In this document: positions 1 to 64,000 of the stretch, in pieces
Numbering within the stretch: the stretch's first letter is position 1
Layout: each line of letters opens with the position of its first letter
Source of the DNA: Pseudochrobactrum kiredjianiae
Lineage (GTDB): Bacteria > Pseudomonadota > Alphaproteobacteria > Rhizobiales > Rhizobiaceae
DNA: 64,000 nt
Direction: 5' to 3'
Assembly: GCF_030362795.1 (NCBI RefSeq)
Contig: NZ_JAUCBM010000013.1
Span: 1-64,000, forward strand
The notes under the pieces: generated by a model
The model's input: the letters and a program-made list of their open reading frames with translations, nothing else
Told to the model about the DNA's origin: nothing
Database searches by the model: none
Position numbers and translations under genes: made by a program

Positions 1-14
1 TGACCTGCCACTGA
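1..14 (+). repeat. Left terminal inverted repeat of the IS
   Basis: The sequence TGACCTGCCACTGA is the exact reverse complement of 1258-1271. The window begins on the first base of the element. Confidence 0.95.
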
Positions 15-63
15 GAATTTCCTCCAGAATGGATTAGAGTCCGGCCCGATAAAGGACGGACGA

Positions 64-330
64 ATGAAGAAGCAGCGATTTACGGAAGAGCAGATTATTG
101 CGGTGCTGAAGGAGCAGGAGGCAGGCATGAAGGTGGCCGACCTGTGCCGCAAGTATGGGATTTCGGACGCAACATTTTATAACTGGAAAGCCAAATACGG
201 CGGTATGGAGGTGTCCGAGGCGAAGCGCCTGAAGGCACTCGAAGAAGAGAACGCCAAGCTTAAGAAGCTGTTGGCCGAGCAGATGCTCGATGCCGCCGCA
301 CTCCGCGAGCTTCTCGCAAAAAAATGGTAG
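64..330 (+). CDS. IS3-family transposase OrfA
   Basis: This 88-residue protein carries the helix-turn-helix of OrfA ([16 protein letters not shown], then [18 protein letters not shown]) followed by a leucine-zipper-like helix ([18 protein letters not shown]) used for multimerisation. It binds the ends of the element. It ends in TAG at 328-330, just past a run of seven A residues where ribosomes can slip by -1 into orfB to make the OrfAB transposase. Length and motifs are normal for the IS407 group, and the gene looks intact. Confidence 0.95.
318..324 (+). promoter_or_regulatory. Programmed -1 frameshift site, A_AAA_AAA
   Basis: Seven consecutive A residues are phased as A_AAA_AAA relative to the orfA frame and sit 3 bases before its stop codon. 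A -1 slip enters exactly the orfB frame. This is the standard way IS3 elements make the OrfAB fusion transposase. Confidence 0.8.
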
Positions 331-1253
331 GGCCTGCCGCCAAGCGTGACGCCGTTGCACATCTGAAGGACATAATGGGTCTTTCGGAGCGGCGGGCCTG
401 CCAGATTGTTTCGGCTGATCGCAAGATGATCCGCTATCGGTCCTGCCGACCGCCGGAGGTCGAATTGCGAGCAAAGTTGCGCGATCTCGCCAACGAGCGA
501 CGGCGCTTCGGCTACCGACGGCTGTTCGTCCTGCTCAGGCGGGACGGAGAGCCATCCGGCGTCAACCGCATCTATCGGCTGTATCGCGAGGAAGGGCTTT
601 CGGTTCGCAAGCGGAAGGCTCGACGAAGGGCCGTCGGCACGCGTGCGCCGATCCTGGTCGAGGCGAAAGCAAATGCCCGTTGGTCTCTCGATTTCGTGCA
701 CGACCAGTTTGCATGCGGGAGACGGTTCCGGATCCTCAATATCGTTGATGATGTGACACGGGAATGCCTGGCAGCAATCCCGGACACCTCAATCTCCGGC
801 CGCCGTGTCGCCCGAGAACTGACGACGCTGATCGAACGACGCGGCAAGCCCGGAATGATTGTCTCCGATAACGGCACGGAACTCACCTCGAATGCCATCC
901 TGGCCTGGTCGAAGGATCACAAGGTTGAGTGGCACTATATCGCGCCAGGAAAGCCTATGCAGAACGGCTATGTTGAATCCTTCAACGGTCGGATGCGCGA
1001 CGAATTGCTCAACGAAAGCCTGTTCTTTGGCCTCGATCACGCCCGCAGCGCCATCGCCCAATGGGCCGACGATTACAACAATTTCCGGCCACACTCGTCG
1101 CTGGGATACCAAACCCCGGCAGACTATGCTGGATCCATCGCCGCAACCGGCTCCAACGCTGCGCAAGATGAAAGCTTGGCGTTTCCGCCGGTTGCTACCA
1201 ACACGCCAATTGGCGTAGTCAAAACCGCCGAGGCTCTAATCGCCGTTGGATGA
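324..1253 (+). CDS. IS3-family transposase OrfB (DDE integrase core)
   Basis: This 309-residue catalytic part of the transposase overlaps orfA by 7 bases. The N-terminal HTH_21-like region ([14 protein letters not shown]) is followed by the rve integrase fold. The catalytic triad is visible as the first Asp in [10 protein letters not shown], the second Asp in VSDNGTEL and the Glu in [16 protein letters not shown]; the typical C-terminal [14 protein letters not shown] follows. It acts as the OrfAB fusion to cut and join the element ends. All key residues are present, so it is probably functional. Confidence 0.95.
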
Positions 1254-1257
1254 AAGT

Positions 1258-1271
1258 TCAGTGGCAGGTCA
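1258..1271 (-). repeat. Right terminal inverted repeat of the IS
   Basis: TCAGTGGCAGGTCA pairs perfectly with the first 14 bases of the window and marks the junction with the interrupted HAD gene. Confidence 0.95.
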
Positions 1272-1427
1272 CAATATATATGATAGTTTTTTGCCTCTGT
1301 ATTGCTCTGTAATTTGTTCAAGTGGCAAATTCAGCTGTGGTAATAAATCAAGAAAGGCTTGATTGCAGAGCGTTTCACTATCAACTAAAGTTCCATCTAA
1401 ATCAAAGAGAACGCACAGGTTACCCAT
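1272..1427 (-). pseudogene. HAD-family phosphatase, N-terminal fragment cut by the IS
   Basis: On the minus strand, translation from 1427 gives 52 residues starting MGNLCVLFDLDGTLVDSE, which contains the HAD motif I DxDGT (nucleophile and acid Asp residues). It continues as the start of a helical cap (…LDLLPQLNLPLEQITEQYRGKKLSYIL) and then runs straight into the IS end at 1271. The fragment resembles the beta-phosphoglucomutase/2-deoxyglucose-6-phosphatase branch of the superfamily. The ATG overlaps the TAA stop of the upstream acetyltransferase (TAATG), so the two were co-translated. The remainder of the gene must lie beyond the left edge. The insertion removes motifs II to IV, so the product is almost certainly inactive. 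Confidence 0.85.
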
Positions 1428-1936
1428 TATTGATTACAGACCTCCCACTGGCTTTCTTTAACTGTGATATCGAGTTTCCGCTCCATGAAAATACTAACCG
1501 GCGAGGGCTTATAAGTGCCGAAAGCATCTCGTTTGCTGAAGCCCATTTTGAGGTATAGCGCCTGAGCCTCAACGTTCTTAATGCCAACCTCTAATTGGAT
1601 AAGGCTAATATTCTTGCTTTTTGCTGCGGTTAGAACCGCTTGAACTAAGTATGCTCCAATACCTTTTTGACGATAGCACGGATCAACAATCATTCGCTTC
1701 AGTTCACCTGTCCCGTCTTGATGCATAAATAGAACACAACAGCCTGCTGCCTTGCCGTTATGGTCTCGAGCCATGAACACGATAATATTATCTGCATTCA
1801 GCGTTTTGGAGTTTAGCGGGCGGCGATATTCACCGGGGTAAAGTTGTGCAGCAACATTATCTGATATCTGCATCAGGTGCTCTACGTCTGCCTGATCTGC
1901 CGTTTCAGCGAGGATTGAAAACGCGCATTTATTCAT
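1427..1936 (-). CDS. GNAT-family N-acetyltransferase
   Basis: This 169-residue protein has a single GNAT fold. Acetyl-CoA binding motif A is clear at about residues 80-100 (LKRMIVDPCYRQKGIGAYLV, with the RQKGIG pyrophosphate loop), and the later strand/helix NVEAQALYLKMGF is motif B. The acceptor substrate cannot be told from sequence. The ATG at 1936 has a GGGAGG ribosome-binding site about 9 bases upstream. Its stop codon overlaps the start of the HAD phosphatase that the IS interrupts, so the pair formed a two-gene operon. Confidence 0.85.
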   Translation of the reverse strand: MNKCAFSILAETADQADVEHLMQISDNVAAQLYPGEYRRPLNSKTLNADNIIVFMARDHNGKAAGCCVLFMHQDGTGELKRMIVDPCYRQKGIGAYLVQAVLTAAKSKNISLIQLEVGIKNVEAQALYLKMGFSKRDAFGTYKPSPVSIFMERKLDITVKESQWEVCNQ

Positions 1937-2132
1937 AGTGAAGGCCTCCCGTTCGTGCTCTTTACGGATAGAGTAGTTTCATAGGAAGGTACAGGGAAAG
2001 TGGTGTCTGGATCGCATGTAAGATGCGGTTTCGTGGCTGCTATTATCGCTTGGGTAAGCAATTTAGATGGGAGCTAAATCCATGCAGTCATAGAATGCGA
2101 ATATGGTTGCCAATAAATATTTAAGTGAATGG

Positions 2133-2218
2133 TGGTGCGGACGGCGGGACTTGAACCCGCAAGCTCTAAGAGCGGCAGATTTTAAGTCTGCTGAGTTTAC
2201 CGATTTCTCCACGTCCGC
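2133..2218 (-). tRNA. tRNA-Leu (anticodon TAA)
   Basis: Read on the minus strand, the 5' GCGGACG pairs with CGTCCGC at the 3' end, followed by an encoded ACCA. The anticodon loop CTTAAAA sits on a CAGA/TCTG stem and gives anticodon TAA, decoding UUA. The T arm GCGGGTTCAAGTCCCGC is canonical. The long variable arm expected of a class II tRNA is present (GCCGCTCTTAGAGCTT region). All parts pair normally. Confidence 0.95.
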
Positions 2219-2393
2219 AGTGCAAGATCTTTAATCTGGCTGAAACCTGTCTTTTGATCTGTGATTTGCTTGCGGAAGTCAAGGCGCAGTTTGTGTGTGA
2301 AGCGAAAAATCTGTCAGAATAACATTAAGCGTAATATATTTTGTAAAAATCAATATTGATTGAAATCAGTAATTTAGTTGAGAGTGAAAGGGA

Positions 2394-2422
2394 CATCTGG
2401 CCGGAGTTGTGCCGGCCAGATG
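2394..2422 (-). terminator. Hairpin downstream of the SDR gene
   Basis: A perfect 11-bp stem (CATCTGGCCGG / CCGGCCAGATG) with a 7-base loop lies 10 bases past the SDR stop codon. The run after the stem on the minus strand is only weakly T-rich, so termination may be inefficient or Rho-assisted. Confidence 0.6.
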
Positions 2423-2432
2423 CCTGAAACGC

Positions 2433-3134
2433 TTAGACTGAACGAGTAATGCCGCCATCTACGCGGATATTCTGACCGGTAATGTAGCCTGCGCCGTCTG
2501 AAGCCAGAAATGCGATGGTTTCTGCAATTTCCTGCTCAGTACCATAACGCTGCATCGGAATTCGATCTTTGAATTCCTGTTTTTCCGGCAGGCTGTCGAT
2601 AAAGCCCGGCAGGATGTTATTCATACGGATATTTTCTGAGGCATATTTATCAGCAAAGAGCTTGGTGTAGGAGGCGAGGCCTGCACGGAAAACACTGGAA
2701 ACCGGAAAAGCCGGATCAGGCTCAAAGGCTGCAAAGGTTGAGATGTTGATGATCGAACCGCTTTTCTGTGCCTGCATGATGGGGGTCACGAGACGGACAG
2801 AACGCACCACATTCATCAAATAAACATCCATGCCGCGATGCCAGTCCTCATCTGAGAAATCCAGCAGGCTGCCACGCGGTCCATGACCGGCGCTATTGAC
2901 CAGCACATCAACGCGGCCCCATTTCTGATGGGCGCTGTCTATGAGCTTTTGCAGATCCTCATTAGATTGGTTGCTGCCGGTCACACCAATGCCGTCATAG
3001 GTCTTGGCGAGCGTTTCGCCTTTGCCTGATGAGGAAAGAACCGCAATCTTGTAACCATTGTCGGCCAGTTTGCGTGCAGCGGCGGCGCCCATGCCTGATC
3101 CACCTGCTGTAATCACTGCTACTTTATCACTCAT
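2433..3134 (-). CDS. Short-chain dehydrogenase/reductase (SDR), atypical active site
   Basis: This 233-residue protein has a Rossmann fold. The N-terminal glycine motif TAGGSGMGAAAA binds NAD(P), NSAG follows at mid-length, and the C-terminus ends GYITGQNIRVDGGITRSV as in FabG-like SDRs. The usual catalytic YxxxK is missing. Where YSASKAA is expected, the protein reads SSVFRAG, although the preceding ISTF serine region is kept. It may therefore be a divergent reductase or a non-catalytic SDR; the substrate is unknown. I prefer the ATG at 3134 (MSDKVAVIT) over an in-frame TTG five codons upstream, because GGAG/GGAA stands at a suitable distance. It is transcribed alone and diverges from ade. 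Confidence 0.8.
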   Translation of the reverse strand: MSDKVAVITAGGSGMGAAAARKLADNGYKIAVLSSSGKGETLAKTYDGIGVTGSNQSNEDLQKLIDSAHQKWGRVDVLVNSAGHGPRGSLLDFSDEDWHRGMDVYLMNVVRSVRLVTPIMQAQKSGSIINISTFAAFEPDPAFPVSSVFRAGLASYTKLFADKYASENIRMNNILPGFIDSLPEKQEFKDRIPMQRYGTEQEIAETIAFLASDGAGYITGQNIRVDGGITRSV

Positions 3135-3345
3135 AATGTTCCACTCCAATTTTGAATTGTTCTGAAGCTGCCATAAAAAATAAGCGGCTGTAAAGATATT
3201 ATGTAGTCAATATTATGAAATTGTTTCGTGTAGCCGGTCTTGTAATTTTATTGTGCAATCAGACGAGATAATTGCTTAAAACATCAAAACAAACTGGTAA
3301 TTTACTGTCAAACTTGGCAAAACTGTTTTTTGCCTGTGCCGGATG

Positions 3346-3351
3346 TATAAT
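3346..3351 (+). promoter_or_regulatory. Possible -10 element (TATAAT) for ade-ilvA
   Basis: A perfect TATAAT lies 28 bases before the preferred ade start at 3379; no strong -35 is visible at 17 bp. Transcription from here would begin near 3358, which excludes the in-frame ATG at 3343 and supports the downstream start. Confidence 0.35.
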
Positions 3352-3378
3352 GTTTCCGGCCATGCCATGGAGATTGCT

Positions 3379-5199
3379 ATGTCATCATCCGACCTTAAAA
3401 AATCAAAGCCTGAAATCAAATCATGGGCGGCATCCGCGTCTATTCTGGTTGATGTCGCGATGGGGCGCAAGCCAGCCGATCTGGTGGTGCGCAACGGTCG
3501 TTTGGTCAGTGTTTATTCCGGTGAGATTGTAGCGGGTATTGATATCGCCATTGTCGAAGGGCGATTTGCCTATGTCGGCCATGATGCAACGCATTGTATT
3601 GGCGCGACCACAAAAGTGGTGGATGCGGAAGGGCGCTATCTGGTGCCGGGCCTGTGTGATGCGCATATGCATGTCGAAAGCGGCATGGTGACAGTCACCG
3701 AATTTACCCGTGCGGTTGTTCCGCATGGCACAACGTCGATGTTTATTGATCCGCATGAAATCGCCAATGTGCTGGGGCTTGAAGGCGTGCGGTTGATGCA
3801 TGATGAAGCCATGGCTATGCCAGTCAATGTCTATGTGCAGATGCCGAGCTGTGTGCCTTCAGCGCCAGGGCTTGAAAATGGTGGCGCGGAAATTGGCGCA
3901 GCGGAAGTGCTGGAAGCCATGAGCTGGCCGAATATTATTGGCCTTGGCGAAGTGATGAATTTTCCGGGCGTTGCCAATAATGACCCGATCATGCGCGGCG
4001 TGATAGATGCCACGATGAATGCCGGTAAAACGGTTGGCGGGCATTATGCATCGCCTGATCTTGGCCGTGCTTTCCATGGCTATGTGGCCGGTGGCCCTGA
4101 AGACGACCATGAAGGCACACGCGCTGAAGATGCCATTGCCCGTGTGCGTCAGGGTATGCGCGCAATGTTGCGTCTGGGCTCGGCATGGTATGACGTGGCA
4201 AGTCAGGTCAAAGCGATTACCGAGCAGGGGCTGGATTCCCGCAATTTCATCCTCTGCACTGATGACAGCCATTCCGGCACGCTCGTGCATGAAGGACATA
4301 TGGATCGTGTGGTGCGCCATGCGATTGCGCAGGGTCTGAAACCAGTCACAGCAATTCAGATGGCGACAATTAATACCGCACAGCATTTCAGGCTGGAGCG
4401 CGAAATCGGCTCTATCACACCGGGGCGCCGTGCGGATTTTCTGATTGTATCTGATCTCTCTGCACTCACAATTGAACGTGTTTATGGTCGTGGTGTGTTG
4501 CTGGCTGAGCAGGGCAAACTGCTTGCTGACATCGCGCCTTATGCATATCCGGAAAAAGCCAAAAACACGGTAAAGCTAGCTCGTAAGTTCTCGGCGCAAG
4601 ACTTTGATATTAAATCACCAAAACCAACTAAAAATGTAACGGCGCGCGTTATTGGTGTGATCGAAAATCAGGCGCCGACACGTGCATTGGAAGCTGAACT
4701 ATCGGTGAGTGACGGCATTGTGCAGATGGATCGTCGCAATGATGTTTGTCAGATTGCTCTGGTCGAGCGCCATCGCGGTACAGGTCAGATTACCAATGCT
4801 TATGTGTCCGGTTTTGGCTATACGCTGGATTGCGCCTTGGCTTCGACTGTTGCTCATGACAGTCATCACATTATCGCTGTTGGCACCAACAAGGACGATA
4901 TGGCAAAGGCCGTTAATCGTCTGGGTGAAATCGGTGGCGGTGTCGTGCTTTATTCCAAGGGCAGGGAACTGGCCTGTATCGAAATGCCGATCGCCGGTCT
5001 GATGTCTGATGAGCGTGCCGAGATTGTTGCCGCCAAAGCGGACAAGCTGGTGAAAGCCATGGCAGCCATGGGCTGTACACTCAATAACGCCTATATGCAG
5101 CACTCCCTGCTTGCACTTGTGGTGATACCGGAATTGCGTATTTCTGATATCGGGCTGGTGGATGTACGGTGCTTCGAGAAAGTTGATTTGTTCCTATGA
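3379..5199 (+). CDS. ade: Adenine deaminase
   Basis: This 606-residue enzyme of the amidohydrolase superfamily (COG1001 type) hydrolyses adenine to hypoxanthine and ammonia for purine salvage. The metal-binding HxH lies in CDAHMHVESGM near residue 95. The central TIM barrel carries GLGEVMNFPGV and CTDDSH, and the C-terminal domain typical of adenine deaminases has GFGYTLDCALASTVAHDSHHIIAVG. The start at 3379 is chosen for GGAG six bases upstream; an ATG at 3343 overlaps a likely -10 box. The stop overlaps the ATG of the next gene by ATGA, so it is translationally coupled to threonine dehydratase. Confidence 0.92.
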   Translation: MSSSDLKKSKPEIKSWAASASILVDVAMGRKPADLVVRNGRLVSVYSGEIVAGIDIAIVEGRFAYVGHDATHCIGATTKVVDAEGRYLVPGLCDAHMHVESGMVTVTEFTRAVVPHGTTSMFIDPHEIANVLGLEGVRLMHDEAMAMPVNVYVQMPSCVPSAPGLENGGAEIGAAEVLEAMSWPNIIGLGEVMNFPGVANNDPIMRGVIDATMNAGKTVGGHYASPDLGRAFHGYVAGGPEDDHEGTRAEDAIARVRQGMRAMLRLGSAWYDVASQVKAITEQGLDSRNFILCTDDSHSGTLVHEGHMDRVVRHAIAQGLKPVTAIQMATINTAQHFRLEREIGSITPGRRADFLIVSDLSALTIERVYGRGVLLAEQGKLLADIAPYAYPEKAKNTVKLARKFSAQDFDIKSPKPTKNVTARVIGVIENQAPTRALEAELSVSDGIVQMDRRNDVCQIALVERHRGTGQITNAYVSGFGYTLDCALASTVAHDSHHIIAVGTNKDDMAKAVNRLGEIGGGVVLYSKGRELACIEMPIAGLMSDERAEIVAAKADKLVKAMAAMGCTLNNAYMQHSLLALVVIPELRISDIGLVDVRCFEKVDLFL

Positions 5200-6452
5200 G
5201 TGATTTTATAAAATCTGTTGCAAAGGCGACAGAACAGATGCGTGCCCTGTTCGGCGAAACGCCTTTGCTGCGCAATGATTATCTGTCGCGTAAATATGGC
5301 GCGGATATCTGGCTGAAACGCGAAGATCTGACGCCGGTTCGCTCCTATAAAATCCGTGGCGCATTCAACTTCATTTCGGCAGCGATTAAAAAAGCAGATG
5401 CCAATGCGGTTTTTGTCTGCGCATCTGCGGGTAATCATGCGCAGGGCTTTGCCTATGTCTGTCGCCATTTTGGCCGCAAAGGCGTGGTGTTTATGCCGGT
5501 GACAACGCCGCAGCAGAAAATTGACAAGACCCGTGCTTTTGGTGCCGAGTTCATCGAAATTCGTTTGGTTGGCGATATTTTCGACCAGTGCTACGCAGCC
5601 TCGCAAGAATATGCCAAGCTTGAGGGCGGCCTGATGGTACCGCCATTTGATGCTATGGGAATTATTACCGGACAGGCTTCTGTTGCGCAGGAAATTGCAG
5701 AGCAATTGCCGGAAGGCAAAGTGCCTGATCTGATGATGCTGCCTGTTGGCGGTGGTGGCCTTTCTGCCGGTGTTACACTTTATGTGAAAGCACTGGGCTG
5801 GCCAACAGAATTTCGTTTTGTTGAGCCGGAAGGTGCGCCAAGCCTGAAACTCAGCCTTGAAGCAGGCAAGCGCATTAAACTGCAAACCGTTGATAATTTT
5901 GTTGATGGTGCAGCGGTTGGTGAACTGGGCGCAGAGAATTTTAAGGTTCTCAAAGATTATCCGGCATCGTCCGTGATCAATGTACCGGAAAACCGCCTTT
6001 GCGGCACGATGACTGAAATGCTGAATGTTGAGGGTGTGGTGCTGGAGCCTGCCGGTGCATTGGCAATTGATGCGCTCAAAGACTTCAAGAAAAGCGAACT
6101 CAAGGGCAAAACCATTGTTTTGGTGGTTTCCGGTGGCAATTTTGACTTTGAACGTCTGCCGGATGTCAAAGAACGTGCGCTGCGTTATGAAGGGCTGAAG
6201 AAATATTTCATCTTCCGCTTTCCGCAGCGTCCGGGCGCATTGCGCATGTTCCTCGATCTCATGGGGCCGGATGATGATATTGCACGCTTTGAATATCTGA
6301 AAAAATCAGCGCGCAATTTCGGTTCTGTGCTGATTGGCATTGAAACCAAAGATGCCAAGAACTTCGCAATCCTCGACAAGAAGTTCAAGGAAGCAGGCTG
6401 GGCCTATCAGGATATTACCGATAATCAGGTTCTGGCTGATTTCATCATTTAA
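5196..6452 (+). CDS. ilvA: Threonine ammonia-lyase (threonine dehydratase)
   Basis: This 418-residue PLP enzyme converts threonine to 2-oxobutyrate and ammonia, the first step toward isoleucine. The PLP lysine is in PVRSYKIRGAFN near residue 50. SAGNHAQGFA and the glycine-rich phosphate loop PVGGGGLSAG are intact. The C-terminal 80 residues (KKYFIFRFPQRPGALRMFLDLM…) form one ACT-like regulatory domain, the single-domain short form rather than the 514-residue E. coli type. The ATG overlaps the ade stop codon (ATGA). A hairpin terminator follows at 6469. Confidence 0.9.
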   Translation: MSDFIKSVAKATEQMRALFGETPLLRNDYLSRKYGADIWLKREDLTPVRSYKIRGAFNFISAAIKKADANAVFVCASAGNHAQGFAYVCRHFGRKGVVFMPVTTPQQKIDKTRAFGAEFIEIRLVGDIFDQCYAASQEYAKLEGGLMVPPFDAMGIITGQASVAQEIAEQLPEGKVPDLMMLPVGGGGLSAGVTLYVKALGWPTEFRFVEPEGAPSLKLSLEAGKRIKLQTVDNFVDGAAVGELGAENFKVLKDYPASSVINVPENRLCGTMTEMLNVEGVVLEPAGALAIDALKDFKKSELKGKTIVLVVSGGNFDFERLPDVKERALRYEGLKKYFIFRFPQRPGALRMFLDLMGPDDDIARFEYLKKSARNFGSVLIGIETKDAKNFAILDKKFKEAGWAYQDITDNQVLADFII

Positions 6453-6468
6453 TAGTATCTAAAATGGT

Positions 6469-6492
6469 GTCCTATGCTTTTACGCATAGGAC
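6469..6492 (+). terminator. Rho-independent terminator after ilvA
   Basis: A 9-bp perfect stem GTCCTATGC/GCATAGGAC with a 6-base loop, then a T-rich stretch (GTTGTTTATTTCATTTGC), lies 16 bases after the ilvA stop codon. Confidence 0.75.
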
Positions 6493-6797
6493 CCTGTTGT
6501 TTATTTCATTTGCTTTTTGCAACGAAAGCGCCCATATGCACTTCAGGCGCTTGGGCTTCATTCATTAAGTTGTGTGCGGGCTTTCCATGCTGGACTTGGT
6601 TGCGTCTTAAATTTTCTCTTACGCTTTTATTAATTGTGAGAGAAATAATCCGGACATTCTGTGCCGGATACGGCAGCGCAAGTCGCGTGAGAACATAATC
6701 GTTCCGGCGCTTCGTCGTTTAAAATTTGTTTCTGGATCAGCCTGCTTGCGCGTGGCGATTTGATGATGCGTGTGGCCGGTTTTCCCGCCGTCACCGC
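6493..6797 (+). other. Intergenic region upstream of the DEAD-box helicase
   Basis: These 305 bases contain no convincing gene. An open reading frame runs through part of it in frame with the helicase, but it lacks a ribosome-binding site and family similarity. The region is probably promoter plus a long 5' untranslated leader. No known riboswitch was recognised. Confidence 0.5.
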
Positions 6798-8381
6798 ATG
6801 CCGAAAGATTATGTTTTGAAAAATATAAATGAAGATAACCTGTCCGCAGTTGCGGAAACACAGGCTGCCAGCGGCTTCGCCGCTAAAACTGAAGATAATG
6901 CCAATGGTTTTGCTGCTTTAGGTGTGACTGGTCTTTTGCTGAAAAATCTGGTTGCTGCGGGTATGACCACGCCAAAGCCAATTCAGCAGCAATCCCTGCC
7001 TGCTCAGCTTAAAGGCAAAGACATTTTGGGTATCGCGCAGACCGGCTCCGGCAAGACTGCTGCGTTTTCCCTGCCAATTATTGAGCAGATTTTGGCTCTC
7101 GGTGATAAGCGCCAGCCTAAAACCTGTCGCGCTCTGATCCTCGCGCCAACCCGCGAACTGGCTGTGCAGATTGAAGAAACTATTCGCGTTCTTACCAAAG
7201 GCGCACATCTCTCAACAGGTCTGGTTCTGGGTGGTGTTTCCCGCGCTTCTCAGGTTCGCAAAATGATGCCGGGTGTTGATATTCTGGTGGCAACACCGGG
7301 TCGTCTGACTGATCTTGTGCGTGAAAAATGCATTGATCTGTCTGCAACCAAATGGCTGGTGCTTGATGAAGCCGACCGTATGCTGGATATGGGTTTCATC
7401 AATGATGTGAAGCGTATTGCCAAGGCAACCCGCGCCGATCGCCAGACAGCCTTGTTCTCCGCGACCATGCCTAAGGAAATCGTTTCGCTGGCTGAAGGCC
7501 TGCTTCGTGATCCTGTTCGTGTTGAAGTTTCGCCTGCTGGTACAACTGCGGTAGAAATCACACAGGTCGTTTATACAGTACCGACCAAGGATAAGAAAAA
7601 AGCGCTTTCCAGCCTTTTGACAAATCCTAAGCTGGAAACTGTCATCGTCTTTACCCGTACCAAACATGGTGCCGATGCGGTAACGCGCAATCTGGAAAAA
7701 GACGGTTATTCCGTTGCCGCCATTCACGGCAACAAGTCGCAGAATGCCCGTCAGCGTGCGCTGAACGGCTTTAAAGATCGTTCCGTGCGCGTGCTTATTG
7801 CAACCGATATTGCTGCGCGTGGTATTGACGTTCCGGGTATCAGCCATGTCATTAATTATGACCTGCCGGATGAGCCGGAAAGCTACGTACACCGTATTGG
7901 CCGTACCGGTCGTAATGGTGCTTCCGGTGCTGCGATTACGCTCTATGACGGCGGTACAGAACATGCAAAACTCAAAGCAGTTGAGCGTGTTATCCGTAAC
8001 AAGCTGACACAAAAAGATCTGCCTGCGCAGTTTGGTCCGTTGCCGGAACGCACAGAAAAACCAACCTTCGAGCACGAATGGCCAAAGCCTGATCCGCGTG
8101 CGGTTGGCAAGCGTAAAACTTCACGTCCTTACAAGAATCTGGACAAGCCGGTGCAGAAGGCTACAGGTTTCTCCGATGTGCGCGAACTCTATGATGATGC
8201 GCCAAAATCGGGTGAGGTAAAGCCTGCGCAGGGCGAACGTGCGCGCTCAAACCGTAATCATTCCGGCCGGGGTGGTCAAAGTGCCGGCCATAAGGCTGGT
8301 CAGGCGAATACCGGCAAACCTGCGAATAAGAAAACCTTCCATCGTAATAAAAAACGGGCAGGGCAAGACTGGAACAGCTGA
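6798..8381 (+). CDS. DEAD-box RNA helicase, RhlE-like
   Basis: This 527-residue ATP-dependent RNA helicase probably acts in ribosome assembly or RNA turnover. Motifs occur in order: Q motif (TPKPIQQQSL), I (AQTGSGKTAAF), Ia (PTRELAVQ), II (VLDEADRMLDMGF), III (SATMP), IV (VIVFTRTK), V (TDIAARGIDVPG) and VI (HRIGRTGRNG). A basic, low-complexity tail of about 110 residues rich in K, R, G and N follows the core, as in RhlE proteins. The start is uncertain: ATG 6798 has no clear ribosome-binding site, and TTG 6816 is an alternative with GAAAG upstream. A strong terminator follows. Confidence 0.9.
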   Translation: MPKDYVLKNINEDNLSAVAETQAASGFAAKTEDNANGFAALGVTGLLLKNLVAAGMTTPKPIQQQSLPAQLKGKDILGIAQTGSGKTAAFSLPIIEQILALGDKRQPKTCRALILAPTRELAVQIEETIRVLTKGAHLSTGLVLGGVSRASQVRKMMPGVDILVATPGRLTDLVREKCIDLSATKWLVLDEADRMLDMGFINDVKRIAKATRADRQTALFSATMPKEIVSLAEGLLRDPVRVEVSPAGTTAVEITQVVYTVPTKDKKKALSSLLTNPKLETVIVFTRTKHGADAVTRNLEKDGYSVAAIHGNKSQNARQRALNGFKDRSVRVLIATDIAARGIDVPGISHVINYDLPDEPESYVHRIGRTGRNGASGAAITLYDGGTEHAKLKAVERVIRNKLTQKDLPAQFGPLPERTEKPTFEHEWPKPDPRAVGKRKTSRPYKNLDKPVQKATGFSDVRELYDDAPKSGEVKPAQGERARSNRNHSGRGGQSAGHKAGQANTGKPANKKTFHRNKKRAGQDWNS

Positions 8382-8421
8382 TTTAGCTGCGCTCCTGATT
8401 TCTACATAATAGTGAAATGAA

Positions 8422-8451
8422 AACACCGCCGGAAGCGCTTCCGGCGGTGTT
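8422..8451 (+). terminator. Rho-independent terminator after the helicase gene
   Basis: A perfect 30-base palindrome (15-bp arms, core CCGCCGGAAGC / GCTTCCGGCGG) is preceded by A residues and followed by TTTTT. It could work on both strands. Confidence 0.9.
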
Positions 8452-8576
8452 TTTTATTTGTATCAATGATTTTACCGGAAAATCTTACCTTGAATAAGCT
8501 GTTGTGCAACAATAGGTTCGAGCCAGAGGTTCGAGATAAATATTGGCATGCAAAGCAGCAATAAAGGACAGCGATC

Positions 8577-9623
8577 ATGGTGCAGCAGTCAGGCGTTACA
8601 AATTCGGTGATTGAGGCAATCGGCAACACGCCGCTGATCCGTCTGAATAAAGCATCTGAACTGACCGGCTGCGAGATTTTCGGCAAGGCAGAGTTTGCTA
8701 ATCCGGGACAATCAGTCAAAGACCGTGCAGCGCTTTACATTATTCGTGATGCAGAAAAACGCGGGCTATTGCGCAAAGGCGGCGTGATTGTCGAAGGCAC
8801 CGCCGGTAATACCGGTATCGGCCTGACGATGGTTGCCAAAGCACTGGGCTATCGCACAGTCATCGTGATCCCTGAAACGCAAAGTCAGGAAAAGAAAGAT
8901 GCATTGCGCCTTCTCGGCGCGGAACTGATTGAAATTCCGGCTGTGCCTTATAAGAACCCGAATAATTATGTGCGTTTGTCCGGTCGTCTTGCCGAGCAAC
9001 TGGCGAAGACCGAGCCGAACGGTGCGATCTGGGCGAACCAGTTTGATAATCAGGCGAACCGCCAGTCCCATATTGAAACCACTGCGCCGGAAATCTGGCT
9101 GCAGATGCAGGGCAAAATTGACGGCTTTATCTGTGCTGTCGGCTCTGGTGGCACGTTGGCTGGCGTGGCTGCAGGTCTGCAAGGTTTTGACAAGGACATC
9201 AAGATCGGTCTGGCTGATCCGGAAGGCGCGGCGCTCTATTCCTATTACACAACCGGCGAGTTGAAATCCGAGGGAACATCAATCACTGAAGGGATCGGGC
9301 AGGGACGCATTACCGGTAATCTCGAAGGTTTTAAACCGGATTACGCCTATCAGATCGGCGATTCCGAGGCTTTGAAACTGGCCTTTGATCTGGTGCAGCA
9401 AGAAGGTCTATGCCTCGGCGGCTCCTCTGCCATCAATATTGCCGGTGCAATCCGTATGGCAAAAGACCTTGGCAAAGGTGCGCGGATTGTCACCATTCTC
9501 GCTGATTACGGCAATCGCTATCAGTCGAAAATGTATAATCCGGCCTTTCTCGCAGAGCGTGGTTTACCTGTGCCGCAATGGTTGCTTGACCGCTCTGATA
9601 TTGCCGTGCCGTTTGAGGCGTAA
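8577..9623 (+). CDS. cysK: Cysteine synthase (O-acetylserine sulfhydrylase family)
   Basis: This 348-residue PLP enzyme joins sulfide to O-acetylserine to give cysteine. The PLP lysine is in NPGQSVKDRAAL near residue 45, the substrate loop is EGTAGNTGIG, and the phosphate-binding glycine/threonine loop is GSGGTLAGVAAG. It is longer than the 310-320 residue E. coli CysK and ends with an extra helix (AERGLPVPQWLLDRSDI), as in other Rhizobiales homologues. A cystathionine beta-synthase-like substrate preference cannot be excluded. AAAGGA precedes the ATG at a suitable distance. It appears to be a single-gene unit between two hairpins. Confidence 0.88.
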   Translation: MVQQSGVTNSVIEAIGNTPLIRLNKASELTGCEIFGKAEFANPGQSVKDRAALYIIRDAEKRGLLRKGGVIVEGTAGNTGIGLTMVAKALGYRTVIVIPETQSQEKKDALRLLGAELIEIPAVPYKNPNNYVRLSGRLAEQLAKTEPNGAIWANQFDNQANRQSHIETTAPEIWLQMQGKIDGFICAVGSGGTLAGVAAGLQGFDKDIKIGLADPEGAALYSYYTTGELKSEGTSITEGIGQGRITGNLEGFKPDYAYQIGDSEALKLAFDLVQQEGLCLGGSSAINIAGAIRMAKDLGKGARIVTILADYGNRYQSKMYNPAFLAERGLPVPQWLLDRSDIAVPFEA

Positions 9624-9662
9624 GAGACGAGTTTAATCGTCTATCTCTTTGTTGTTACCGTA

Positions 9663-9733
9663 GTTTCAGGAAAACCGGTTCCACTTTTCCTGAAACTGCT
9701 TTAAACCTCTTGCAAAAGAATTTTTGCAAGAGG
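9663..9733 (+). repeat. Two tandem palindromes upstream of alaX, the second covering its ribosome-binding site
   Basis: The first hairpin pairs GTTTCAGGAAAA (9663-9674) with TTTTCCTGAAAC (9685-9696), a form of the palindromic intergenic repeat seen elsewhere in the window. The second pairs CCTCTTGCAAAA (9706-9717) with TTTTGCAAGAGG (9722-9733) around a GAAT loop. The 3' arm of the second contains most of the AGAGGG Shine-Dalgarno of alaX. If transcribed together, the stem could hold down translation; the first hairpin could also end cysK transcription. Confidence 0.75.
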
Positions 9734-9738
9734 GAATG

Positions 9739-10485
9739 ATGACACAGAGTCTGGTAACCAATCCGCTTTTTCGTGACAATGCCTATCTCAAAACCACTCC
9801 GGCTAAGGTGATCGGACTGACAGAAGATGGCGGCATCATTCTGGATCAGACTGTGTTCTATGCCACATCGGGCGGGCAGCCTGGTGATAATGGCGTGTTG
9901 CGCCGTGCAGATGGCTCTGAAATCAAGATTGCTGTGGCCGTCAATGGTGCGACAAAGAGTGATTTTATTCATATGCCTGCTGAAGGTGAGACACTGCCGC
10001 AGATCGGCGATGAGGTGACTGCTGAGATCGACTGGGAACGCCGCTTCAAGCTGATGCAGATGCATACGGCTTGTCATTTGCTCTCCGTTGTTTGCCCGTT
10101 TCCGATTACCGGTGCCGCAGTCAATGTGGATGACAGCCGCGTGGATTTTGATCTGCCTGATGCCGAGTTCTCTAAGGAAACTGTTACAGAAAAGCTAATG
10201 GAGCTGGTCAACGCAGCTTTGCCGGTTACAGCACAATGGATTAGCGATGAAGAACTGGCTGCCAATCCTGATATTGTAAAATCAAAGAATGTACGCCCGC
10301 CTGTAGGACAAGGACGAATTTGTCTTGTGGTTATCGGTGAAAATGGCTCTGTCGACTCCCAGCCTTGCGGCGGGACGCATGTGGCCAATACATCGGAAAT
10401 CGGTGAAATCCATATCGGCAAGATTGAGAAAAAAGGCAAAGAAAACCGTCGTTACCGTATCCGTTTTGGTAAAGCTCCGGCATAA
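9739..10485 (+). CDS. alaX: AlaX-type alanyl-tRNA editing protein
   Basis: This protein of about 248 residues is homologous to the editing domain of alanyl-tRNA synthetase. It hydrolyses Ser-tRNA(Ala) or Gly-tRNA(Ala) in trans. Metal-binding residues are visible as HTACHLL (HxxxH) near residue 110 and CGGTHVANT near residue 215. The N-terminal barrel with GGQPGDNGVL (TSGGQPGD) is also kept. No catalytic aminoacylation domain is present, so it is a free-standing editor. I chose the ATG at 9739, 5 bases from GAGGG; 9736 is nearly as likely. The ribosome-binding site sits in a hairpin. Confidence 0.88.
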   Translation: MTQSLVTNPLFRDNAYLKTTPAKVIGLTEDGGIILDQTVFYATSGGQPGDNGVLRRADGSEIKIAVAVNGATKSDFIHMPAEGETLPQIGDEVTAEIDWERRFKLMQMHTACHLLSVVCPFPITGAAVNVDDSRVDFDLPDAEFSKETVTEKLMELVNAALPVTAQWISDEELAANPDIVKSKNVRPPVGQGRICLVVIGENGSVDSQPCGGTHVANTSEIGEIHIGKIEKKGKENRRYRIRFGKAPA

Positions 10486-10519
10486 TATCGCTGTTATTGC
10501 CTGACAGAATATCGCGGTA

Positions 10520-10563
10520 CCCGTAAGTTGAGACAAAGAAGCCCGTAATTTTAGACAAAGAAG
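10520..10563 (+). repeat. 22-bp tandem duplication carrying the ribosome-binding site
   Basis: Two adjacent 22-base units (10520-10541 and 10542-10563) differ at only two positions; both begin CCCGTAA and end AGACAAAGAAG. The second copy supplies the AAGAAG ribosome-binding site 8 bases before the GNAT start at 10572; the first is now a spare copy upstream. Confidence 0.8.
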
Positions 10564-10571
10564 ATTGTGTG

Positions 10572-11126
10572 ATGACGAATAATGAGACCGGCCACAGCGA
10601 TACACTAGCCGCTGAAAAAGTGACTGTTCACGTAACGCGTCTGGAAATGGTCTCTCCGTCATCTGTTGCGGTGCCTGTGCCAGCTGGAATACGGCTGGCA
10701 ATCATGCTGGCCGAAAATATGCCGCTACATCTCTATCGTTATCTCTATGAAGTGATCGGCAAACCACATCACTGGATGCTGCGCCGCACGCAAAGTGATG
10801 AAGTGGTCAGCAGCATTATCAAGGCGGAGGAAACCCGTATTCTTCTGCTCTATGTGGATGGTTGTCCGGCGGGCTTTGCTGAGATGCATCTCAATCTGCC
10901 GGAGAGCGTCGATATGCATTATTTCGGTCTGGTGCCGGATTATCAGGGGCGGGGATTAGCAAAATTCTTCTTTGCGGAAGTGCTAGCAGCCGCATGGTCG
11001 CATAATCCGCAAAAACTGTGGCTGGAGACCAATACACTCGATAGCCCGCGTGCCTTGCAACTATATCAGCGTATGGGATTTTCCCCTGTATCAACAGCAG
11101 AAGAAGTGATTACGCTTTGGAAATAG
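10572..11126 (+). CDS. GNAT-family N-acetyltransferase
   Basis: This 184-residue protein has a GNAT domain over about residues 60-184. Motif A is MHYFGLVPDYQGRGLAKFFF (QGRGLA acetyl-CoA loop), and motif B is SPRALQLYQRMGF. The first 50 residues are less typical. Substrate is not predictable. The ATG at 10572 is preferred to the GTG one codon before because it lies 8 bases from AAGAAG in the tandem repeat. It ends 12 bases from the convergent diguanylate cyclase gene. Confidence 0.82.
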   Translation: MTNNETGHSDTLAAEKVTVHVTRLEMVSPSSVAVPVPAGIRLAIMLAENMPLHLYRYLYEVIGKPHHWMLRRTQSDEVVSSIIKAEETRILLLYVDGCPAGFAEMHLNLPESVDMHYFGLVPDYQGRGLAKFFFAEVLAAAWSHNPQKLWLETNTLDSPRALQLYQRMGFSPVSTAEEVITLWK

Positions 11127-11138
11127 AGCGGAATTTAC

Positions 11139-11942
11139 TCAGATGCTGCGATCTCCGGCCAAATCCTCAATCGTTGCATTGCGTGGCAACGGATTTTGAA
11201 TCTGCGGTTCTGTCCCGTCTGTCTTTTCAAAAACCACGCAATTACGCCCCAGATTTTTCGCCTCATAAAGGCAATGATCTGCACGGCTGAATATCTGCGA
11301 ATTACTGTCACTTTTATGCGCTAATGCGCCGCCTGCGCTGATAGTCAGCGGTTCAACATGGTTTTGACTAATATAAAAAGGCGTATTTTCAATTTCGACG
11401 CGAATGCGTTCACCAACGCTGATTGCCGCTTTGCGGCTGGCATTGGGCAGATAAACGCAAAACTCTTCACCGCCAACACGCCCGACCAGATCCCCTTTGC
11501 GCGTTACATTCTGTAGTGCAAAAGCAATCAGTTTTAGCGCACGGTCACCAACTGTATGGCCATATTGATCATTGATATTCTTAAAATGGTCGGCATCGAT
11601 CAACAGCAAAGCGCCGACATCGACGCGCGAACGCACATTGCGCATCATCTCAAAAAAGGCTTCGCGATTATAGAGGCCGGTCATATAGTCGATCTTGGAG
11701 CGCGCCTGTAATTCCTGATGGGCTTTTTCCAGATCGGTAAATGCCCTCGCAAGCTGGGAGTTACGGTGGAATACCACCGTCATGGTCGGAAATGCCGTAA
11801 TCATCGGCAAAATCAGGCTCAAAGCTATGCCGATCAGTCCGATAGGCTCGCCGCGGATAATGCTGATAATCATACTCAGAGCAACGCAAAGCAGCGCTGC
11901 CGCAGCAGAAACAACAAAGGCTTTTAAAAGGGCAGATTTCAT
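11139..11942 (-). CDS. Membrane diguanylate cyclase (GGDEF)
   Basis: This 267-residue protein makes the second messenger cyclic di-GMP from two GTP. Two hydrophobic segments (LLKAFVVSAAAALLCVAL and GLIGIALSLILPMITAFP) anchor it in the inner membrane, followed by a short coiled linker and a GGDEF domain from about residue 95. The active-site loop reads GGEEF near residue 155 with DADHFKNINDQYGH upstream, so catalysis should be intact. An RxxD inhibitory site (RKGD) lies five residues before GGEEF, which predicts product inhibition. There is no periplasmic sensor of any size. It is convergent with the GNAT gene. Confidence 0.9.
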   Translation of the reverse strand: MKSALLKAFVVSAAAALLCVALSMIISIIRGEPIGLIGIALSLILPMITAFPTMTVVFHRNSQLARAFTDLEKAHQELQARSKIDYMTGLYNREAFFEMMRNVRSRVDVGALLLIDADHFKNINDQYGHTVGDRALKLIAFALQNVTRKGDLVGRVGGEEFCVYLPNASRKAAISVGERIRVEIENTPFYISQNHVEPLTISAGGALAHKSDSNSQIFSRADHCLYEAKNLGRNCVVFEKTDGTEPQIQNPLPRNATIEDLAGDRSI

Positions 11943-12256
11943 AGTTCGTTTAAATATCCCTGAGCGCAGGCGAAGATCCGAATATTTGCTTGTTAAAGCA
12001 TTTCATAATTAAGCTGAATCAACTCGGTGACTGTGACAATGCGATAGAGTAAAAAGCTTGAAACGATCACTGTGATCTATTGCGCATATAAGCCGTTCTA
12101 GAATGCGAAGTCTGAAACTCAAATAAGTACCATCTCAATACTGCCCATCCCATAAAACAATATTTCTCGTAATTCTAATAAAATCCGCATTATCCGTAAA
12201 ATCTTTGTAGATAAGGCTTGCTTGTTTTAGATTTGATTTAAATACGTCTGCTTCAT
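11943..12256. other. Intergenic region with possible degenerate palindromic repeat
   Basis: The stretch at about 11993-12103 (AAAGCATTTC…GCCGTTCTAGAATGCG) resembles the palindromic repeats near 34816 and 46961 but is too diverged to be sure. The rest, 12120-12256, lies between the MAPEG stop and the repeat and shows no supported gene. Confidence 0.35.
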
Positions 12257-12649
12257 TTATCCAAGCAGAGCCAGAATAATCATAATAAGACCCGCCAGTG
12301 ATACGCCCCAGATCAGGCTGCGAATGTAGGGAATTCCAAAGCCATAGGCCGGAATATAGAGTACACGGCCGATAACATAGAGCCATGCGCCGATGAGTGT
12401 CATATTACCTTCGCGCCCGCTGATATGTGCAATAACAATAGCGGCGAGAAACAGCGGCAGAGTCTCAAAGAGATTGCGCTGTGCGCGCTGCAAACGAGCG
12501 GTAATGATCCCAACAGGCGGCCCCGCTTCATCCCGCGGGCCTGCATTATAATCAAATCCTGTTTCACGGTTACGAAACATGGCGGGAAGAAAAATCTGAA
12601 CAAGGGCTATAATCAGCATCCAGACGGCGAGGTTCAGTTCTGTACTCAA
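12257..12649 (-). CDS. MAPEG-family membrane protein
   Basis: This 130-residue inner-membrane protein has four predicted transmembrane helices (LNLAVWMLIIALVQIFLPAMF; RNLFETLPLFLAAIVIA; MTLIGAWLYVIGRVLYIPAYG; IRSLIWGVSLAGLIMIILALL). The pattern of RAQRNLFETLPLF and YVIGRVLYIPAY is characteristic of the MAPEG family (eicosanoid/glutathione-metabolism-like, function in bacteria unclear). I place the start at the TTG at 12649, six bases after GGAAG. That gives the usual family length of about 130; a longer reading would add an uncharged, unlikely N-terminus. Confidence 0.8.
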   Translation of the reverse strand: MSTELNLAVWMLIIALVQIFLPAMFRNRETGFDYNAGPRDEAGPPVGIITARLQRAQRNLFETLPLFLAAIVIAHISGREGNMTLIGAWLYVIGRVLYIPAYGFGIPYIRSLIWGVSLAGLIMIILALLG

Positions 12650-13237
12650 AGTTATCTTCCGTTCATGTGGCTCGTGTCTTGCAGGGTATGCGCGGCAGCT
12701 GAAAGTGCTGAAATGCAAAATTTGCGTGCTGCTTTCCCCAGTGAAATAGAAACTTGGTTAATATCAATGCCATTTAAGATGAGGGTTAGGGCAGGTTTTA
12801 TAATCTAAACGGTAGTTATCGCGTATAAAATACTGATAACATGGAGTTATTTTATCGTTTAAATCTTAATTTATGCCCAAGTGCGTAAAATGTTTTTACA
12901 TGACTGTCCCCCTACTGACCGTTTATTTAGGCAAAATTTTCGTAAGACAAGGTTTGCTGGGCAGCGGAAAAGATGAATTTTAAGATTTCATCAATAATTT
13001 CTTGCGAACAGTTGCCACGTGTTGTGCATTTTGGGCCTTGAATAAAGGTTTTGAAACTGTTTGGTTATACGAAATTAAGGCTGTCATAGTCTGGCTAGTA
13101 TAAGAGACAGGAAAAATGCCGGTTTGGTTGCAGACTGATTTTTGTTGATTGTGATAGGTTTGAGTAGCGTGATGAAGTCATTTCAGAAACAGCCGCATGC
13201 GCCTGTTGCACAAGACAAGAAAATAAGCGGGGGCTGG
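12650..13237. other. Long intergenic region upstream of rlpA
   Basis: These 588 bases separate two divergent genes and are A+T-rich. I see no supported coding region, RNA gene or strong hairpin. It should hold the promoters of the MAPEG gene and rlpA. TAGTATAAG near 13095 could be a -10 for rlpA, giving a leader of over 100 bases. Confidence 0.4.
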
Positions 13238-14437
13238 ATGCTGCATTCTTCTTATATGAAACGTGTACTCTATCTTAGTGTTGTCGGTTTATTGGCAACG
13301 GCCTGTGCGGCACCGCAGCCACAGGTGAAACAGCAGAAAAAACGTTCCAAAGAATATTTTGCAGAATCCGCTTATGGCGTTAAAGCCAGCCCGCGCGTGG
13401 CAAACGGCAAAAAAATTCCGCGCGGCGGCGGCCGCAATCAGGTTGGTAAGCCTTATAAAGTCAAAGACAAATGGTATAAGCCGAAGGAAGACCCGAATTA
13501 TGTGAAGGTCGGACGCGCATCCTGGTATGGCTCGGCTTTCCACGGTCGTCTGACTGCCAATGGCGAAGTCTATGACATGGCGCATCTGACAGCCGCGCAT
13601 CCGACCATGCCGTTGCCAAGTTATGCCCGTGTGACCAATACGGCTAATGGTAGTTCAGTGATTGTGCGCGTCAATGATCGCGGCCCTTACTCCAATGACC
13701 GTATCATTGATATGTCGGAAAAAGCGGCTGAAATGCTCGATTACAAGCATCACGGCACCGCCAGCGTTAAAGTTGAATATGTTGGACGCGCTCCCTTGCA
13801 CGGGCAGGACGATGCCTATCTGATGGCCTCTTATCGTTCAGGTGGTGATGCAATTGGCCAGCCTGCAACCGGTGTGATGATGGCCATGAATGGCCCGACA
13901 CCGACATCAGCACCAAATCGTGCTGAGCAGGGCACTGTCAGCGCTTTCGATCAGATTTCAGCGCAGCCGCAAATACCATTCGGCTATGCTGATGGTGCTA
14001 TGCCAGTACTGCCGGCGATTATTCCCGTGCCGCTGGATAAGCCATACGGTCTTTATGCTGCCGCTCAGAATGATATCGTGGTCAGTGCTTATGCTGCAAA
14101 TCGCATTGCGCAGGCTAATGAGGGTATCTATTCCAAAGTACTGATGCCGGATGCAGCATCGGCTGACTGGCGTAATGCGCAGGCTGCGAAATTCCTGAGC
14201 GAAAATGCAGAGCAGGGTGAGTTTGTAGATCTCGGCACATTCAACAGCAAGGCTGAAGCTGACCGTATTGCCACAACACTTGGCAAGCTGGGCGCTGTCA
14301 GTCGTACAATGACACCTGAAGCGAATGGTGCGCTTTACAGCCTGTCTGCAAAGTCACGAACCGGCAATAATGATGCCTTGTTGCAGGCCGCTTGGGCTGC
14401 CGGTGCGAATGATGCTTTTGTTGTGCGCGCTGAATAA
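13238..14437 (+). CDS. rlpA: RlpA-like septal-ring lipoprotein / lytic transglycosylase
   Basis: This protein of about 399 residues is predicted to be an outer-membrane lipoprotein. Residues after the start read MKRVLYLSVVGLLATAC, a signal peptide with lipobox LATAC. A double-psi beta-barrel follows (GRASWYGSAFHGRLTANGE…VRVNDRGPY, with Asp in the NDRGP motif), which cleaves glycan strands lacking stem peptides in known RlpA. The C-terminus (about 320-399, FVDLGTFNSKAEADRIATTLGKLG…) is a SPOR domain that targets septal peptidoglycan. ATG 13238 or 13256 is the likely start. It heads the envelope/replication block with the carboxypeptidase and tmk. Confidence 0.88.
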   Translation: MLHSSYMKRVLYLSVVGLLATACAAPQPQVKQQKKRSKEYFAESAYGVKASPRVANGKKIPRGGGRNQVGKPYKVKDKWYKPKEDPNYVKVGRASWYGSAFHGRLTANGEVYDMAHLTAAHPTMPLPSYARVTNTANGSSVIVRVNDRGPYSNDRIIDMSEKAAEMLDYKHHGTASVKVEYVGRAPLHGQDDAYLMASYRSGGDAIGQPATGVMMAMNGPTPTSAPNRAEQGTVSAFDQISAQPQIPFGYADGAMPVLPAIIPVPLDKPYGLYAAAQNDIVVSAYAANRIAQANEGIYSKVLMPDAASADWRNAQAAKFLSENAEQGEFVDLGTFNSKAEADRIATTLGKLGAVSRTMTPEANGALYSLSAKSRTGNNDALLQAAWAAGANDAFVVRAE

Positions 14438-14466
14438 AGCAGCCACATAGCCATATTTCTTATTGA

Positions 14467-14489
14467 AACGTCCGGTTTTACCGGACGTT
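14467..14489 (+). terminator. Rho-independent terminator after rlpA
   Basis: A 10-bp stem AACGTCCGGT/ACCGGACGTT with a TTT loop is followed directly by a run of T residues. Confidence 0.9.
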
Positions 14490-14574
14490 TTTTTTATTTT
14501 AGCTTCATGGATCGTCAATCATCGTGTTCTATTTTTGAGTCGAATAAAGCGTAACACGACGACCGGAGAACAGG

Positions 14575-15786
14575 GTGAACTGGTATCAGAGCCTCTATGA
14601 CAAGACAAAACCTGGCTCTAAGGTGCGTTTTGCTGCTGCGCTGATATTTGCCCAGTGTTGTGCTTCACTCGCATATGCCGCAGAACCACCTTTTGCGATA
14701 AAATCCGAGCAGGTGTTGTTATTCGATTCCGATACCGGCAGTGTTCTGTTTTCCCGCAAGGCCGACATACCTTTTCCGCCTGCCTCACTGGCCAAGCTGA
14801 TGACCGCTGAAATTGCTTTCAATGCGTTGAAAGCAGGTCAGTTACAGCCGGAGACGGCTTTCAGCGTGAGTGAACATGCGTGGCGTACCGGTGGCGCACC
14901 TTCGCGCACCGCGACTATGTTTGCCAGACTGAACTCGCAGCTGACGGTCAGTGATCTGATACAGGGCATTACCGTTCAATCGGCCAATGACGGCGCTATT
15001 GTTTTGGCCGAGGGCATGAGTGGTAGCGAGCAGGCCTTTGCTCAAAAGATGACAGAGCGGGCGCAGGCGCTGGGCTTGAAGAACTCGGTGTTTATCAATC
15101 CGACCGGCTTGCCGCAGGATGGCAAACAACAAGTGACCTTGAGTGATATGGTGAAGCTGGCACGGCATTTGCACGACAGCTATCCGCAATATTATCCGCT
15201 CTATAGCCAAGAGAGCTTTAGCTGGAATAATATTTTGCAACGCAACCGCAATCCGCTACTGCGCCTCAATATGGGGGCTGACGGACTGGCAATGGGCGGC
15301 ACGCAAGATGCAGGCCTGTCGATTATTGCTTCTGCCGAGCAAAACGGGCGGCGGATTTATCTGGGGCTCAATGGCGCAAAAAGCGTTCAGGACAGAACTG
15401 AAGATGCTGAAAAGCTGATCCGCTGGGCGATGAATGACTTTGTAAAGTCGCCGGTCTTTAGCGCTAATACGGAAGTTGCTCAGGCTTCACTTTACGGAGG
15501 CACACAGGGTTCTGTTGGCTTGATGGTGCATGATGCCATCTCTGTGCTGGTGCCGGTTCAGGATAAAGCTAAGCTGCGTTCACAGGTTATTTATCAAGGG
15601 CCGGTGGCAGCACCTGTTGCCAAGGGGCAAGAGATCGGTCGCGTACAAATTATGCGTGATAAGGAGGTTCTGCTGGAGCGTCCTGTCTATGCGGCGCAGG
15701 ATGTCAATGAGGGGACATTGCGCAATAAATCGCTTGATGCGCTTTATGAACTGACAACAGGCTGGATACGCCGCTTGCTGAAATAA
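14575..15786 (+). CDS. D-alanyl-D-alanine carboxypeptidase family protein, KTG motif altered
   Basis: This 403-residue peptidase-S11 (PBP5/DacF-like) protein trims stem peptides of peptidoglycan in the periplasm. A signal peptide ends near AYA-AEPP. The SxxK catalytic motif is present as PASLAKLM near residue 65, and SxN as QSANDGA near residue 140. The third motif is abnormal: where DGLKTG is expected the sequence reads ADGLAMGG, so the KTG lysine and threonine are missing. Activity is therefore doubtful or altered. A C-terminal PBP5_C-like beta domain and an amphipathic end ([11 protein letters not shown]) for membrane attachment remain. The GTG start follows CGGAGAACAG. Confidence 0.88.
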
Positions 15787-15886
15787 CGCGCTTATTTGCC
15801 TTTGTCGGTTTTATTTGACAAAGCCATGCCCATCCTCAATAAGCTTTATTCAAATTTCATTTCGACTGCTTAGGAAAATCAGAGCT

Positions 15887-16540
15887 TTGTCAGGATTGCT
15901 GATCACATTTGAAGGCGGAGAAGGCGCGGGGAAATCCACGCAGATTCTGGCTTTGGCTGATCACTTGCGGGCAAAAGGCTTTGAGGTTGTTGTTACCCGC
16001 GAGCCTGGCGGCTCGGCAGGGGCAGAGGCTGTCCGTCATGTGATTTTAAGCGGCGCGGCAGAAACCTATGGCCCTGCTATGGAAGCCTTGCTGTTTGCCG
16101 CAGCCCGCAGCGATCATGTCGATCAGAAAATCCGTCCTGCAATCGAAGCCGGACAGATTGTACTCTGTGACCGCTTCATTGATTCAAGCCGTGTTTATCA
16201 GGGCATCAGCGGTAATCTTGATCCGCAATTTATGCAGTCGGTTGAACGCATTGCCATAGACGGAACTATGCCTGATCTGACTTTCATTCTCGATATTCCG
16301 GCAGATAAAGGTCTGGCACGGGCTGGTTTGCGACGCGGGACGGAAACTGCCGACCGTTTTGAGAAAGAAACCATTGCCACGCATGAGGCACGCCGACAGG
16401 CATTTCTAGCTATTGCTGCCAGTGAGCCACAGCGTTGTAAAGTCATTGATGCGGATCGCACAGTCGCTGAGATTAGTGCCGAGATCGCAGCATTGGCTGA
16501 TGCGGCGCTGAAACAGCGGGAGGTGTCCGTCCATGGCTGA
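15887..16540 (+). CDS. tmk: Thymidylate kinase
   Basis: This 217-residue kinase phosphorylates dTMP to dTDP for DNA synthesis. The P-loop is [11 protein letters not shown] at residues 7-17, TREPGGS is the base-binding motif, [13 protein letters not shown] the DR motif, and [13 protein letters not shown] the LID. The TTG start at 15887 gives the usual family length; an upstream in-frame TTG at 15815 would add 24 unlikely residues. It lies 100 bases after the carboxypeptidase gene and overlaps holB by 8 bases, so tmk and holB are co-translated. Confidence 0.92.
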
Positions 16541-17606
16541 GCAGGCACCAAACACCACTTATGATGCGATTGACGGCGTTCTTTCGCCGAATACCACCAG
16601 CTTTCTCACAGCACATGAGGATGTGCGGACATTTCTCGCGCAAGCTTATCATGAAGGCCGGATGCATCATGCGCTGTTGTTTGAAGGTTTGCAGGGCATT
16701 GGCAAGGCGACAACCGGCTTTCATCTTGCCGGTCATATGTTGCAGCATTCTGATGGCTCTTCGGCTCCGCAGCACCTGAGTGTTCCGGATTTTGACAAAG
16801 CCCCTTATCGTCAGATTTCACAAGGCATGCATCCGGCGCTTTTGCATATTACACGGCCATATGACACCAAAACGGGTAAATATCGCACGGCGATTACGGT
16901 TGAAGAAATTCGTCGTATTACGCATTTTCTGAGCCGTACTTCCGGTGATGGCGCATGGCGTATCGTTATCATTGACCCTGCAGATGATATGAACCGCAAT
17001 GCCGCCAATGCGCTGCTGAAAACACTGGAAGAACCACCGGCACGGGCACTGTTTATTCTGATTTCCCATTCGTCCGGGCGCTTGCTGCCAACCATCCGCT
17101 CACGCTGTCAGTCACTGGCGTTTAAGCCGCTGAATGATGCCGAGCTGAGACGCGCTCTGGAAGTCGCAGGCAAGGATGTCGGCATTGATGTGCAGGATCA
17201 GGCGTATTTTGCAGCACTGAGTGCGCGCGCTGAAGGTTCTGTACGCAAGGCACTGCTGCTGGTGGCGCATGGCGGTCTGGAAATTACAGATACTGTCGAT
17301 ACTGTATTGAACAACACTCACTTTGATCTGTCGAAGGCGCAGGCGCTTGCCTCTGTGCTTGGGGGACGTGATGCTGAGGTTCAGAACCAGTTATTCCTTG
17401 AATATTTGCTGGATAAGGCTGCCGGTCAGGCGCTGAATCTTGCTGAGCAAGGGCAGGCTGTGCAGGCCAGTCAATGGTCGGAATTCTGGAATGATTTGCG
17501 CCGTGAAGCGATGGATACAGAGAGCTATAATCTCGACCGCAAACAAGCGGCGCTCATCATGATGGAAAAGATGCATCGCGCAATGCGCAGCGGCATGCCA
17601 GTCTGA
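16533..17606 (+). CDS. holB: DNA polymerase III delta' subunit
   Basis: This 357-residue clamp-loader subunit opens the sliding clamp with gamma/tau and delta. The Walker-A-like loop is [17 protein letters not shown]; the lid and sensor region is [25 protein letters not shown], and the SRC motif is PTIRSRCQ. The start overlaps tmk by 8 bases, an arrangement common across Rhizobiales, and metG follows. No zinc cysteines are obvious, as in other alphaproteobacterial HolB proteins. Confidence 0.92.
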
Positions 17607-17820
17607 GGCTTGAGACTGGCTGATGCCGCCGAGCAGGCCGGTCACTGCAACGATGCTGGAACCAGCATTTTCAGGATCAAAAAACCGCATAAAGCAGCAT
17701 CAGTTTCTGATTTAGATGCATTTAGGGCTGACTTACGCTCCGACATGCGTTATGCCGGTTTTATCAGTTATCATCATATTGACTTCATGAGATAAAATAT
17801 CTCGACAAGACGGATCCGAC

Positions 17821-19359
17821 ATGAGCCGCGAAAAATTTTATATCACCACCCCGATCTTCTATCCGAATGGCACACCGCATATCGGCCATGCCTATACGTC
17901 GATTGCGACCGATGCTATGGCGCGTTTCCAGCGTCTGGACGGCAAAGATGTGCTGTTCCTGACCGGTACAGACGAGCATGGTCTGAAAATGCAGCAGACC
18001 GCCGAGAAGGAAGGCATTACGCCGCTGGAACTGGCTGACAAAAACTCTGCCGTGTTCCGTGAAATGCTGGCCAAAATCGGCTCAAGCCATGACCAGTTCA
18101 TCCGCACCACGGAAGAGCGTCATTATAAAGCCTGTCAGGATATCTGGGAGCGTATGGTCGCTAACGGCGATATCTATCTCGATAGCTATGCTGGCTGGTA
18201 TTCCGTTCGTCAGGAAGCCTATTTCGATGAAAGCGAAACCACCGTTGGTGAAGATGGTGTGCGTCGTGAGCCAATCGGTTCGCCGGTAGAGTGGCATGAA
18301 GAAGAAAGCTATTTCTTCCGCCTGTCAAAATATCAGGAACCACTGATCGAATATTTCGAAAAGCATCCGCAATTTGTCGGCCCATCTGAGCGCCGCAATG
18401 AAGTGCTGAGCTTTATCAAATCGGGCTTACGCGATCTGTCCGTTTCCCGCACCACCTTTGACTGGGGTGTGCCGGTGCCGGGCAATGACAAGCATGTCAT
18501 GTATGTCTGGGTTGATGCGCTGACCAATTATCTCACCGCTATCGGCTATCCGGATATGGATGCGGAGAAGGCACAGTTCTGGCCAGCATCTGCCCATATT
18601 CTCGGCAAAGACATTGTGCGCTTCCATGCTGTTTACTGGCCTGCATTCCTGATGTCTGCCGGTCTGCCTCTGCCGGAACGTGTTTTCGCGCATGGCTTCC
18701 TGTTTAACCGCGGCGAGAAAATGTCGAAATCGGTCGGCAATGTGATCGATCCGTTTGCGTTTATCGACCGTTATGGTCTGGATCAGGTGCGTTATTTCTT
18801 CCTGCGTGAAGTACCGTTCGGTCAGGATGGCAGCTATAATCACGAAGCGATTGTCAACCGCACCAATGCCGATCTGGCCAATGATCTGGGCAATCTTGCG
18901 CAGCGCTCGCTGTCGATGATCGCTAAGAACTGCGAAGGCAAAGTGCCGGAAAAAGCCAATTTCCATGAGGAAGACACGGCTATTCTGAAGCTGGCTGAAG
19001 AAGCGATTGAAATTGCCCGTAATGCGATGAAGGTTCAGGCTATTCATCAGGCACTTGCTGCAATCTTCAATGTGGTATCGGAAGCCAACCGTTACTTCGC
19101 GGCTCAGGAGCCTTGGGCTCTGCGTAAAACCGATCCGGTTCGCATGGGCACAGTGCTGTATACGACCGCAGAAGTGCTACGTCGCGTTGCGATCATGACA
19201 CAGGCTTATATCCCGACATCTTCAGCCAAGTTGCTGAATATTCTGGGCGTAACGGAAGACAAGCGCAGCTTTGCTGATCTCGGCGATGTGCTGGTCAGTG
19301 GTGCTGAACTGCCTGCACCGGAGCCGATCTTCCCGCGTTATGTGGAAACTGAAGAGTAA
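17821..19359 (+). CDS. metG: Methionyl-tRNA synthetase
   Basis: This 512-residue class I synthetase charges tRNA(Met). The HIGH motif is PHIGHAYTS at residues 18-25, and the KMSKS motif is [10 protein letters not shown] near residue 300. The connective insert lacks the CxxC zinc pairs of the E. coli enzyme ([12 protein letters not shown]), which marks the shorter zinc-free type. The C-terminus has only the anticodon-binding helices, without the extra tRNA-binding domain. The start ATG at 17821 is directly followed by the conserved [16 protein letters not shown] hairpin terminator follows. Confidence 0.95.
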
Positions 19360-19371
19360 CATCTTATATAA

Positions 19372-19397
19372 GATACGGGCGAATTATCGCCCGTATC
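19372..19397 (+). terminator. Hairpin terminator after metG
   Basis: An 11-bp perfect stem GATACGGGCGA/TCGCCCGTATC with an ATTA loop lies 12 bases after the stop codon. The T tract after it is weak. Confidence 0.7.
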
Positions 19398-19412
19398 CAT
19401 TTCCCGTGTAGA

Positions 19413-19508
19413 GCATTTCTATACGTTCCTATCAGAACGGAAATGCGCTATGCCTTTATTTTACGCGCATCTTATCCGAAAACCGCGAACACTTTTCGGG
19501 ATGCGCTT
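19413..19508 (+). repeat. Mosaic palindromic intergenic repeat between metG and tatD
   Basis: Two palindromic blocks are joined. The first (19413-19446) pairs GCATTT with AAATGC and GTTC with GAAC. The second (19455-19508, ACGCGCATC…CCGAAAACCG…CACTTTTCGGGATGCGCT) is nearly identical to the reverse complement of 44206-44262. This looks like the RIME-type mosaic elements of Rhizobiales. It is non-coding, which argues against longer tatD starts that read through it. Confidence 0.75.
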
Positions 19509-19532
19509 ATGAGCACGAGCAGGACTTTTATT

Positions 19533-20309
19533 ATGCTTGTAGACAGCCATTGCCATCTCGATTTCGCTGATTTTGCTGAAGAACGTGACGCGATTATTCA
19601 ACGCGCACTTGATGCCGGTGTTGAAAAGATGATCACCATCTGCACCCGCGTGAAAAAATTCGATCAAATCCTAGCAGTCGCGGAAAGCTACGATCAGGTC
19701 TATTGCTCGGTCGGCACCCATCCGAATAATGCGCATGAAGAACTGGACGTTACCGCGGATGATCTGGTGCGTCTGGCGCAGCATCCAAAAGTTGTGGCGA
19801 TCGGTGAGGCTGGCTTAGATTACCACTATGATTATTCAACGCCGGAAGCGCAGCGTCAGGGTTTGCTGACCCATATTGAGGCATCGCGCCGTACACAATT
19901 GCCGCTTGTGATCCATGCCCGCAGCGCGGACGAAGATATGGCAGCATTGCTGCGTGAAGAAACCGCCAAAGGCGCGTTTCCGTTTATTCTGCATTGCTTC
20001 TCATCGGGTATTGAGTTGGCACGTACCGGTGTAGAACTAGGCGGCTATGTGTCTTTCTCTGGTATCATCACTTTCAAGAACTCTGCTGAAATTCGTGAAA
20101 CCGCAAAAATTGTACCGCATGATCGCCTGTTGGTAGAGACGGATGCACCTTATCTGGCACCGATGCCGCATCGCGGTAAGCGCAACGAACCGTCATTTGT
20201 GGCACATACTGCTGCTGTTCTGGCAGATGTGATTGGTATGAGTGATGCGGATATCCGCCGGATTACCGGAGAGAATGTGCTTCGCCTCTTCACCAAAATA
20301 TCGCGCTGA
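19533..20309 (+). CDS. tatD: TatD-family metal-dependent hydrolase
   Basis: This 258-residue TIM-barrel DNase/hydrolase has the HxH metal motif in VDSHCHLDFADF at residues 4-6 of the motif and later ligands in GEAGLDYHYD, VIHARSAD, ILHCFSSG and ETDAPYLAP. TatD homologues degrade DNA or act on D-aminoacyl-tRNA. The ATG at 19533 is chosen for family length and an AGCAGGA upstream; an earlier ATG at 19443 would translate part of a repeat element. It forms part of the conserved metG-tatD-metallo-hydrolase order. Confidence 0.9.
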   Translation: MLVDSHCHLDFADFAEERDAIIQRALDAGVEKMITICTRVKKFDQILAVAESYDQVYCSVGTHPNNAHEELDVTADDLVRLAQHPKVVAIGEAGLDYHYDYSTPEAQRQGLLTHIEASRRTQLPLVIHARSADEDMAALLREETAKGAFPFILHCFSSGIELARTGVELGGYVSFSGIITFKNSAEIRETAKIVPHDRLLVETDAPYLAPMPHRGKRNEPSFVAHTAAVLADVIGMSDADIRRITGENVLRLFTKISR

Positions 20310-20392
20310 TAGAGCTTATTCAAACTATCAGAAAAACATTTCAACCTTTTGATATTTAAATATTAAAAGGCATATAAAAGCGGAATTGACAA

Positions 20393-21211
20393 ATGTCGGA
20401 CTTCTATCGCTTTACAGTTCTTGGTTGCGGCTCATCTCCGGGTGTGCCGCGTCCGAACGGCGATTGGGGGAAATGTAATCCGCTCAACCCAAAGAACCGC
20501 CGCCGTCGCGCATCGCTGATGGTGGAGCGTGTCAGCAGCACCGGCACAACACGTGTTGTGATTGATACGGGGCCGGATTTCCGCTCGCAGATTATTGACG
20601 GCCTTGAAGGCAAACCCGACAATCATATTGATGCGGTTATCTATACCCATCCGCATGCCGATCATATTCACGGGATTGATGATCTGCGCAGCTTCATGCT
20701 GGATAACAAAAAGCTGATGCCGATCTATGCTAACCGCTTTACGCTTAACCGGCTTTATGAGGCTTTTGGCTATTGTTTTGCGACGCCTTACGGTTCGAGC
20801 TATCCGCCAATCCTGAGAGCGCATGAAATCAGTAATACAGAGGATTTCATCATTGACGGGCCAGGTGGTGCGATCCGCTTTCAGGCAATGCCGTTGGTGC
20901 ATGGCGATATTACCAGTCTTGGTTTTCGTATCGGCAATGTTGCATATTGCTCTGATGTGAATGCTTTCCCGCCGGAAACTGCTTCCTCATTGGAAAATCT
21001 GGATGTTTTACTGATCGACGCTCTGCAATATAAAACACATCCGAGCCATTTCAGCCTTGATGAGGCACTGGAATGGATTGCACGTCTGAAGCCGCGCCAC
21101 GCTATTCTCACCCATATGCATGTGCCGCTGGATTATGATACCGTACGCGCAGCCTTGCCTGTAAATATCGAGCCTGCCTATGATGGTTTGGCGTTTGAGA
21201 TAAAGGCGTAA
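20393..21211 (+). CDS. Metallo-beta-lactamase-fold hydrolase (PhnP/COG1235-like)
   Basis: This 272-residue protein has the zinc motif HPHADHIHG (HxHxDH) near residue 85, further histidines in PLVHGD and the Asp in YCSDV, and a final histidine in ILTHMHVPLD. The N-terminus VLGCGSSPGVPRPNGDWG is typical of the PhnP-like phosphodiesterase branch, whose members cleave cyclic phosphate esters. Its natural substrate is unknown. It lies 83 bases behind tatD and is probably cotranscribed with it. Confidence 0.88.
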   Translation: MSDFYRFTVLGCGSSPGVPRPNGDWGKCNPLNPKNRRRRASLMVERVSSTGTTRVVIDTGPDFRSQIIDGLEGKPDNHIDAVIYTHPHADHIHGIDDLRSFMLDNKKLMPIYANRFTLNRLYEAFGYCFATPYGSSYPPILRAHEISNTEDFIIDGPGGAIRFQAMPLVHGDITSLGFRIGNVAYCSDVNAFPPETASSLENLDVLLIDALQYKTHPSHFSLDEALEWIARLKPRHAILTHMHVPLDYDTVRAALPVNIEPAYDGLAFEIKA

Positions 21212-21225
21212 ACTTCCGGCAGAGG

Positions 21226-22351
21226 CTATCTTGGTAAACTAAGCGCAACTTTTTGTGGAGTTGTGATTTTACGCACTAATCGGGTTAGCGGCATTTCTAT
21301 CAGCTTGTAGATGATGACGCCGGTGATTGCAGAGCCGATAAATGCAACTGCAAAATAGAATGTTCCGTACAGCGGTGCAACCGGTACAAGTTTGCGAATA
21401 ACTGCCAGAAAAAGAATATGGCTCAGGTAAATACTGTAGGAGGCCTCTCCAAGCAGAACACCAATACGGCCAATGATTGTGGCTGGTTTGAAGCGACACA
21501 ATAAGGCCATTACGACACAGAAAAACGGTAATACATATTCAAGTGGTTGCAGATAAAGCGGCCAGCTTGCTTTATCTGTTGACCAGTTAAATGTGATCGC
21601 ACAAAGAACGGCTATAAACATCCAGAGCAAGCTGACATTGGCTGTCTGAAACAATGCAAACTTTCTGTAAAGAACACCCAACCAGACCCCCGCAACGAAT
21701 AAGAGCAAGAGCGGATTAGCGTAGAAGCTGAAAAGTGTCCTCGGCTCATTAATTTCCGAGGATGGTAAGGTACTCATTCCCCAAATGACCAGAGCCAGCA
21801 TTACAGTCGTAAAACCGCTCAAAGCTGCTCGTTTTGGAAATGCGAGAAAAATAGCAAAAATCAGATAGAAAAACATCTCATAATTGAGCGTCCAGCCAGG
21901 CCCTAAAACTGGCTGTGTAATGACACCTGATGAAGGATCGATCGGTACTATAAAATACATGGATTTCAGCAGATATAAGACGGATATTTCTTTACTTGCA
22001 GTGGCAATGAATAAGCCGGCGGCAATGAAGGTCATTGACCCAATAAAGGGGTACAATGCGGATGACCCGATTGACCATAAACCGCAGAGATTCACCAGTT
22101 TCACCAAATTTTTTATCATTGGTCAGCACCATCACAAAACCGCTAATGACGAAGAATGTCATGACGCCGATGCCGCCGAGCTTCCACGCCATAGCATGAT
22201 AAGGCTGAGGAATATTATAAAAAGTTAAAATATGAATAAGGCTGTGATCCGCAACAACAAACAGAGCCGCTACAGCACGTAATATCTGTATTGAATAAAT
22301 TGTATTTGCTTGATTTTCATTGCTGGACACTAAAATACACCTGAAATTCAT
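21226..22351 (-). pseudogene. Acyltransferase 3 family membrane protein, frameshifted
   Basis: Two frames on the minus strand together make one Acyl_transf_3 protein of about 370 residues. The N-terminal part (22351 to about 22036) contains SIQILRAVAALFVVADHSLIH, with the catalytic histidine region, and ends …NRVIRIVPLYW. The C-terminal part resumes as MTFIAAGLFIATASK…, exactly where the family continues, and supplies the remaining transmembrane helices to the end at 21226. A single extra base near 22036 (GTCAATG instead of GTCATG) joins them. Such proteins O-acylate surface polysaccharides. The gene is broken unless the base is a sequencing error. Confidence 0.82.
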
Positions 22352-22509
22352 AGTTTAAATCTTTATGGTGTATTCATGTCGTGTTTTAAAATCTAAATAA
22401 TTGATAGGTTTGATGATTAATATTGATGAAGGACTATCGTAGGGTTATGTAAAAATACCCTTATCTAAGAGGTTCCGCTTATATGGGGAATCCGATAAAA
22501 TATTTTCCT

Positions 22510-22555
22510 ACAGCATAATTCCTAAAACTTGAATTAGCTTAAGGAATTATGCTGT
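22510..22555. repeat. Palindrome with 14-bp perfect arms
   Basis: ACAGCATAATTCCT (22510-22523) pairs perfectly with AGGAATTATGCTGT (22542-22555). It lies between the acyltransferase and histone-deacetylase-like genes. A degenerate relative is present at 50558-50592 (TTTAAGG then AACATGCTGT). Probably a dispersed Brucellaceae-type palindromic repeat. Confidence 0.7.
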
Positions 22556-22628
22556 AAATATAAAGAGTTGGAGCGAACTTTGTGCGCCTAAGAGAACGCA
22601 CGGCGCTCTATGAGGAGGAAACTGATTT

Positions 22629-23648
22629 ATGAAATTTACTTTTGCTGAGCCTCAGCGCGCACATAATCCGGCTATGTTTCTCTCGGCTGGTGCCCGCAAA
22701 GCGAACCCTGAAGTCCCTGAGCGCATACAGCGGCTTCTGGCTGGCGCGAGCGATGCCGGACTATCCATGATTGCAGCGCGGGATCATGGCCTGGCAGATG
22801 TCAGCGCAGTGCATACACCTGAATATTTGGAGTTCCTGCAAACAATCTACGGCCAATGGCAGACCATCAATGGTGCCTCGGATGAGGTGATCCCGAATAT
22901 CCATCCGAACCGACGCGATTTTTCCTATCCGACATCACCGGTTGGCCGAGCTGGTTATCATATGGCTGATACGGCTTGTCCGATTGCTGCCGATACGTGG
23001 AATTCTGCCTATTGGAGTGCGCAGACGGCGATTGAAGCCGCAAAGCTGGTACAACATGGCGAGCCTGCGGCCTATGCGCTATGCCGCCCGCCCGGACACC
23101 ACGCCTATGCTGATATGGCAGGAGGCTTCTGTTTTCTGAACAACTCCGCAATTGCCGCGCAAGTTCTACGTGAAAGCCACGACCGCGTGGTTATTCTGGA
23201 TGTCGATCTGCATCACGGCAACGGCACACAGGGTATTTTCTATCACCGTTCCGATGTGATGACGGTTTCCATTCATGTTGATCCGTCCGTGTTCTACCCG
23301 TTCTTCTGGGGATATGCTTCTGAGCGCGGCGAGGGCGCGGGCCTTGGCTATAACTATAATCTGCCTTTGGCACGCGGTTCAGGCAATCAGGAGTTTCTTG
23401 CTGCACTCGATGTGGCGCTGGATCGTATTCGCGCTTACCGTCCCGGTGCTTTGGTGGTAGCGCTCGGGCTTGATGCTTCCGAGCATGATCCGTTTGGCGG
23501 CTTTACAGTCAATGAACAAGGCTTCACCAGCATTGCCCAAAAATGCGCCAGCCTGAAACTGCCGAGTGTGATTGTGCAGGAAGGCGGGTATATCTGTAAT
23601 CAGCTCGGCGGAAATCTTACGCATTTTCTGCGCGGATTTGGCGGCTGA
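22629..23648 (+). CDS. Histone deacetylase family protein (acetylpolyamine amidohydrolase-like)
   Basis: This 339-residue protein is a zinc deacetylase of the arginase/HDAC fold. The general-base histidine pair is in CRPPGHHAY (His157-158), zinc ligands are in DVDLHHGNGT (Asp193, His195), and the third is in ALGLDASEHDP. Bacterial members remove acetyl groups from polyamines or other small amines rather than histones. GAGGAGGAAAC stands just before the ATG. It lies after a palindromic repeat and is followed by its own terminator, so it is monocistronic. Confidence 0.9.
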   Translation: MKFTFAEPQRAHNPAMFLSAGARKANPEVPERIQRLLAGASDAGLSMIAARDHGLADVSAVHTPEYLEFLQTIYGQWQTINGASDEVIPNIHPNRRDFSYPTSPVGRAGYHMADTACPIAADTWNSAYWSAQTAIEAAKLVQHGEPAAYALCRPPGHHAYADMAGGFCFLNNSAIAAQVLRESHDRVVILDVDLHHGNGTQGIFYHRSDVMTVSIHVDPSVFYPFFWGYASERGEGAGLGYNYNLPLARGSGNQEFLAALDVALDRIRAYRPGALVVALGLDASEHDPFGGFTVNEQGFTSIAQKCASLKLPSVIVQEGGYICNQLGGNLTHFLRGFGG

Positions 23649-23664
23649 ATGCTATTATAATTGT

Positions 23665-23697
23665 TATAAACGGGTGATTATATGTCGCCCGTTTATA
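23665..23697 (+). terminator. Hairpin terminator after the deacetylase gene
   Basis: A stem TATAAACGGG/CCCGTTTATA, extended inward by GTGA/TCGC pairs, lies 17 bases after the stop codon, then TAATGTTTTCATTCTCTT. Confidence 0.7.
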
Positions 23698-23917
23698 TAA
23701 TGTTTTCATTCTCTTATAATAACAATAAAAACTAGTAATTGAATATTGCTGTTCTGGTCAAAATGCGTTTATGTATATTGAAGTGCTTTTTATAAATTCG
23801 TTCTCTGAACTTATTCTGATTTTTAAATTTGCATTTTCACTGCTTTTCTTTCTCATAGTTTTACATTGCAATCAGGAATAATCCGGCATTCAATCGTCCT
23901 TACAAAGGGAATATCTG

Positions 23918-25669
23918 ATGTGTTTAGCCTGTAATCCCGCAGTAACCGCCATTCTTAAAAATGCAGCTTCAAGGCGTAATTTTCTGAAATATATGGGCGT
24001 GGCAGCAACATCGGTTTTTGCTGCACCACTTCTGACCAGAGGTTCTGCGCTGGCTGCTTCACCGACTGAAGGCCCCGCCGATATCATTTTTAAAGGCGGT
24101 ACAATTCTCACCGTCAATAAGGATAATGCCCGTGCAGAGGCAGTCGCCATTCGCGGCGATACGATTATCGGTGTCGGCAAGGCGGATGATATGCAGGCGC
24201 TGAGTGGCGCCCAAACGCGGATAATTGACCTTCAGGGGCGCACACTGACGCCAGGTTTGATTGATCCGCATATGCATTCAACATTTGTGGTGCTGGATGA
24301 CTGGATTGATGTCAGCCCGATGGCAACACCGAGTTTTGCAGAGGTTTGGACGCAGTTGCGGCAGGGAGCAGCAAAAGCCAAGGCGGGAGATTGGATTCGT
24401 GCAAAGAATTTTGATCCGAGTATTACGCTGGAGGCACGGCCGCCGACTTTGGCAGAACTGGATGCTCTGGCGCCCAATAATCCGTTTTTCATGATCGAGA
24501 GTAATGGTCATATTGCCTATGCGAATAGTTTTGCAATGAAACTATCCGGCGTTACAGAAGCAATAAAAGACCCGTCAGGCGCACGATTTGTGCGCGATGC
24601 CAATGGTAAGCTGAGTGGCAGGCTGGAAGAAAGCGCGGCGCAAGAGCCGTTTATTGAAAAAATGCCACAGCCTACAGCGCAGGAAATTCAGAGGCGTATC
24701 CGCAACTTGTTCAATCATGCCGCATCCGTTGGCTGCACCAGTTTGCATGATTGCAGCATCGGCATGTTGTCCGGCACGAATGACATTGCTCTGCTTGATG
24801 CGGTGATGGCTGACAATCCACCGGTGCGCTATCGAGGCATGCTGATTTCCACATTGATGGATGAGTGGGACAAACTCGGCATCAAACCCGGCCATGGCAA
24901 TGATCTGTTCCGTATCGATGGTATCAAGGCTTGGGCGGATGGCTCCAATCAGGCGGAAACCGGCTATCAGCGCGAGAATTATCTCGGCAAAAATACACGC
25001 GGCACACTCAATTACAGTCTGGAACAAATAACTGAAGTGATCCGTCGGGCGCATAACGGCGGCTGGCAGGTTGGCGTGCATGCGAATGGCGATGCGGCGA
25101 TTGATACGGTGATTGAAGCCTATCAGACCGTGTTGCAGGGTACGGGTACCAATGATCTGCGACACCGGATTGAGCATTGCAGTGTGTTCCATCCGGAGCA
25201 GATGGAGAAAATGGTGCGGCTGGGTCTGTCACCATCCTTTTTGATTGGCCATGTGCGGTGGTGGGGCAAAGCATTCCGGGATCGTATTTTAGGGCCGGAG
25301 CGGGCAAAATATTATGATCCTTGCGCTTCTGCTTTGGCGGCAGGGCTGCGGATTTCTCTGCACTCCGACTGGAGTGTGACACCGATTGAACCATTGCGGT
25401 ATATGCAGGATGCCGTGAGGCGTATCATGCATGAAGGCGGCGGCATTTTTTATTCCGATGAATGTATTTCAGCAGATGCAGCTTTGCGCGCTGTAACGAT
25501 TGATGCCGCATGGCATTGCCATATGGATGATAAGGTCGGCAGTGTTGAAGTCGGGAAATATGCGGATTTCGCTATTCTGGAACAAGACCCGACCAGCGGT
25601 GTTCAAGATATTGGTAAGATCAAAGTGAGTGAAACATGGATGGCTGGTGAGCAGCGCTATTCAGCCTGA
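23918..25669 (+). CDS. Tat-exported amidohydrolase (YtcJ-like, Amidohydro_3)
   Basis: This 583-residue metal-dependent hydrolase begins with MCLACNPA and a twin-arginine signal (ASRRNFLKYMGVAATSVFAAPLL, cleavage near ALA-ASP), so it should be exported folded. The metal motif is LIDPHMHSTF near residue 120; VHANGDAAIDTV and SLHSDWSVTPIEP supply later ligands. The family hydrolyses amide or cyclic amide bonds, and the substrate is unknown. AAAGGGAA precedes the ATG. The gene ends 67 bases before soxR, but the soxR promoter region lies between them. Confidence 0.88.
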   Translation: MCLACNPAVTAILKNAASRRNFLKYMGVAATSVFAAPLLTRGSALAASPTEGPADIIFKGGTILTVNKDNARAEAVAIRGDTIIGVGKADDMQALSGAQTRIIDLQGRTLTPGLIDPHMHSTFVVLDDWIDVSPMATPSFAEVWTQLRQGAAKAKAGDWIRAKNFDPSITLEARPPTLAELDALAPNNPFFMIESNGHIAYANSFAMKLSGVTEAIKDPSGARFVRDANGKLSGRLEESAAQEPFIEKMPQPTAQEIQRRIRNLFNHAASVGCTSLHDCSIGMLSGTNDIALLDAVMADNPPVRYRGMLISTLMDEWDKLGIKPGHGNDLFRIDGIKAWADGSNQAETGYQRENYLGKNTRGTLNYSLEQITEVIRRAHNGGWQVGVHANGDAAIDTVIEAYQTVLQGTGTNDLRHRIEHCSVFHPEQMEKMVRLGLSPSFLIGHVRWWGKAFRDRILGPERAKYYDPCASALAAGLRISLHSDWSVTPIEPLRYMQDAVRRIMHEGGGIFYSDECISADAALRAVTIDAAWHCHMDDKVGSVEVGKYADFAILEQDPTSGVQDIGKIKVSETWMAGEQRYSA

Positions 25670-25716
25670 TATTTTCGCGAGTATCTGTTTTTGTCAAATA
25701 TTTTGATATAGTCATA

Positions 25717-25734
25717 CCTCAGCTATAATTGAGG
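25717..25734 (+). promoter_or_regulatory. SoxR box overlapping the soxR promoter
   Basis: CCTCAGCTATAATTGAGG matches the 18-bp SoxR operator layout (CCTCA-N8-TGAGG) and lies in a longer perfect palindrome (CATACCTCA at 25713, TGAGGTATG to 25738). A TATAAT sits in its centre at 25724-25729, seven bases before the soxR ATG. SoxR binding would cover this -10, which suggests autorepression, and the transcript may be leaderless. Confidence 0.85.
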
Positions 25735-25735
25735 T

Positions 25736-26200
25736 ATGACTATGAATTCCGGCAAACTTAAAGATACGCTGACGGTGGGGGATGTTGCCCGCCGCAGCGG
25801 TATTCCGGTTTCCACAATCCATTTTTATGAAGCTAAAGAACTGATCGCGGGTTGGCGTACAGCCGGTAATCAGCGGCGTTATCATCGGGCAGTGCTGCGT
25901 CGTATTGCAATTATACGGATTGCGCAGCGGGCAGGGATATCGCTCGCTATTATTCATGATGCGCTGAGGGACTTGCCGCACGACCATGTGCCGACCGCAC
26001 GTGACTGGCGGCAATTTACCAATACATGGAAAGATATGCTGGAAGAGCGCATTATCAGCCTGATGCAGCTGAGGGATCAGATATCCACTTGCATCGGTTG
26101 TGGCTGTCTTTCACTGGCGGATTGTCCTTTGCGTAATCCTGATGACCGGCTGGGACAGGAAGGAGCAGGACCGCAACGTTTAGTGCCTAAGAAACTCTGA
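25736..26200 (+). CDS. soxR: Redox-sensitive transcriptional activator SoxR
   Basis: This 154-residue MerR-family regulator has a winged HTH at the N-terminus (LTVGDVARRSGIPVSTIHFYEAKELI), a dimerisation helix, and the [2Fe-2S] cluster ligands in CIGCGCLSLADC (Cys119, 122, 124, 130). Both spacing and numbering equal those of E. coli SoxR, which supports the ATG at 25736. Oxidation of the cluster by redox-cycling compounds activates target promoters by untwisting a long spacer. A SoxR box overlaps its own start, and a second lies in the promoter just downstream. No soxS is present, as expected outside enterics. Confidence 0.95.
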   Translation: MTMNSGKLKDTLTVGDVARRSGIPVSTIHFYEAKELIAGWRTAGNQRRYHRAVLRRIAIIRIAQRAGISLAIIHDALRDLPHDHVPTARDWRQFTNTWKDMLEERIISLMQLRDQISTCIGCGCLSLADCPLRNPDDRLGQEGAGPQRLVPKKL

Positions 26201-26231
26201 ATTGACGAAGAAAGGTTTTTATAATTATTGC

Positions 26232-26262
26232 TTGACCTCAGCTTTGGTTGAGGTTCTATAAG
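26232..26262 (+). promoter_or_regulatory. SoxR-type promoter with 19-bp spacer and SoxR box
   Basis: A -35 TTGACC (26232-26237) and -10 TATAAG (26257-26262) are separated by exactly 19 bp, the over-long spacing of MerR/SoxR-activated promoters. The SoxR box CCTCAGCTTTGGTTGAGG (26236-26253) lies between them. It drives the micro-ORF at 26413 and the DoxX gene, with a start of transcription near 26269. Confidence 0.9.
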
Positions 26263-26324
26263 CATGTCGGTGATTGTGACAACCTGTCAAATAGGTGGTT
26301 GTCGCAGGCATTCTTTTTGAAGTG

Positions 26325-26368
26325 TCACATGATTTTACGCACGGGTAAAAACCGGTGAATTCATGTGA
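26325..26368 (+). other. Leader hairpin in the SoxR-controlled transcript
   Basis: TCACATGA (26325-26332) pairs with TCATGTGA (26361-26368); an inner stem ACGGGT…ACCGGT region adds to it. It lies in the roughly 140-base leader before the micro-ORF. No known riboswitch class is recognised. Confidence 0.45.
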
Positions 26369-26412
26369 TCGCGAAGGGATCTTGGCGTTTTAAACGCTTT
26401 TGGAGAGCCGAC

Positions 26413-26517
26413 ATGAATAAATATGGAACCGATATAAAACCGGCTGCTGCTGCCGCTCAATCTACTGCACATTTCAACATCATAAAAACTATGCGCCTCA
26501 CAGGCCATACAGGGTGA
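26413..26517 (+). CDS. Micro-ORF of 34 codons upstream of DoxX
   Basis: The ATG follows TTTTGGAGAGCCGAC, a strong Shine-Dalgarno at good spacing. It encodes 34 residues beginning MNKYGTDIKPAAAAAQ and ending RLTGHTG, then two stop codons in tandem (TGATGA). It lies in the SoxR-controlled transcript and ends 4 bases before the DoxX start, so translation is probably coupled. The peptide is slightly basic, has no membrane segment, and I recognise no family. It may be a small protein or only a leader that loads ribosomes onto doxX. Confidence 0.6.
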   Translation: MNKYGTDIKPAAAAAQSTAHFNIIKTMRLTGHTG

Positions 26518-26521
26518 TGAA

Positions 26522-26932
26522 ATGCCGGTTATGATTACAAGGATACTGGATGCGCAGTGGTTCGACGTTTTGGCACGCATTTTGCTGACACTGGTTTTCT
26601 GGACAAGCGGGCTGGGTAAATTATTCGATTTTACAGCCAGCGCAGGCATTATGGATGATTTCGGCCTGCAACCAGGTTGGGCCTATAATATCGCTACCCT
26701 GATCCTTCAGATCGGTGCATCGCTGATGATTATCTGTAACAAAGGTGTATGGCTCGCCACAGGTGCTTTGGCCGTCTTTACTATCCTGACGGTGCCGGTC
26801 GCGCATCCGTTCTGGGCGAAGCAGGGAGAAGAGGCATTCCGTGACGTGACCGTTGCGCTTGAGCATATATCCGTCATCGGCGGATTGGCTGTCTATGCTA
26901 TCTATTTTCGTCAAAGACAGCGCATGCTTTAG
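26522..26932 (+). CDS. DoxX-family membrane protein, MexG-like
   Basis: This 136-residue inner-membrane protein has four predicted helices (WFDVLARILLTLVFWTSGLGKLF; WAYNIATLILQIGASLMIIC; GVWLATGALAVFTILTVPVAH; ISVIGGLAVYAIYF). The pattern FWTSGLGKLFDF…FGLQPGW resembles MexG of Pseudomonas, the DoxX protein of the SoxR-regulated mexGHI-opmD operon; this is from memory of the family. Here it stands without efflux-pump genes. It is downstream of a SoxR-type promoter and a micro-ORF. A role in handling redox-active compounds or quinones is inferred. Confidence 0.85.
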   Translation: MPVMITRILDAQWFDVLARILLTLVFWTSGLGKLFDFTASAGIMDDFGLQPGWAYNIATLILQIGASLMIICNKGVWLATGALAVFTILTVPVAHPFWAKQGEEAFRDVTVALEHISVIGGLAVYAIYFRQRQRML

Positions 26933-27003
26933 GCTGACGACAGATCACTCTTCGGCCATAGCTTATTCCGGAGAGTGGCAATCTTACCTGCGAAGAAAGT
27001 CAG

Positions 27004-27219
27004 TTAAATGTAAGAGGCCAGAATATTAATGAAAAACAATGAGATACTGAAAATTGTGATCAATGCCACGATCCAGACCCCGAAGGCTTTGATTTCAGCA
27101 TATTGAGCGCCGGACTGGCTTTCCAGATATTTCCTCTCAGCATAAGCCGCAATTACAACTGAAAGTGGAAGACCGATCACCAAGAGCGACACAATAAGCG
27201 TTGTCATTTTAAAAATCAT
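27004..27219 (-). CDS. Small two-helix membrane protein, unknown function
   Basis: This 71-residue protein has two hydrophobic segments (MTTLIVSLLVIGLPLSVVIAAYA and AFGVWIVALITIFSISLFFINILA) joined by a charged loop with ERKYLESQSGAQY. The ATG at 27219 has GGGAG six bases upstream, which supports translation. I recognise no family. It converges with the DoxX gene and has no clear operon partner. Confidence 0.6.
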   Translation of the reverse strand: MIFKMTTLIVSLLVIGLPLSVVIAAYAERKYLESQSGAQYAEIKAFGVWIVALITIFSISLFFINILASYI

Positions 27220-27480
27220 GGTGCGCTCCCTTTTGCTAAAACCAGTTTCACTGGGTGTTCTTTAAAGTCTATAGAGCATTAAAAGAATTGCAATCTTATT
27301 GCTTTTATTCACGTTTAAGTGTTTTTTCTTGAATTTTGTCGCAATCAAGACATTTGAATTACTTAAATTACTGATATTTAAATTGAATATTTAATTCAAC
27401 TATAGTCTGATTTGACGTAGTTTATATTGATATTACCGTCATTTTCTGCCATTGCGTCCGCGTTAGCGGGAGGGAACCGC

Positions 27481-27804
27481 ATGTTGGCATTTCCAATACT
27501 CTGTGATGCTATAAGGCAGAGAAGGCAAATTCGTTTTATTTATAAATCACTTCGCTGGATGGTGGAGCCGTATTTGCTCGGCTATTCACCTGATGGTAAT
27601 ATGGTTTTAAACTGCTGGGTTGTATCGCATCGTCATGAAACCGGCTGGCAGCAATTTCATGTGCCGCTGATTTCTAATGTTGTTTTATTGCAAAAGCGCT
27701 TTTTGCGGGCGCGGTCGGATTATAATCCTTACGATAAATCCATTGCACAGGTGGTCTGGCGCTTTGAGGGTTTCAACGCATCAATCGATGTCGGAGAAAT
27801 TTGA
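27481..27804 (+). CDS. Stand-alone WYL-domain-like protein
   Basis: This 107-residue protein looks like a single WYL domain: RQRRQIRFIYKSLRWMVEPYLLGYSPDG, then MVLNCWVVS and FHVPLISNVVLL. WYL domains usually bind ligands or nucleic acid in regulators with an HTH, and none is present here. The ATG at 27481 follows GGGAGGGAACCGC, a very strong ribosome-binding site; a longer reading from 27427 lacks one. The end QVVWRFEGFNAS is diverged. Role unknown, perhaps a partner or ligand-sensing subunit. Confidence 0.65.
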   Translation: MLAFPILCDAIRQRRQIRFIYKSLRWMVEPYLLGYSPDGNMVLNCWVVSHRHETGWQQFHVPLISNVVLLQKRFLRARSDYNPYDKSIAQVVWRFEGFNASIDVGEI

Positions 27805-27807
27805 CAC

Positions 27808-27841
27808 ATCATGCAGCAATCCTGTGTGATCGCTGCATGAT
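27808..27841. terminator. Bidirectional hairpin between WYL and GST genes
   Basis: ATCATGCAGC (27808-27817) pairs with GCTGCATGAT (27832-27841) in the 48-base space between convergent genes. No T run of note is present on either side. Confidence 0.55.
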
Positions 27842-27852
27842 GCAGGGCAAAA

Positions 27853-28545
27853 TCAAATAGCTCTGAGATCCTGAAGCCAAGGTCCCGCATTGCGGGCATC
27901 GGCTTCATGTGGCTCATCGCGCCATGTTTCGGCAAGGCTTGCCTGATACCAATCCTGCATAGCAGGCAGGTTACGCAGATGGTCGGCATATTTTGCTGCT
28001 TTATCGCCGAGTTTGATGCCATAAGACTGGAAACGGAAGACTACCGGTGCAAAAAAGGCATCGACAGCAGTGAATTTTTCACCGGCCAGAAACGGCCCGC
28101 CAAATTTATCCAGACCTTCAGTCCAAAGCTGCTCAATACGATTGATATCTTTGAGCAGAGCAGGCTCCATTTTCGTGCTAATATCAATGCGCAAACCGAT
28201 ATTATTGGTACAAATGCTACGCAATGTATGAAAGCCTGAATGCATTTCAGCTGTCGCACAGCGTGCCCATGCTTTGACTTTTTTGTCCTGCGGCCAAACC
28301 TGCGGATACTCATCCGCTACATATTCGGTTATGGCGAGAGAATCCCAGACTGAAATTACACTGCCATCACTTTGCTGATCGGACAGGCAAGGCACCTGAC
28401 CGGTTGGTGACGGATTTTTGTTCCAGTCAGCACTGCCGAACGGGATCAGCATTTCTTCAAAAGGGATTTTGAGCTGCGTCATCAAGAGCCATGGCCGGAG
28501 TGACCATGTGGAGTAGTTTTTATTGGCGATATATAGTGTGTACAT
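27853..28545 (-). CDS. Glutathione S-transferase family protein
   Basis: This 230-residue protein has an N-terminal thioredoxin-fold domain (YTLYIANKNYSTWSLRPWLLMTQ…GQVPCLSD…WDSLAITEYVAD, with the SLAI glutathione-binding motif) and an all-helical C-terminal domain. NYSTWSLRPWL places it with the YfcF/zeta-like branch seen in proteobacteria. It probably conjugates or isomerises with glutathione; the substrate is unknown. The ATG at 28545 (MYTLYIA) is preferred to 28572 because the family starts there and GGAC lies upstream. Confidence 0.88.
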   Translation of the reverse strand: MYTLYIANKNYSTWSLRPWLLMTQLKIPFEEMLIPFGSADWNKNPSPTGQVPCLSDQQSDGSVISVWDSLAITEYVADEYPQVWPQDKKVKAWARCATAEMHSGFHTLRSICTNNIGLRIDISTKMEPALLKDINRIEQLWTEGLDKFGGPFLAGEKFTAVDAFFAPVVFRFQSYGIKLGDKAAKYADHLRNLPAMQDWYQASLAETWRDEPHEADARNAGPWLQDLRAI

Positions 28546-28741
28546 CGAATATTTGTCCTGCTGCCGATGCAACAGTCATTCCATGAAATACGTGTCCGGT
28601 ATAGAAAAAACAGTGATCTGTAGCAAAAAATAATGCAAACCTGACAAAACCTTATAAAATCAGAGCAATGACAGGGAAACGTGAACCGGCAGAATGCTCT
28701 CGTGTATTCCCGTGCAGTTTCGAGAATGACGGATAAAATTT

Positions 28742-29188
28742 ATGCATATCAGACCTTTTGTTTCAAATGATCGCCACAGACTAACCGAGATTTGGCGCGC
28801 CGCCGTTGAGGCAACCCATGATTTCCTAACTGTGGCCGATATCGAGCATTATGAGCCGCTTGTACGGGATACATATCTGCCTGCCGTTGAAGTCTGGGTT
28901 GCAGAAGATGCACAAGGCGCACTGACCGGTTTTATCGGCCTGTCTGAAAACAAAGTGGAAATGCTGTTTGTTGATCCGGCCGTTAAAGGGCAGGGCATTG
29001 GACGTGCCTTGCTAGACCATGCACATAGCCTGAAAGGGCGTCTTGCCGTGGATGTGAACGAGCAGAACCCGTTAGCGGTGGGGTTCTATCTGAAATATGG
29101 TTTTGTCCAAACCGGCCGCTCAGAGACAGACAGTGAGGGCAAGCCCTTCCCTATTATTCACTTGGCGCAGCCTGAGACTTGCTGCTGA
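28742..29188 (+). CDS. GNAT-family N-acetyltransferase, YjaB-like
   Basis: This 148-residue enzyme has the motif A strand VEMLFVDPAVKGQGIGRALLDHA and motif B VNEQNPLAVGFYLKYGF. The start (IRPFVSNDRHRLTEIWRAAVEATHDFL) is typical of the YjaB group. Acceptor unknown. Its last 35 bases overlap the 3' end of the convergent cytochrome c gene, so the two transcripts are antisense at their ends. Confidence 0.85.
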   Translation: MHIRPFVSNDRHRLTEIWRAAVEATHDFLTVADIEHYEPLVRDTYLPAVEVWVAEDAQGALTGFIGLSENKVEMLFVDPAVKGQGIGRALLDHAHSLKGRLAVDVNEQNPLAVGFYLKYGFVQTGRSETDSEGKPFPIIHLAQPETCC

Positions 29189-29549
29189 GATAGGCCAGCA
29201 AATCATCAATCTGACTCTCCCATAGTCCCCAAAAACGCATACTGGTTCCCGGAACCATGGTTTTTGGGGATGTCAGAAACTCTTTGAGGGTTGCATCATT
29301 CCAGATCAGGCCATTTTCACCGGCCTGCCTCAAAGCATCTGAATAGACAAAGCCTTCTATCGAGCCAGCCTCGCGTCCCTGAATATCCATCAGGTGAGGC
29401 CCCATCCGGTTGGTTGGCTGGTTCAGGGTATGACAAAAATAGCATTTCTTATAAATTTTCTCGCCATTCTTCACATCGCCATCTGCCAGAACTGGAACAG
29501 GTGCCAGCAGAGCAAGAATAAGGATTGAAGTTTTTAAAGCGCGAAACAT
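29154..29549 (-). CDS. Class I cytochrome c, periplasmic
   Basis: This 131-residue protein has a signal peptide (ALKTSILILALLAPVPVLA, cut before DGDVKNG) and a single heme c site CYFCH (Cys36, Cys39, His40). The distal ligand is probably Met104 in VPGTSMRF. NRMGPHLMDIQGREAGSIEGFVYSDAL matches cytochrome c2/c550-type electron carriers. It should shuttle electrons in the periplasm. It overlaps the convergent GNAT gene by 35 bases at the 3' end. Confidence 0.9.
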   Translation of the reverse strand: MFRALKTSILILALLAPVPVLADGDVKNGEKIYKKCYFCHTLNQPTNRMGPHLMDIQGREAGSIEGFVYSDALRQAGENGLIWNDATLKEFLTSPKTMVPGTSMRFWGLWESQIDDLLAYLSSKSQAAPSE

Positions 29550-29614
29550 TGCAGGTACCAGTCAGTCATAAATCTGTTGGCTTGCTTTACGCACGATCAG
29601 CAATAGCTGCAATG

Positions 29615-29647
29615 CGGCACCGGTAAGGCTGCTGTGTACCGGTGCCG
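29615..29647 (-). terminator. Hairpin downstream of the efflux transporter gene
   Basis: A perfect 10-bp stem CGGCACCGGT/ACCGGTGCCG lies 8 bases past the minus-strand stop at 29655. The T run is weak. Confidence 0.55.
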
Positions 29648-29654
29648 TTTGGTG

Positions 29655-30872
29655 TTAGTTTTTCTGTCCCATTGTCAGTACCAGAGTTAGCAATGCAGAG
29701 ACTACACAATAGGCCACAAGAGGCAGCACTGTATCACCACCGAGAAGCAGAACTGCGACGGTTCCGCCAATGCTGACCACCAGACTTTCAATGCAATAAT
29801 AGATTGCTGTAGCCATTCCGGCATAATCGCCAAAGGCTTTGAGCGCGCCATTGGCCGTAACAGAGCAAGTCAATGCGATGCCTGCCGCTACGATCCACAT
29901 AATCAGAATGAATGCCACCACATTCAGCTCTGTGACCCATCCTGCAAAGAACAGCAAAATACCACCGCTCATAATCAGCAAGACACCGCGCCTTAAAGTG
30001 CCGCGTAGTCCCCACCATTTGGTGTAATTACCGGCAAAACGAGCGAAGATCACCATCACAATGGCGATGCTTGCAAAACACAGACTAAATGTGACGGTAG
30101 ACAGGCCAAGTCTATCGATCAGCAAGCGCGGTGCCGTTGAAAAATAAACAAAAAACGCGCCCATCGCCGTACTGAAGCCCATTGTATAAGTCCAGAACTG
30201 ACGATTGGAGAGGATTGTGCGCAGCTTCCCTTGCTGTTCTTCACGGGTTACAATCCGCGTTTCCGGCCAGCGCCATGCAGCATGGAGACCGGCAAGTGCC
30301 CCCAATGCTGCCAGCAGCCAAAAAATACTGCGCCAGCCGAACTGAATGTCCAGCAAGGCGCCGAGCAACGGTGCCAGTGCCGGTACAAATGCCAGCATTG
30401 AACCGAACAGACTGTAAATCACTGCACTTTCCGGTCGCTCCGCATAAACATCACGCACAGTCGCAAAAGTTGCCACCAGCATAGCCGCAGCCCCTGCCGC
30501 CTGAATGAGACGCAAGACAAGAAACAGATTGGCAGAGCTACTCATCGCCAGCCCCGCAGACGCAGCGGTAAACGCAAATGCACCACCGAGCAGAACCGGT
30601 CTGCGTCCGAATTTGTCTGACAGAGGGCCGAAGATCAGCTGACCTGTGCCGAGCAGTAACAAATAGAGGCTGAGTGTGAGCTGTATCATAGCGGGGTTGG
30701 TTTGCAGCGCTTGCGACATATGCGGCACAACAGGCAGGTAAATATCCATGCCCATAGACGCCAAAAGGTCAAACGGCACCATCAAAAACAGAGCAGCACT
30801 AAGTGTAAAGCGCCATTGCACCGGCAGACTTCCCTCTGCGGGTTGCATAGGCTTACTTTTGTAAGAAGACAT
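29655..30872 (-). CDS. MFS drug efflux transporter, CmlA/FloR-like
   Basis: This protein of about 405 residues is a 12-helix proton-driven exporter of the DHA1 Bcr/CflA group. The N-terminus PFDLLASMGMDIYLPVVPHM, the A motif GPLSDKFGRRPVLLGG and the stretch LVATFATVRDVYAERPESAVIYSLFGSMLAFVPALAPLLGALLD closely parallel the CmlA and FloR phenicol exporters, judged from memory. Whether it confers phenicol resistance is untested; many chromosomal homologues have other substrates. The ATG at 30872 is chosen because CmlA/FloR-like homology begins soon after. GGATTC upstream is the only candidate ribosome-binding site and lies beside a small palindrome at 30882-30895. Confidence 0.85.
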   Translation of the reverse strand: MSSYKSKPMQPAEGSLPVQWRFTLSAALFLMVPFDLLASMGMDIYLPVVPHMSQALQTNPAMIQLTLSLYLLLLGTGQLIFGPLSDKFGRRPVLLGGAFAFTAASAGLAMSSSANLFLVLRLIQAAGAAAMLVATFATVRDVYAERPESAVIYSLFGSMLAFVPALAPLLGALLDIQFGWRSIFWLLAALGALAGLHAAWRWPETRIVTREEQQGKLRTILSNRQFWTYTMGFSTAMGAFFVYFSTAPRLLIDRLGLSTVTFSLCFASIAIVMVIFARFAGNYTKWWGLRGTLRRGVLLIMSGGILLFFAGWVTELNVVAFILIMWIVAAGIALTCSVTANGALKAFGDYAGMATAIYYCIESLVVSIGGTVAVLLLGGDTVLPLVAYCVVSALLTLVLTMGQKN

Positions 30873-31379
30873 GAGTTGAATCCACATGAATGTGGCATGC
30901 ATAGAGAACATCATCCGCCACGGTGTTTAAAACAACCGGCAGAGCAGGGTTCTGAATGTTACGCCGTAAATTTTCTTCAGATGATAAAATTTACGGCTGA
31001 CGGGTTGCGGATTCGACTTTTCCCATAATGATTGCTGTTTAAAATTTTCTCTGCAAATTGTCAAAGCGGGGCAATTGCAGGTCAAACCTTCAGAAATGGA
31101 TTACGACCTGTCAGTATGCTGATAAACGCAATTGTGAGTGGCTTCTCAGCCATGCGGCACTATGATCGCAGGAAGAATGTCGGTCTTTGATTGACTGGAC
31201 GGTGTATTTTTGCCAAATCAGCGCAAATGATTTTCATAGAAGCGCAGGATGATCCCTGTATAATGCGTCTGTGTTTATTGCAGAATGTTGCGGTGCTATT
31301 GTAAGTCCTGTCAGGCAAATGCTGCGATGTGAGATTGAGATTATGACGTGCATCAGATGCACAGGAAAGGTTTAGGGCT
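30873..31379. other. Divergent intergenic region between the efflux gene and pcm
   Basis: These 507 bases hold the promoters of two divergent genes. A small palindrome CCACAT-GA-ATGTGG (30882-30895) sits next to the efflux gene start. I see no supported coding sequence or RNA gene in the rest. Confidence 0.4.
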
Positions 31380-32048
31380 ATGACAGCCGATTTCCGCGAG
31401 CTTCGTATTAATATGGTTGATACGCAGATCCGCACAACGGATGTGACGGATCTTGCTGTTCTGGATGCTTTTCTGGCAGTTCCGCGTGAAGAATTTGTGC
31501 CTGCGCATCGCCGTGAACTGGCCTATATTGATGAAGATCAGGTTCTGGCAGAAACAGCTGAAGGCGTACGTTATCTGATGGAACCTTCACCGGCTGCGCG
31601 TTTGGTGCAGCTTGCTTTGGTGAAGAAGCAGGATGTGGTTCTGGATGTCGGTTGTGGCACAGGCTATCTGACTGCCGTTCTCTCCCAATTGGCAAGCTCC
31701 GTGATCGCTCTTGAAAGCAATCCGGATTTTGTTGCTATTGCGACTGAAAAACTCCAGACACTCGGCTGTGATAATGTTGTTGTCGTTACCGGTGAACTGA
31801 CTGCCGGTTATGCCAAAGAAGCACCATTTGATGTTATCATCATTGAAGGTGCTGTGGATTTTGTTCCGGAAGCATTGCAGGCACAGCTTAAAGATGGCGG
31901 CCGTCTGGTTGCAATCGAAGGGCAGGGCAATATGGGCGTTGCGCATATTTATGTTAAAGAAGACGGTATTATTTCTCGCCGTGGCGTCTTTAATGCTGCC
32001 GTTAAATTGCTGCCGGGCTTCCGTCGCACAGCTGAATTTGTGTTCTGA
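31380..32048 (+). CDS. pcm: Protein-L-isoaspartate O-methyltransferase
   Basis: This 222-residue SAM-dependent enzyme methylates L-isoaspartyl residues to start repair of aged proteins. Motif I is VVLDVGCGTGYLTAVL near residue 80; the pre-motif EPSPAARLVQLALV matches the substrate loop region of the family, though the canonical TISQP is changed to MEPSP. Post I is VIALESNP and motif II FDVIIIEGAVD. The alphaproteobacterial branch of this family has such a divergent loop, so activity on isoaspartate is probable but not certain. It lies upstream of tolC. Confidence 0.85.
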   Translation: MTADFRELRINMVDTQIRTTDVTDLAVLDAFLAVPREEFVPAHRRELAYIDEDQVLAETAEGVRYLMEPSPAARLVQLALVKKQDVVLDVGCGTGYLTAVLSQLASSVIALESNPDFVAIATEKLQTLGCDNVVVVTGELTAGYAKEAPFDVIIIEGAVDFVPEALQAQLKDGGRLVAIEGQGNMGVAHIYVKEDGIISRRGVFNAAVKLLPGFRRTAEFVF

Positions 32049-32070
32049 TTAGTCTGCACCAGATTGACAA

Positions 32071-32106
32071 AAAAAGCCTGCCCGAGAATTATCAGGCAGG
32101 CTTTTT
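32071..32106 (+). terminator. Rho-independent terminator after pcm
   Basis: AAAAAGCCTGCC (32071-32082) pairs with GGCAGGCTTTTT (32095-32106); the right arm ends in a T run. Confidence 0.9.
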
Positions 32107-32357
32107 GTTTATTACGGATATTTGAGCTTAAAATCTCCGGATAAACTGATATGTTTCAAAGGCTGAAAATACGATTTGCAACTTACGGAGCGCAAAATTG
32201 TGCAAAATAGAGCAGATCGCTAATTGTTGTTTTGGCAACAATAACAATTTGTTTATTAATGAGTTAGCCTGACGGGTGGAAAATCCGATTTTTACCCGTT
32301 ATTAGCAAATACCCGAATGAGTTTGGGAATTTTGATTCGAATTGTATGGGGTAAACC
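32107..32357 (+). other. Promoter region of tolC
   Basis: The 250 bases between the pcm terminator and tolC contain a stem ACGGGT…ACCCGT near 32272-32300 but no supported gene. It should hold the tolC promoter. Confidence 0.4.
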
Positions 32358-33722
32358 GTGGTCAATTTCAGCAAACAGGTTTTAGCTGTTGCACTCTTAG
32401 CGAGCACGGTACTCGCACCGGCACCTGTTATGGCGGAAACGCTGTTTGGTGCAATGCAAAAAGCGTATCATAATAATGCTGCACTGAATTCGTCCCGCGC
32501 GGGTCTTCGCGCCGTTGATGAAGATGTTGCAATTGCCAAATCCGGTTACCGTCCGACTTTGAACGGCACATATAAATATGGTCGCAGCCGCGATGGTACG
32601 AGAGATTTGTACTCAACTACAGGTGAAGTTGGCATTCAGCTTAACCAGACTTTGTTTGATGGTTTCCAAACAAAAAACAACGTGGCGGCGGCCGAAAGTA
32701 ACGTATTCGCCCAGCGTGAAAATCTTCGCAATAATGAACAGAACCGTCTGTTCGAAGCTGTGCAAGCCTATATGGATGTGTACCAGAATCGCCAGATCGC
32801 TTCTCTGCGCCAGAAAAATCTTGCCGCATTGAACGAACAGGTACGTGCTGCAAAAGCACGTCTTGATGTTGGTGAAGGTACACGTACAGATGTGGCACAG
32901 GCTGACGCACAACGGTCATCTGCTGTCGCTCAGCTCAATGCAGCTCTTGCTAACGTAAAGTCTGCCGAAGCGGTTTATCGTCAGGTTACCGGTTCATCGC
33001 CGGATAAGTTACAGACAGCAAAGCCTGCTGGTAAATCCCTGCCAAAAAGCATTGCTCAGGCCTATGCGATTGCTGAAGCCGCTCATCCGGGCATTAAGGC
33101 AACACAATATGCTATGGACGCTGCCGGCCATAACGTGAAAGCGAAAGAGGGCGCATTGCTGCCAACTGTGGGGCTCACAGCTTCCGCTTCGCATTCCACT
33201 GTTTATTCAGGTCTGCCGATGGCTGGTGACGGCAACTCTGCTTCGATCGGGGTTGGCGTAACTGTACCAATTTATTCCGGTGGTAAAAACTCCGCCACTG
33301 TGCGTAAATCCAAGGAACAGCTTGGTCAGGCACGCATCGAAATTGATGTGATTCAAGATCAGGTACGCGCAGCCGTTGCCTCTTCATGGTCGCAGCTTGA
33401 AGCATCAAAGGCTTCTCTTTCTGCATTCCGTGATGGTATTGCAGCGGCACGCCTAGCATTGGACGGCGTGGTTGAAGAACGCAATGTCGGCCAGCGTACA
33501 ACACTCGATGTGTTGAACGCGCAGAATGATCTGGTCGATATTCAGATTCAGCAGGTTCAGGCTGAACGTGATGTTGTTGTTGCAAGCTATGCGGTGCTTT
33601 CATCCGTCGGGCGTCTAACTGCCACTCAAATCGGCTTGCAGGTTGCAGAATATAAGCCTGAGCAGCATTATGAAGCTGTGAAAGATAAATGGATTGGTTT
33701 GCGTACGCCGGATGGCCGTTAA
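32358..33722 (+). CDS. tolC: TolC-family outer-membrane channel protein
   Basis: This 454-residue outer-membrane efflux protein has a signal peptide (VLAVALLASTVLAPAPVMA, cut before ETL) and two OEP repeats of about 190 residues each. The repeats are long helices with LFEAVQAYMDVYQNRQIASLRQKNLAALNEQV and WSQLEASKASLSAFRDGIAAARLALDGV. It trimerises into a periplasm-spanning tunnel for tripartite drug pumps and type I secretion; in Brucella the equivalent is BepC. The GTG start follows GGGGTAAACC. Its position between pcm and popZ-valS is conserved in Rhizobiales. A terminator follows. Confidence 0.92.
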   Translation: MVNFSKQVLAVALLASTVLAPAPVMAETLFGAMQKAYHNNAALNSSRAGLRAVDEDVAIAKSGYRPTLNGTYKYGRSRDGTRDLYSTTGEVGIQLNQTLFDGFQTKNNVAAAESNVFAQRENLRNNEQNRLFEAVQAYMDVYQNRQIASLRQKNLAALNEQVRAAKARLDVGEGTRTDVAQADAQRSSAVAQLNAALANVKSAEAVYRQVTGSSPDKLQTAKPAGKSLPKSIAQAYAIAEAAHPGIKATQYAMDAAGHNVKAKEGALLPTVGLTASASHSTVYSGLPMAGDGNSASIGVGVTVPIYSGGKNSATVRKSKEQLGQARIEIDVIQDQVRAAVASSWSQLEASKASLSAFRDGIAAARLALDGVVEERNVGQRTTLDVLNAQNDLVDIQIQQVQAERDVVVASYAVLSSVGRLTATQIGLQVAEYKPEQHYEAVKDKWIGLRTPDGR

Positions 33723-33742
33723 TCATTTGGTTTATAGTATTT

Positions 33743-33771
33743 AAAAAGCGGCGCTCAATGCGTCGCTTTTT
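33743..33771 (+). terminator. Rho-independent terminator after tolC
   Basis: AAAAAGCGGCG pairs with CGTCGCTTTTT (one G-T pair) across a 7-base loop, then more T residues. Confidence 0.85.
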
Positions 33772-34023
33772 TTGTTTTTTGCCATTAAGAGATGGCTGGT
33801 ATATTTCAGAAATGTCTAAAAGTTAAAAATCACTTAAGAAATCTGTGTTTTACGCCTGAACAGCGCCTGCGGGGATTCTCAAATCACCAATGCTTCTGTA
33901 GTTTAGGCATAAGATTCGTTGAATTTTGAAATTGAAGAATTTTTACGCATAGCCGGTGAGGCGAACAGCAATAGCTGAAAAGTTCTCCCGTAATTATGCG
34001 CCAGACAAAGGATGCTGCACGAT

Positions 34024-34782
34024 ATGGCACAGACTTCCAGCGCAACACGTGAACCATCCATGGAAGAAATTCTGGCTTCCATCCGCAGAATTATTGAAGA
34101 CAGTGATGTTTCCAAGCAGGTCACTGCGGAGCTGACAGCTACACCAAAAGCGCCTGAACCTGTGACAGAAGAACGTCGCGGTGAGGTCACCCAGTTTCCG
34201 CGCGCGCTGGCTGTTGAAACTATCCAGACTACAGCACAGGCTGCTGCGCCATCTTTCTCATTAGATGCAGTTTTACGCGGCAGTATCAGCGAGCAGCAAA
34301 TGCCGGAAGCAACGCGTGCTGAAATCCATGAACGCAATGTTGCGCATGTGCGGATTGCTACAGTCAACCCGCCGGTGCCACCGGTTGTGAATGCTGTTGC
34401 TGAGCAGCCGAACAGTGATGCCATAAAAATGTCCGAGGCACTTCTTATGCAGGTGGCTGAAAAGCGGGTTGTTCCGATGACCCAGCCAACCACAAAAGAA
34501 GAGGCAGCACCAGTGTCAGAAAACAGAACTGAAACTGTAGCGCACAAGTTCTCTGTCTCTTCAGAGGACAAGCCATTGATTTCGCAGGCCGCAGAGCAGC
34601 ATGTTGCGGCGTCATTTGGTAGCCTTAGTCAGGCTCTGCTTGAAGAGCAGAAGCGTCTGCTGAATGATAAAATGGAAGCGATGTTGCGCCCGATGTTACA
34701 GGAATGGCTGGATACCAATCTGCCGCCACTTGTTGAGCGCCTTGTCCGTGAAGAAATCGAACGGGTTGTTCGTCGCGGTTAA
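34024..34782 (+). CDS. popZ: Polar organizing protein PopZ-like (DUF2497)
   Basis: This protein of about 252 residues has the short N-terminal helix that binds client proteins (EPSMEEILASIRRIIEDSD), a long low-complexity acidic and proline-containing middle (about 45-180), and a C-terminal helical oligomerisation region (LLNDKMEAMLRPMLQEWLDTNLPPLVERLVREEIERVVRRG). This three-part design is that of PopZ, which forms polar condensates that tether chromosome origins and cell-cycle proteins in alphaproteobacteria. ATG 34024 is chosen over 34012 because AAAGGA lies 11 bases before it and abuts the other. valS is next. Confidence 0.9.
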   Translation: MAQTSSATREPSMEEILASIRRIIEDSDVSKQVTAELTATPKAPEPVTEERRGEVTQFPRALAVETIQTTAQAAAPSFSLDAVLRGSISEQQMPEATRAEIHERNVAHVRIATVNPPVPPVVNAVAEQPNSDAIKMSEALLMQVAEKRVVPMTQPTTKEEAAPVSENRTETVAHKFSVSSEDKPLISQAAEQHVAASFGSLSQALLEEQKRLLNDKMEAMLRPMLQEWLDTNLPPLVERLVREEIERVVRRG

Positions 34783-34815
34783 GACATGTGACTTTGCGGT
34801 CAATATAAAGAATTA

Positions 34816-34925
34816 TAGAGCATTTCACAGTCAAGTTGGATCAACTTAGACAGTCCGGGATAATGCGGCTTTCTAAAGAATTGAGACGCGAGCACTGCGA
34901 TCCGACATGAACGTAAACCGCTCTA
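34816..34925 (+). repeat. Palindromic intergenic repeat between popZ and its terminator
   Basis: The element starts TAGAGCATTTC and ends CCGCTCTA, with an inner palindrome AAGTTG-GAT-CAACTT at 34834-34848. It lies between the popZ stop and the terminator at 34924. Its ends resemble those of other repeats in the window (AGAGC… boundaries at 44206 and 19411). Confidence 0.6.
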
Positions 34926-34952
34926 GCCCCGCTGCCGCTGTAGACGGGGCTA
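34924..34952 (+). terminator. Rho-independent terminator after popZ
   Basis: TAGCCCCG (34924-34931) pairs with CGGGGCTA (34945-34952) and TTTTTAT follows. It overlaps the last base pairs of the repeat. Confidence 0.85.
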
Positions 34953-35161
34953 TTTTTATGGCAACAGTCACCCTATATAGATTATAGAAATATCGTGATT
35001 TGCAATGTGAGGCATGCAGCCAGTCTTGATTCTTTGTTTTAAACTTGCTTTGAAACGCTCAAAGAGTCTTGTCCGTTATGAATATATGATTATGCCTGCC
35101 TGAGGCGGCGCGTAGCATACGCTTCATACTGCTTGCCTTCATATAAAGAGACAGAGTTTTT

Positions 35162-37894
35162 ATGTTAGAGAAAACCTACGATTCCGCGGCCACAGAGCCA
35201 AAAATTGCTGAACTTTGGGAAAAAGCCGAGGCTTTTAAAGCCGGTGCCGGTTCCAAGCCTGGTGCGGATCCGTTTGCGGTGGTGATTCCGCCGCCGAATG
35301 TTACCGGTTCTCTGCATATGGGCCACGCGCTCAACAATACAATTCAGGACATCATGGTGCGCTTTGAGCGCATGCGCGGCAAGAATGTGCTGTGGCAGCC
35401 AGGTATGGATCATGCCGGTATTGCAACGCAGATGGTTGTTGAACGCCAGTTGATGGAACGGCAAGAGCCGAACCGTCATGTTATGGGACGTGAGAAATTC
35501 GTTGAGCGTATCTGGCAGTGGAAAGAAGAATCCGGCGGTCTGATTTTCAATCAGCTGCGTCGCCTCGGTGCGTCCTGTGACTGGTCGCGCGAGCGCTTCA
35601 CCATGGATGAAGGCCTGTCGAAAGCTGTTCTCGAAGTTTTCGTAACGCTCTACAAAGAAGGCCTGATCTATAAAGATAAGCGTCTGGTCAACTGGGATCC
35701 TAAATTGCAGACCGCGATTTCGGATATCGAAGTTGAGCAGCGCGAGATCAAAGGTAATCTCTGGCACTTCCGCTATCCGCTGGAAGGTGTGGCTTTTGAT
35801 GCCGAAAACCCGGATACTTATATCGTTGTTGCCACAACACGCCCTGAAACTATGCTGGGCGATAGTGGTATTGCGGTTAATCCGGAAGACCCTCGCTATC
35901 AGGCACGTATTGGCAAGAATGCTATTCTGCCGCTCGTTGGCCGTTCACTGCCGATTGTTGGCGACGATTATGCTGATCCTGAATCCGGCTCCGGTGCGGT
36001 AAAGATTACCCCTGCACATGATTTTAATGATGCTGAAGTTGGCAAGCGTAATAACTTACGTAAAATCAATATCATGTCGCCGGAAGCTAAAATTCTTCTG
36101 AAAGACAATGAAGATTTTGCGGAAGGTCTGACTGCATCCGCTGAGCTTGATGCTTTGGTAGAGCGCTTCCATGATGAAGACCGCTTTAAGGCGCGCAAAG
36201 CCATCGTTGAAATGATGGATGAGGGTGGCTATCTCGAAAAGATCGAAGATCACACACATATGGTGCCACATGGCGACCGTGGTGGCGTGCCGATTGAGCC
36301 GTTGCTGACTGACCAGTGGTATGTAAATGCTGCTGAAATGGCTAAGCCGGCGATTGCTTCTGTTCGCGAAGGCCGTACAGCGATCGTGCCTAAAACATGG
36401 GAAAAAACCTATTATGACTGGATGGAAAACATTCAGCCTTGGTGTATTTCCCGCCAGCTTTGGTGGGGACATCAGATCCCTGCATGGTACGGCCCTGATG
36501 GCACGATCTTCGTTGAGAAGTCCGAGGCTGAAGCTGTTGCTGCTGCCGAGAAGCATTATGGTGCGCCAACAGAAATTACCCGTGATTGCGACGTTCTCGA
36601 TACATGGTTCTCGTCGGCTCTGTGGCCGTTCTCGACCCTTGGCTGGCCGGACAAAACACCTGAACTCGACACCTATTATCAGACTGATGTTCTGGTAACC
36701 GGTTTCGACATCATCTTCTTCTGGGTTGCCCGCATGATGATGATGGGTCTGCACTTCATGAAAGAAGAGCCGTTCCACACCGTTTATGTTCACGCACTCG
36801 TGCGTGATAAGAACGGCGCGAAAATGTCGAAGTCCAAAGGCAATGTTATCAATCCGCTTGATCTGATTGATGAATATGGTGCCGATGCGCTGCGTTTCTC
36901 GCTGGCAATCATGGCAGCGCAGGGACGTGACGTGAAGCTTGATCCGGCACGTATTGCCGGTTACCGGAATTTTGGTACCAAGCTGTGGAATGCGACGCGC
37001 TTTGCGCAGATGAATGGTGTAACGCGCAATCCGGATTTCAAACCGGAAGATGCTAAGCTGGCCGTCAATCGCTGGATTTTGACCGAACTGACACGGGCAA
37101 CAAAAGCGATTACCGAAGGTATCACAACTTACCGCTATAATGATGCGGCGGGTTCAGCCTATCGCTTTGTCTGGAACCAGTTCTGTGATTGGTATCTGGA
37201 ACTTCTCAAGCCTATTTTCATGGGCGATGATGAAGATGCAAAGCGTGAAGCGCAGGCTTGTGCTGCTTATTGTCTGGATGAAATCTACAAGCTGCTGCAT
37301 CCGTTTATGCCGTTCATGACAGAAGAACTGTGGAGCCTGACGGCCGGTGAAGGCCAGAGCCGTGAAACGCTGCTTGCACATGCACCATGGCCGGAATTGA
37401 GCTTTGAAGATGCATCCGCAGCGGATGACATTAACTGGCTGATCGAGTTGGTGAGCGGTATTCGTTCCGTTCGCTCCGAGATGAATGTTCCGCCATCAGC
37501 GCAGGCACCGCTTGCGGTTCTGGAAGCCAATGATCTGACGAAAGAGCGTCTTGCACATCATGATGCAGCGATCAAACGTCTGTCGCGTGTTGCTGATATC
37601 AGCCTGTCCGATGCGGCGCCAAAAGGCTCTGCACAGCTGGTTGTGGGCGAGGCGACTTATTGCATGCCGCTTGGCAGCCTGATTGATCTTGATGCTGAAA
37701 TGGCGCGCCTTGAGAAAGAAAACGGCAAGCTGGCAGCGGAAATGGAAAAAATCAACAAGAAACTCTCGAATGAGAAGTTTGTTGCCAATGCCAAGCCGGA
37801 AGTGGTGGAAGCTGATCGCGCCCGTCTCAAAGAATTGCAGGAAGCACAGAGCAAGATTGCTGTCGCTCAGCAGCGCCTGAAAGATGCTGAGTAA
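35162..37894 (+). CDS. valS: Valyl-tRNA synthetase
   Basis: This 910-residue class I synthetase charges tRNA(Val). The HIGH signature is in PPNVTGSLHMGHALNNT near residue 45, and KMSKS in GAKMSKSKGNVINP near residue 555. The CP1 editing domain (ATTRPETMLGDSGIAVNPEDPRY, HDFNDAEVG) removes Thr-tRNA(Val). The anticodon domain follows, and the last 70 residues are the tRNA-binding coiled coil (LEKENGKLAAEMEKINKKLSNEKFVANAKPEVV). AAAGAGACAG precedes the ATG. All regions are complete. Confidence 0.96.
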   Translation: MLEKTYDSAATEPKIAELWEKAEAFKAGAGSKPGADPFAVVIPPPNVTGSLHMGHALNNTIQDIMVRFERMRGKNVLWQPGMDHAGIATQMVVERQLMERQEPNRHVMGREKFVERIWQWKEESGGLIFNQLRRLGASCDWSRERFTMDEGLSKAVLEVFVTLYKEGLIYKDKRLVNWDPKLQTAISDIEVEQREIKGNLWHFRYPLEGVAFDAENPDTYIVVATTRPETMLGDSGIAVNPEDPRYQARIGKNAILPLVGRSLPIVGDDYADPESGSGAVKITPAHDFNDAEVGKRNNLRKINIMSPEAKILLKDNEDFAEGLTASAELDALVERFHDEDRFKARKAIVEMMDEGGYLEKIEDHTHMVPHGDRGGVPIEPLLTDQWYVNAAEMAKPAIASVREGRTAIVPKTWEKTYYDWMENIQPWCISRQLWWGHQIPAWYGPDGTIFVEKSEAEAVAAAEKHYGAPTEITRDCDVLDTWFSSALWPFSTLGWPDKTPELDTYYQTDVLVTGFDIIFFWVARMMMMGLHFMKEEPFHTVYVHALVRDKNGAKMSKSKGNVINPLDLIDEYGADALRFSLAIMAAQGRDVKLDPARIAGYRNFGTKLWNATRFAQMNGVTRNPDFKPEDAKLAVNRWILTELTRATKAITEGITTYRYNDAAGSAYRFVWNQFCDWYLELLKPIFMGDDEDAKREAQACAAYCLDEIYKLLHPFMPFMTEELWSLTAGEGQSRETLLAHAPWPELSFEDASAADDINWLIELVSGIRSVRSEMNVPPSAQAPLAVLEANDLTKERLAHHDAAIKRLSRVADISLSDAAPKGSAQLVVGEATYCMPLGSLIDLDAEMARLEKENGKLAAEMEKINKKLSNEKFVANAKPEVVEADRARLKELQEAQSKIAVAQQRLKDAE

Positions 37895-38471
37895 GCCTGC
37901 CATCGCACTTCGCTGAATAATTGTTCCGCCCTTGAACCAGATAAGTTTGAGGGCGGAATTGTTTTATCCTGCTTTTGAAACAAATTCCGGTCAGAGTTTG
38001 GCTGCAATCCGCATGAAATCGGTAAGTCTGAAATCTCATTGATTCTGTATGATATTTTTGAGTTCTCTAACTATATGAATTTTTTATATTAATTTAAAAA
38101 CACAGTAGCTTTTGAAGCGAAATATCTGTAATTTCGCTGATGGGAAGCGTCATGAAATCAGGCTATTGCAAAGCTCGATATATGTGTTTGGGGTCGAATA
38201 TTATGATTTCAGGACAATAATAAGCGATTGTCGTTTTTGCGTGATATTTTTAACACAGGGTGTGTTTGGGGAAGCGAAACTGGCAAAAATTGGCATTTCA
38301 TCGAGTGTTTTTCGCGATGAAACACAAAAAATCTTCGCAGCGCAGCCAAATTTTCGCTTTTTGGGGAAAGCGAAAACGAACCGTCAGTTCGCTAGCTGTT
38401 TCTTGGCCTTGCAGAACCTATTCGGCATGTTACGCTCACGTCAAAATTAAGTATAAAAATCGAGGGACACT
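37895..38471 (+). other. 577-bp region before the FadL-like gene with two leader hairpins
   Basis: No coding sequence is supported here. Two clear inverted repeats lie close to the outer-membrane protein gene: TTTCATCG (38296)/CGATGAAA (38315), and TTTTCGCTTT (38351)/AAAGCGAAAA (38367) with a 6-base loop. They could be part of a structured 5' leader or a small RNA. AGGGAC precedes the gene start. Confidence 0.5.
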
Positions 38472-39719
38472 ATGCTTAAAACTGCATTGAAATTTTCTGC
38501 TGTTTCACTGGCATTATCTGGGGGAATATTGACTGCACATGCCGGTGGTCTGGAACGCAGTTCTCAGGATTTCGATATTCTGTTTGAAGACGGTAATGTG
38601 GTTGAAACAGGAGCGACATTTGTTACACCGCAGCGAAAGCTGAAAAATATTCGGTCTGGGCTCGGTCCTATAAATCCTGTGCAGGATCAAAATTACGGTA
38701 AACCTTTTGAAACAGAAGTTGACGAAGGTAAATCTTACTGGGTACCAAAAGTTTCAGCAAAATTTCAGCTGACCGATGACCTCGCCTGTGCTGCACAATA
38801 TCGTCAGCCTTGGGGAATTGATACGGATTCTGGTATCAATAATGCGCGAATGTTTAGTTCGATAACGCAGAAAATTTCTTCTAACGATTATGGTTTGAAC
38901 TGTTCTTACCGTTTTGCAGCAGGTGAGAAAGGCTTCTTTCGTATTCTTGGTGGTGTGAGCTATCAGGAGCTAAAAGGTAAGCAAACCAAGGTATCAGCAC
39001 TTTCAGCTTCGACTTTTGCAAATAGTAAGTTAGATGTTGATGATAGTGCTTTTGGCTGGCGGTTGGGTGCCGCTTATGAAATTCCGGAAATAGCACTGCG
39101 TGCGAGCCTCGTTTACCAATCCAAGGTCAGTTATGATCTCGATGGTGAAGTTAATGTAGCACCTATCGGCTCTCCAATCAGTTTTACAACACCTGTACGC
39201 GGCTCAGTGGCAACTCCGCAGTCCGTTGAATTCAAATTCCAAACTGGTATTGCACCTGACTGGTTAGCTCTGGCTTCGGTCAAGTGGACGGACTGGAAAA
39301 GCATCACCAAAGTCAGCTTTCTAAATTCGGGAACTGATCCGTTTTTGATGGGGAAATTTCCTGTAGGTTCTGAGGTTACCTCGCTTGATCTGTATTACAA
39401 AGACGGTTGGACAGTCACGGGTGGTGTTGGCCATAAGTTTAATGATCAATGGTCTGGTGCAGCAACTGTAACCTGGGATCGTGGAACTTCAACTGGCCTG
39501 ACATCACAAACAGATGTTTGGTTGCTCGGATTAGGCGCTAATTATAAAGCAACTGAGCACCTTGAATTCCGCCTTGCTGGTGCCGTTGGTGTACTCACAT
39601 CGGGTACTTTGGATAGTACAAAAAACGGTGACGGCACATCAAATCCAACCGGTTCAAAAGCGGATTTTGGCACAGACGTTGTTGGTGGTATGACACTTTC
39701 GGCAAAATACCGTTTCTGA
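38472..39719 (+). CDS. OmpP1/FadL-family outer-membrane transport protein
   Basis: This 415-residue protein has a signal peptide (LKFSAVSLALSGGILTAHA, cut before GGLERS) and a beta-barrel rich in alternating polar/aromatic strands, ending GGMTLSAKYRF with a terminal Phe as barrel proteins require. LALASVKWTDWKSITKVSF and the preceding SVEFKFQTGIAPDW are typical of the FadL family, which lets fatty acids or other hydrophobic compounds through the outer membrane. The first residues after the signal (SQDFDILFEDGN) match the family's N-terminal hatch. It is monocistronic, with a long leader and a strong terminator. Confidence 0.85.
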   Translation: MLKTALKFSAVSLALSGGILTAHAGGLERSSQDFDILFEDGNVVETGATFVTPQRKLKNIRSGLGPINPVQDQNYGKPFETEVDEGKSYWVPKVSAKFQLTDDLACAAQYRQPWGIDTDSGINNARMFSSITQKISSNDYGLNCSYRFAAGEKGFFRILGGVSYQELKGKQTKVSALSASTFANSKLDVDDSAFGWRLGAAYEIPEIALRASLVYQSKVSYDLDGEVNVAPIGSPISFTTPVRGSVATPQSVEFKFQTGIAPDWLALASVKWTDWKSITKVSFLNSGTDPFLMGKFPVGSEVTSLDLYYKDGWTVTGGVGHKFNDQWSGAATVTWDRGTSTGLTSQTDVWLLGLGANYKATEHLEFRLAGAVGVLTSGTLDSTKNGDGTSNPTGSKADFGTDVVGGMTLSAKYRF

Positions 39720-39734
39720 TCTGATAATCAGATA

Positions 39735-39773
39735 AAAAAGGCGCTGTGATTGTGGTGATCACAGCGCCTTTTT
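39735..39773. terminator. Bidirectional terminator between the FadL-like and dehydrogenase genes
   Basis: A 16-bp arm AAAAAGGCGCTGTGAT pairs perfectly with ATCACAGCGCCTTTTT. A and T runs flank it, so it serves both convergent genes. Confidence 0.92.
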
Positions 39774-39791
39774 AAATGAGTATTTAGCTGC

Positions 39792-40661
39792 TTATTTCTC
39801 CAGACGAGCGAGCAGGGATGATGTATCCCAGCGGCCGCCACCAAGCTTCTGCACATCCTTATAATACTGGTCCACCAAAGCAGTCAGAGCCAATGTGGCG
39901 CCATTGCGGTCGGCTTCTTCAAGGCAGATTTTCAGGTCTTTGCGCATCCAGTCTGCGGCAAATCCGAACTCATATTCACCCTTGATCATGGTTGGTGTGC
40001 GGTTTTCCATCTGCCATGAACCAGCAGCACCTTTGGAAAGCACATCAATAACCGTCTGAATATCAAGACCTGCGCATTTGCCGAAGTGAATGGCTTCTGC
40101 CAACCCCTGCACAATACCGGCAATGCAAATCTGGTTCATCATTTTGGCAAGCTGGCCATTACCGACAGCGCCCATTAAACCAACCGAGCGGGCATAGGCA
40201 GAAATAACCGGCTTGGCTTTGCCAAAAGCAGCTTCATCTGCACCGCACATCACGGTGAGAACGCCATTCACAGCACCAGCCTGACCACCGGAAACCGGCG
40301 CATCAATGAAATGGAAGCCGCGCTTGCGCGCCTCTTTATCCAGCTCACGGGCAACTTCGGCGGATGCCGTTGTATTATCGATGAAGATCGCCTCTTTGCT
40401 GATCGTGTGGAATGCACCATGCTCACCAAGCGTTACTTCACGCAGGTCGTCATCATTACCGACACAGCAGAAAACGTAATCCTGTCCCTGAGCGGCTTCA
40501 GCAGGGGTTGCAGCGAAACTGCTTTTAAATTCCTGCGCCCAGGCCTGTGCTTTGGCAATTGTGCGGTTATAGACTGTAACTTCGTGCTCACCGCGAGTCC
40601 TGAGATGCCCCGCCATCGGATAGCCCATTACGCCGAGGCCGATAAATGCAACTTTAGCCAT
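39792..40661 (-). CDS. NAD(P)-dependent beta-hydroxyacid dehydrogenase (3-hydroxyisobutyrate / tartronate semialdehyde reductase family)
   Basis: This 289-residue enzyme has the N-terminal dinucleotide motif VAFIGLGVMGYPMAGHL, the substrate-binding FIDAPVSGGQAGA, and the catalytic lysine in GNGQLAKMMNQICIA. The C-terminal helical domain (FAADWMRKDLKICLEEA) forms the dimer. The family includes 3-hydroxyisobutyrate dehydrogenase, GarR and glyoxylate reductases, and the precise substrate cannot be decided. It is transcribed alone, convergent with the FadL-like gene. Confidence 0.88.
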   Translation of the reverse strand: MAKVAFIGLGVMGYPMAGHLRTRGEHEVTVYNRTIAKAQAWAQEFKSSFAATPAEAAQGQDYVFCCVGNDDDLREVTLGEHGAFHTISKEAIFIDNTTASAEVARELDKEARKRGFHFIDAPVSGGQAGAVNGVLTVMCGADEAAFGKAKPVISAYARSVGLMGAVGNGQLAKMMNQICIAGIVQGLAEAIHFGKCAGLDIQTVIDVLSKGAAGSWQMENRTPTMIKGEYEFGFAADWMRKDLKICLEEADRNGATLALTALVDQYYKDVQKLGGGRWDTSSLLARLEK

Positions 40662-40864
40662 GTCTCTCCCATTCCATCAATCTGCTGAATACGTTTTGTG
40701 ATGGTATTCGTAAGGAAGAATATAGGTTTTAGCAACAGAGCGATCTGGGCACTTTTATTGTGATTGCAACCACTTAAATCACAGCTGATTGTCTATGCCC
40801 TCAGGCTGTAGATCAGCACGGAGTTTTGCAGTATTTTTATAAGCACAGATTGGAGAACAAAATT

Positions 40865-41296
40865 ATGAATCAGAGCGATGAAGTGGTAAATGGTGCCTGT
40901 CATTGCGGAACAGTACAGTTTCGGGTGAAATTATCTGACGGGCTGAATACAGCACGTCGTTGCACCTGTTCTTATTGCCGGATGCGTGGTGCCGTGGCGG
41001 TTTCTGCCCAGGTTGGTGGTTTGGAGATTACCAGCGGCGAGGAAGCACTAACGCTATATCAGTTCAACACCAAGGCTGCGAAACATTATTTTTGCTCTGT
41101 TTGCGGGATTTACACCCATCATCAGCGCCGTTCCAACCCTCAGCAATATGGCATTAATGCCGCTTGCCTTGAAGGTGTCAGCCCGTTTGATTTTGATGAA
41201 GTAATTGTCAATGATGGCGTTAATCATCCGGCAGATGATCAATCGGCCAACCGACCGCCTTATGTCGGCGTATTGAAATTTATTCGCTGCGAGTAA
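40865..41296 (+). CDS. GFA-family (glutathione-dependent formaldehyde-activating-like) protein
   Basis: This 143-residue zinc protein of the CENP-V/GFA family has ligands in ACHCGTVQF, CTCSYCRMRG and FCSVCGIY. The family is named for formaldehyde activation, but most members have unknown roles. ATG 40865 follows TTGGAGAAC with 9 bases spacing; an upstream reading from 40826 lacks a ribosome-binding site. It converges with the GNAT gene, whose stop is 4 bases away. A second, different GFA gene lies at 54761. Confidence 0.85.
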   Translation: MNQSDEVVNGACHCGTVQFRVKLSDGLNTARRCTCSYCRMRGAVAVSAQVGGLEITSGEEALTLYQFNTKAAKHYFCSVCGIYTHHQRRSNPQQYGINAACLEGVSPFDFDEVIVNDGVNHPADDQSANRPPYVGVLKFIRCE

Positions 41297-41299
41297 CGG

Positions 41300-41797
41300 T
41301 TATTTATCGTTGATGATCGCCCAGCGTTCATGGTCGCGCCAGTCACCGTTAATGAAGAGATAGCGCGGGGAAAAGCCCTCTTTGTGGAAACCCGCGCGCT
41401 GAACAAGAGCGATAGAGCGCTGATTATCCGGTTGGATATTGGCCTCAATGCGATGCAGCCCGACTTCATCAAAACCATAAGTGATCGTCTGCTTCAGAGC
41501 TTCAGTCATGAGGCCGCGACCTGCAAATTCCACCATGCTGTAATAGCCGAGATAGGCACTACGGAATGCCTTCATGAAAATTTGACTGATGGTAAAGACA
41601 CCAACAATCCCGCCGCTGTCTGCATCCCGCGCAACAAGCGCCTGAGATGCACTGCTCTGCAAATTACAAAACCACTCTTCAAAGCCAACCTGATCCGTGA
41701 AGTTGCGCATCCACGGATGATGATGGTCGCGGCTGGCAATATTTCCCGCAATCAGTTCCTGTGCATCTTTTCTGCTAACTGGCTGTAAATTGATCAT
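41300..41797 (-). CDS. GNAT N-acetyltransferase, RimJ/RimL-like
   Basis: This 165-residue protein has the RimJ/RimL pattern: YLGYYSMVEFAGRGLMTEALKQTITYGFDEVGLHRIEANIQPDNQRSIALVQRAGFHKEGF. The acetyl-CoA loop is GRGLMTEA and the conserved NQRSIALVQRAGF follows. The family acetylates protein N-termini or small amines, and the substrate is unknown. It diverges from the sensor kinase gene, with a 160-base shared promoter region. Confidence 0.88.
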   Translation of the reverse strand: MINLQPVSRKDAQELIAGNIASRDHHHPWMRNFTDQVGFEEWFCNLQSSASQALVARDADSGGIVGVFTISQIFMKAFRSAYLGYYSMVEFAGRGLMTEALKQTITYGFDEVGLHRIEANIQPDNQRSIALVQRAGFHKEGFSPRYLFINGDWRDHERWAIINDK

Positions 41798-41960
41798 TTT
41801 ATTCTCCGTAATAGCTATATTTTATGGCGCAGAAGCCGCAGAAAACTCAATCCCTATATTGAGAGAATATCGCGTTTTATAACAGTAGCATTGCGCGTAC
41901 ATAAATATTATGCCAGCGATTAGCAGGTTAATTAGAACCTTGTAAAAGCAGGAGTGCAGT

Positions 41961-43532
41961 TTGGCGGATAAAAAGCGGTCTTGGCAAACCTATCTGGCAA
42001 TTGCAGCTATCTGGTTGCTGATTATGCTGGTGTTCGTGGCTTATTCAGCCCGTCAGAGCATTAATCAGGCACGTGATGAGGTAAGGCAGACTGGCACGGC
42101 ATTGCATCGCGTGCTTTCACAGCGGGCAGCGCAACATGATGCACATCTGACCAGTCTGAATGCTCTGATCCTCTCAGCCAATCCGCCGCCTGTTGATGCC
42201 CTGCGTCAGGTGTCGCGCAATATTATCCGGTTTTATCCGCGCATCAGCATTATTGATGTGATGCTTTTGACCCGAGAGGGCGCAAGAGTAAGCGCACAAC
42301 CGTTCCTGATGGTTGATGAGAGCGAACACGAGACTATTGCCGGTGCTTTTGCTGTGCAGATCGCAGGGCAAAAACCGGGTGAGGTGCGCACTTATCTTTC
42401 TGATAAAGTTGGTGACCGCTATTATCTTGGCAAGAAATCAGACAATTCCAATCCCGGCTATGCCATTATTATGGCAATTAATCCGGCTCTGATGATTGAA
42501 CCAAATGAGCGCCCAGACTGGGCTGATCTCAGCCTTTCTATTGATGGTAAGACAATTTTGCAGCAGCACTCCGCTCTTCAGAACGCACCGTCATTGTTGA
42601 AGCCGGTGGTTTATACGCAGCAGATTGACAGCCAGAACCAACCACTGCTTTTGACATTAAGTCGTCCAATAGTGCTGTCGGAGATGATTGACCCGCGGCG
42701 TACTGCTTTGCTGGCGGTTGTCTCGCTTTTGGCGCTACTGGTATCCTATTCACTATGGCAGTCTGTGCGAGCGGCCAAAAAAGCTGAACAAAAAGCACAA
42801 TTACTGGAACATGAAACACGCCTTGCTCATGCGGCGAGGGTGAATTCCATGGGTGAGTTAGCATCGGGGATTGCCCATGAGTTGACGCAGCCACTCACGG
42901 CATTGCTCAGTCAAAGTCAGGCAGCACTGCGCCTTGAGGCTTCCGGTGAGCGACCTGATCTGCTGAAACAAGCATTGACGGCCAATGTGCGCGAGGCATC
43001 CCGTGCCGGTGAGATTTTAAAGCGTATGCGTAACTATATGAGCAATCATGAACCGCAGCGCAAGCCGATGGATATCAGCCAGAGCATTCGCGATGTGAGT
43101 GAATTGCTGCGCACTGACCTTGCGCAGCGCAATATTACATTGCTTATTCAAACAGAGAAAAACACACCCGCGATTATGGGTGATGCGGTGGAAATGGAGC
43201 AGGTTCTCTATAATCTCATCCGCAATGCCGCCGATAGTCTTGTTCAAACGGAGAAAACAGACAAGCAGATCTCTGTTACAGCCCGCAGCGGGCAAGGGCA
43301 GCTTGTGATCACTGTGTCCGATAATGGCAGTGGCATTGCCGATGATGTGTTGCCGCGCTTGTTTGAGCCGTTTTTCACCACACGCAATGGCGGTATGGGG
43401 CTGGGGCTTGCGCTTTGTACAACATTGATTGAGCGGATTGACGGGGAAATCACCGCGGCCAACCGGCCTGAGGGCGGTGCTGAGTTCACGATTGCGCTGC
43501 CTGTAGCAGAAACATCATCAATAAAGGTCTGA
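41961..43532 (+). CDS. Membrane sensor histidine kinase, FixL/TtrS-like class
   Basis: This 523-residue kinase has a transmembrane helix at about 9-29, a periplasmic sensor of about 215 residues with no family I can name, and a second helix at about 247-268. The HisKA domain contains SMGELASGIAHELTQPLTALL (phospho-His near 306). The ATPase has the N box NLIRNAADSL (near 418) and G boxes DNGSGIAD and GMGLGLAL. The His box is of the FixL/DctB/TtrS type. The TTG start follows GGAG at six bases. It sits 2 bases ahead of its response regulator, and an HbpS-like exported protein lies downstream. Confidence 0.88.
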   Translation: MADKKRSWQTYLAIAAIWLLIMLVFVAYSARQSINQARDEVRQTGTALHRVLSQRAAQHDAHLTSLNALILSANPPPVDALRQVSRNIIRFYPRISIIDVMLLTREGARVSAQPFLMVDESEHETIAGAFAVQIAGQKPGEVRTYLSDKVGDRYYLGKKSDNSNPGYAIIMAINPALMIEPNERPDWADLSLSIDGKTILQQHSALQNAPSLLKPVVYTQQIDSQNQPLLLTLSRPIVLSEMIDPRRTALLAVVSLLALLVSYSLWQSVRAAKKAEQKAQLLEHETRLAHAARVNSMGELASGIAHELTQPLTALLSQSQAALRLEASGERPDLLKQALTANVREASRAGEILKRMRNYMSNHEPQRKPMDISQSIRDVSELLRTDLAQRNITLLIQTEKNTPAIMGDAVEMEQVLYNLIRNAADSLVQTEKTDKQISVTARSGQGQLVITVSDNGSGIADDVLPRLFEPFFTTRNGGMGLGLALCTTLIERIDGEITAANRPEGGAEFTIALPVAETSSIKV

Positions 43533-43534
43533 TT

Positions 43535-44140
43535 ATGAAAAACTTCAATATCTATCTGATTGATGATGATGAAGCGGTGAGGGATGCGTTGTCCTTGCTT
43601 TTGCAGACCTATGATATGCGCGTTGAGACATTTCGCGATCCGGCCACTTTTCTGGCGCATGTTGATCCGCAAAAACCCGGTTGTCTGATACTGGATTTGC
43701 GTATGCCGATGATAAGCGGGTTGCAATTGCAACAAAAGCTGCTTGAGCGCGGTATTGACTGGCCTGCCATTATGATTACCGGTCATGGTGATATCAATGC
43801 TTGTCGCCGTGCTTTCAAGGCCGGTATTCTGGACTTTCTCTCCAAACCGGTCGATGAACAAGTGTTGCTGGATGCGCTGGCTTTGGCCTCTGCAAAGCTG
43901 GATAAAATTCTGGAAAAGGCTGAAGCGCAAACACTGCTGGCTAAACTGACCGACCGTGAGCAGGAGATTTTTGACTTGATATGCAAAGGCTTCGGCAGCA
44001 AGGAAATTGCCGCAGCGCTCAATATTTCTGTGCGCACAATCGATGCACATCGTGCAAATATTGCCGAAAAACTGGAAACCAGTTCGGTTGCCGATTTTGT
44101 ACGGCTGCAATTATCGGGCAATGATACGGCGCATCCGTAA
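43535..44140 (+). CDS. FixJ-family response regulator
   Basis: This 201-residue regulator has a receiver domain with acidic pocket DDD at 10-12, phospho-acceptor Asp54 in CLILDLRMP, Thr in MITGHGD and Lys in LSKPVDE. The LuxR-type HTH (LTDREQEIFDLICKGFGSKEIAAALNISVRTIDAHRANI) is at the C-terminus. It begins 2 bases after the kinase stop, so the pair is co-translated. Targets are unknown; the HbpS-like and ankyrin genes 200 bases on are the obvious candidates. Confidence 0.92.
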   Translation: MKNFNIYLIDDDEAVRDALSLLLQTYDMRVETFRDPATFLAHVDPQKPGCLILDLRMPMISGLQLQQKLLERGIDWPAIMITGHGDINACRRAFKAGILDFLSKPVDEQVLLDALALASAKLDKILEKAEAQTLLAKLTDREQEIFDLICKGFGSKEIAAALNISVRTIDAHRANIAEKLETSSVADFVRLQLSGNDTAHP

Positions 44141-44205
44141 TACTACCTATAAAGTTCAGGACTATCGCGGATTCCCGACATTCATGCGTTTCACTAGATT
44201 AGAGC

Positions 44206-44299
44206 GCATCCCGAAAAGTGTGAAACGGTTTTCGGAAAAGATGCGCGTTAAAACAAATGATTAGAGCGCTGATCTGATCCAATCAGATCAGCGCTCTAA
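44206..44299 (+). repeat. Mosaic palindromic repeat with a 17-bp perfect stem
   Basis: Block one (44206-44262, GAGCGCATCCCGAAAAGTG…GATGCGCG) is nearly identical, inverted, to 19455-19508. Block two pairs TTAGAGCGCTGATCTGA (44261-44277) perfectly with 44283-44299. It lies between the response regulator and the HbpS-like gene and may act as a transcription barrier. Confidence 0.8.
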
Positions 44300-44343
44300 T
44301 AATCAGAAAGCCGGTTGCTTTCATCAACAATCAGGAGACGATC

Positions 44344-44829
44344 ATGAAACGCATTTTGTTTGCCGGAGCTGCGGCACTTGTACTGACCTCTGCTGCATCT
44401 GCGCAGGTATTGCAAGAAAAAAACATGCCGCTGAACCTTGCGGTAAACATTGCCAATGAAACAATCGCTGCCTGCTCTGCAAAGGGTTACAATGCTTCTG
44501 TTGCAGTTGTTGACCGTGCCGGTGTGCTGCGCACATTGCTGCGCGCTGACAATGCCGGCGCCCATACACCAGCCGCTGCAACTGCAAAGGCTTACACCTC
44601 TGCATCTTCCCGCACACCAACCGGCATGATGGCAGAAAATATTCAGAAAAATCCAACTGCTGCTGAACTGGCCAATATTCCGGGCTTTCTCGTCTTGGCA
44701 GGCGGTGTGCCGGTGAAGATCGGTGACGAAACCATTGGTGCAATCGGCGTTGGTGGCGCACCGGGTGGTCATCTGGATGAAGCCTGTGCCGTGGCTGCGT
44801 TGGATAAAGTAAAAGACCAGCTTAAATAA
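44344..44829 (+). CDS. Exported HbpS/GlcG-family heme-binding-like protein (DUF336)
   Basis: This 161-residue protein has a signal peptide (ILFAGAAALVLTSAASA, cut before QVLQ), so it is periplasmic. The GlcG/HbpS fold shows as LAVNIANETIAACSAKGYNASVAVVDRAG, TAKAYTSASSRTPTG and the glycine-rich end IGAIGVGGAPGGHLDEACAVAALDKV. HbpS in Streptomyces binds heme and controls the sensor kinase SenS. Heme binding here is inferred only. It follows a two-component system, separated by a repeat. CAGGAGACGATC gives a good ribosome-binding site. Confidence 0.85.
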   Translation: MKRILFAGAAALVLTSAASAQVLQEKNMPLNLAVNIANETIAACSAKGYNASVAVVDRAGVLRTLLRADNAGAHTPAAATAKAYTSASSRTPTGMMAENIQKNPTAAELANIPGFLVLAGGVPVKIGDETIGAIGVGGAPGGHLDEACAVAALDKVKDQLK

Positions 44830-44900
44830 TAAATCAACCGTCGTTCTGTTGTTTCAGGACGGCGGTTCAATCATTATGAAATCCCGATAAGGAGAGCGTG

Positions 44901-45581
44901 GTGTCCCGTTTTTTATCAATACGTAAAATCCTGAAAAGCACTCTGCTTATTGCCGGTCTGATAGTGACAATGACGGGAGTTTCCATGTCCGAAACGACGA
45001 GCAAAGAACGCCAAATGCTTGAGGCGGCAGCGTCCGGTGATGTGGCCACTATTCAGCAACTGCTGAAAGACGGCGTGAATGCGGATACACGCAATGATCA
45101 TCGCCAGACAGCTTTGTTGCTGGCAACGCATAATAATCAGATTGAAGCTGCAAAAGTGCTGATTGATGCCGGTGCGGATGTCAATGCCAAGGATATGATA
45201 CAAGACAGCCCTTATCTTTATGCCGGTGCACGCGGTCATCTGGAAATTCTCAAAATAACCTTGTCTCACGGGGCCGATCTGAAAAGCACCAACCGTTTTG
45301 GCGGTACGGCTTTAATTCCTGCATCCGAGCGTGGCCATGTAGAGACAGTGCGCACACTGATTGAGGCAGGTGTTGATGTGGATCATATCAACCGCCTCGG
45401 CTGGACAGCGCTAATTGAAGCTGTGATCCTGAGTGATGGTGGTCCGGCTCATGTGCAAATTGTGAAATTGCTGAAAGATGCTGGCGCAGATTTGTCCATC
45501 AAAGATAATGACGGCGTAACGGCACTTCAGCACGCTAAAAAGCGCGGCTATACAGAAATTGTCGCGGTTCTTGAAAAGTAA
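44901..45581 (+). CDS. Exported ankyrin-repeat protein
   Basis: This protein of about 226 residues has an N-terminal signal (KILKSTLLIAGLIVTMTGVSMS), then six ankyrin repeats of about 33 residues over its whole length (for example QTALLLATHNNQIEAAKVLIDAGADVNAKD and GTALIPASERGHVETVRTLIEAGVDVDHIN). Ankyrins mediate protein contacts; periplasmic ones such as Pseudomonas AnkB support catalase and peroxide defence. The GTG at 44901 lies six bases after GGAG; a GTG at 44898 is too close. It is 71 bases from the HbpS-like gene and probably in its operon. Confidence 0.88.
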   Translation: MSRFLSIRKILKSTLLIAGLIVTMTGVSMSETTSKERQMLEAAASGDVATIQQLLKDGVNADTRNDHRQTALLLATHNNQIEAAKVLIDAGADVNAKDMIQDSPYLYAGARGHLEILKITLSHGADLKSTNRFGGTALIPASERGHVETVRTLIEAGVDVDHINRLGWTALIEAVILSDGGPAHVQIVKLLKDAGADLSIKDNDGVTALQHAKKRGYTEIVAVLEK

Positions 45582-45684
45582 AACTAATAAGTTTGTAAAA
45601 TAAATTTTACTGTTCATGTTACGATGGAAATTATAGCCATAATAGGCTTTGATACAACGCGTAACAGCCTTAAGGATAGTGAAT

Positions 45685-46098
45685 ATGCCGGTTCAACAGC
45701 AGTCAGAAAACAATGCCTCGAGAGAGGATATTGCTGCGATCATTGCTGAACGTAGCCGTCATTTTCATCTGCAATGGTTTAAAGACCTGTTTTCCGGCCG
45801 CTTGTCTCTCGGTGACACATTCTGGCTGGGTTATCTTGGCAGTGCTCTGATTATTGCGCCTGTCACATTCGTATTTTTTATTTTGGCGCGAGGGTTTCTA
45901 CCCAGCACCTATTTTAGTCTGGTTCTGGCAGTTTGGTTTTGCCTGATAAGCCTCTATTACATCGCATTATTTATGGCTGTTGTCCGCAAGGCCCTAAGCA
46001 CGCCTGAAGCAGCTGGCTGGAGATGGGCAGCAGTTTTGTTTGCTCTGCTCAGCACCATGGGGCTGCTCACCAGAGTTTATGCCTATCTTGCTACATGA
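45685..46098 (+). CDS. Three-helix membrane protein of unknown function
   Basis: This 137-residue protein starts with a polar, charged 50-residue region (MPVQQQSENNASREDIAAIIAERSRHFHLQWFKDLFSGRLSLG) and then three hydrophobic helices (GSALIIAPVTFVFFILARGF; FSLVLAVWFCLISLYYIALFMAVV; AVLFALLSTMGLLTRVYAYLA). The layout recalls DUF805-like or holin-like small membrane proteins, but I cannot name it. AAGGATAG precedes ATG 45685. It lies 100 bases behind the ankyrin gene and is convergent with the pentapeptide gene. Confidence 0.65.
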   Translation: MPVQQQSENNASREDIAAIIAERSRHFHLQWFKDLFSGRLSLGDTFWLGYLGSALIIAPVTFVFFILARGFLPSTYFSLVLAVWFCLISLYYIALFMAVVRKALSTPEAAGWRWAAVLFALLSTMGLLTRVYAYLAT

Positions 46099-46115
46099 GC
46101 GATTGTGTGTGTGCT

Positions 46116-46766
46116 TTACAGCACCAGCAGGCCGATACCGCTGAGAATATCTGTTGCCTGACTTTTGGAAATGATCGCGCCTTTGAGCACTGCTGCATCA
46201 TGAAAAGTGAGGCTACCCAAGTCACAGCCGCGAAGGTCTGCGCCTTTAAATTTGCTCAAACGCAGTGAAGCGCCGCGCATCCGGCAATCTTGAAACACGG
46301 TCTCACGGAAATCACACTCCCTGAGATCAGCCTCGCTGAAATCCATATTGATCAGAGTTTTCTTGCGGAACGAAACGCGCGGCAGAAAAGCGGCGACTAG
46401 CAAACATTCTTCAAAATCAGTGCCAATCAGGCTGCACTCGGTGAAATCCGCACCGGTCAGTTTCGATTGTGAGAATTTGGCGCTGTTGAGATTGGAGCGG
46501 TTCCAGAGCGTATTGGACAGATCGCAATTTTGAAACTGCGCCGCATTGCCTTCACTATTGGACAGGTTTACGCCACTGAGCCGGCATTTAATAAATTGCG
46601 TATCGGTAATAACCGCAGCTTTGAGATTACAGCCGACAAATGTGCAATCTGTAAAAACACAATCGGACAGATCGCTGCCGGATAAATCCGCACCGTCAAA
46701 TCGTTGACCGCTGATATTTCGCGTGCCACCAGCAATCTGGCTAAGAAGTGTATCAGTCACAGGCAT
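46116..46766 (-). CDS. Pentapeptide-repeat protein
   Basis: This 216-residue protein consists of about 30 A(D/N)LXX-type units in a row (DGADLSGSDLSDCVFTDCTF; KLTGADFTECSLIGTDF; FSEADLRECDFRETVF), folding as a right-handed square beta-helix. The family includes DNA-mimic gyrase protectors of the Qnr type and many proteins of unknown role. There is no signal peptide. The interruption around LVAAFLPRVSFRKKTL could be a loop. A 31-codon membrane micro-ORF begins the same transcript 7 bases upstream. Confidence 0.85.
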   Translation of the reverse strand: MPVTDTLLSQIAGGTRNISGQRFDGADLSGSDLSDCVFTDCTFVGCNLKAAVITDTQFIKCRLSGVNLSNSEGNAAQFQNCDLSNTLWNRSNLNSAKFSQSKLTGADFTECSLIGTDFEECLLVAAFLPRVSFRKKTLINMDFSEADLRECDFRETVFQDCRMRGASLRLSKFKGADLRGCDLGSLTFHDAAVLKGAIISKSQATDILSGIGLLVL

Positions 46767-46773
46767 AGCGCTG

Positions 46774-46869
46774 TCAGCGCTTACGGGTCAGAACAGCAAA
46801 AGCTACGCAACCGGCCAAACCGAAAGCGATAATTCCCTGAACAAGGAAAACCCACTGTATCGAGCTCAT
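46774..46869 (-). CDS. 31-residue single-helix membrane micro-protein
   Basis: On the minus strand the ATG at 46869 follows AAAGGTGATATC, a good Shine-Dalgarno. The 31 residues begin MSSIQWVFLVQGII, form one hydrophobic helix (WVFLVQGII to CVAFAVL) and end in LTRKR, a positive-inside anchor. The stop is 7 bases before the pentapeptide-repeat gene, so they are probably cotranscribed and perhaps coupled. It is below the usual length limit for gene calling. Function unknown. Confidence 0.65.
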   Translation of the reverse strand: MSSIQWVFLVQGIIAFGLAGCVAFAVLTRKR

Positions 46870-46960
46870 GATATCACCTTTCATTCGTTTGAAATTATAT
46901 GATCTGTGCAGTGCTTTATCACTCTCACGCGGCGCTGTCAGCTTTTTAAATATGATTATT

Positions 46961-47066
46961 ACAGCGGTTTAAGTTAAAGCTGAATCGTTCAAACCGCTGT
47001 AACTATTTGTTTTTACGCATTATCCGACGCAAAACCGCTTCGCACTTTTGCTGGAAATGCTTTAAA
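46961..47066. repeat. Mosaic palindromic intergenic repeat upstream of the micro-ORF operon
   Basis: ACAGCGGTTT (46961-46970) pairs with AAACCGCTGT (46991-47000). A second block (47009-47066, TTTTTACGCATTATCCG…AAACCGCTTCGCACTTTTGC…GCTTTAAA) has the same order of parts as the repeats at 19455 and 44206, in a different sequence variant. It lies between the micro-ORF promoter and the transporter terminator. Confidence 0.7.
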
Positions 47067-47082
47067 GACCAGAATTAAAAAA

Positions 47083-47108
47083 AACGGCGGTGTTTGCACA
47101 CCGCCGTT
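47083..47108 (-). terminator. Rho-independent terminator of the betaine/choline transporter operon
   Basis: AACGGCGGTGT/ACACCGCCGTT, an 11-bp perfect stem with a 4-base loop, is followed on the minus strand by a long T run (AAAAAAA on the plus strand). Confidence 0.92.
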
Positions 47109-47129
47109 GTAATCTTAAGCTATCCGTTT

Positions 47130-47996
47130 TTACTCGGCCAGCCATTCTTTAATACGATCAGGATTGTCGGCAATATATTTGTCAACGGCCTTATCATAAG
47201 ACGTTTCCTGAGCCTCAAACATCGCTTTTTCGAGGTCTGCCAGCGGGATATTCATCTTCTCCAGCAGCGAAGCGACTTTCGGATTGTCTTCCTTAAAGCC
47301 TTTACGGGCGAGGGCATTCACATGCTCTGCGGCACCGAGCGCACCTTCAGGATCTTCCAGATAGCGCAGTTTGTATTTACCGAACATCCAGTGCGGGCTC
47401 CATGCGGTTGCCACGAACCAGCCGTCAGAGCGGGTAGCGCGATCAACGGTTGTGAGCATCGCTGCTTCACTGGAGATTTGCAGCTTGTAATTCAGGCCGT
47501 ATTTCTTCACGGCTTCTTCTGAAAGGCGGGTCAGACCGGCACCCGGATCGATACCCTGAATCTGGCCTTTGAGTTTCTCGTGAATTTCAGCTTTCTTCAG
47601 GTCTTCAATCGACTTGATATCGCTTTCAGGTACGCTGGAAGGCACAACCCAGCCGAGCTTTGCACCTTCATAGAGTGGGCCCAAATTTTCAACTTTACCT
47701 TCAACGCGCTTGTAGTAATCAGCATGTGTTGCAGGCAGCCAAGCCATCAGCATGGCATCAAGATCGCCGCGGCTTACGCCCTGATAAAGTGGTGCAACAT
47801 CGGTCTGCACCAGTTCGACTTTTTGATCCAGATTATCCTGAATAAGTTTAGCGGCGAGTTTGGTGACAAACTCAGCATCGGACCACGGAGCCCAACCGAT
47901 TTTCACCACTTTGGCATCGCTTGCAGCAAATGCTGAAGTTGCCATGGTTCCCGCCAGCAATGCCGCCAGGCTTAGACGTGTCAGTTTCCCGAACAT
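47130..47996 (-). CDS. Periplasmic glycine betaine/choline-binding protein (OpuAC type)
   Basis: This 288-residue binding protein has a signal peptide ending AFA-ASDAK. IGWAPWSDAEFVTKLAA…LDAMLMAWLPATHADY and TAWSPHWMFGKYKLRYLEDP carry the tryptophans that cage quaternary ammonium groups in OpuAC/ProX proteins. It hands the ligand to the ProW-like permease. The choice between betaine, proline betaine and choline cannot be made from sequence. It is the last gene of a proV-proW-SBP operon, 32 bases after proW, with a strong terminator. Confidence 0.92.
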   Translation of the reverse strand: MFGKLTRLSLAALLAGTMATSAFAASDAKVVKIGWAPWSDAEFVTKLAAKLIQDNLDQKVELVQTDVAPLYQGVSRGDLDAMLMAWLPATHADYYKRVEGKVENLGPLYEGAKLGWVVPSSVPESDIKSIEDLKKAEIHEKLKGQIQGIDPGAGLTRLSEEAVKKYGLNYKLQISSEAAMLTTVDRATRSDGWFVATAWSPHWMFGKYKLRYLEDPEGALGAAEHVNALARKGFKEDNPKVASLLEKMNIPLADLEKAMFEAQETSYDKAVDKYIADNPDRIKEWLAE

Positions 47997-48028
47997 ATCT
48001 TCTCCTTTAAGGTTTTTGTATTCTCAGA

Positions 48029-48940
48029 TTATGCTTCCTGCTTACGCAGGGATGGTGTTTGTGTGCTGCCGGTTTCCGGCTGCTTACGCAGCGCTGCAAA
48101 GCGCTTGAACAGGCTTGGTTGAGGTTTGCCGAAGCTCTGGGTAATGCGGTCAAGAACCACAGCCAGAATAACTACGGCCAGTCCACCTTCAAAACCGGTG
48201 CCGACATCAAGGCGCTGAATACCTGTGAGAACTGTATTACCCAAACCACCGGCACCAATCATCGAGGCAATAACCACCATCGAAAGTGACAGCATGATTG
48301 TCTGGTTAATACCGGTCATGATGGAAGGCAGAGCATTTGGCAGCTGCACTTTGAACAGCAACTGCCGTGACGTACAACCAAAAGCCAGACCGGCCTCAAC
48401 GAACTCACCATGCACCTGACGAATACCCAGATTGGTCAGACGTACTACCGGCGGCATCGCAAAAATTACAGTCGCGATAGTACCGGGCACGGCACCCAGA
48501 CCGAAGAACATGGCCGCCGGAATGAGATAAACGAAGGCAGGCATGGTCTGCATCAGGTCGAGTGCGGGACGAATAATCGTCGCCAGCACTTCACTGCGTG
48601 CCATGGCAATACCCATCGGAATACCAACTACAATCGCAATGAAGGTTGCCGCCAATACCAGTGACAGACTTTCCATCGTACCGGACCACAGCCCCATATG
48701 ATGAACAAGCGCTAATGCTAAAGCGGTGAAAATCGCAAATTTCCAGCCAACGCGCCAAAGCGACAGCAATGCCAGAATGATAATACCCGCCACAGGTGGA
48801 ATGGCCAGCAATCCGCCCTGAATACCACCGGTTACAAAACCAATCACGGCTGCGATCATATCAAGCGCCGGTGTAAAGTGGTCGAGAATATAGTTTACTG
48901 TGATATCGGCACCTTTGCCGATACTAAAATTCATATCCAT
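48029..48940 (-). CDS. proW: Quaternary-amine ABC transporter permease (ProW-like)
   Basis: This 303-residue permease has about six to seven membrane helices and the inner-membrane-component core (ATFIAIVVGIPMGIAMARSE … QTMPAFVYLIPAAMFFGLGAVPGTIATVIFAMPPVVR). The EAA coupling loop is EFVEAGLAFGCTSRQLLFKVQLPNALPSIMTGI, which contacts the ATPase. Its N-terminus is shorter than that of E. coli ProW. It lies 21 bases after proV and before the binding-protein gene; the operon imports osmoprotectants or their precursors. Confidence 0.92.
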   Translation of the reverse strand: MDMNFSIGKGADITVNYILDHFTPALDMIAAVIGFVTGGIQGGLLAIPPVAGIIILALLSLWRVGWKFAIFTALALALVHHMGLWSGTMESLSLVLAATFIAIVVGIPMGIAMARSEVLATIIRPALDLMQTMPAFVYLIPAAMFFGLGAVPGTIATVIFAMPPVVRLTNLGIRQVHGEFVEAGLAFGCTSRQLLFKVQLPNALPSIMTGINQTIMLSLSMVVIASMIGAGGLGNTVLTGIQRLDVGTGFEGGLAVVILAVVLDRITQSFGKPQPSLFKRFAALRKQPETGSTQTPSLRKQEA

Positions 48941-48961
48941 ATTTATACCAATCGTTTCAGC

Positions 48962-50194
48962 TCAACCGGCGCGGTCAAGCGTTTCCAGCAATGCCGACTT
49001 AGAAATCGCGCCGACATATCGGTTTTTTTCATCAACAACCGGAACCGGCCAGCGGCTTTCAGCAACGCGTCCAAGCACGTTGGAAAGCGGTTCGCTTGCA
49101 TCGATAGGAACGATATCGCTCAAAAATGCTTCCCTGTAGGGATGCGGCGATTTGTTTTTAACTTTCTCAATCAGAGAGTCCTGACTGATCATGCCGTGAT
49201 AGCTGCGGTCTCGGCCGACAATAACAGCAATGTCACGACCGGTCGTTTCCATCTGCTCCAGTGCGGAAGCCGCAGCAACACCCTGACGGTCAATAATCGT
49301 CAGCAGCGTTTTACGCGCCACATCACCGGCAGAAAATACATGCGAGACATCAACATTCTTAAAGAAAGAGCGCACATAATCATTGGCCGGTTTAGAGACA
49401 ATCTCATCCGGTGTGCCGACCTGAACAACCTTGCCGTGCTGCATAATGCAAATACGGTCGCCGATACGCATGGCTTCATCAAGGTCATGGCTGACGAAGA
49501 TGATCGTGCGGCTGTTTTCTGATTGCAAGCGGATCAGCTCATCCTGCATTTCTGTGCGGATGAGAGGATCAAGCGCCGAGAAGGCTTCGTCCATCAGCAG
49601 GATTGTCGGTTCATTCGCCAATGCGCGGGCAAGGCCGACGCGCTGTTTCATCCCCCCCGAAAGCTGCTCTGGCATGCTCTGGGCATAGGGTTCCAGACCG
49701 ACGGCGGTGAGCGCTTTCATTGCGCGCTCATGGCGCTCGGCCTCAGCCATGCCTGCAACTTCAAGTCCGAAGGCTGCATTGTTGAGAACTGTACGGTTTG
49801 GCAGCAATGCGAATGACTGAAACACCATGCTCATATCGCGGCGGCGAAGATCAATCAGCTCGCGTTTTGACATTTTGGTAATGTCTCGACCATCAACGGC
49901 AATTACGCCGGATGTAGGCTCAATCAACCGGTTGAGCAGACGGAGCAAAGTAGATTTGCCGGAGCCGGACAAACCCATGATGACAAAAATCTCGCCATCC
50001 ATGATTTCAAAGCTGGCACCGTCAACGCCGATTGTGCAGCCTGTGTCTTTGTGAATTTCAGTTTTACTCTTACCGGAACGCAGTTGGGTCATCGCTTTTT
50101 CCGGCCTGTCGCCAAAGACTTTAAAAACATCTTTCAAAGATAGTTTCGCTGTCTTTGCCTCATCCATACTTATTTCATTCGTATAAATATCCAT
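48962..50194 (-). CDS. proV: Quaternary-amine ABC transporter ATP-binding protein (ProV-like)
   Basis: This 410-residue ATPase has Walker A GLSGSGKST, Q loop VFQSFALLPNRTV, signature LSGGMKQRVGLARAL, Walker B ILLMDEAFSALD and the switch histidine in VSHDLDEA. Two CBS domains occupy about residues 285-410 (…VIVGRDRSYHGMISQDSL; WPVPVVDEKNRYVGAISKSALLETL). In OpuA-type transporters these sense ionic strength. It is the first gene of the operon; the leader of about 680 bases upstream contains no recognised element. Confidence 0.93.
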   Translation of the reverse strand: MDIYTNEISMDEAKTAKLSLKDVFKVFGDRPEKAMTQLRSGKSKTEIHKDTGCTIGVDGASFEIMDGEIFVIMGLSGSGKSTLLRLLNRLIEPTSGVIAVDGRDITKMSKRELIDLRRRDMSMVFQSFALLPNRTVLNNAAFGLEVAGMAEAERHERAMKALTAVGLEPYAQSMPEQLSGGMKQRVGLARALANEPTILLMDEAFSALDPLIRTEMQDELIRLQSENSRTIIFVSHDLDEAMRIGDRICIMQHGKVVQVGTPDEIVSKPANDYVRSFFKNVDVSHVFSAGDVARKTLLTIIDRQGVAAASALEQMETTGRDIAVIVGRDRSYHGMISQDSLIEKVKNKSPHPYREAFLSDIVPIDASEPLSNVLGRVAESRWPVPVVDEKNRYVGAISKSALLETLDRAG

Positions 50195-50879
50195 ATATTA
50201 AGTTAACCCTGCCATGACGGCAGACCTATTCTCCTTTTGTATTCTAAGATACATAAAACCTGCAAAATACGACTATAATCATATAAAAATAATAGTCTTA
50301 AAAATGCAGATAAATCGAATTAGATTTGAATTATATATCGCAAAACCTCAAAAAAGTCCACCCGAAGCATAAAAAACGTCCCGAAAGCCTGCTGTTCTGG
50401 TAGTTGCAGCACGATGCACGCAAGGCGGGCATTAAGAAAAGAAGGCAATATACGGAGGAAAAACCGGAAGATTTGGTGAGAGATTCTCTAGAGCGCCGCG
50501 CGCCCTCTTGTGCGCAGAAACGTCGCTCGAGCCTTTATATTTATAGCGCAATTTTTACCTTAAACTGTTTCAAGTTTAAGGAAACATGCTGTAACGAACA
50601 AAAGAGCTGTTTATTTGAGCGCTTCCGGTAAAGCTTGTAGGCGGTTTTTCGCAGTGACAATGAGCGAAAATAGGATGATTAAACCGGTTCAACGATCTAA
50701 AATTTACTAAAATAGAAGTGAATTTTGGAAAGATAATTAAAGTATAATAATACAAATTAAATTAAAAATATTAAATCATATATATGATTGAATATAATAT
50801 TTTAAAATACGAATACATGCTTTTATAATTTTATAAATCAGGTACTATTCAGGTTACCTTAAACACCAATAGGTAACAT
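50195..50879. other. 685-bp A+T-rich intergenic region with a palindromic repeat remnant
   Basis: The region separates proV from a divergent DUF982 gene. A 75-codon reading frame at 50404 starts with TTG, has no ribosome-binding site and an odd composition, so I do not call it. CCTTAAACT/AGTTTAAGG (50558-50581), followed by AACATGCTGT, resembles the palindrome at 22510. The part from 50690 to 50870 is extremely A+T-rich with no feature I can name beyond a probable promoter. Confidence 0.45.
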
Positions 50880-51203
50880 ATGAATAGAGTCTGGAGCTTT
50901 TCTATAGTTGCCGAACCTGAGGAGGGGCGGATCATTAAGATATCCGAATGGTCGGATTTATCGATGTTCCTGCTATGTCATTGGCCGGTAAAATACGGCG
51001 CAGCTTATACAGCAGCCATTTGCAGTCTTTCTCAGGATTTTTATAAGCAATCCAATATTGAGACGATTATACGACTATTTATCGCCGCACTGAAAGAAGC
51101 GGAAATTCCATACAAGTTTGAAATGGCCACACCTGCGCATGGCCACTCCGAGGTCAGCTTGTCAGCATCCTTTACCAGTCAAATACCGATAACGCCCCTC
51201 TGA
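50880..51203 (+). CDS. DUF982-family protein
   Basis: This 107-residue protein matches the DUF982 pattern common in Rhizobiales: W at the start (VWSFSIVAEPEEGRIIKISEWSDLSMFLLCHWPVKYGAAYTAAICSL), then a helical end ETIIRLFIAALKEAEIPY. No biochemical role is known. GGTAAC is the only candidate ribosome-binding site before the ATG. It ends one base from the convergent diguanylate cyclase gene. Confidence 0.7.
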   Translation: MNRVWSFSIVAEPEEGRIIKISEWSDLSMFLLCHWPVKYGAAYTAAICSLSQDFYKQSNIETIIRLFIAALKEAEIPYKFEMATPAHGHSEVSLSASFTSQIPITPL

Positions 51204-51204
51204 A

Positions 51205-52653
51205 TTAGGCAAGAGGAACCGCGACTTCTGTGCGGTTACGACCATTGCGCTTGGCTTTGTAAAGCGCCTGATCTGCCGTTTCAATCATATAGCTGAAGTC
51301 CGGATGCCCGTTGAAAGTGGAAACACCGATCGACAACGTGATATTCTGCACACCGCCATCCGGCAGCAGGAATTGCTGTACGGAGATTTTCTGACGCAGG
51401 CGTTCAGCAGTTTCATAGGCCGTAGATGCACTTGCCTCAATCAGCACCACAAGAAACTCTTCCCCGCCATAACGGAACACAAAGTCGCTGGCGCGGCATT
51501 GTGTGAAAATGCTTTCTGCCACTTGTTGCAGAATATGATCGCCGCCGCCGTGGCCATAGGTATCATTGATACGTTTGAAATTGTCGATATCGACCATCAT
51601 AACGCTCAGTTCCATCCGGTTTTGTGTCGCCATTTTGACTTCACGCGTCAGAATGGAAGGGAGGAAACGACGGTTCAGCGTGCGGGTTAACGGATCGCGT
51701 CCGGTTTCCATCGCTGCTGCAACCTGAAACAGTTCAGCCAGCAGAAATTTGATTTCACCGGTCTTGTTTTTAAAATTCTCAATGAGATCTGTCAGAATAG
51801 GATCAGCATTTACGGTTGCAGCGGCAATGGAAGGCAGCAGGCTATTATCGACATAGCGCATATCACTGCGGATGTTTTCCAGTACCGGTGAGCCGTGAAA
51901 AATCATATCACCTTTATGATGCAACCACAGACCAAAATCCGAGCTGGCAAGCGGCGGAAGCGCTGTATCCTGACGAGCGCCATAGAGGCTGAACAGTACC
52001 GACTGACTCCATTCCATCAAAGCAGCGCGCTGGGTTTCGCGCTCCAGTGTCACATCCTGACTGAGCGCAAAGGCACGATAAGCTTCATCTGTCTGGGCAT
52101 CGCTTTTGGTGTTGGTCACAAAAGCCTGACTCATGATCTCAATAGCAATATTGATCGCATTGCTGGTATAGCCAGCCAGAATTGCAAAATCCCCGAGACT
52201 AATATCCTGATTGCGCAATTTCAGAATAATTTCATTTTTCAAAAGGCGTGCACCTTGCATCACCACATGGATCGGCACCTGAATACGCGCATGCACTTCG
52301 CCGATTTTGCGCTGCTCAGCAACAAAAACCTCAACATCCATCGTGCGCCCGACGAATAAGCGGCAAAGCCAGCCACGCATCGAATGCTGTAAACGATCAT
52401 GCACAACCTCCTGCGAGAGGAACGGGCTGGCATCAGGGTTTTGTAGCAGGCGATCGTAGAATACGCGCACGAGACGATCTTTATCAGCCTCAATCAAATC
52501 TGCCATCAGCTTTGCCAAATTATCAGGCAAGCCACGGGTTAGCTGAACCCATTCCCATTCTGAAGGCATTAGAGGAGGCTGATGAGCGGCATAACCGGCT
52601 ATCTCTGCTGTGAGAGGGGGAATGTTCAAAACCGTTATGTCTCCGTCACTCAT
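51205..52653 (-). CDS. Globin-coupled diguanylate cyclase (DosC/DgcO-like)
   Basis: This protein of about 482 residues has an N-terminal protoglobin sensor (about 40-185) in which KIGEVHARIQVPIHVV gives the proximal heme histidine (His121). Tyr66 in RVFYDRLLQNP is a candidate distal residue. A helical middle domain follows, and then a GGDEF domain with IDNFKRINDTYGH and GGEEF near residue 395. RxxD (RASD) five residues earlier is a product-inhibition site. It should make cyclic di-GMP under control of oxygen bound to heme. The start at 52653 is preferred to an upstream TTG at 52695; its ribosome-binding site is weak. Confidence 0.9.
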   Translation of the reverse strand: MSDGDITVLNIPPLTAEIAGYAAHQPPLMPSEWEWVQLTRGLPDNLAKLMADLIEADKDRLVRVFYDRLLQNPDASPFLSQEVVHDRLQHSMRGWLCRLFVGRTMDVEVFVAEQRKIGEVHARIQVPIHVVMQGARLLKNEIILKLRNQDISLGDFAILAGYTSNAINIAIEIMSQAFVTNTKSDAQTDEAYRAFALSQDVTLERETQRAALMEWSQSVLFSLYGARQDTALPPLASSDFGLWLHHKGDMIFHGSPVLENIRSDMRYVDNSLLPSIAAATVNADPILTDLIENFKNKTGEIKFLLAELFQVAAAMETGRDPLTRTLNRRFLPSILTREVKMATQNRMELSVMMVDIDNFKRINDTYGHGGGDHILQQVAESIFTQCRASDFVFRYGGEEFLVVLIEASASTAYETAERLRQKISVQQFLLPDGGVQNITLSIGVSTFNGHPDFSYMIETADQALYKAKRNGRNRTEVAVPLA

Positions 52654-53073
52654 ATGCTTTGCGGCGCTAATTTTCGGGCAGAAAATCTGCAACACCGATT
52701 AAATTTCAAGTAAACCTGTTTCAATGTAAGCAAGATCAAAACCCTGTGATCAATCTTGCTGTACTATATTGACGGGTACTTGCCATTCTCGCGACCGCTG
52801 TAAAAATTATCCAAAATTTCATAATGCAGACTGCCAGCGTTACATTAAATATCTGCCGGGATAAGCCTCATTTATTGCCCTCAATATAATGTCTGACGAA
52901 TGAATGAAATACTTAAATTGATATTTTATATAAAAGTTCAAATCTGCGATTATCATACTGTTTTTATATAAACCTCTCACAATCTCGCTTATTTTTTTTG
53001 TTTCGCTCACTCTTGCTGTCTGAAAATTTAATAGATAGACTGATCTACCTAATTTATTATAAAAAGAGAAAAC
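52654..53073. other. Divergent promoter region with TetR operator
   Basis: These 420 bases between the cyclase and tetR are A+T-rich and hold no supported gene. The TetR operator at 53032 is the one clear element. Confidence 0.45.
53032..53051 (+). promoter_or_regulatory. Probable TetR operator upstream of tetR-eamA
   Basis: TAGATAGACTGATCTACCTA is a near-perfect palindrome (TAGRTAGA…TCTAYCTA) 22 bases before the tetR start. Its position and size fit autorepression of the tetR-exporter operon. Confidence 0.7.
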
Positions 53074-53682
53074 ATGCCAGCAACCTTGAAAGCGCCGAAA
53101 ACAGCTTCTGCCCGGGAACGTCTGCTCGAGGCAGCAGGAATCCTGTTTTATAATTACGGGATTAACGCAACCGGCATTGATATGATTACAGCCAAAGCAG
53201 GCGTTGCGAAAATGAGCCTGTATAATAATTTCTCATCAAAATCCGACCTTGTCGCTGCTTTTATTGAAATGCGGCATCAGGAATGGCTCGATCTGTATGA
53301 GGCCCGCTTAAAACAGGCGCATACCGTGCCGGATCGTATTTTGGCTGTGTTTGATGCCTATCAGGATCATGCCGAATTTGACTATGAGAACGGCTTTCGC
53401 GGTTGCGGGCTGCTCAATGCCGCCGCAGAGCTGACTGTGGGCGACGAGGGCAGGGAGGCTGTGCGCCGGCACAAGGAAGAGGTCGAGCGCCTTTTGGTGG
53501 ATCCCCTTGAAAACTGGCGCAATGCGGCTGGTGAAGCCTTGTCAGCAGAACGGGTGGCTCTAACCGCCGAACATCTGTCTTTTTTGCTGGAAGGATCGTT
53601 CTCGCGTGCGGGTCTTGAAGGCAACAGCAATCGTGTTCTTAGCGCAAGACGCCTTGCAGAAAGCATTCTGGCCGCTTTATGA
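53074..53682 (+). CDS. TetR-family transcriptional regulator
   Basis: This 202-residue repressor has a typical N-terminal HTH (ARERLLEAAGILFYNYGINATGIDMITAKAGVAKMSLYNNFSSKSDLVAAFI) and an all-helical ligand domain with a cysteine in NGFRGCGLLNAAAEL. It probably represses its own operon through the palindrome at 53032 until an unknown ligand binds. The stop overlaps the ATG of the EamA transporter (ATGA), so regulator and exporter are co-translated. Confidence 0.92.
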   Translation: MPATLKAPKTASARERLLEAAGILFYNYGINATGIDMITAKAGVAKMSLYNNFSSKSDLVAAFIEMRHQEWLDLYEARLKQAHTVPDRILAVFDAYQDHAEFDYENGFRGCGLLNAAAELTVGDEGREAVRRHKEEVERLLVDPLENWRNAAGEALSAERVALTAEHLSFLLEGSFSRAGLEGNSNRVLSARRLAESILAAL

Positions 53683-54611
53683 GTGAAACATCTGTTATCC
53701 GTACAGATCGTGTCGGTCTTGGCATCATCTGCGTTTTAATTGCGTCCTTCCTATGGGGCACCACCGGCACTGCCGCTACCTTTGCACCGGAAGTCGGCCC
53801 TTTAGCGATAGGTGCTGTTGCAATGGGAGTAGGCGGTCTTCTGCAAGCCCTGCTCGCTTTACGTGCGCTGAAACGTGACAAGCTCAAATTGCAGCGGCAT
53901 TGGCTGCTGGTGTTTTTCGGTGCGGTTTCTGTCGCGGTTTACCCTCTGGCCTTTTACTCTTCTATGTATCTTGCCGGTGTCACTATTGGCACAGTCGTCA
54001 CACTTGGCTCTGCGCCACTATTTTCCGCATTGATTGAATGGGCTGTCGATCATAAAACCCTGAGTAAGCAATGGATTGCAGGCGCAGCACTGGGGCTGAG
54101 CGGCATTGTTCTGCTTTGTTTTTTCGGCGGTGGCGCGCATGAAGCAGCGTCTGCCACAACCGCAACGGGAACAACCGTAGCAGGCATATTGTTAGGTCTT
54201 GTCGGTGGGCTGACCTATGCACTTTACGCCTGGGTAGCACACAGGCTGATGTGCAAAGGCATTTCATCCGGAGCTGCTATGGGCTCAATTTTTGGGGCAG
54301 GCGGGTTATTGCTGATGCCCGTTTTGCTGTTCACCGGCGGCGCCTTGCTAATCTCATGGAACAATGCACTTGTCGGTGCCTATATGGCCATCGTCCCGAT
54401 GTTTACCGGTTATGTGCTGTTTGGCTATGCATTGGCGCGTATATCTGTTAGCACAGCAACCACTGTCACACTCACAGAGCCGGTTATTGCTGCCTTACTC
54501 GCAGTGGTGATTGTTGGTGAAAATCTGTCGCCGTTAGGCTGGCTTGGCGCATTACTGGTTATACTCTGCCTTGTCATTCTTTCCGCACCAAAGAAAGAGC
54601 AGGCGCTTTAA
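53679..54611 (+). CDS. EamA/DMT-superfamily metabolite exporter
   Basis: This 310-residue membrane protein has ten predicted helices in two EamA halves. ICVLIASFLWGTTGTAATFAPE begins the first and AGILLGLVGGLTYALYAWVAHRL the second; the conserved LTEPVIAALLAVVIVGENLSPLGWLGALLVI ends the protein. The family exports amino acids, nucleobases or drugs. Substrate unknown, but coupling to tetR suggests induction by its substrate. A long stem-loop follows at 54618. Confidence 0.9.
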   Translation: MSETSVIRTDRVGLGIICVLIASFLWGTTGTAATFAPEVGPLAIGAVAMGVGGLLQALLALRALKRDKLKLQRHWLLVFFGAVSVAVYPLAFYSSMYLAGVTIGTVVTLGSAPLFSALIEWAVDHKTLSKQWIAGAALGLSGIVLLCFFGGGAHEAASATTATGTTVAGILLGLVGGLTYALYAWVAHRLMCKGISSGAAMGSIFGAGGLLLMPVLLFTGGALLISWNNALVGAYMAIVPMFTGYVLFGYALARISVSTATTVTLTEPVIAALLAVVIVGENLSPLGWLGALLVILCLVILSAPKKEQAL

Positions 54612-54617
54612 TCCGGT

Positions 54618-54657
54618 GAGGGAAGCGTCTTGAGATAATCCTCAAAGCGCTTCCCTC
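54618..54657 (+). terminator. Stem-loop terminator after the EamA gene
   Basis: GAGGGAAGCG (54618-54627) pairs with CGCTTCCCTC (54648-54657); the loop itself can pair TTGAG/CTCAA. No long T run follows. Confidence 0.65.
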
Positions 54658-54760
54658 GCTTCTCACGAAAGAGCCTGCCTGCCAGTTGAATGACCTCAAT
54701 ACGATCTACGCAATGCAGAGTTTTGGGTATGGGCAAAACACATGCCCATAGCCGATAATA

Positions 54761-55216
54761 TTAGCGCGCAGTTGCAAATTCAGTCATCAGCTTTTCGAAG
54801 TCCTCGAAAGGCGGAAAGCCTTCATAGCTATGCGTTGCCGGAGTATGCGCCCAAGGCAGTTTTTCCTTGGTCATCGTCTCGATAAAGGGCACAAACCACT
54901 TGCGCTCATCAAACAATGACGGCCGGACATTGATGAATGCATCCATACCTTCAATGCGCGTAAACATCCATGTCATGCAATAAGCACAGAAATAATGATG
55001 CTGCTGAGGCCCATGCAAGCCGCCGATAACCGGCTCACCTTGTGTGACTTTAAAGCCGGATGAAGGGATCATTGCAGTTAATGAAAAGGCGCTGCTGCTC
55101 ATGGATTGGCAACCGGTGCAATGACAGGCTGCGGTCATTAATGGCTCTGCAGTCACTTCAACTCGGACTTCTCCGCAACGGCATTGTCCGCTTAAAGGTA
55201 ATCGGGGCATCTTCAT
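54761..55216 (-). CDS. GFA-family zinc protein
   Basis: This 151-residue protein has zinc ligands in QCRCGEV, CHCTGCQ and YFCAYCMTW, with the C-terminal INVRPSLFDERKWFVPFIETMTKEKLPWA typical of one GFA subgroup. Substrate unknown. It differs strongly from the other GFA gene at 40865, so this is not a recent duplication. AAGGATATGG precedes the ATG. It lies 50 bases behind the D-Ala-D-Ala ligase on the same strand. Confidence 0.85.
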   Translation of the reverse strand: MKMPRLPLSGQCRCGEVRVEVTAEPLMTAACHCTGCQSMSSSAFSLTAMIPSSGFKVTQGEPVIGGLHGPQQHHYFCAYCMTWMFTRIEGMDAFINVRPSLFDERKWFVPFIETMTKEKLPWAHTPATHSYEGFPPFEDFEKLMTEFATAR

Positions 55217-55268
55217 CCGCCATATCCTTCTAAAAGTAATGCCCTGTTTTTACAGGACTTTTGCAGTT

Positions 55269-56336
55269 TTAGCTACCACGTTTCAATCCATGATCTATCA
55301 AGCGGTCAATAATTTGACTGTAACTGACACCACTCACGGCCATAACTTTGGAATACATACTGATATCTGTAAATCCTGGTATCGTATTGATTTCATTGAG
55401 GATGATCCGCATATCTTCAGTGACGAAGAAATCTACGCGCGCCATCGCATCACAACCGACAGCCCGAAATGCCTTCTCGGCCATTTCATGTATTTGTGTT
55501 TCAACGATTGAGGGCAGGTCTGCCGGTACTTTTAACGCCGCACCAGCCTCATCTATGTATTTTGCATCATAGCTGTAAAGTCCATAACTTTCTGCCGGTG
55601 TTATCTCACCACAACGCGATACAAAGAGACTGCCGTCTGTATTCTCCAGCACGGCACATTCAATTTCACGGCCGCGAATAAACTCTTCAGCCAACAGCTT
55701 TTTATCATGCAGGAAACCGGCGTCGAGTGCAGCCTGATAGCCGGTTTCAGCGCTCACTTTACTGACACCAACAGACGAACCTTGGCGCGCAGGTTTAACG
55801 AAAAAGGGCAGTCCGAGTTTTTGCTGTAAAACTTGAAATTCCGGCACATTGCCCTGATGAATTGTCACCGAATGTGCAACTGGCACAGCAGCTTCTTTGC
55901 TCAGGCGCTTTGTCATATCTTTATCGAGCGCTGCCGCAGAGCCAAGAATGCCGCAACCGACGAGAGGAACACAGGTGACTTCTGCTAAACCCTGTACGGC
56001 ACCATCTTCACCATGCAGCCCATGCAGAACCGGAAAAAGCGCATCAATCTTTGGTAACTCGTATAGTTTTTGATGCTGACCCAGAGCAACTATACGCCCG
56101 TAACCGCCGGATAAAAGGCAAATCTGAATACCGGAGGAGGGCTGCGCCAATTGTCCCTTCTCATAGGAACTCAGCAGCCATTGCCCTTCGCGGGTCGCAA
56201 AAACCGGCACGGCTTCATATTTATCAGGATTAAGCGCCTGTATCACATTGGTCGCAGACAGAACCGAAACATCATGCTCGGGTGAACGGCCACCAAAAAG
56301 CAAAGCAACGCGTAATTTTTTCTGTGTTCCGGTCAT
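55269..56336 (-). CDS. ddl: D-alanine--D-alanine ligase
   Basis: This 355-residue ATP-grasp ligase makes the D-Ala-D-Ala end of peptidoglycan precursors. VALLFGGRSPEHDVSVLSA is the N-terminal motif, VLHGLHGEDGAVQGL and PFFVKPARQGSSVGVSKV bind ATP and substrate, and NEINTIPGFTDISMYSKV ends the active site. Tyr in ESYGLYSYDAKY closes the omega loop; this Y-type residue predicts D-Ala-D-Ala and not D-Ala-D-lactate. The length suggests the DdlA type, outside the mur cluster, so a second ligase elsewhere is likely. Confidence 0.93.
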   Translation of the reverse strand: MTGTQKKLRVALLFGGRSPEHDVSVLSATNVIQALNPDKYEAVPVFATREGQWLLSSYEKGQLAQPSSGIQICLLSGGYGRIVALGQHQKLYELPKIDALFPVLHGLHGEDGAVQGLAEVTCVPLVGCGILGSAAALDKDMTKRLSKEAAVPVAHSVTIHQGNVPEFQVLQQKLGLPFFVKPARQGSSVGVSKVSAETGYQAALDAGFLHDKKLLAEEFIRGREIECAVLENTDGSLFVSRCGEITPAESYGLYSYDAKYIDEAGAALKVPADLPSIVETQIHEMAEKAFRAVGCDAMARVDFFVTEDMRIILNEINTIPGFTDISMYSKVMAVSGVSYSQIIDRLIDHGLKRGS

Positions 56337-56489
56337 GTGCCATCCGTTGATTAAACAATTGTCTCCGTGTTTGAGATCATTTTACGGAATATCGACAATA
56401 TTAAGTTGCAGGACATCTGGATAAAACAAAGCATGATTTTTGAATTTTTATAGTAAAGAAAGGCTATGTTGCGCGCCTAGGGAGGAAAA

Positions 56490-56840
56490 ATGAAAAAACC
56501 TGTCGTTCTTGAGCGTAAAGTATGGGCTGAAAAGCCTGATGTCTGGCAGGGCGAATTTGAGGGCCGTCGCTTTGGTACCAATGCATCTGTGATGTTTTAT
56601 ACGACGGATCAAATCGGTCATGGTCCACGACTGCACAAACATCCATATGATGAAATTTTCATCGTGCGTCAGGGACGCGCTTTATTCACCGTTGGTGATG
56701 AGAAGTTTGAAGTTACAGCGGGACAGATCATATTCGGGCCAGCCAATATTCCGCATAAATACATCAATCTTGGACCTGAATGCTTAGAGATGACAGATAT
56801 TCACGTCACGGATAAGTTTGAGCAGGAAAACTTAGAATAA
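56490..56840 (+). CDS. Cupin-domain protein
   Basis: This 116-residue single cupin has motif 1 GPRLHKHPYDEIFIVRQGRALFTVG (HxH, E metal ligands) and motif 2 FGPANIPHKYINLGPE. It should be a small beta-barrel binding a metal ion. The reaction or ligand is unknown. AGGGAGGAAAA precedes the ATG, an excellent ribosome-binding site. It stands alone between divergent and convergent neighbours. Confidence 0.85.
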   Translation: MKKPVVLERKVWAEKPDVWQGEFEGRRFGTNASVMFYTTDQIGHGPRLHKHPYDEIFIVRQGRALFTVGDEKFEVTAGQIIFGPANIPHKYINLGPECLEMTDIHVTDKFEQENLE

Positions 56841-56977
56841 CTCACAGGTATGACACATCAACTGCGATGAATTCGGCATCTTACGGCTGAATCACATAAG
56901 ATAGATTATGGAACTAAATTATATAAAGAGAAGCGGCAGATGCATGTTCTGCCGCCTTTAAAGACTTGAATTCAGGC

Positions 56978-57802
56978 TTATGCCTTTTGAGCAATGTATA
57001 AATGCCCGGCAACCGGTTTGCCTTGTTCACTACGCACTGTGATATCTGTCACGCGCAGCATTTTGATACCGTGGCTCAGCAGCAGCTTCTCAACATAGTC
57101 CTGTTTATGTGCAAAACGCTGATGTGGCCCGACCGTATAATCACGGCCTGCAAAATCCTTGTCGGACAATGTTTCGCTCGAAAATGCAAAAATGCCGTTA
57201 CGATTAAGGTTCAGCGGAAGTTTTGAGAAAAACGGTGCCAGATCGCCCATATATGGCAGTACATCGGTCGCTATAATAATGTCCCAGGCCGGCGCTGTGG
57301 TCTGGTCAAGGAAGTTCACAACTTCGCCTACATAAAGCACATTATAATCGCCTTTTTCATCAGCAATGGCGATCATGTTTTCAGCGATATCAACGCCTGT
57401 GCGATGCTCTGTCATTTCGAATAGCGCATCAGCGCCAAGCCCTGTGCCGCAGCCCAGATCAAGCATGCGGGCATAATGTGCATCGGGATTAAGGTCTTCC
57501 AGATGATCCGCGAGCTGCAGCGGTACATCATAACCAAGCTCATCAACGAGGATCGTATCGAACATTTCTGCGTGCTGGTCGAACAAAGTCGCAACATAGG
57601 CATCAGGTGCTTTGTTTGGCACCTCACCACGCCCCATGCTCGCTAAGCGTACAGCTGCACCGCCATGATCGTCCGGATCAATTTCTAAAGCCTTTTGGTA
57701 GGCTTTAGCCGCACCATCAAAATCGCCTGATTTTTCAAGCCTCAAAGCCTCATTATAGGCCTGTTCCAGCGCATCTTCATCAAATTGCGGATTTGCGGAC
57801 AT
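56978..57802 (-). CDS. TPR-methyltransferase fusion protein
   Basis: This 274-residue protein has one to two N-terminal tetratricopeptide units (DALEQAYNEALRLEKSGDFDGAAKAYQKALEIDPDD, residues about 7-45) and a class I SAM methyltransferase (RMLDLGCGTGLGADALFEM motif I near residue 120; DIAENMIAIADEKG; DIIIATDVLPYMGDL). The same design is known in DUF-type Rhizobiales methyltransferases. Target unknown; the TPR may hold a protein partner. ATG 57802 is preferred to a TTG two codons before. Confidence 0.85.
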   Translation of the reverse strand: MSANPQFDEDALEQAYNEALRLEKSGDFDGAAKAYQKALEIDPDDHGGAAVRLASMGRGEVPNKAPDAYVATLFDQHAEMFDTILVDELGYDVPLQLADHLEDLNPDAHYARMLDLGCGTGLGADALFEMTEHRTGVDIAENMIAIADEKGDYNVLYVGEVVNFLDQTTAPAWDIIIATDVLPYMGDLAPFFSKLPLNLNRNGIFAFSSETLSDKDFAGRDYTVGPHQRFAHKQDYVEKLLLSHGIKMLRVTDITVRSEQGKPVAGHLYIAQKA

Positions 57803-57982
57803 AATCAAAAACTTTCTGTAACGTGTATACGCTCATTCATAACCATAGCGTATAACGCTTTAGCGTGAGACTATACGAAATAATAAGTTGCTGTTCCTTT
57901 GGCGCAAATCAATGCATTTATCAATCTGAAAGAGAACAGAGGCAAAAAGGGAATAGGGGGCTCCCCTCTCCCATTTCTATAA

Positions 57983-58972
57983 TCAGAGTCCCTGCTCTGC
58001 TTTGTCCGCTTCAATCAGTGATGCTTGTGCGGCGTAGCGCCTTGCCAGAACCGCACAGGCCATCAGCTGAATCTGATGAAAAATCATCAATGGTAATACG
58101 ACACTGCCAACCATTGCCGCCGGAAAGATCACGCTTGCCATAGGCGCGCCGCTGGCCAAGCTCTTTTTCGTTCCGCAGAAGATAATCGTAATTCGGTCTT
58201 CTCGTGAAAAGCCCAGCATTTTAGCTGAAAAGCCCGTAAACCACAGGATAAAGGCCAGCAAAACCACGTTAACGCCAATCATAATGGACAGGTCATGGCC
58301 TGAAACCTCTGTCCATAAGCCCTGCACCATTGCTTCACTAAAAGCGAGATAGACCACCATCACAATGGAGCCACGATCAACTAATCCCAGCGCTTTATTA
58401 TGTTTGCGAATGAAATTTCCAATCCATGGCTGCATGATCTGACCGGCAATAAACGGCGCCAGCAATTGCAACAGGATCGACAGCAGAGCATCAAGCGAGA
58501 CACCGGCATCATTTTGTCTGGCGAATAACAGGCCAACCAGCAATGGCGTCAGAAACATTCCGATAATATTGGATGCCGATGCAGAAACAATCGCTGCGGA
58601 CACATTGCCTTTAGCGATCGCCGTAAAAGCAATCGATGACTGAACAGTAGAAGGCAAAACGCATAGGAACAAAATGCCTGCATAAAACACCGAGTTTGAA
58701 AAGCCCGGTATGATCCAGCCGAGCGATACCCCGATCAATGGAAACAGCGCAAATGTGATCGACAGCACCATGAGATGCAGGCGCCAATGGACGATGCCTT
58801 TTACAACAGCCTGACGGGACAATCTGGCGCCATGCAGGAAAAACAGCAAACCGATTGCGACTTTTGTTGCCAGCGAGAACCAGTGAGCAGCTTCACCCTG
58901 CACAGGCAAAAAGGACGCTACAACAATAGCCAGAATAAGGGTGGAGATAAATTTATCGGGAAGAAAGCGCAT
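57983..58972 (-). CDS. BASS-family transporter (bile acid:sodium symporter, SBF-like)
   Basis: This 329-residue membrane protein has nine to ten helices. FLHGARLSRQAVVKG, FLCVLPSTVQSSIAFTAIAKGN and FCGTKKSLASGAPMASVIF are the signature parts of the YfeH/SBF-like branch. The crossing-helix sodium sites lie around STVQSS and CGTKKSLA. Bacterial members carry organic anions, often pantoate-like or keto acids; the substrate is not known here. It is probably transcribed alone. Confidence 0.88.
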   Translation of the reverse strand: MRFLPDKFISTLILAIVVASFLPVQGEAAHWFSLATKVAIGLLFFLHGARLSRQAVVKGIVHWRLHLMVLSITFALFPLIGVSLGWIIPGFSNSVFYAGILFLCVLPSTVQSSIAFTAIAKGNVSAAIVSASASNIIGMFLTPLLVGLLFARQNDAGVSLDALLSILLQLLAPFIAGQIMQPWIGNFIRKHNKALGLVDRGSIVMVVYLAFSEAMVQGLWTEVSGHDLSIMIGVNVVLLAFILWFTGFSAKMLGFSREDRITIIFCGTKKSLASGAPMASVIFPAAMVGSVVLPLMIFHQIQLMACAVLARRYAAQASLIEADKAEQGL

Positions 58973-59177
58973 ATGTCCGATCGCATTTTTTGCATCAAAT
59001 CATTGCCGAAATCGAAAGAAGCATGGCCGGATGCCCCGATTGCCATTGAAATGCAAAGATTTCCGGATGATTTTCTTTGGTGCCTGAGATGAAAAGACAG
59101 TCTGTTTCAGACTCGGATTTCAAGCATGCAACGGTGAGACTATGCTGACATGGTTTTTATTTCGAGATAATTGTCAT

Positions 59178-59209
59178 TTGCTTTGCGCTGTTGCAACAAC
59201 GCAAAGCAA
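59178..59209 (-). terminator. Stem-loop after galE
   Basis: TTGCTTTGCG (59178-59187) pairs with CGCAAAGCAA (59200-59209) just past the minus-strand galE stop; an inner GTTGCAAC strengthens it. The T run is short. Confidence 0.6.
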
Positions 59210-59224
59210 GTGTGTTCTGCGAAT

Positions 59225-60235
59225 TTAGTCAGAATATCCGTTTGGATTCTTTGACTGCCAGTTCCACATATCGGCGCACATTTCACGCAGTGTTTTCTTG
59301 GCGCTCCAATCGAGCGTTTCTTTTGCATGTGCAGGATCGGCGTAGCACGAAGCGATATCACCAGGGCGGCGCGGAGCAACTTCATAGCGGATATGCTGAT
59401 TGGAAACGTGCTCAAATGCCTTGATTACATCCAGAACGCTATAGCCCTCACCCGTGCCGAGATTAACCGTCAGGCATTTAGGCTCATTCAGCTTATCCAG
59501 TGCTTTGAGATGACCTTCGGCCAGATCCATAACGTGGATATAGTCGCGCACACCGGTGCCGTCCGGTGTTGGGTAATCATTGCCCCAGATGCTCAGTTTT
59601 TCACGACGTCCGGTAGCAACCTGCGCGATGATTGGCATCAGATTATTCGGAATGCCTTTCGGATCTTCACCGATCAAACCGCTTTCATGTGCGCCAACCG
59701 GATTGAAATAGCGCAGAATAGCAATGCTCCATTCGGGATCGCTATTATAAAGGTCGCGCAGCATTTCTTCGACCATCAGCTTGGTGCGGCCGTAAGGATT
59801 TGTTGCTGAGAGCGGATGGGTTTCATCGAGCGGCAAGCGCTGCGGATCACCATAAACTGTAGCCGATGAAGAAAAGACAATTTTCTTAACATTGCAACTG
59901 CGCATGGCCTGCAACAGGCGCAAAGTGCCGAGCAGGTTGCAGTCATAATAATACAGCGGCTTCTGCGTGGATTCACCAACGGCTTTAAGACCGGCGAAAT
60001 GAATGACAGCCGTGCAATGATAGGTCTGCATAACTTTTTCGAGAAATTCACGGTCACGAATATCGCCGGTTTCACGCTTTGGCATTCTGCCGGTGATCTG
60101 CTCAATACGTTGAAAAACGCCGGGCTGACTATTGTCGAAATTATCAACGACAACAACATCATGTCCGGCCTCAAGCAGACTTACGCAGGTATGGGAACCA
60201 ATAAAGCCGGCACCGCCGGTTACCAGAATTGTCAT
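59225..60235 (-). CDS. galE: UDP-glucose 4-epimerase
   Basis: This 336-residue NAD-dependent enzyme interconverts UDP-glucose and UDP-galactose for surface polysaccharides. The N-terminal ILVTGGAGFIGSHTC binds NAD, VFSSSATVYGDP holds the catalytic serine/threonine, and NPYGRTKLMVE holds the YxxxK pair. RYFNPVGAHESGLIGEDP and the C-terminal APRRPGDIASCYADP bind UDP-sugar. All expected residues are present. Its promoter region is shared with the divergent mazG. Confidence 0.95.
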   Translation of the reverse strand: MTILVTGGAGFIGSHTCVSLLEAGHDVVVVDNFDNSQPGVFQRIEQITGRMPKRETGDIRDREFLEKVMQTYHCTAVIHFAGLKAVGESTQKPLYYYDCNLLGTLRLLQAMRSCNVKKIVFSSSATVYGDPQRLPLDETHPLSATNPYGRTKLMVEEMLRDLYNSDPEWSIAILRYFNPVGAHESGLIGEDPKGIPNNLMPIIAQVATGRREKLSIWGNDYPTPDGTGVRDYIHVMDLAEGHLKALDKLNEPKCLTVNLGTGEGYSVLDVIKAFEHVSNQHIRYEVAPRRPGDIASCYADPAHAKETLDWSAKKTLREMCADMWNWQSKNPNGYSD

Positions 60236-60358
60236 CAGATTCTCTCTGTTCGGTTACAGACGGTTTTCATAAGTCGAATTTTATGGCACCAGTAGGTTCA
60301 AATAGCCATATAATCAATCGGATATATTGTCCGGTCTCTGTTTAGTCAGGATTCCATT

Positions 60359-61183
60359 ATGCAGCCTTCGCGCAATATTCAAACTCTCTTAGACATTATG
60401 ATTGCGCTGCGTGATCCGAAAACCGGTTGCCCGTGGGATGTTGAGCAGGATTTCAACACGATTGCCCCCTACACGCTTGAAGAAGCCTATGAGGTGATTG
60501 ATGCGATTGAACGTGACGATATGGATGATTTGCGCGAGGAACTTGGCGATCTGCTGCTGCAAGTGGTGTTCCATTCACGTATTTCAGAAGAAAAAGGCGG
60601 CTTCAACTTCGGCCATGTTGTTGAGGCTGTAACCACCAAAATGATCCGCCGTCATCCGCATGTTTTTGGCGATGAAGAAGCGCGCTCTGCTGGTATGGCC
60701 AAAGGTTCATGGAACCGTATCAAACAAATTGAAAAAGATGAACGGCTTACCCGACGCACTGCACTTGGTCTTGAAACCACAGAGAAAAAGGGCTTTCTCG
60801 AAGATGTGCCGACCTATTTACCTGCCTTGGTCAGCGCGCTGAAATATCAGCAAAAAGCTGCCCGTGTTGGTTTTGACTGGGCAGAGGCTGCGCCTATTCT
60901 GGACAAGGTTGCCGAAGAAACGCAGGAACTGCGTGAAGCAATGGAAAATCAGGACAAGGCTCATATTGCTGAAGAATATGGCGACCTGCTGTTTGCCATG
61001 GTCAATCTCGGTCGCCATCTGGAACTTGAACCGGAAATGGCCTTGCGTGCGGCGAATGAAAAATTCAAACGCCGTTTTCACTTCATTGAAGATGCGCTGA
61101 CCAGTGACGAAAAATCTCTGGAGGCTGCAAGCCTTGATGAGATGGAAGCGCTTTGGAATAAAGCCAAACAGGCCGGAAAATAA
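60359..61183 (+). CDS. mazG: Nucleoside triphosphate pyrophosphohydrolase MazG
   Basis: This 274-residue enzyme hydrolyses NTPs and dNTPs to monophosphates, cleaning the pool or tuning ppGpp levels. Two MazG domains are visible: the first with CPWDVEQDF, EEAYEVIDAIERDDMDDLREELGDLLLQVVFH, and the second with EETQELREAMENQDKAHIAEEYGDLLFAMVNLGR. Both EExxE…ExxD metal sites are kept, as in the full-length E. coli protein (263 residues). An inverted repeat GGCCGGAA/TTCCGGCC spans the stop codon (61171-61202) and may end transcription. Confidence 0.95.
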   Translation: MQPSRNIQTLLDIMIALRDPKTGCPWDVEQDFNTIAPYTLEEAYEVIDAIERDDMDDLREELGDLLLQVVFHSRISEEKGGFNFGHVVEAVTTKMIRRHPHVFGDEEARSAGMAKGSWNRIKQIEKDERLTRRTALGLETTEKKGFLEDVPTYLPALVSALKYQQKAARVGFDWAEAAPILDKVAEETQELREAMENQDKAHIAEEYGDLLFAMVNLGRHLELEPEMALRAANEKFKRRFHFIEDALTSDEKSLEAASLDEMEALWNKAKQAGK

Positions 61184-61219
61184 GGCTTGCTATCTTCCGG
61201 CCTGCAAGTGTGAAACAGA

Positions 61220-61825
61220 TCATTCGCCCCATTTGGGGCGAAGCATCTGATAGACCGTATCAGTCGTTGCGAAGTCCATATAGCCGAGGCGCGTAACCGG
61301 TCTGGATTTGGTGATATCAATCAATCCGTCGACAAGGATTGTCTCATCAATATGCACGCCGACAACCTCACCGATTACCATATAGGCATCGGCAAGGGCG
61401 CCATCCCTGCCCTTTAGCTGGCGTATATCGACCGCCACACATTCCAGCGTCGCATAGGCTTCAGCCACACGCGATGCCTTAATTTGCTCGCAAGGAGCGG
61501 CAGTCAGCCCTGCATAATCAAACTCGCTGACGCCGCGCGGTGCATTGACCGATGTCGCATTCATCTGCTTTGCAAGATGTTCACCAACCATATTGGCCGT
61601 GAATTCCCGCGTTTCTTCGATAAAGGCCACGCTGTCTTTGTAGCCGGAAGAGCTGAACATCAGCAAAGGTGGCGTATCGCAGACAATATTGAAAAACGAA
61701 TAGGGGGCAAGGTTCAAAGCCCCCTCTTTCGACCGTGTTCCGATCCAGCCGATCGGACGCGGTGCGACAATGGCCTTCAGAGGATTATGCGGCAGGCCAT
61801 GGCCTTTTTGCGGCTCATAAAACAT
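61220..61825 (-). CDS. Flavin reductase family protein (FMN-binding split barrel)
   Basis: This 201-residue protein matches the flavin-reductase-like domain: LKAIVAPRPIGWIGTRSKEGALNLAPYSFFNIVCDTPPLLMFSSS, then KDSVAFIEETREFTANMV. It should bind FMN and either reduce flavin with NAD(P)H or act as a partner of a monooxygenase; no oxygenase is adjacent. ATG 61825 (MFYEPQKGHG) is preferred to the start at 61858. A hairpin-like inverted repeat (CAAAGTTCA/TGAACTTTG, 61920-61952) lies upstream, after the nitroreductase gene. Confidence 0.87.
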   Translation of the reverse strand: MFYEPQKGHGLPHNPLKAIVAPRPIGWIGTRSKEGALNLAPYSFFNIVCDTPPLLMFSSSGYKDSVAFIEETREFTANMVGEHLAKQMNATSVNAPRGVSEFDYAGLTAAPCEQIKASRVAEAYATLECVAVDIRQLKGRDGALADAYMVIGEVVGVHIDETILVDGLIDITKSRPVTRLGYMDFATTDTVYQMLRPKWGE

Positions 61826-61967
61826 TAAAAATCTCTGTTCTTGTCGTTTTAATACCAAGGCGGCTCAAGATGCTAACGCATCACGCCTTGAAAGTGTTCA
61901 ATCGCCACAATGGCTTAACCAAAGTTCAATGCGTTTCACTCAATGAACTTTGATATAACCGGTAAAA

Positions 61968-62561
61968 TCAGCCCTGATACGGGCCCGTATATTCGCTCAC
62001 CAAAGATTGCAATTCAGGGCGCGGACGATCGGGTGCTGCTGCTTTTGGTGTGCCAATATGCACAAAGCCAGCCACTTTTTCATGCGGGGCAATACCGAGC
62101 AGGCGCTTGCCCTCTTCATCATCAGAATACCAGTTGGTGATCCAGTTGCTGCCATAGCCCAGCGCATTCGCGGCATTGCAAAGCTGCATGGCGCTCGCAG
62201 CCGAAGACAGAAATTGCTCCCATTCCGGAATACGATGTGTATCGCGCGGGCTGCAAACCACACCAATAACAAGCGGAGCGCGGGAGAAACGCTTCAGTTC
62301 TTTTTCACGGTGGCTGTCAGAAAATTCTTCATTATTTTCCACTGCGCGCTGTGCAGCGCGGTCTGCCAGCATTTCGCCGACCTGAATGCGTGCATCACGA
62401 CGATAAATAATAAAGCGCCATGGATTAAGCTTGCCGTGATCCGGTACGCGGGAGGCAATTGTCAGAATCTCTGCCAGTTCATCTGCGGATGGTGCAGGCT
62501 CAATCAGTCCAACAATCGGGGTGGAATTGCGGGTTTTAAAGAAATCAATGAGATCCGACAC
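61968..62561 (-). CDS. Nitroreductase-family protein, YdjA-like
   Basis: This 197-residue FMN enzyme belongs to the small nitroreductase group. MSDLIDFFKTRNSTPIV and ASRVPDHGKLNPWRFIIYRR bind FMN, SSAASAMQLCNAANALGYGSNWITNW is the helix at the dimer interface, and GFVHIGTPKAA ends the core. E. coli YdjA has the same length of about 183-200. Natural substrate unknown; reduction of nitro compounds or quinones is typical. It diverges from the secreted protein gene at 62710. Confidence 0.88.
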   Translation of the reverse strand: MSDLIDFFKTRNSTPIVGLIEPAPSADELAEILTIASRVPDHGKLNPWRFIIYRRDARIQVGEMLADRAAQRAVENNEEFSDSHREKELKRFSRAPLVIGVVCSPRDTHRIPEWEQFLSSAASAMQLCNAANALGYGSNWITNWYSDDEEGKRLLGIAPHEKVAGFVHIGTPKAAAPDRPRPELQSLVSEYTGPYQG

Positions 62562-62709
62562 TTTATTTCCTGTTCATTCTGTTCGATGCAGTTATATGTG
62601 TGTTTAATGCAAACTGATGACATTTTAACACCATCAGCCTTGAAAATGCCTTTACACTGCGGTCAAACATTAACGTCTGTGACTACGAAATTCAAATGAG
62701 TACCGGCTT

Positions 62710-63843
62710 ATGAAATTCAGCGCTGTTCTGCATGCCAGAAAACGATCCGCTCATCGCATATATTATGCGCCAGGCCGGAGCCTCTGTGCTGCCGCATTGA
62801 TTTCAACGAGCCTGATTTTTACCGGTTCTGCAATGGCACAGGATTTATCACAACCGCAGGAGGGTTTCTCCATGCGTGTGGTGCCGGGTGCGCAATTTGA
62901 CAAGTTGCAACTGCCGAAAATCTCAATTCCTGAAGGTGAAGAGCCGGATAGCAACACACCGCCAACCGGCGCGATTATGTCTCCTGCAGCACCGGCAGCC
63001 GGAATTACCCCTTATGCTGATCCGCGTGCGCCTCAAAATTCACCGCTTGCAAACCAGAATGAATTGCTGCTGGAAGCGCAACTGACTGCGGATGGCCCTG
63101 CCCTTCAGCAAGGTCTGGTATGGCGTGTATTCTCACCGGAACCCAATGCTGAAGATAAACTGCCACTGATTGCCACTGCAACAGGCGGCACGGCCAGCTT
63201 TTCATTGCCACAGGGCAGCTATCTCGTGCATGTCAGTTTTGGTCGTGCGGGTGCAACCAAGCGCATTACGATCCGTAATGCCAGCCGTCATGAAAAACTG
63301 ATCCTTGATGCCGGTGGTTTGAAGCTCAGTGCCAAATTGCCGGATGGCAAAGAAATTTCAGATAAATTCCTGCGCTTCTCGATCTATGATAACGAGGACG
63401 AAGGCAATGATCGCTCGCTGATTGTACCGAATATCAAACCGAATACTGTGGTGCGCCTCAATAGTGGCACTTATCACGTGGTGTCGAATTACGGCAGCGT
63501 CAATGCAACAATCCGCGCTGAAATCGTGGTTAGCGCCGGTAAACTGACTGAAGCAACAGTTGAGCATGATGCCGCTGAAATTACGCTGAAACTGCTGCGC
63601 GATGTTGGCGGTGAAGCGCTGGCGGATACATCATGGAATATCGTCAATACCAATGGTGATATCGTTTTTGAAAGTGTGAGCGCCTATGCATCTCTCGTTC
63701 TGGCAGCCGGTGATTATATCGCTGTAGCCAAGAATAAAGACCGTTTGTATCAGCGTGAATTCACCGTTGAATCCGGTAAAAATGAAGACGTTGATGTTTT
63801 TGCCAAAGCAGAGAATGAGGTTGATAGCGATCAGGTTGACTAA
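62710..63843 (+). CDS. Secreted protein of unknown function with repeated beta domains
   Basis: This 377-residue protein has a long basic N-terminus and a signal peptide (SLCAAALISTSLIFTGSAMA, cut before QDLSQ). A proline-rich linker follows (about 75-110), then three similar beta-rich modules of about 75-85 residues. Each module contains a turn of the kind GSYLVHVSF, GTYHVVSNYG or GDYIAVAKN, suggesting Ig-like or carboxypeptidase-regulatory-like folds. I recognise no catalytic motif. It is acidic at the end (ENEVDSDQVD). It is probably a periplasmic or surface protein; homologues are expected in Brucellaceae. A strong terminator follows. Confidence 0.7.
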   Translation: MKFSAVLHARKRSAHRIYYAPGRSLCAAALISTSLIFTGSAMAQDLSQPQEGFSMRVVPGAQFDKLQLPKISIPEGEEPDSNTPPTGAIMSPAAPAAGITPYADPRAPQNSPLANQNELLLEAQLTADGPALQQGLVWRVFSPEPNAEDKLPLIATATGGTASFSLPQGSYLVHVSFGRAGATKRITIRNASRHEKLILDAGGLKLSAKLPDGKEISDKFLRFSIYDNEDEGNDRSLIVPNIKPNTVVRLNSGTYHVVSNYGSVNATIRAEIVVSAGKLTEATVEHDAAEITLKLLRDVGGEALADTSWNIVNTNGDIVFESVSAYASLVLAAGDYIAVAKNKDRLYQREFTVESGKNEDVDVFAKAENEVDSDQVD

Positions 63844-63885
63844 GAATTATCGCTAAAAACAATCCCAATATCATGTTGAATTAAC

Positions 63886-63915
63886 AAATCCTGCAATCAA
63901 ACGATTGCAGGATTT
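63886..63915 (+). terminator. Rho-independent terminator after the secreted-protein gene
   Basis: AAATCCTGCAATC pairs perfectly with GATTGCAGGATTT (13 bp, 4-base loop) and T residues follow. Nothing is recognised in the last 85 bases of the window. Confidence 0.9.
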
Positions 63916-64000
63916 TTATTTAAATCAATATCTTAAAAGATATTTTTAATACATTGAACCAGAGAATGTCTGACACAAATGAATTTATTTAGTGTTCGTG

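Follow-up and report, generated by a model that had tools for sequence, protein, structure and literature searches.

A SoxR-box doxX operon in Pseudochrobactrum with a micro-ORF that matches both ends of an MFS pump gene

The window analyzed here, a stretch of 64,000 nucleotides from Pseudochrobactrum kiredjianiae, carries soxR followed by a SoxR-type promoter, a structured leader, a micro-ORF of 34 codons and doxX. By sequence comparison with related species, the micro-ORF is the two ends of an MFS pump gene after an in-frame deletion. We consider it probable that the locus is a SoxR-activated operon which lost its MFS pump in frame in the ancestor of three species, that the scar now forms a probably translated leader of doxX, and that DoxX acts alone.

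The soxR-doxX locus and its promoter

Regulators of the SoxR family activate promoters with a 19-bp spacer when their iron-sulfur cluster is oxidized. The features of the locus are as follows, L004-L008 being five related loci described below.

25717-25734: SoxR box before soxR itself, CCTCAGCTATAATTGAGG; boxes with 0-1 mismatch occupy the same place in L004-L008
25736-26200, + strand: soxR, redox-sensing MerR-family activator (TIGR01950, 204.1 bits, cut-off 116.9)
From residue 119 of SoxR: iron-sulfur cysteines CX2CXCX5C, CIGCGCLSLADC, a motif read in the protein
26232-26262, + strand: SoxR-type promoter with -35 TTGACC (26232-26237), 19-bp spacer and -10 TATAAG (26257-26262)
26236-26253: SoxR box CCTCAGCTTTGGTTGAGG inside the spacer, read in the sequence and recovered by a genome pattern scan
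26266-26412, + strand: structured 5' leader, 147 nt
26266-26271, + strand: GTCGGT, candidate 5' arm of a closing stem, close to where the transcript is expected to begin
26402-26406, + strand: GGAGA, ribosome-binding site of the micro-ORF (of the pump gene in relatives), GGAGAGCCGAC-ATG being the same in L004-L008
26407-26412, + strand: GCCGAC, candidate 3' arm of that stem, immediately upstream of the micro-ORF ATG
26413-26517, + strand: micro-ORF, 34 codons, in-frame deletion scar of an MFS pump gene (matches of both ends)
26446-26517, + strand: micro-ORF segment that aligns in register to the final 72 nt of the pump gene (outscoring all 1386 other offsets in 9/9 gene pairs)
26522-26932, + strand: doxX, 136 aa (PF07681, 57.6 bits, cut-off 23.6)

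The SoxR assignment combines a TIGR01950 score over the curated cut-off with the presence of the cysteine motif. A sequence-only reading of this DNA had proposed a SoxR-activated promoter just after soxR, driving a structured leader, a 34-codon ORF with a ribosome-binding site and a doxX gene without an adjoining pump. These elements are all recovered: the box and the two promoter elements make this a promoter of the SoxR-activated type as judged from sequence, the leader has a predicted fold of -54.5 kcal/mol (z -4.6) which none of 200 shuffles equals, and the ORF lies behind GGAGA. Downstream of doxX no RND adaptor, pump or outer-membrane channel follows, profile searches having found no RND parts in the genes at 27004-27219 (-), 27478-27804 (+), 27853-28545 (-), 29154-29549 (-) and 29655-30914 (-). 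The last of these encodes an MFS exporter which NF033134 (564 bits, cut-off 450) assigns to the CmlA/FloR chloramphenicol family, and a gene resembling it by eye lies downstream in L006 and L008. On the other side, an amidohydrolase gene (23918-25669, +; Tat-signal match below the cut-off) directly precedes soxR, as it does in L004-L008, where it is partly cut off by the end of the locus in L006-L008. Distant amidohydrolases, at 23-26% identity, also occur beside other DoxX genes (L100, L103, L107 and L122); a close kinship with the one before soxR was rejected at 20-26% identity.

In the draft genome that contains the window (4.46 Mb, 45 contigs, 99.99% complete), CCTCA-N8-TGAGG occurs at four places, two of them at the soxR-doxX locus, and its reversed control at none, which argues that the box is not there by chance. 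The full promoter pattern with up to two mismatches occurs at two places, without mismatch before the micro-ORF and doxX and with one mismatch on contig C22. The C22:1178 box was rejected as a SoxR target because it precedes a transposase gene, and the box at C3:192453 because promoter elements are absent. After this promoter scan, the micro-ORF/doxX unit and soxR itself are the only clear SoxR targets left in the genome.

The micro-ORF and the lost pump gene

Named genomes searched at the protein level yielded the five loci L004-L008, the closest being that of P. asaccharolyticum DSM 25619. They share soxR, box, leader and doxX, so the conservation in relatives on which the sequence-only reading depended is found. 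L004 and L005 resemble the window, with soxR, box, leader, micro-ORF and doxX. In L006 (from P. saccharolyticum), L007 and L008, everything from soxR through box and leader to the GGAGAGCCGAC-ATG start is shared as well, and there the ATG opens an MFS transporter of 488 codons (PF07690) whose end lies directly before doxX. Behind the SoxR promoter, the MFS gene is thus intact in L006-L008, and only its two ends are present in the window. The record of L005 is titled Bacillus subtilis SK6B4, probably a mislabelling given its Pseudochrobactrum-like locus.

The two ends of the micro-ORF were each compared with the pump genes. The encoded peptides end similarly, ..MRLTGHTG in the window and ..MKVVRLTGGKG in the L006 pump. 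When the last 48-72 nt of the micro-ORFs were slid along the pump genes, the true end matched best in 9/9 pairs at all five lengths, and none of the 1386-1410 other offsets per comparison was as good. The first 48 nt of the micro-ORF equal the start of the pump gene at 22-26 positions, a match equalled by 0-2 of the 1418 other offsets; shorter start pieces (18 or 30 nt) leave up to 11 equal offsets. Of the 1467 nt of coding sequence in the pump gene, 105 nt remain, and the 454 missing codons leave the frame intact. With two ends that match those of the pump gene, and with the same leader end and start context, the micro-ORF is by these comparisons a deletion scar. The small ORF had been taken for a new one in the sequence-only reading; we rejected this, given the matches of both ends in the sliding tests. 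We also rejected a move of the pump gene to another place in the genome of the window, where the best of 11 MFS matches is a paralog. This protein, on contig C4, is 50% identical to the lost pump and has no SoxR box nearby. On another contig (C6:112504-112964; L059/L072), a SoxR-box-like site with one mismatch lies between the gene of another MerR regulator and a divergent MFS gene.

Distribution and history of the locus

Among seven genomes of the genus, three carry the scar, three carry the pump and one (G096) has no match to the DNA of the locus. Trees of soxR, of doxX and of both group the three scar carriers with 94-100% support, the pump-bearing species being poorly resolved among themselves in the soxR and doxX trees. 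The order soxR, box, MFS gene, doxX also occurs in two other genera (L038 and L039), and the promoter layout of the window precedes the MFS gene there as in L006-L008. L039 (G119) shows a second mismatch-free box at position 1038, about 1.3 kb upstream of soxR; the ORF behind this box has, by eye, the look of a secreted protein. Across 397 genomes sampled from the order, 14 have a strong MFS match; soxR and a box (up to two mismatches) lie beside the MFS gene in 10/14 of these matches, and doxX within 1.5 kb downstream of it in 0/14. Plasmid-borne relatives of the pump were not found at E 1e-100.

The presence of soxR, box, MFS gene and doxX in other genera, together with the grouping of the three pumpless species as one clade, points to loss as the direction of the change. 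The likely history, as read from these gene orders and trees, is a soxR/MFS unit which gained doxX and then lost the pump in one clade.

Other pumps differ among the scar carriers. The two other pumpless genomes (G151 and G153) have a mismatch-free SoxR promoter before genes for an adaptor (HlyD family) and an RND pump (ACR_tran), located at L135:3-1507 and L143:3-1507, and the two operons share 97% identity. Elsewhere in the genus, the best adaptor in each of the five remaining genomes reaches only 28-34% identity (33% for the genome of the window), G154 being only 61% complete. These matches suggest that an RND pump may have been gained in G151 and G153, and not in the species of the window.

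Selection after pump loss

Within the pumpless group, the dN/dS values are 0.050, 0.080 and 0.095 for doxX, compared with 0.050-0.101 among the species with the pump, and 0.061-0.069 for soxR. By these ratios both genes stay under strong purifying selection after the loss of the pump, so the SoxR output has not been abandoned. The earlier suggestion of a small SoxR output is strengthened.

The micro-ORF behaves differently, with dN/dS values of 0.38, 0.47 and 1.3 among the three species and 59-73% amino-acid identity versus 91-94% for DoxX, which suggests that its amino acids matter little. At the nucleotide level it changes more slowly than the fourfold-degenerate sites of soxR and doxX, with 18/102 versus 57/134 changes (p 4e-5), 22/105 versus 52/133 (p 0.003) and 10/102 versus 29/138 (p 0.02), in three comparisons which share sequences, are not independent and cover about 100 bases in three species. 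The micro-ORF has a single indel, of three bases, and the leader has three indels of one base each. Given the slow nucleotide change and the sole indel of three bases, this is what a leader kept translatable would look like.

The leader RNA

The stability of the predicted leader fold varies among the relatives, with z values of -6.4, -3.4, -3.4, -2.2 and -1.9 for L004-L008 and 0, 0, 0, 3 and 6 of 200 shuffles reaching the same stability, respectively. We collected 21 leaders that lie behind a SoxR box and before the MFS gene or the scar, leaving out the box-less MFS relatives L058, L095, L096 and L098; the start codons are TTG and GTG in L038 and L039. A closing stem of 6-8 bp, with G-U pairs allowed, is possible in 17/21 of them and is missing in L091-L094. 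Its 5' arm, GTCGGY, begins 3-4 bases past the -10 element, and its partner ends at the start codon or one base before, with the ribosome-binding site just inside the stem. The arms keep these places while the distance between them spans 14-137 nt, and some variants preserve pairing (GTCGGTCT with GGACTGAC, and GTCGGCTT with GAGCTGAC). It is this recurrence at fixed places, with pairing-preserving variants, that makes the candidate stem of interest; each case alone is weak, 0-77 of 1000 single-sequence shuffles being as good among the 17, and no overall probability can be attached to the set since the leaders are related and non-independent. With the downstream RNA folded too, the closing stem has a probability of 0.99 in L004, but this falls to 0.27 in L005 and to just 0.06 in the window.

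The inner hairpins were dropped as conserved pairs: in the consensus fold of six leaders, 8/45 pairs changed on both sides and the covariation term was unfavorable (+0.86). AACCGGC in the micro-ORF (26438-26444) is complementary to GCCGGTT at the start of doxX, and the predicted fold of L004 contains 7/7 of these pairs; coupling of micro-ORF and doxX by such RNA pairing is unsupported in the window, where its probability is 0. An Rfam search of the window gave no match besides a tRNA. A literature search for the stem found no description of it.

DoxX and SoxR boxes beyond the genus

We surveyed 92 DoxX loci, relatives of two DoxX proteins and therefore an uneven sample, and found a box (up to two mismatches) within 2.5 kb upstream in 23; from plasmids, 13 DoxX records were inspected among the 30 listed of 139 matches. 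Merging repeats and setting aside L022/L052 (two mismatches, no -10) leaves 14 distinct cases, in which an MFS pump lies between box and doxX in five, RND genes follow in one, and no pump is adjacent in eight (the window, L004, L005, L101, L104 and L113-L115). The RND case is a Proteus mirabilis record (L109) with soxR divergent, box, doxX, adaptor and RND genes (by Pfam), and its DoxX is 38-40% identical to the one analyzed here. Among the cases without an adjacent pump, L101, on a plasmid of P. nitroreducens, has a divergent soxR and doxX, with a LysE translocator gene 0.8 kb off on the other strand. L104, on a Xenorhabdus plasmid (3884-6322), has a mismatch-free SoxR promoter 117 bp before a lone doxX, with phenazine biosynthesis genes 1.4 kb beyond it. 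L113-L115 have a perfect box and a poor -10, and a wider stretch of L114 (L128) includes an MFS gene 1.8 kb off on the other strand.

In the DoxX tree, the proteins linked to SoxR form two clades, and the pump partner differs among members of each: the scar carriers are nested among the MFS-linked proteins, and the Proteus protein, with its RND genes, pairs with the Xenorhabdus protein as sister at 99% support. The box-less L101b, L112 and L040 also fall inside these clades, so this link is not absolute; for L040, a close doxX relative, no soxR, box or relative of the lost MFS was found. A search with the Proteus DoxX recovered 2/369 Gammaproteobacteria genomes at E 1e-12, of which one had been known before, which indicates that this subfamily is rare there. 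In these SoxR-box units, compared by sequence, DoxX looks like the constant element and the pump the variable one. The predicted structure of DoxX is of low confidence (mean pLDDT 53.6), and no relative of solved structure was found, the best E being 0.52.

Comparison with known systems

In Pseudomonas aeruginosa, SoxR activates mexGHI-opmD, of which MexG is a DoxX protein. The locus analyzed here resembles the front end of that operon without the pump, having a SoxR-box promoter and a DoxX gene in one unit. It differs in that no RND gene follows, the lost partner is an MFS pump and doxX comes second, after the scar ORF. The sequence-only reading had seen in the locus the mexG-like part remaining from mexGHI-opmD. 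What holds of this is the DoxX gene in a SoxR-box unit and, with the Proteus protein as a proxy, an apparent likeness to MexG; what does not hold is the identity of the missing pump, which was an MFS transporter and not MexHI-OpmD.

In the available text on MexG, a review states that the protein has no known function and names PQS and HHQ as its ligands (PMC9228389), and another paper states that it is dispensable for normal export of phenazine substrates by MexGHI-OpmD (PMC7927275). The available text of the latter paper also describes LexABC of Lysobacter antibioticus, a phenazine exporter with no MexG homolog beside it there, the converse of the DoxX without a pump seen here. MfsA of Stenotrophomonas maltophilia is, in the portion available, a SoxR-regulated MFS pump with soxR adjoining and the box between -35 and -10 (PMC4411124). 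By arrangement, the putative ancestral form of our locus is a SoxR-MFS unit of this kind. As far as that portion goes, soxR and mfsA stand head to head and share one box, whereas here soxR and the unit stand in tandem, each with its own box, and the unit continues into doxX and has lost the pump.

A further likeness is the cluster on pTiAB2_73 (L099:1790-4334), in which soxR is divergent from genes for superoxide dismutase, ferredoxin, flavin reductase and DoxX. There, DoxX closes the unit, the promoter has a 19-bp spacer (by eye) and a two-mismatch box, and no pump lies inside. However, its DoxX has no match to the DoxX of the window at E 1e-6, redox enzymes belong to the unit, and about 1 kb past soxR there is an RND gene. 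A literature search for SoxR with DoxX, covering titles and the starts of abstracts, returned no paper about a SoxR-driven DoxX unit; in the available text of PMC4201530, a soxR and a DoxX gene are merely both listed as antibiotic-induced.

Discussion

In the reading that we find probable, a redox-active compound would oxidize the iron-sulfur cluster of SoxR, and oxidized SoxR would activate the 19-bp-spacer promoter, with mRNA starting near 26266. Ribosomes would load at the old start of the pump gene and translate the micro-ORF as far as its stop codon, which lies four bases ahead of doxX. The small membrane protein DoxX would then act alone on the redox-active compound, for example by binding it or by passing electrons onward.

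The evidence could also be read as an exchange of pumps, with DoxX serving a pump made elsewhere, namely the SoxR-driven RND pump in the two other pumpless species and the MFS paralog in the genome of the window. The mismatch-free promoters before the adaptor and RND genes of G151 and G153 agree with such an exchange, and the paralog could cooperate in trans. Yet the genome of the window has neither such an RND operon nor a SoxR box near the paralog, and its doxX is equally constrained, so we regard an exchange as unlikely, if plausible. That the micro-ORF encodes a new functional peptide working with DoxX would fit an ORF that is open in all three species, with a good ribosome-binding site and a sole indel of three bases. 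This we hold to be improbable, because the peptide is so much less conserved than DoxX, has no Pfam or NCBIfam match in profile searches, and is explained by descent from the ends of the pump gene.

Nor is it probable, and perhaps even a shade less so, that the locus is decaying, with SoxR and doxX on their way out: the pump has been lost, conservation of the micro-ORF peptide is poor and the box of L004 has one mismatch, but box and promoter persist in all three species, doxX and soxR have dN/dS values below 0.1, and the micro-ORF is constrained at the nucleotide level. For an ancestral pumpless form, with the pump gene inserted between the start and doxX in the other lineages, we found no support. 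It seems highly improbable, given other genera that have soxR, box and MFS gene with or without doxX, and an insertion would not make the micro-ORF ends match both ends of the pump gene. Loss of the MFS pump, with DoxX continuing alone, is the reading that we retain.

More tentatively, and with some doubt, we propose that DoxX proteins of the MexG type may be stand-alone SoxR effectors which neutralize or sense redox-active compounds in the membrane, the pump (RND, MFS or none) being an exchangeable accessory. The pumpless clade would then be a natural pump knock-out showing that DoxX is independent, with the scar kept as the leader of doxX. The retention of DoxX without the pump suggests that this small membrane protein is useful independently of it. 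Such a function is directly testable in the pumpless lineage and bears on what MexG does, and the locus offers a clean case of a deletion scar retained as a leader.
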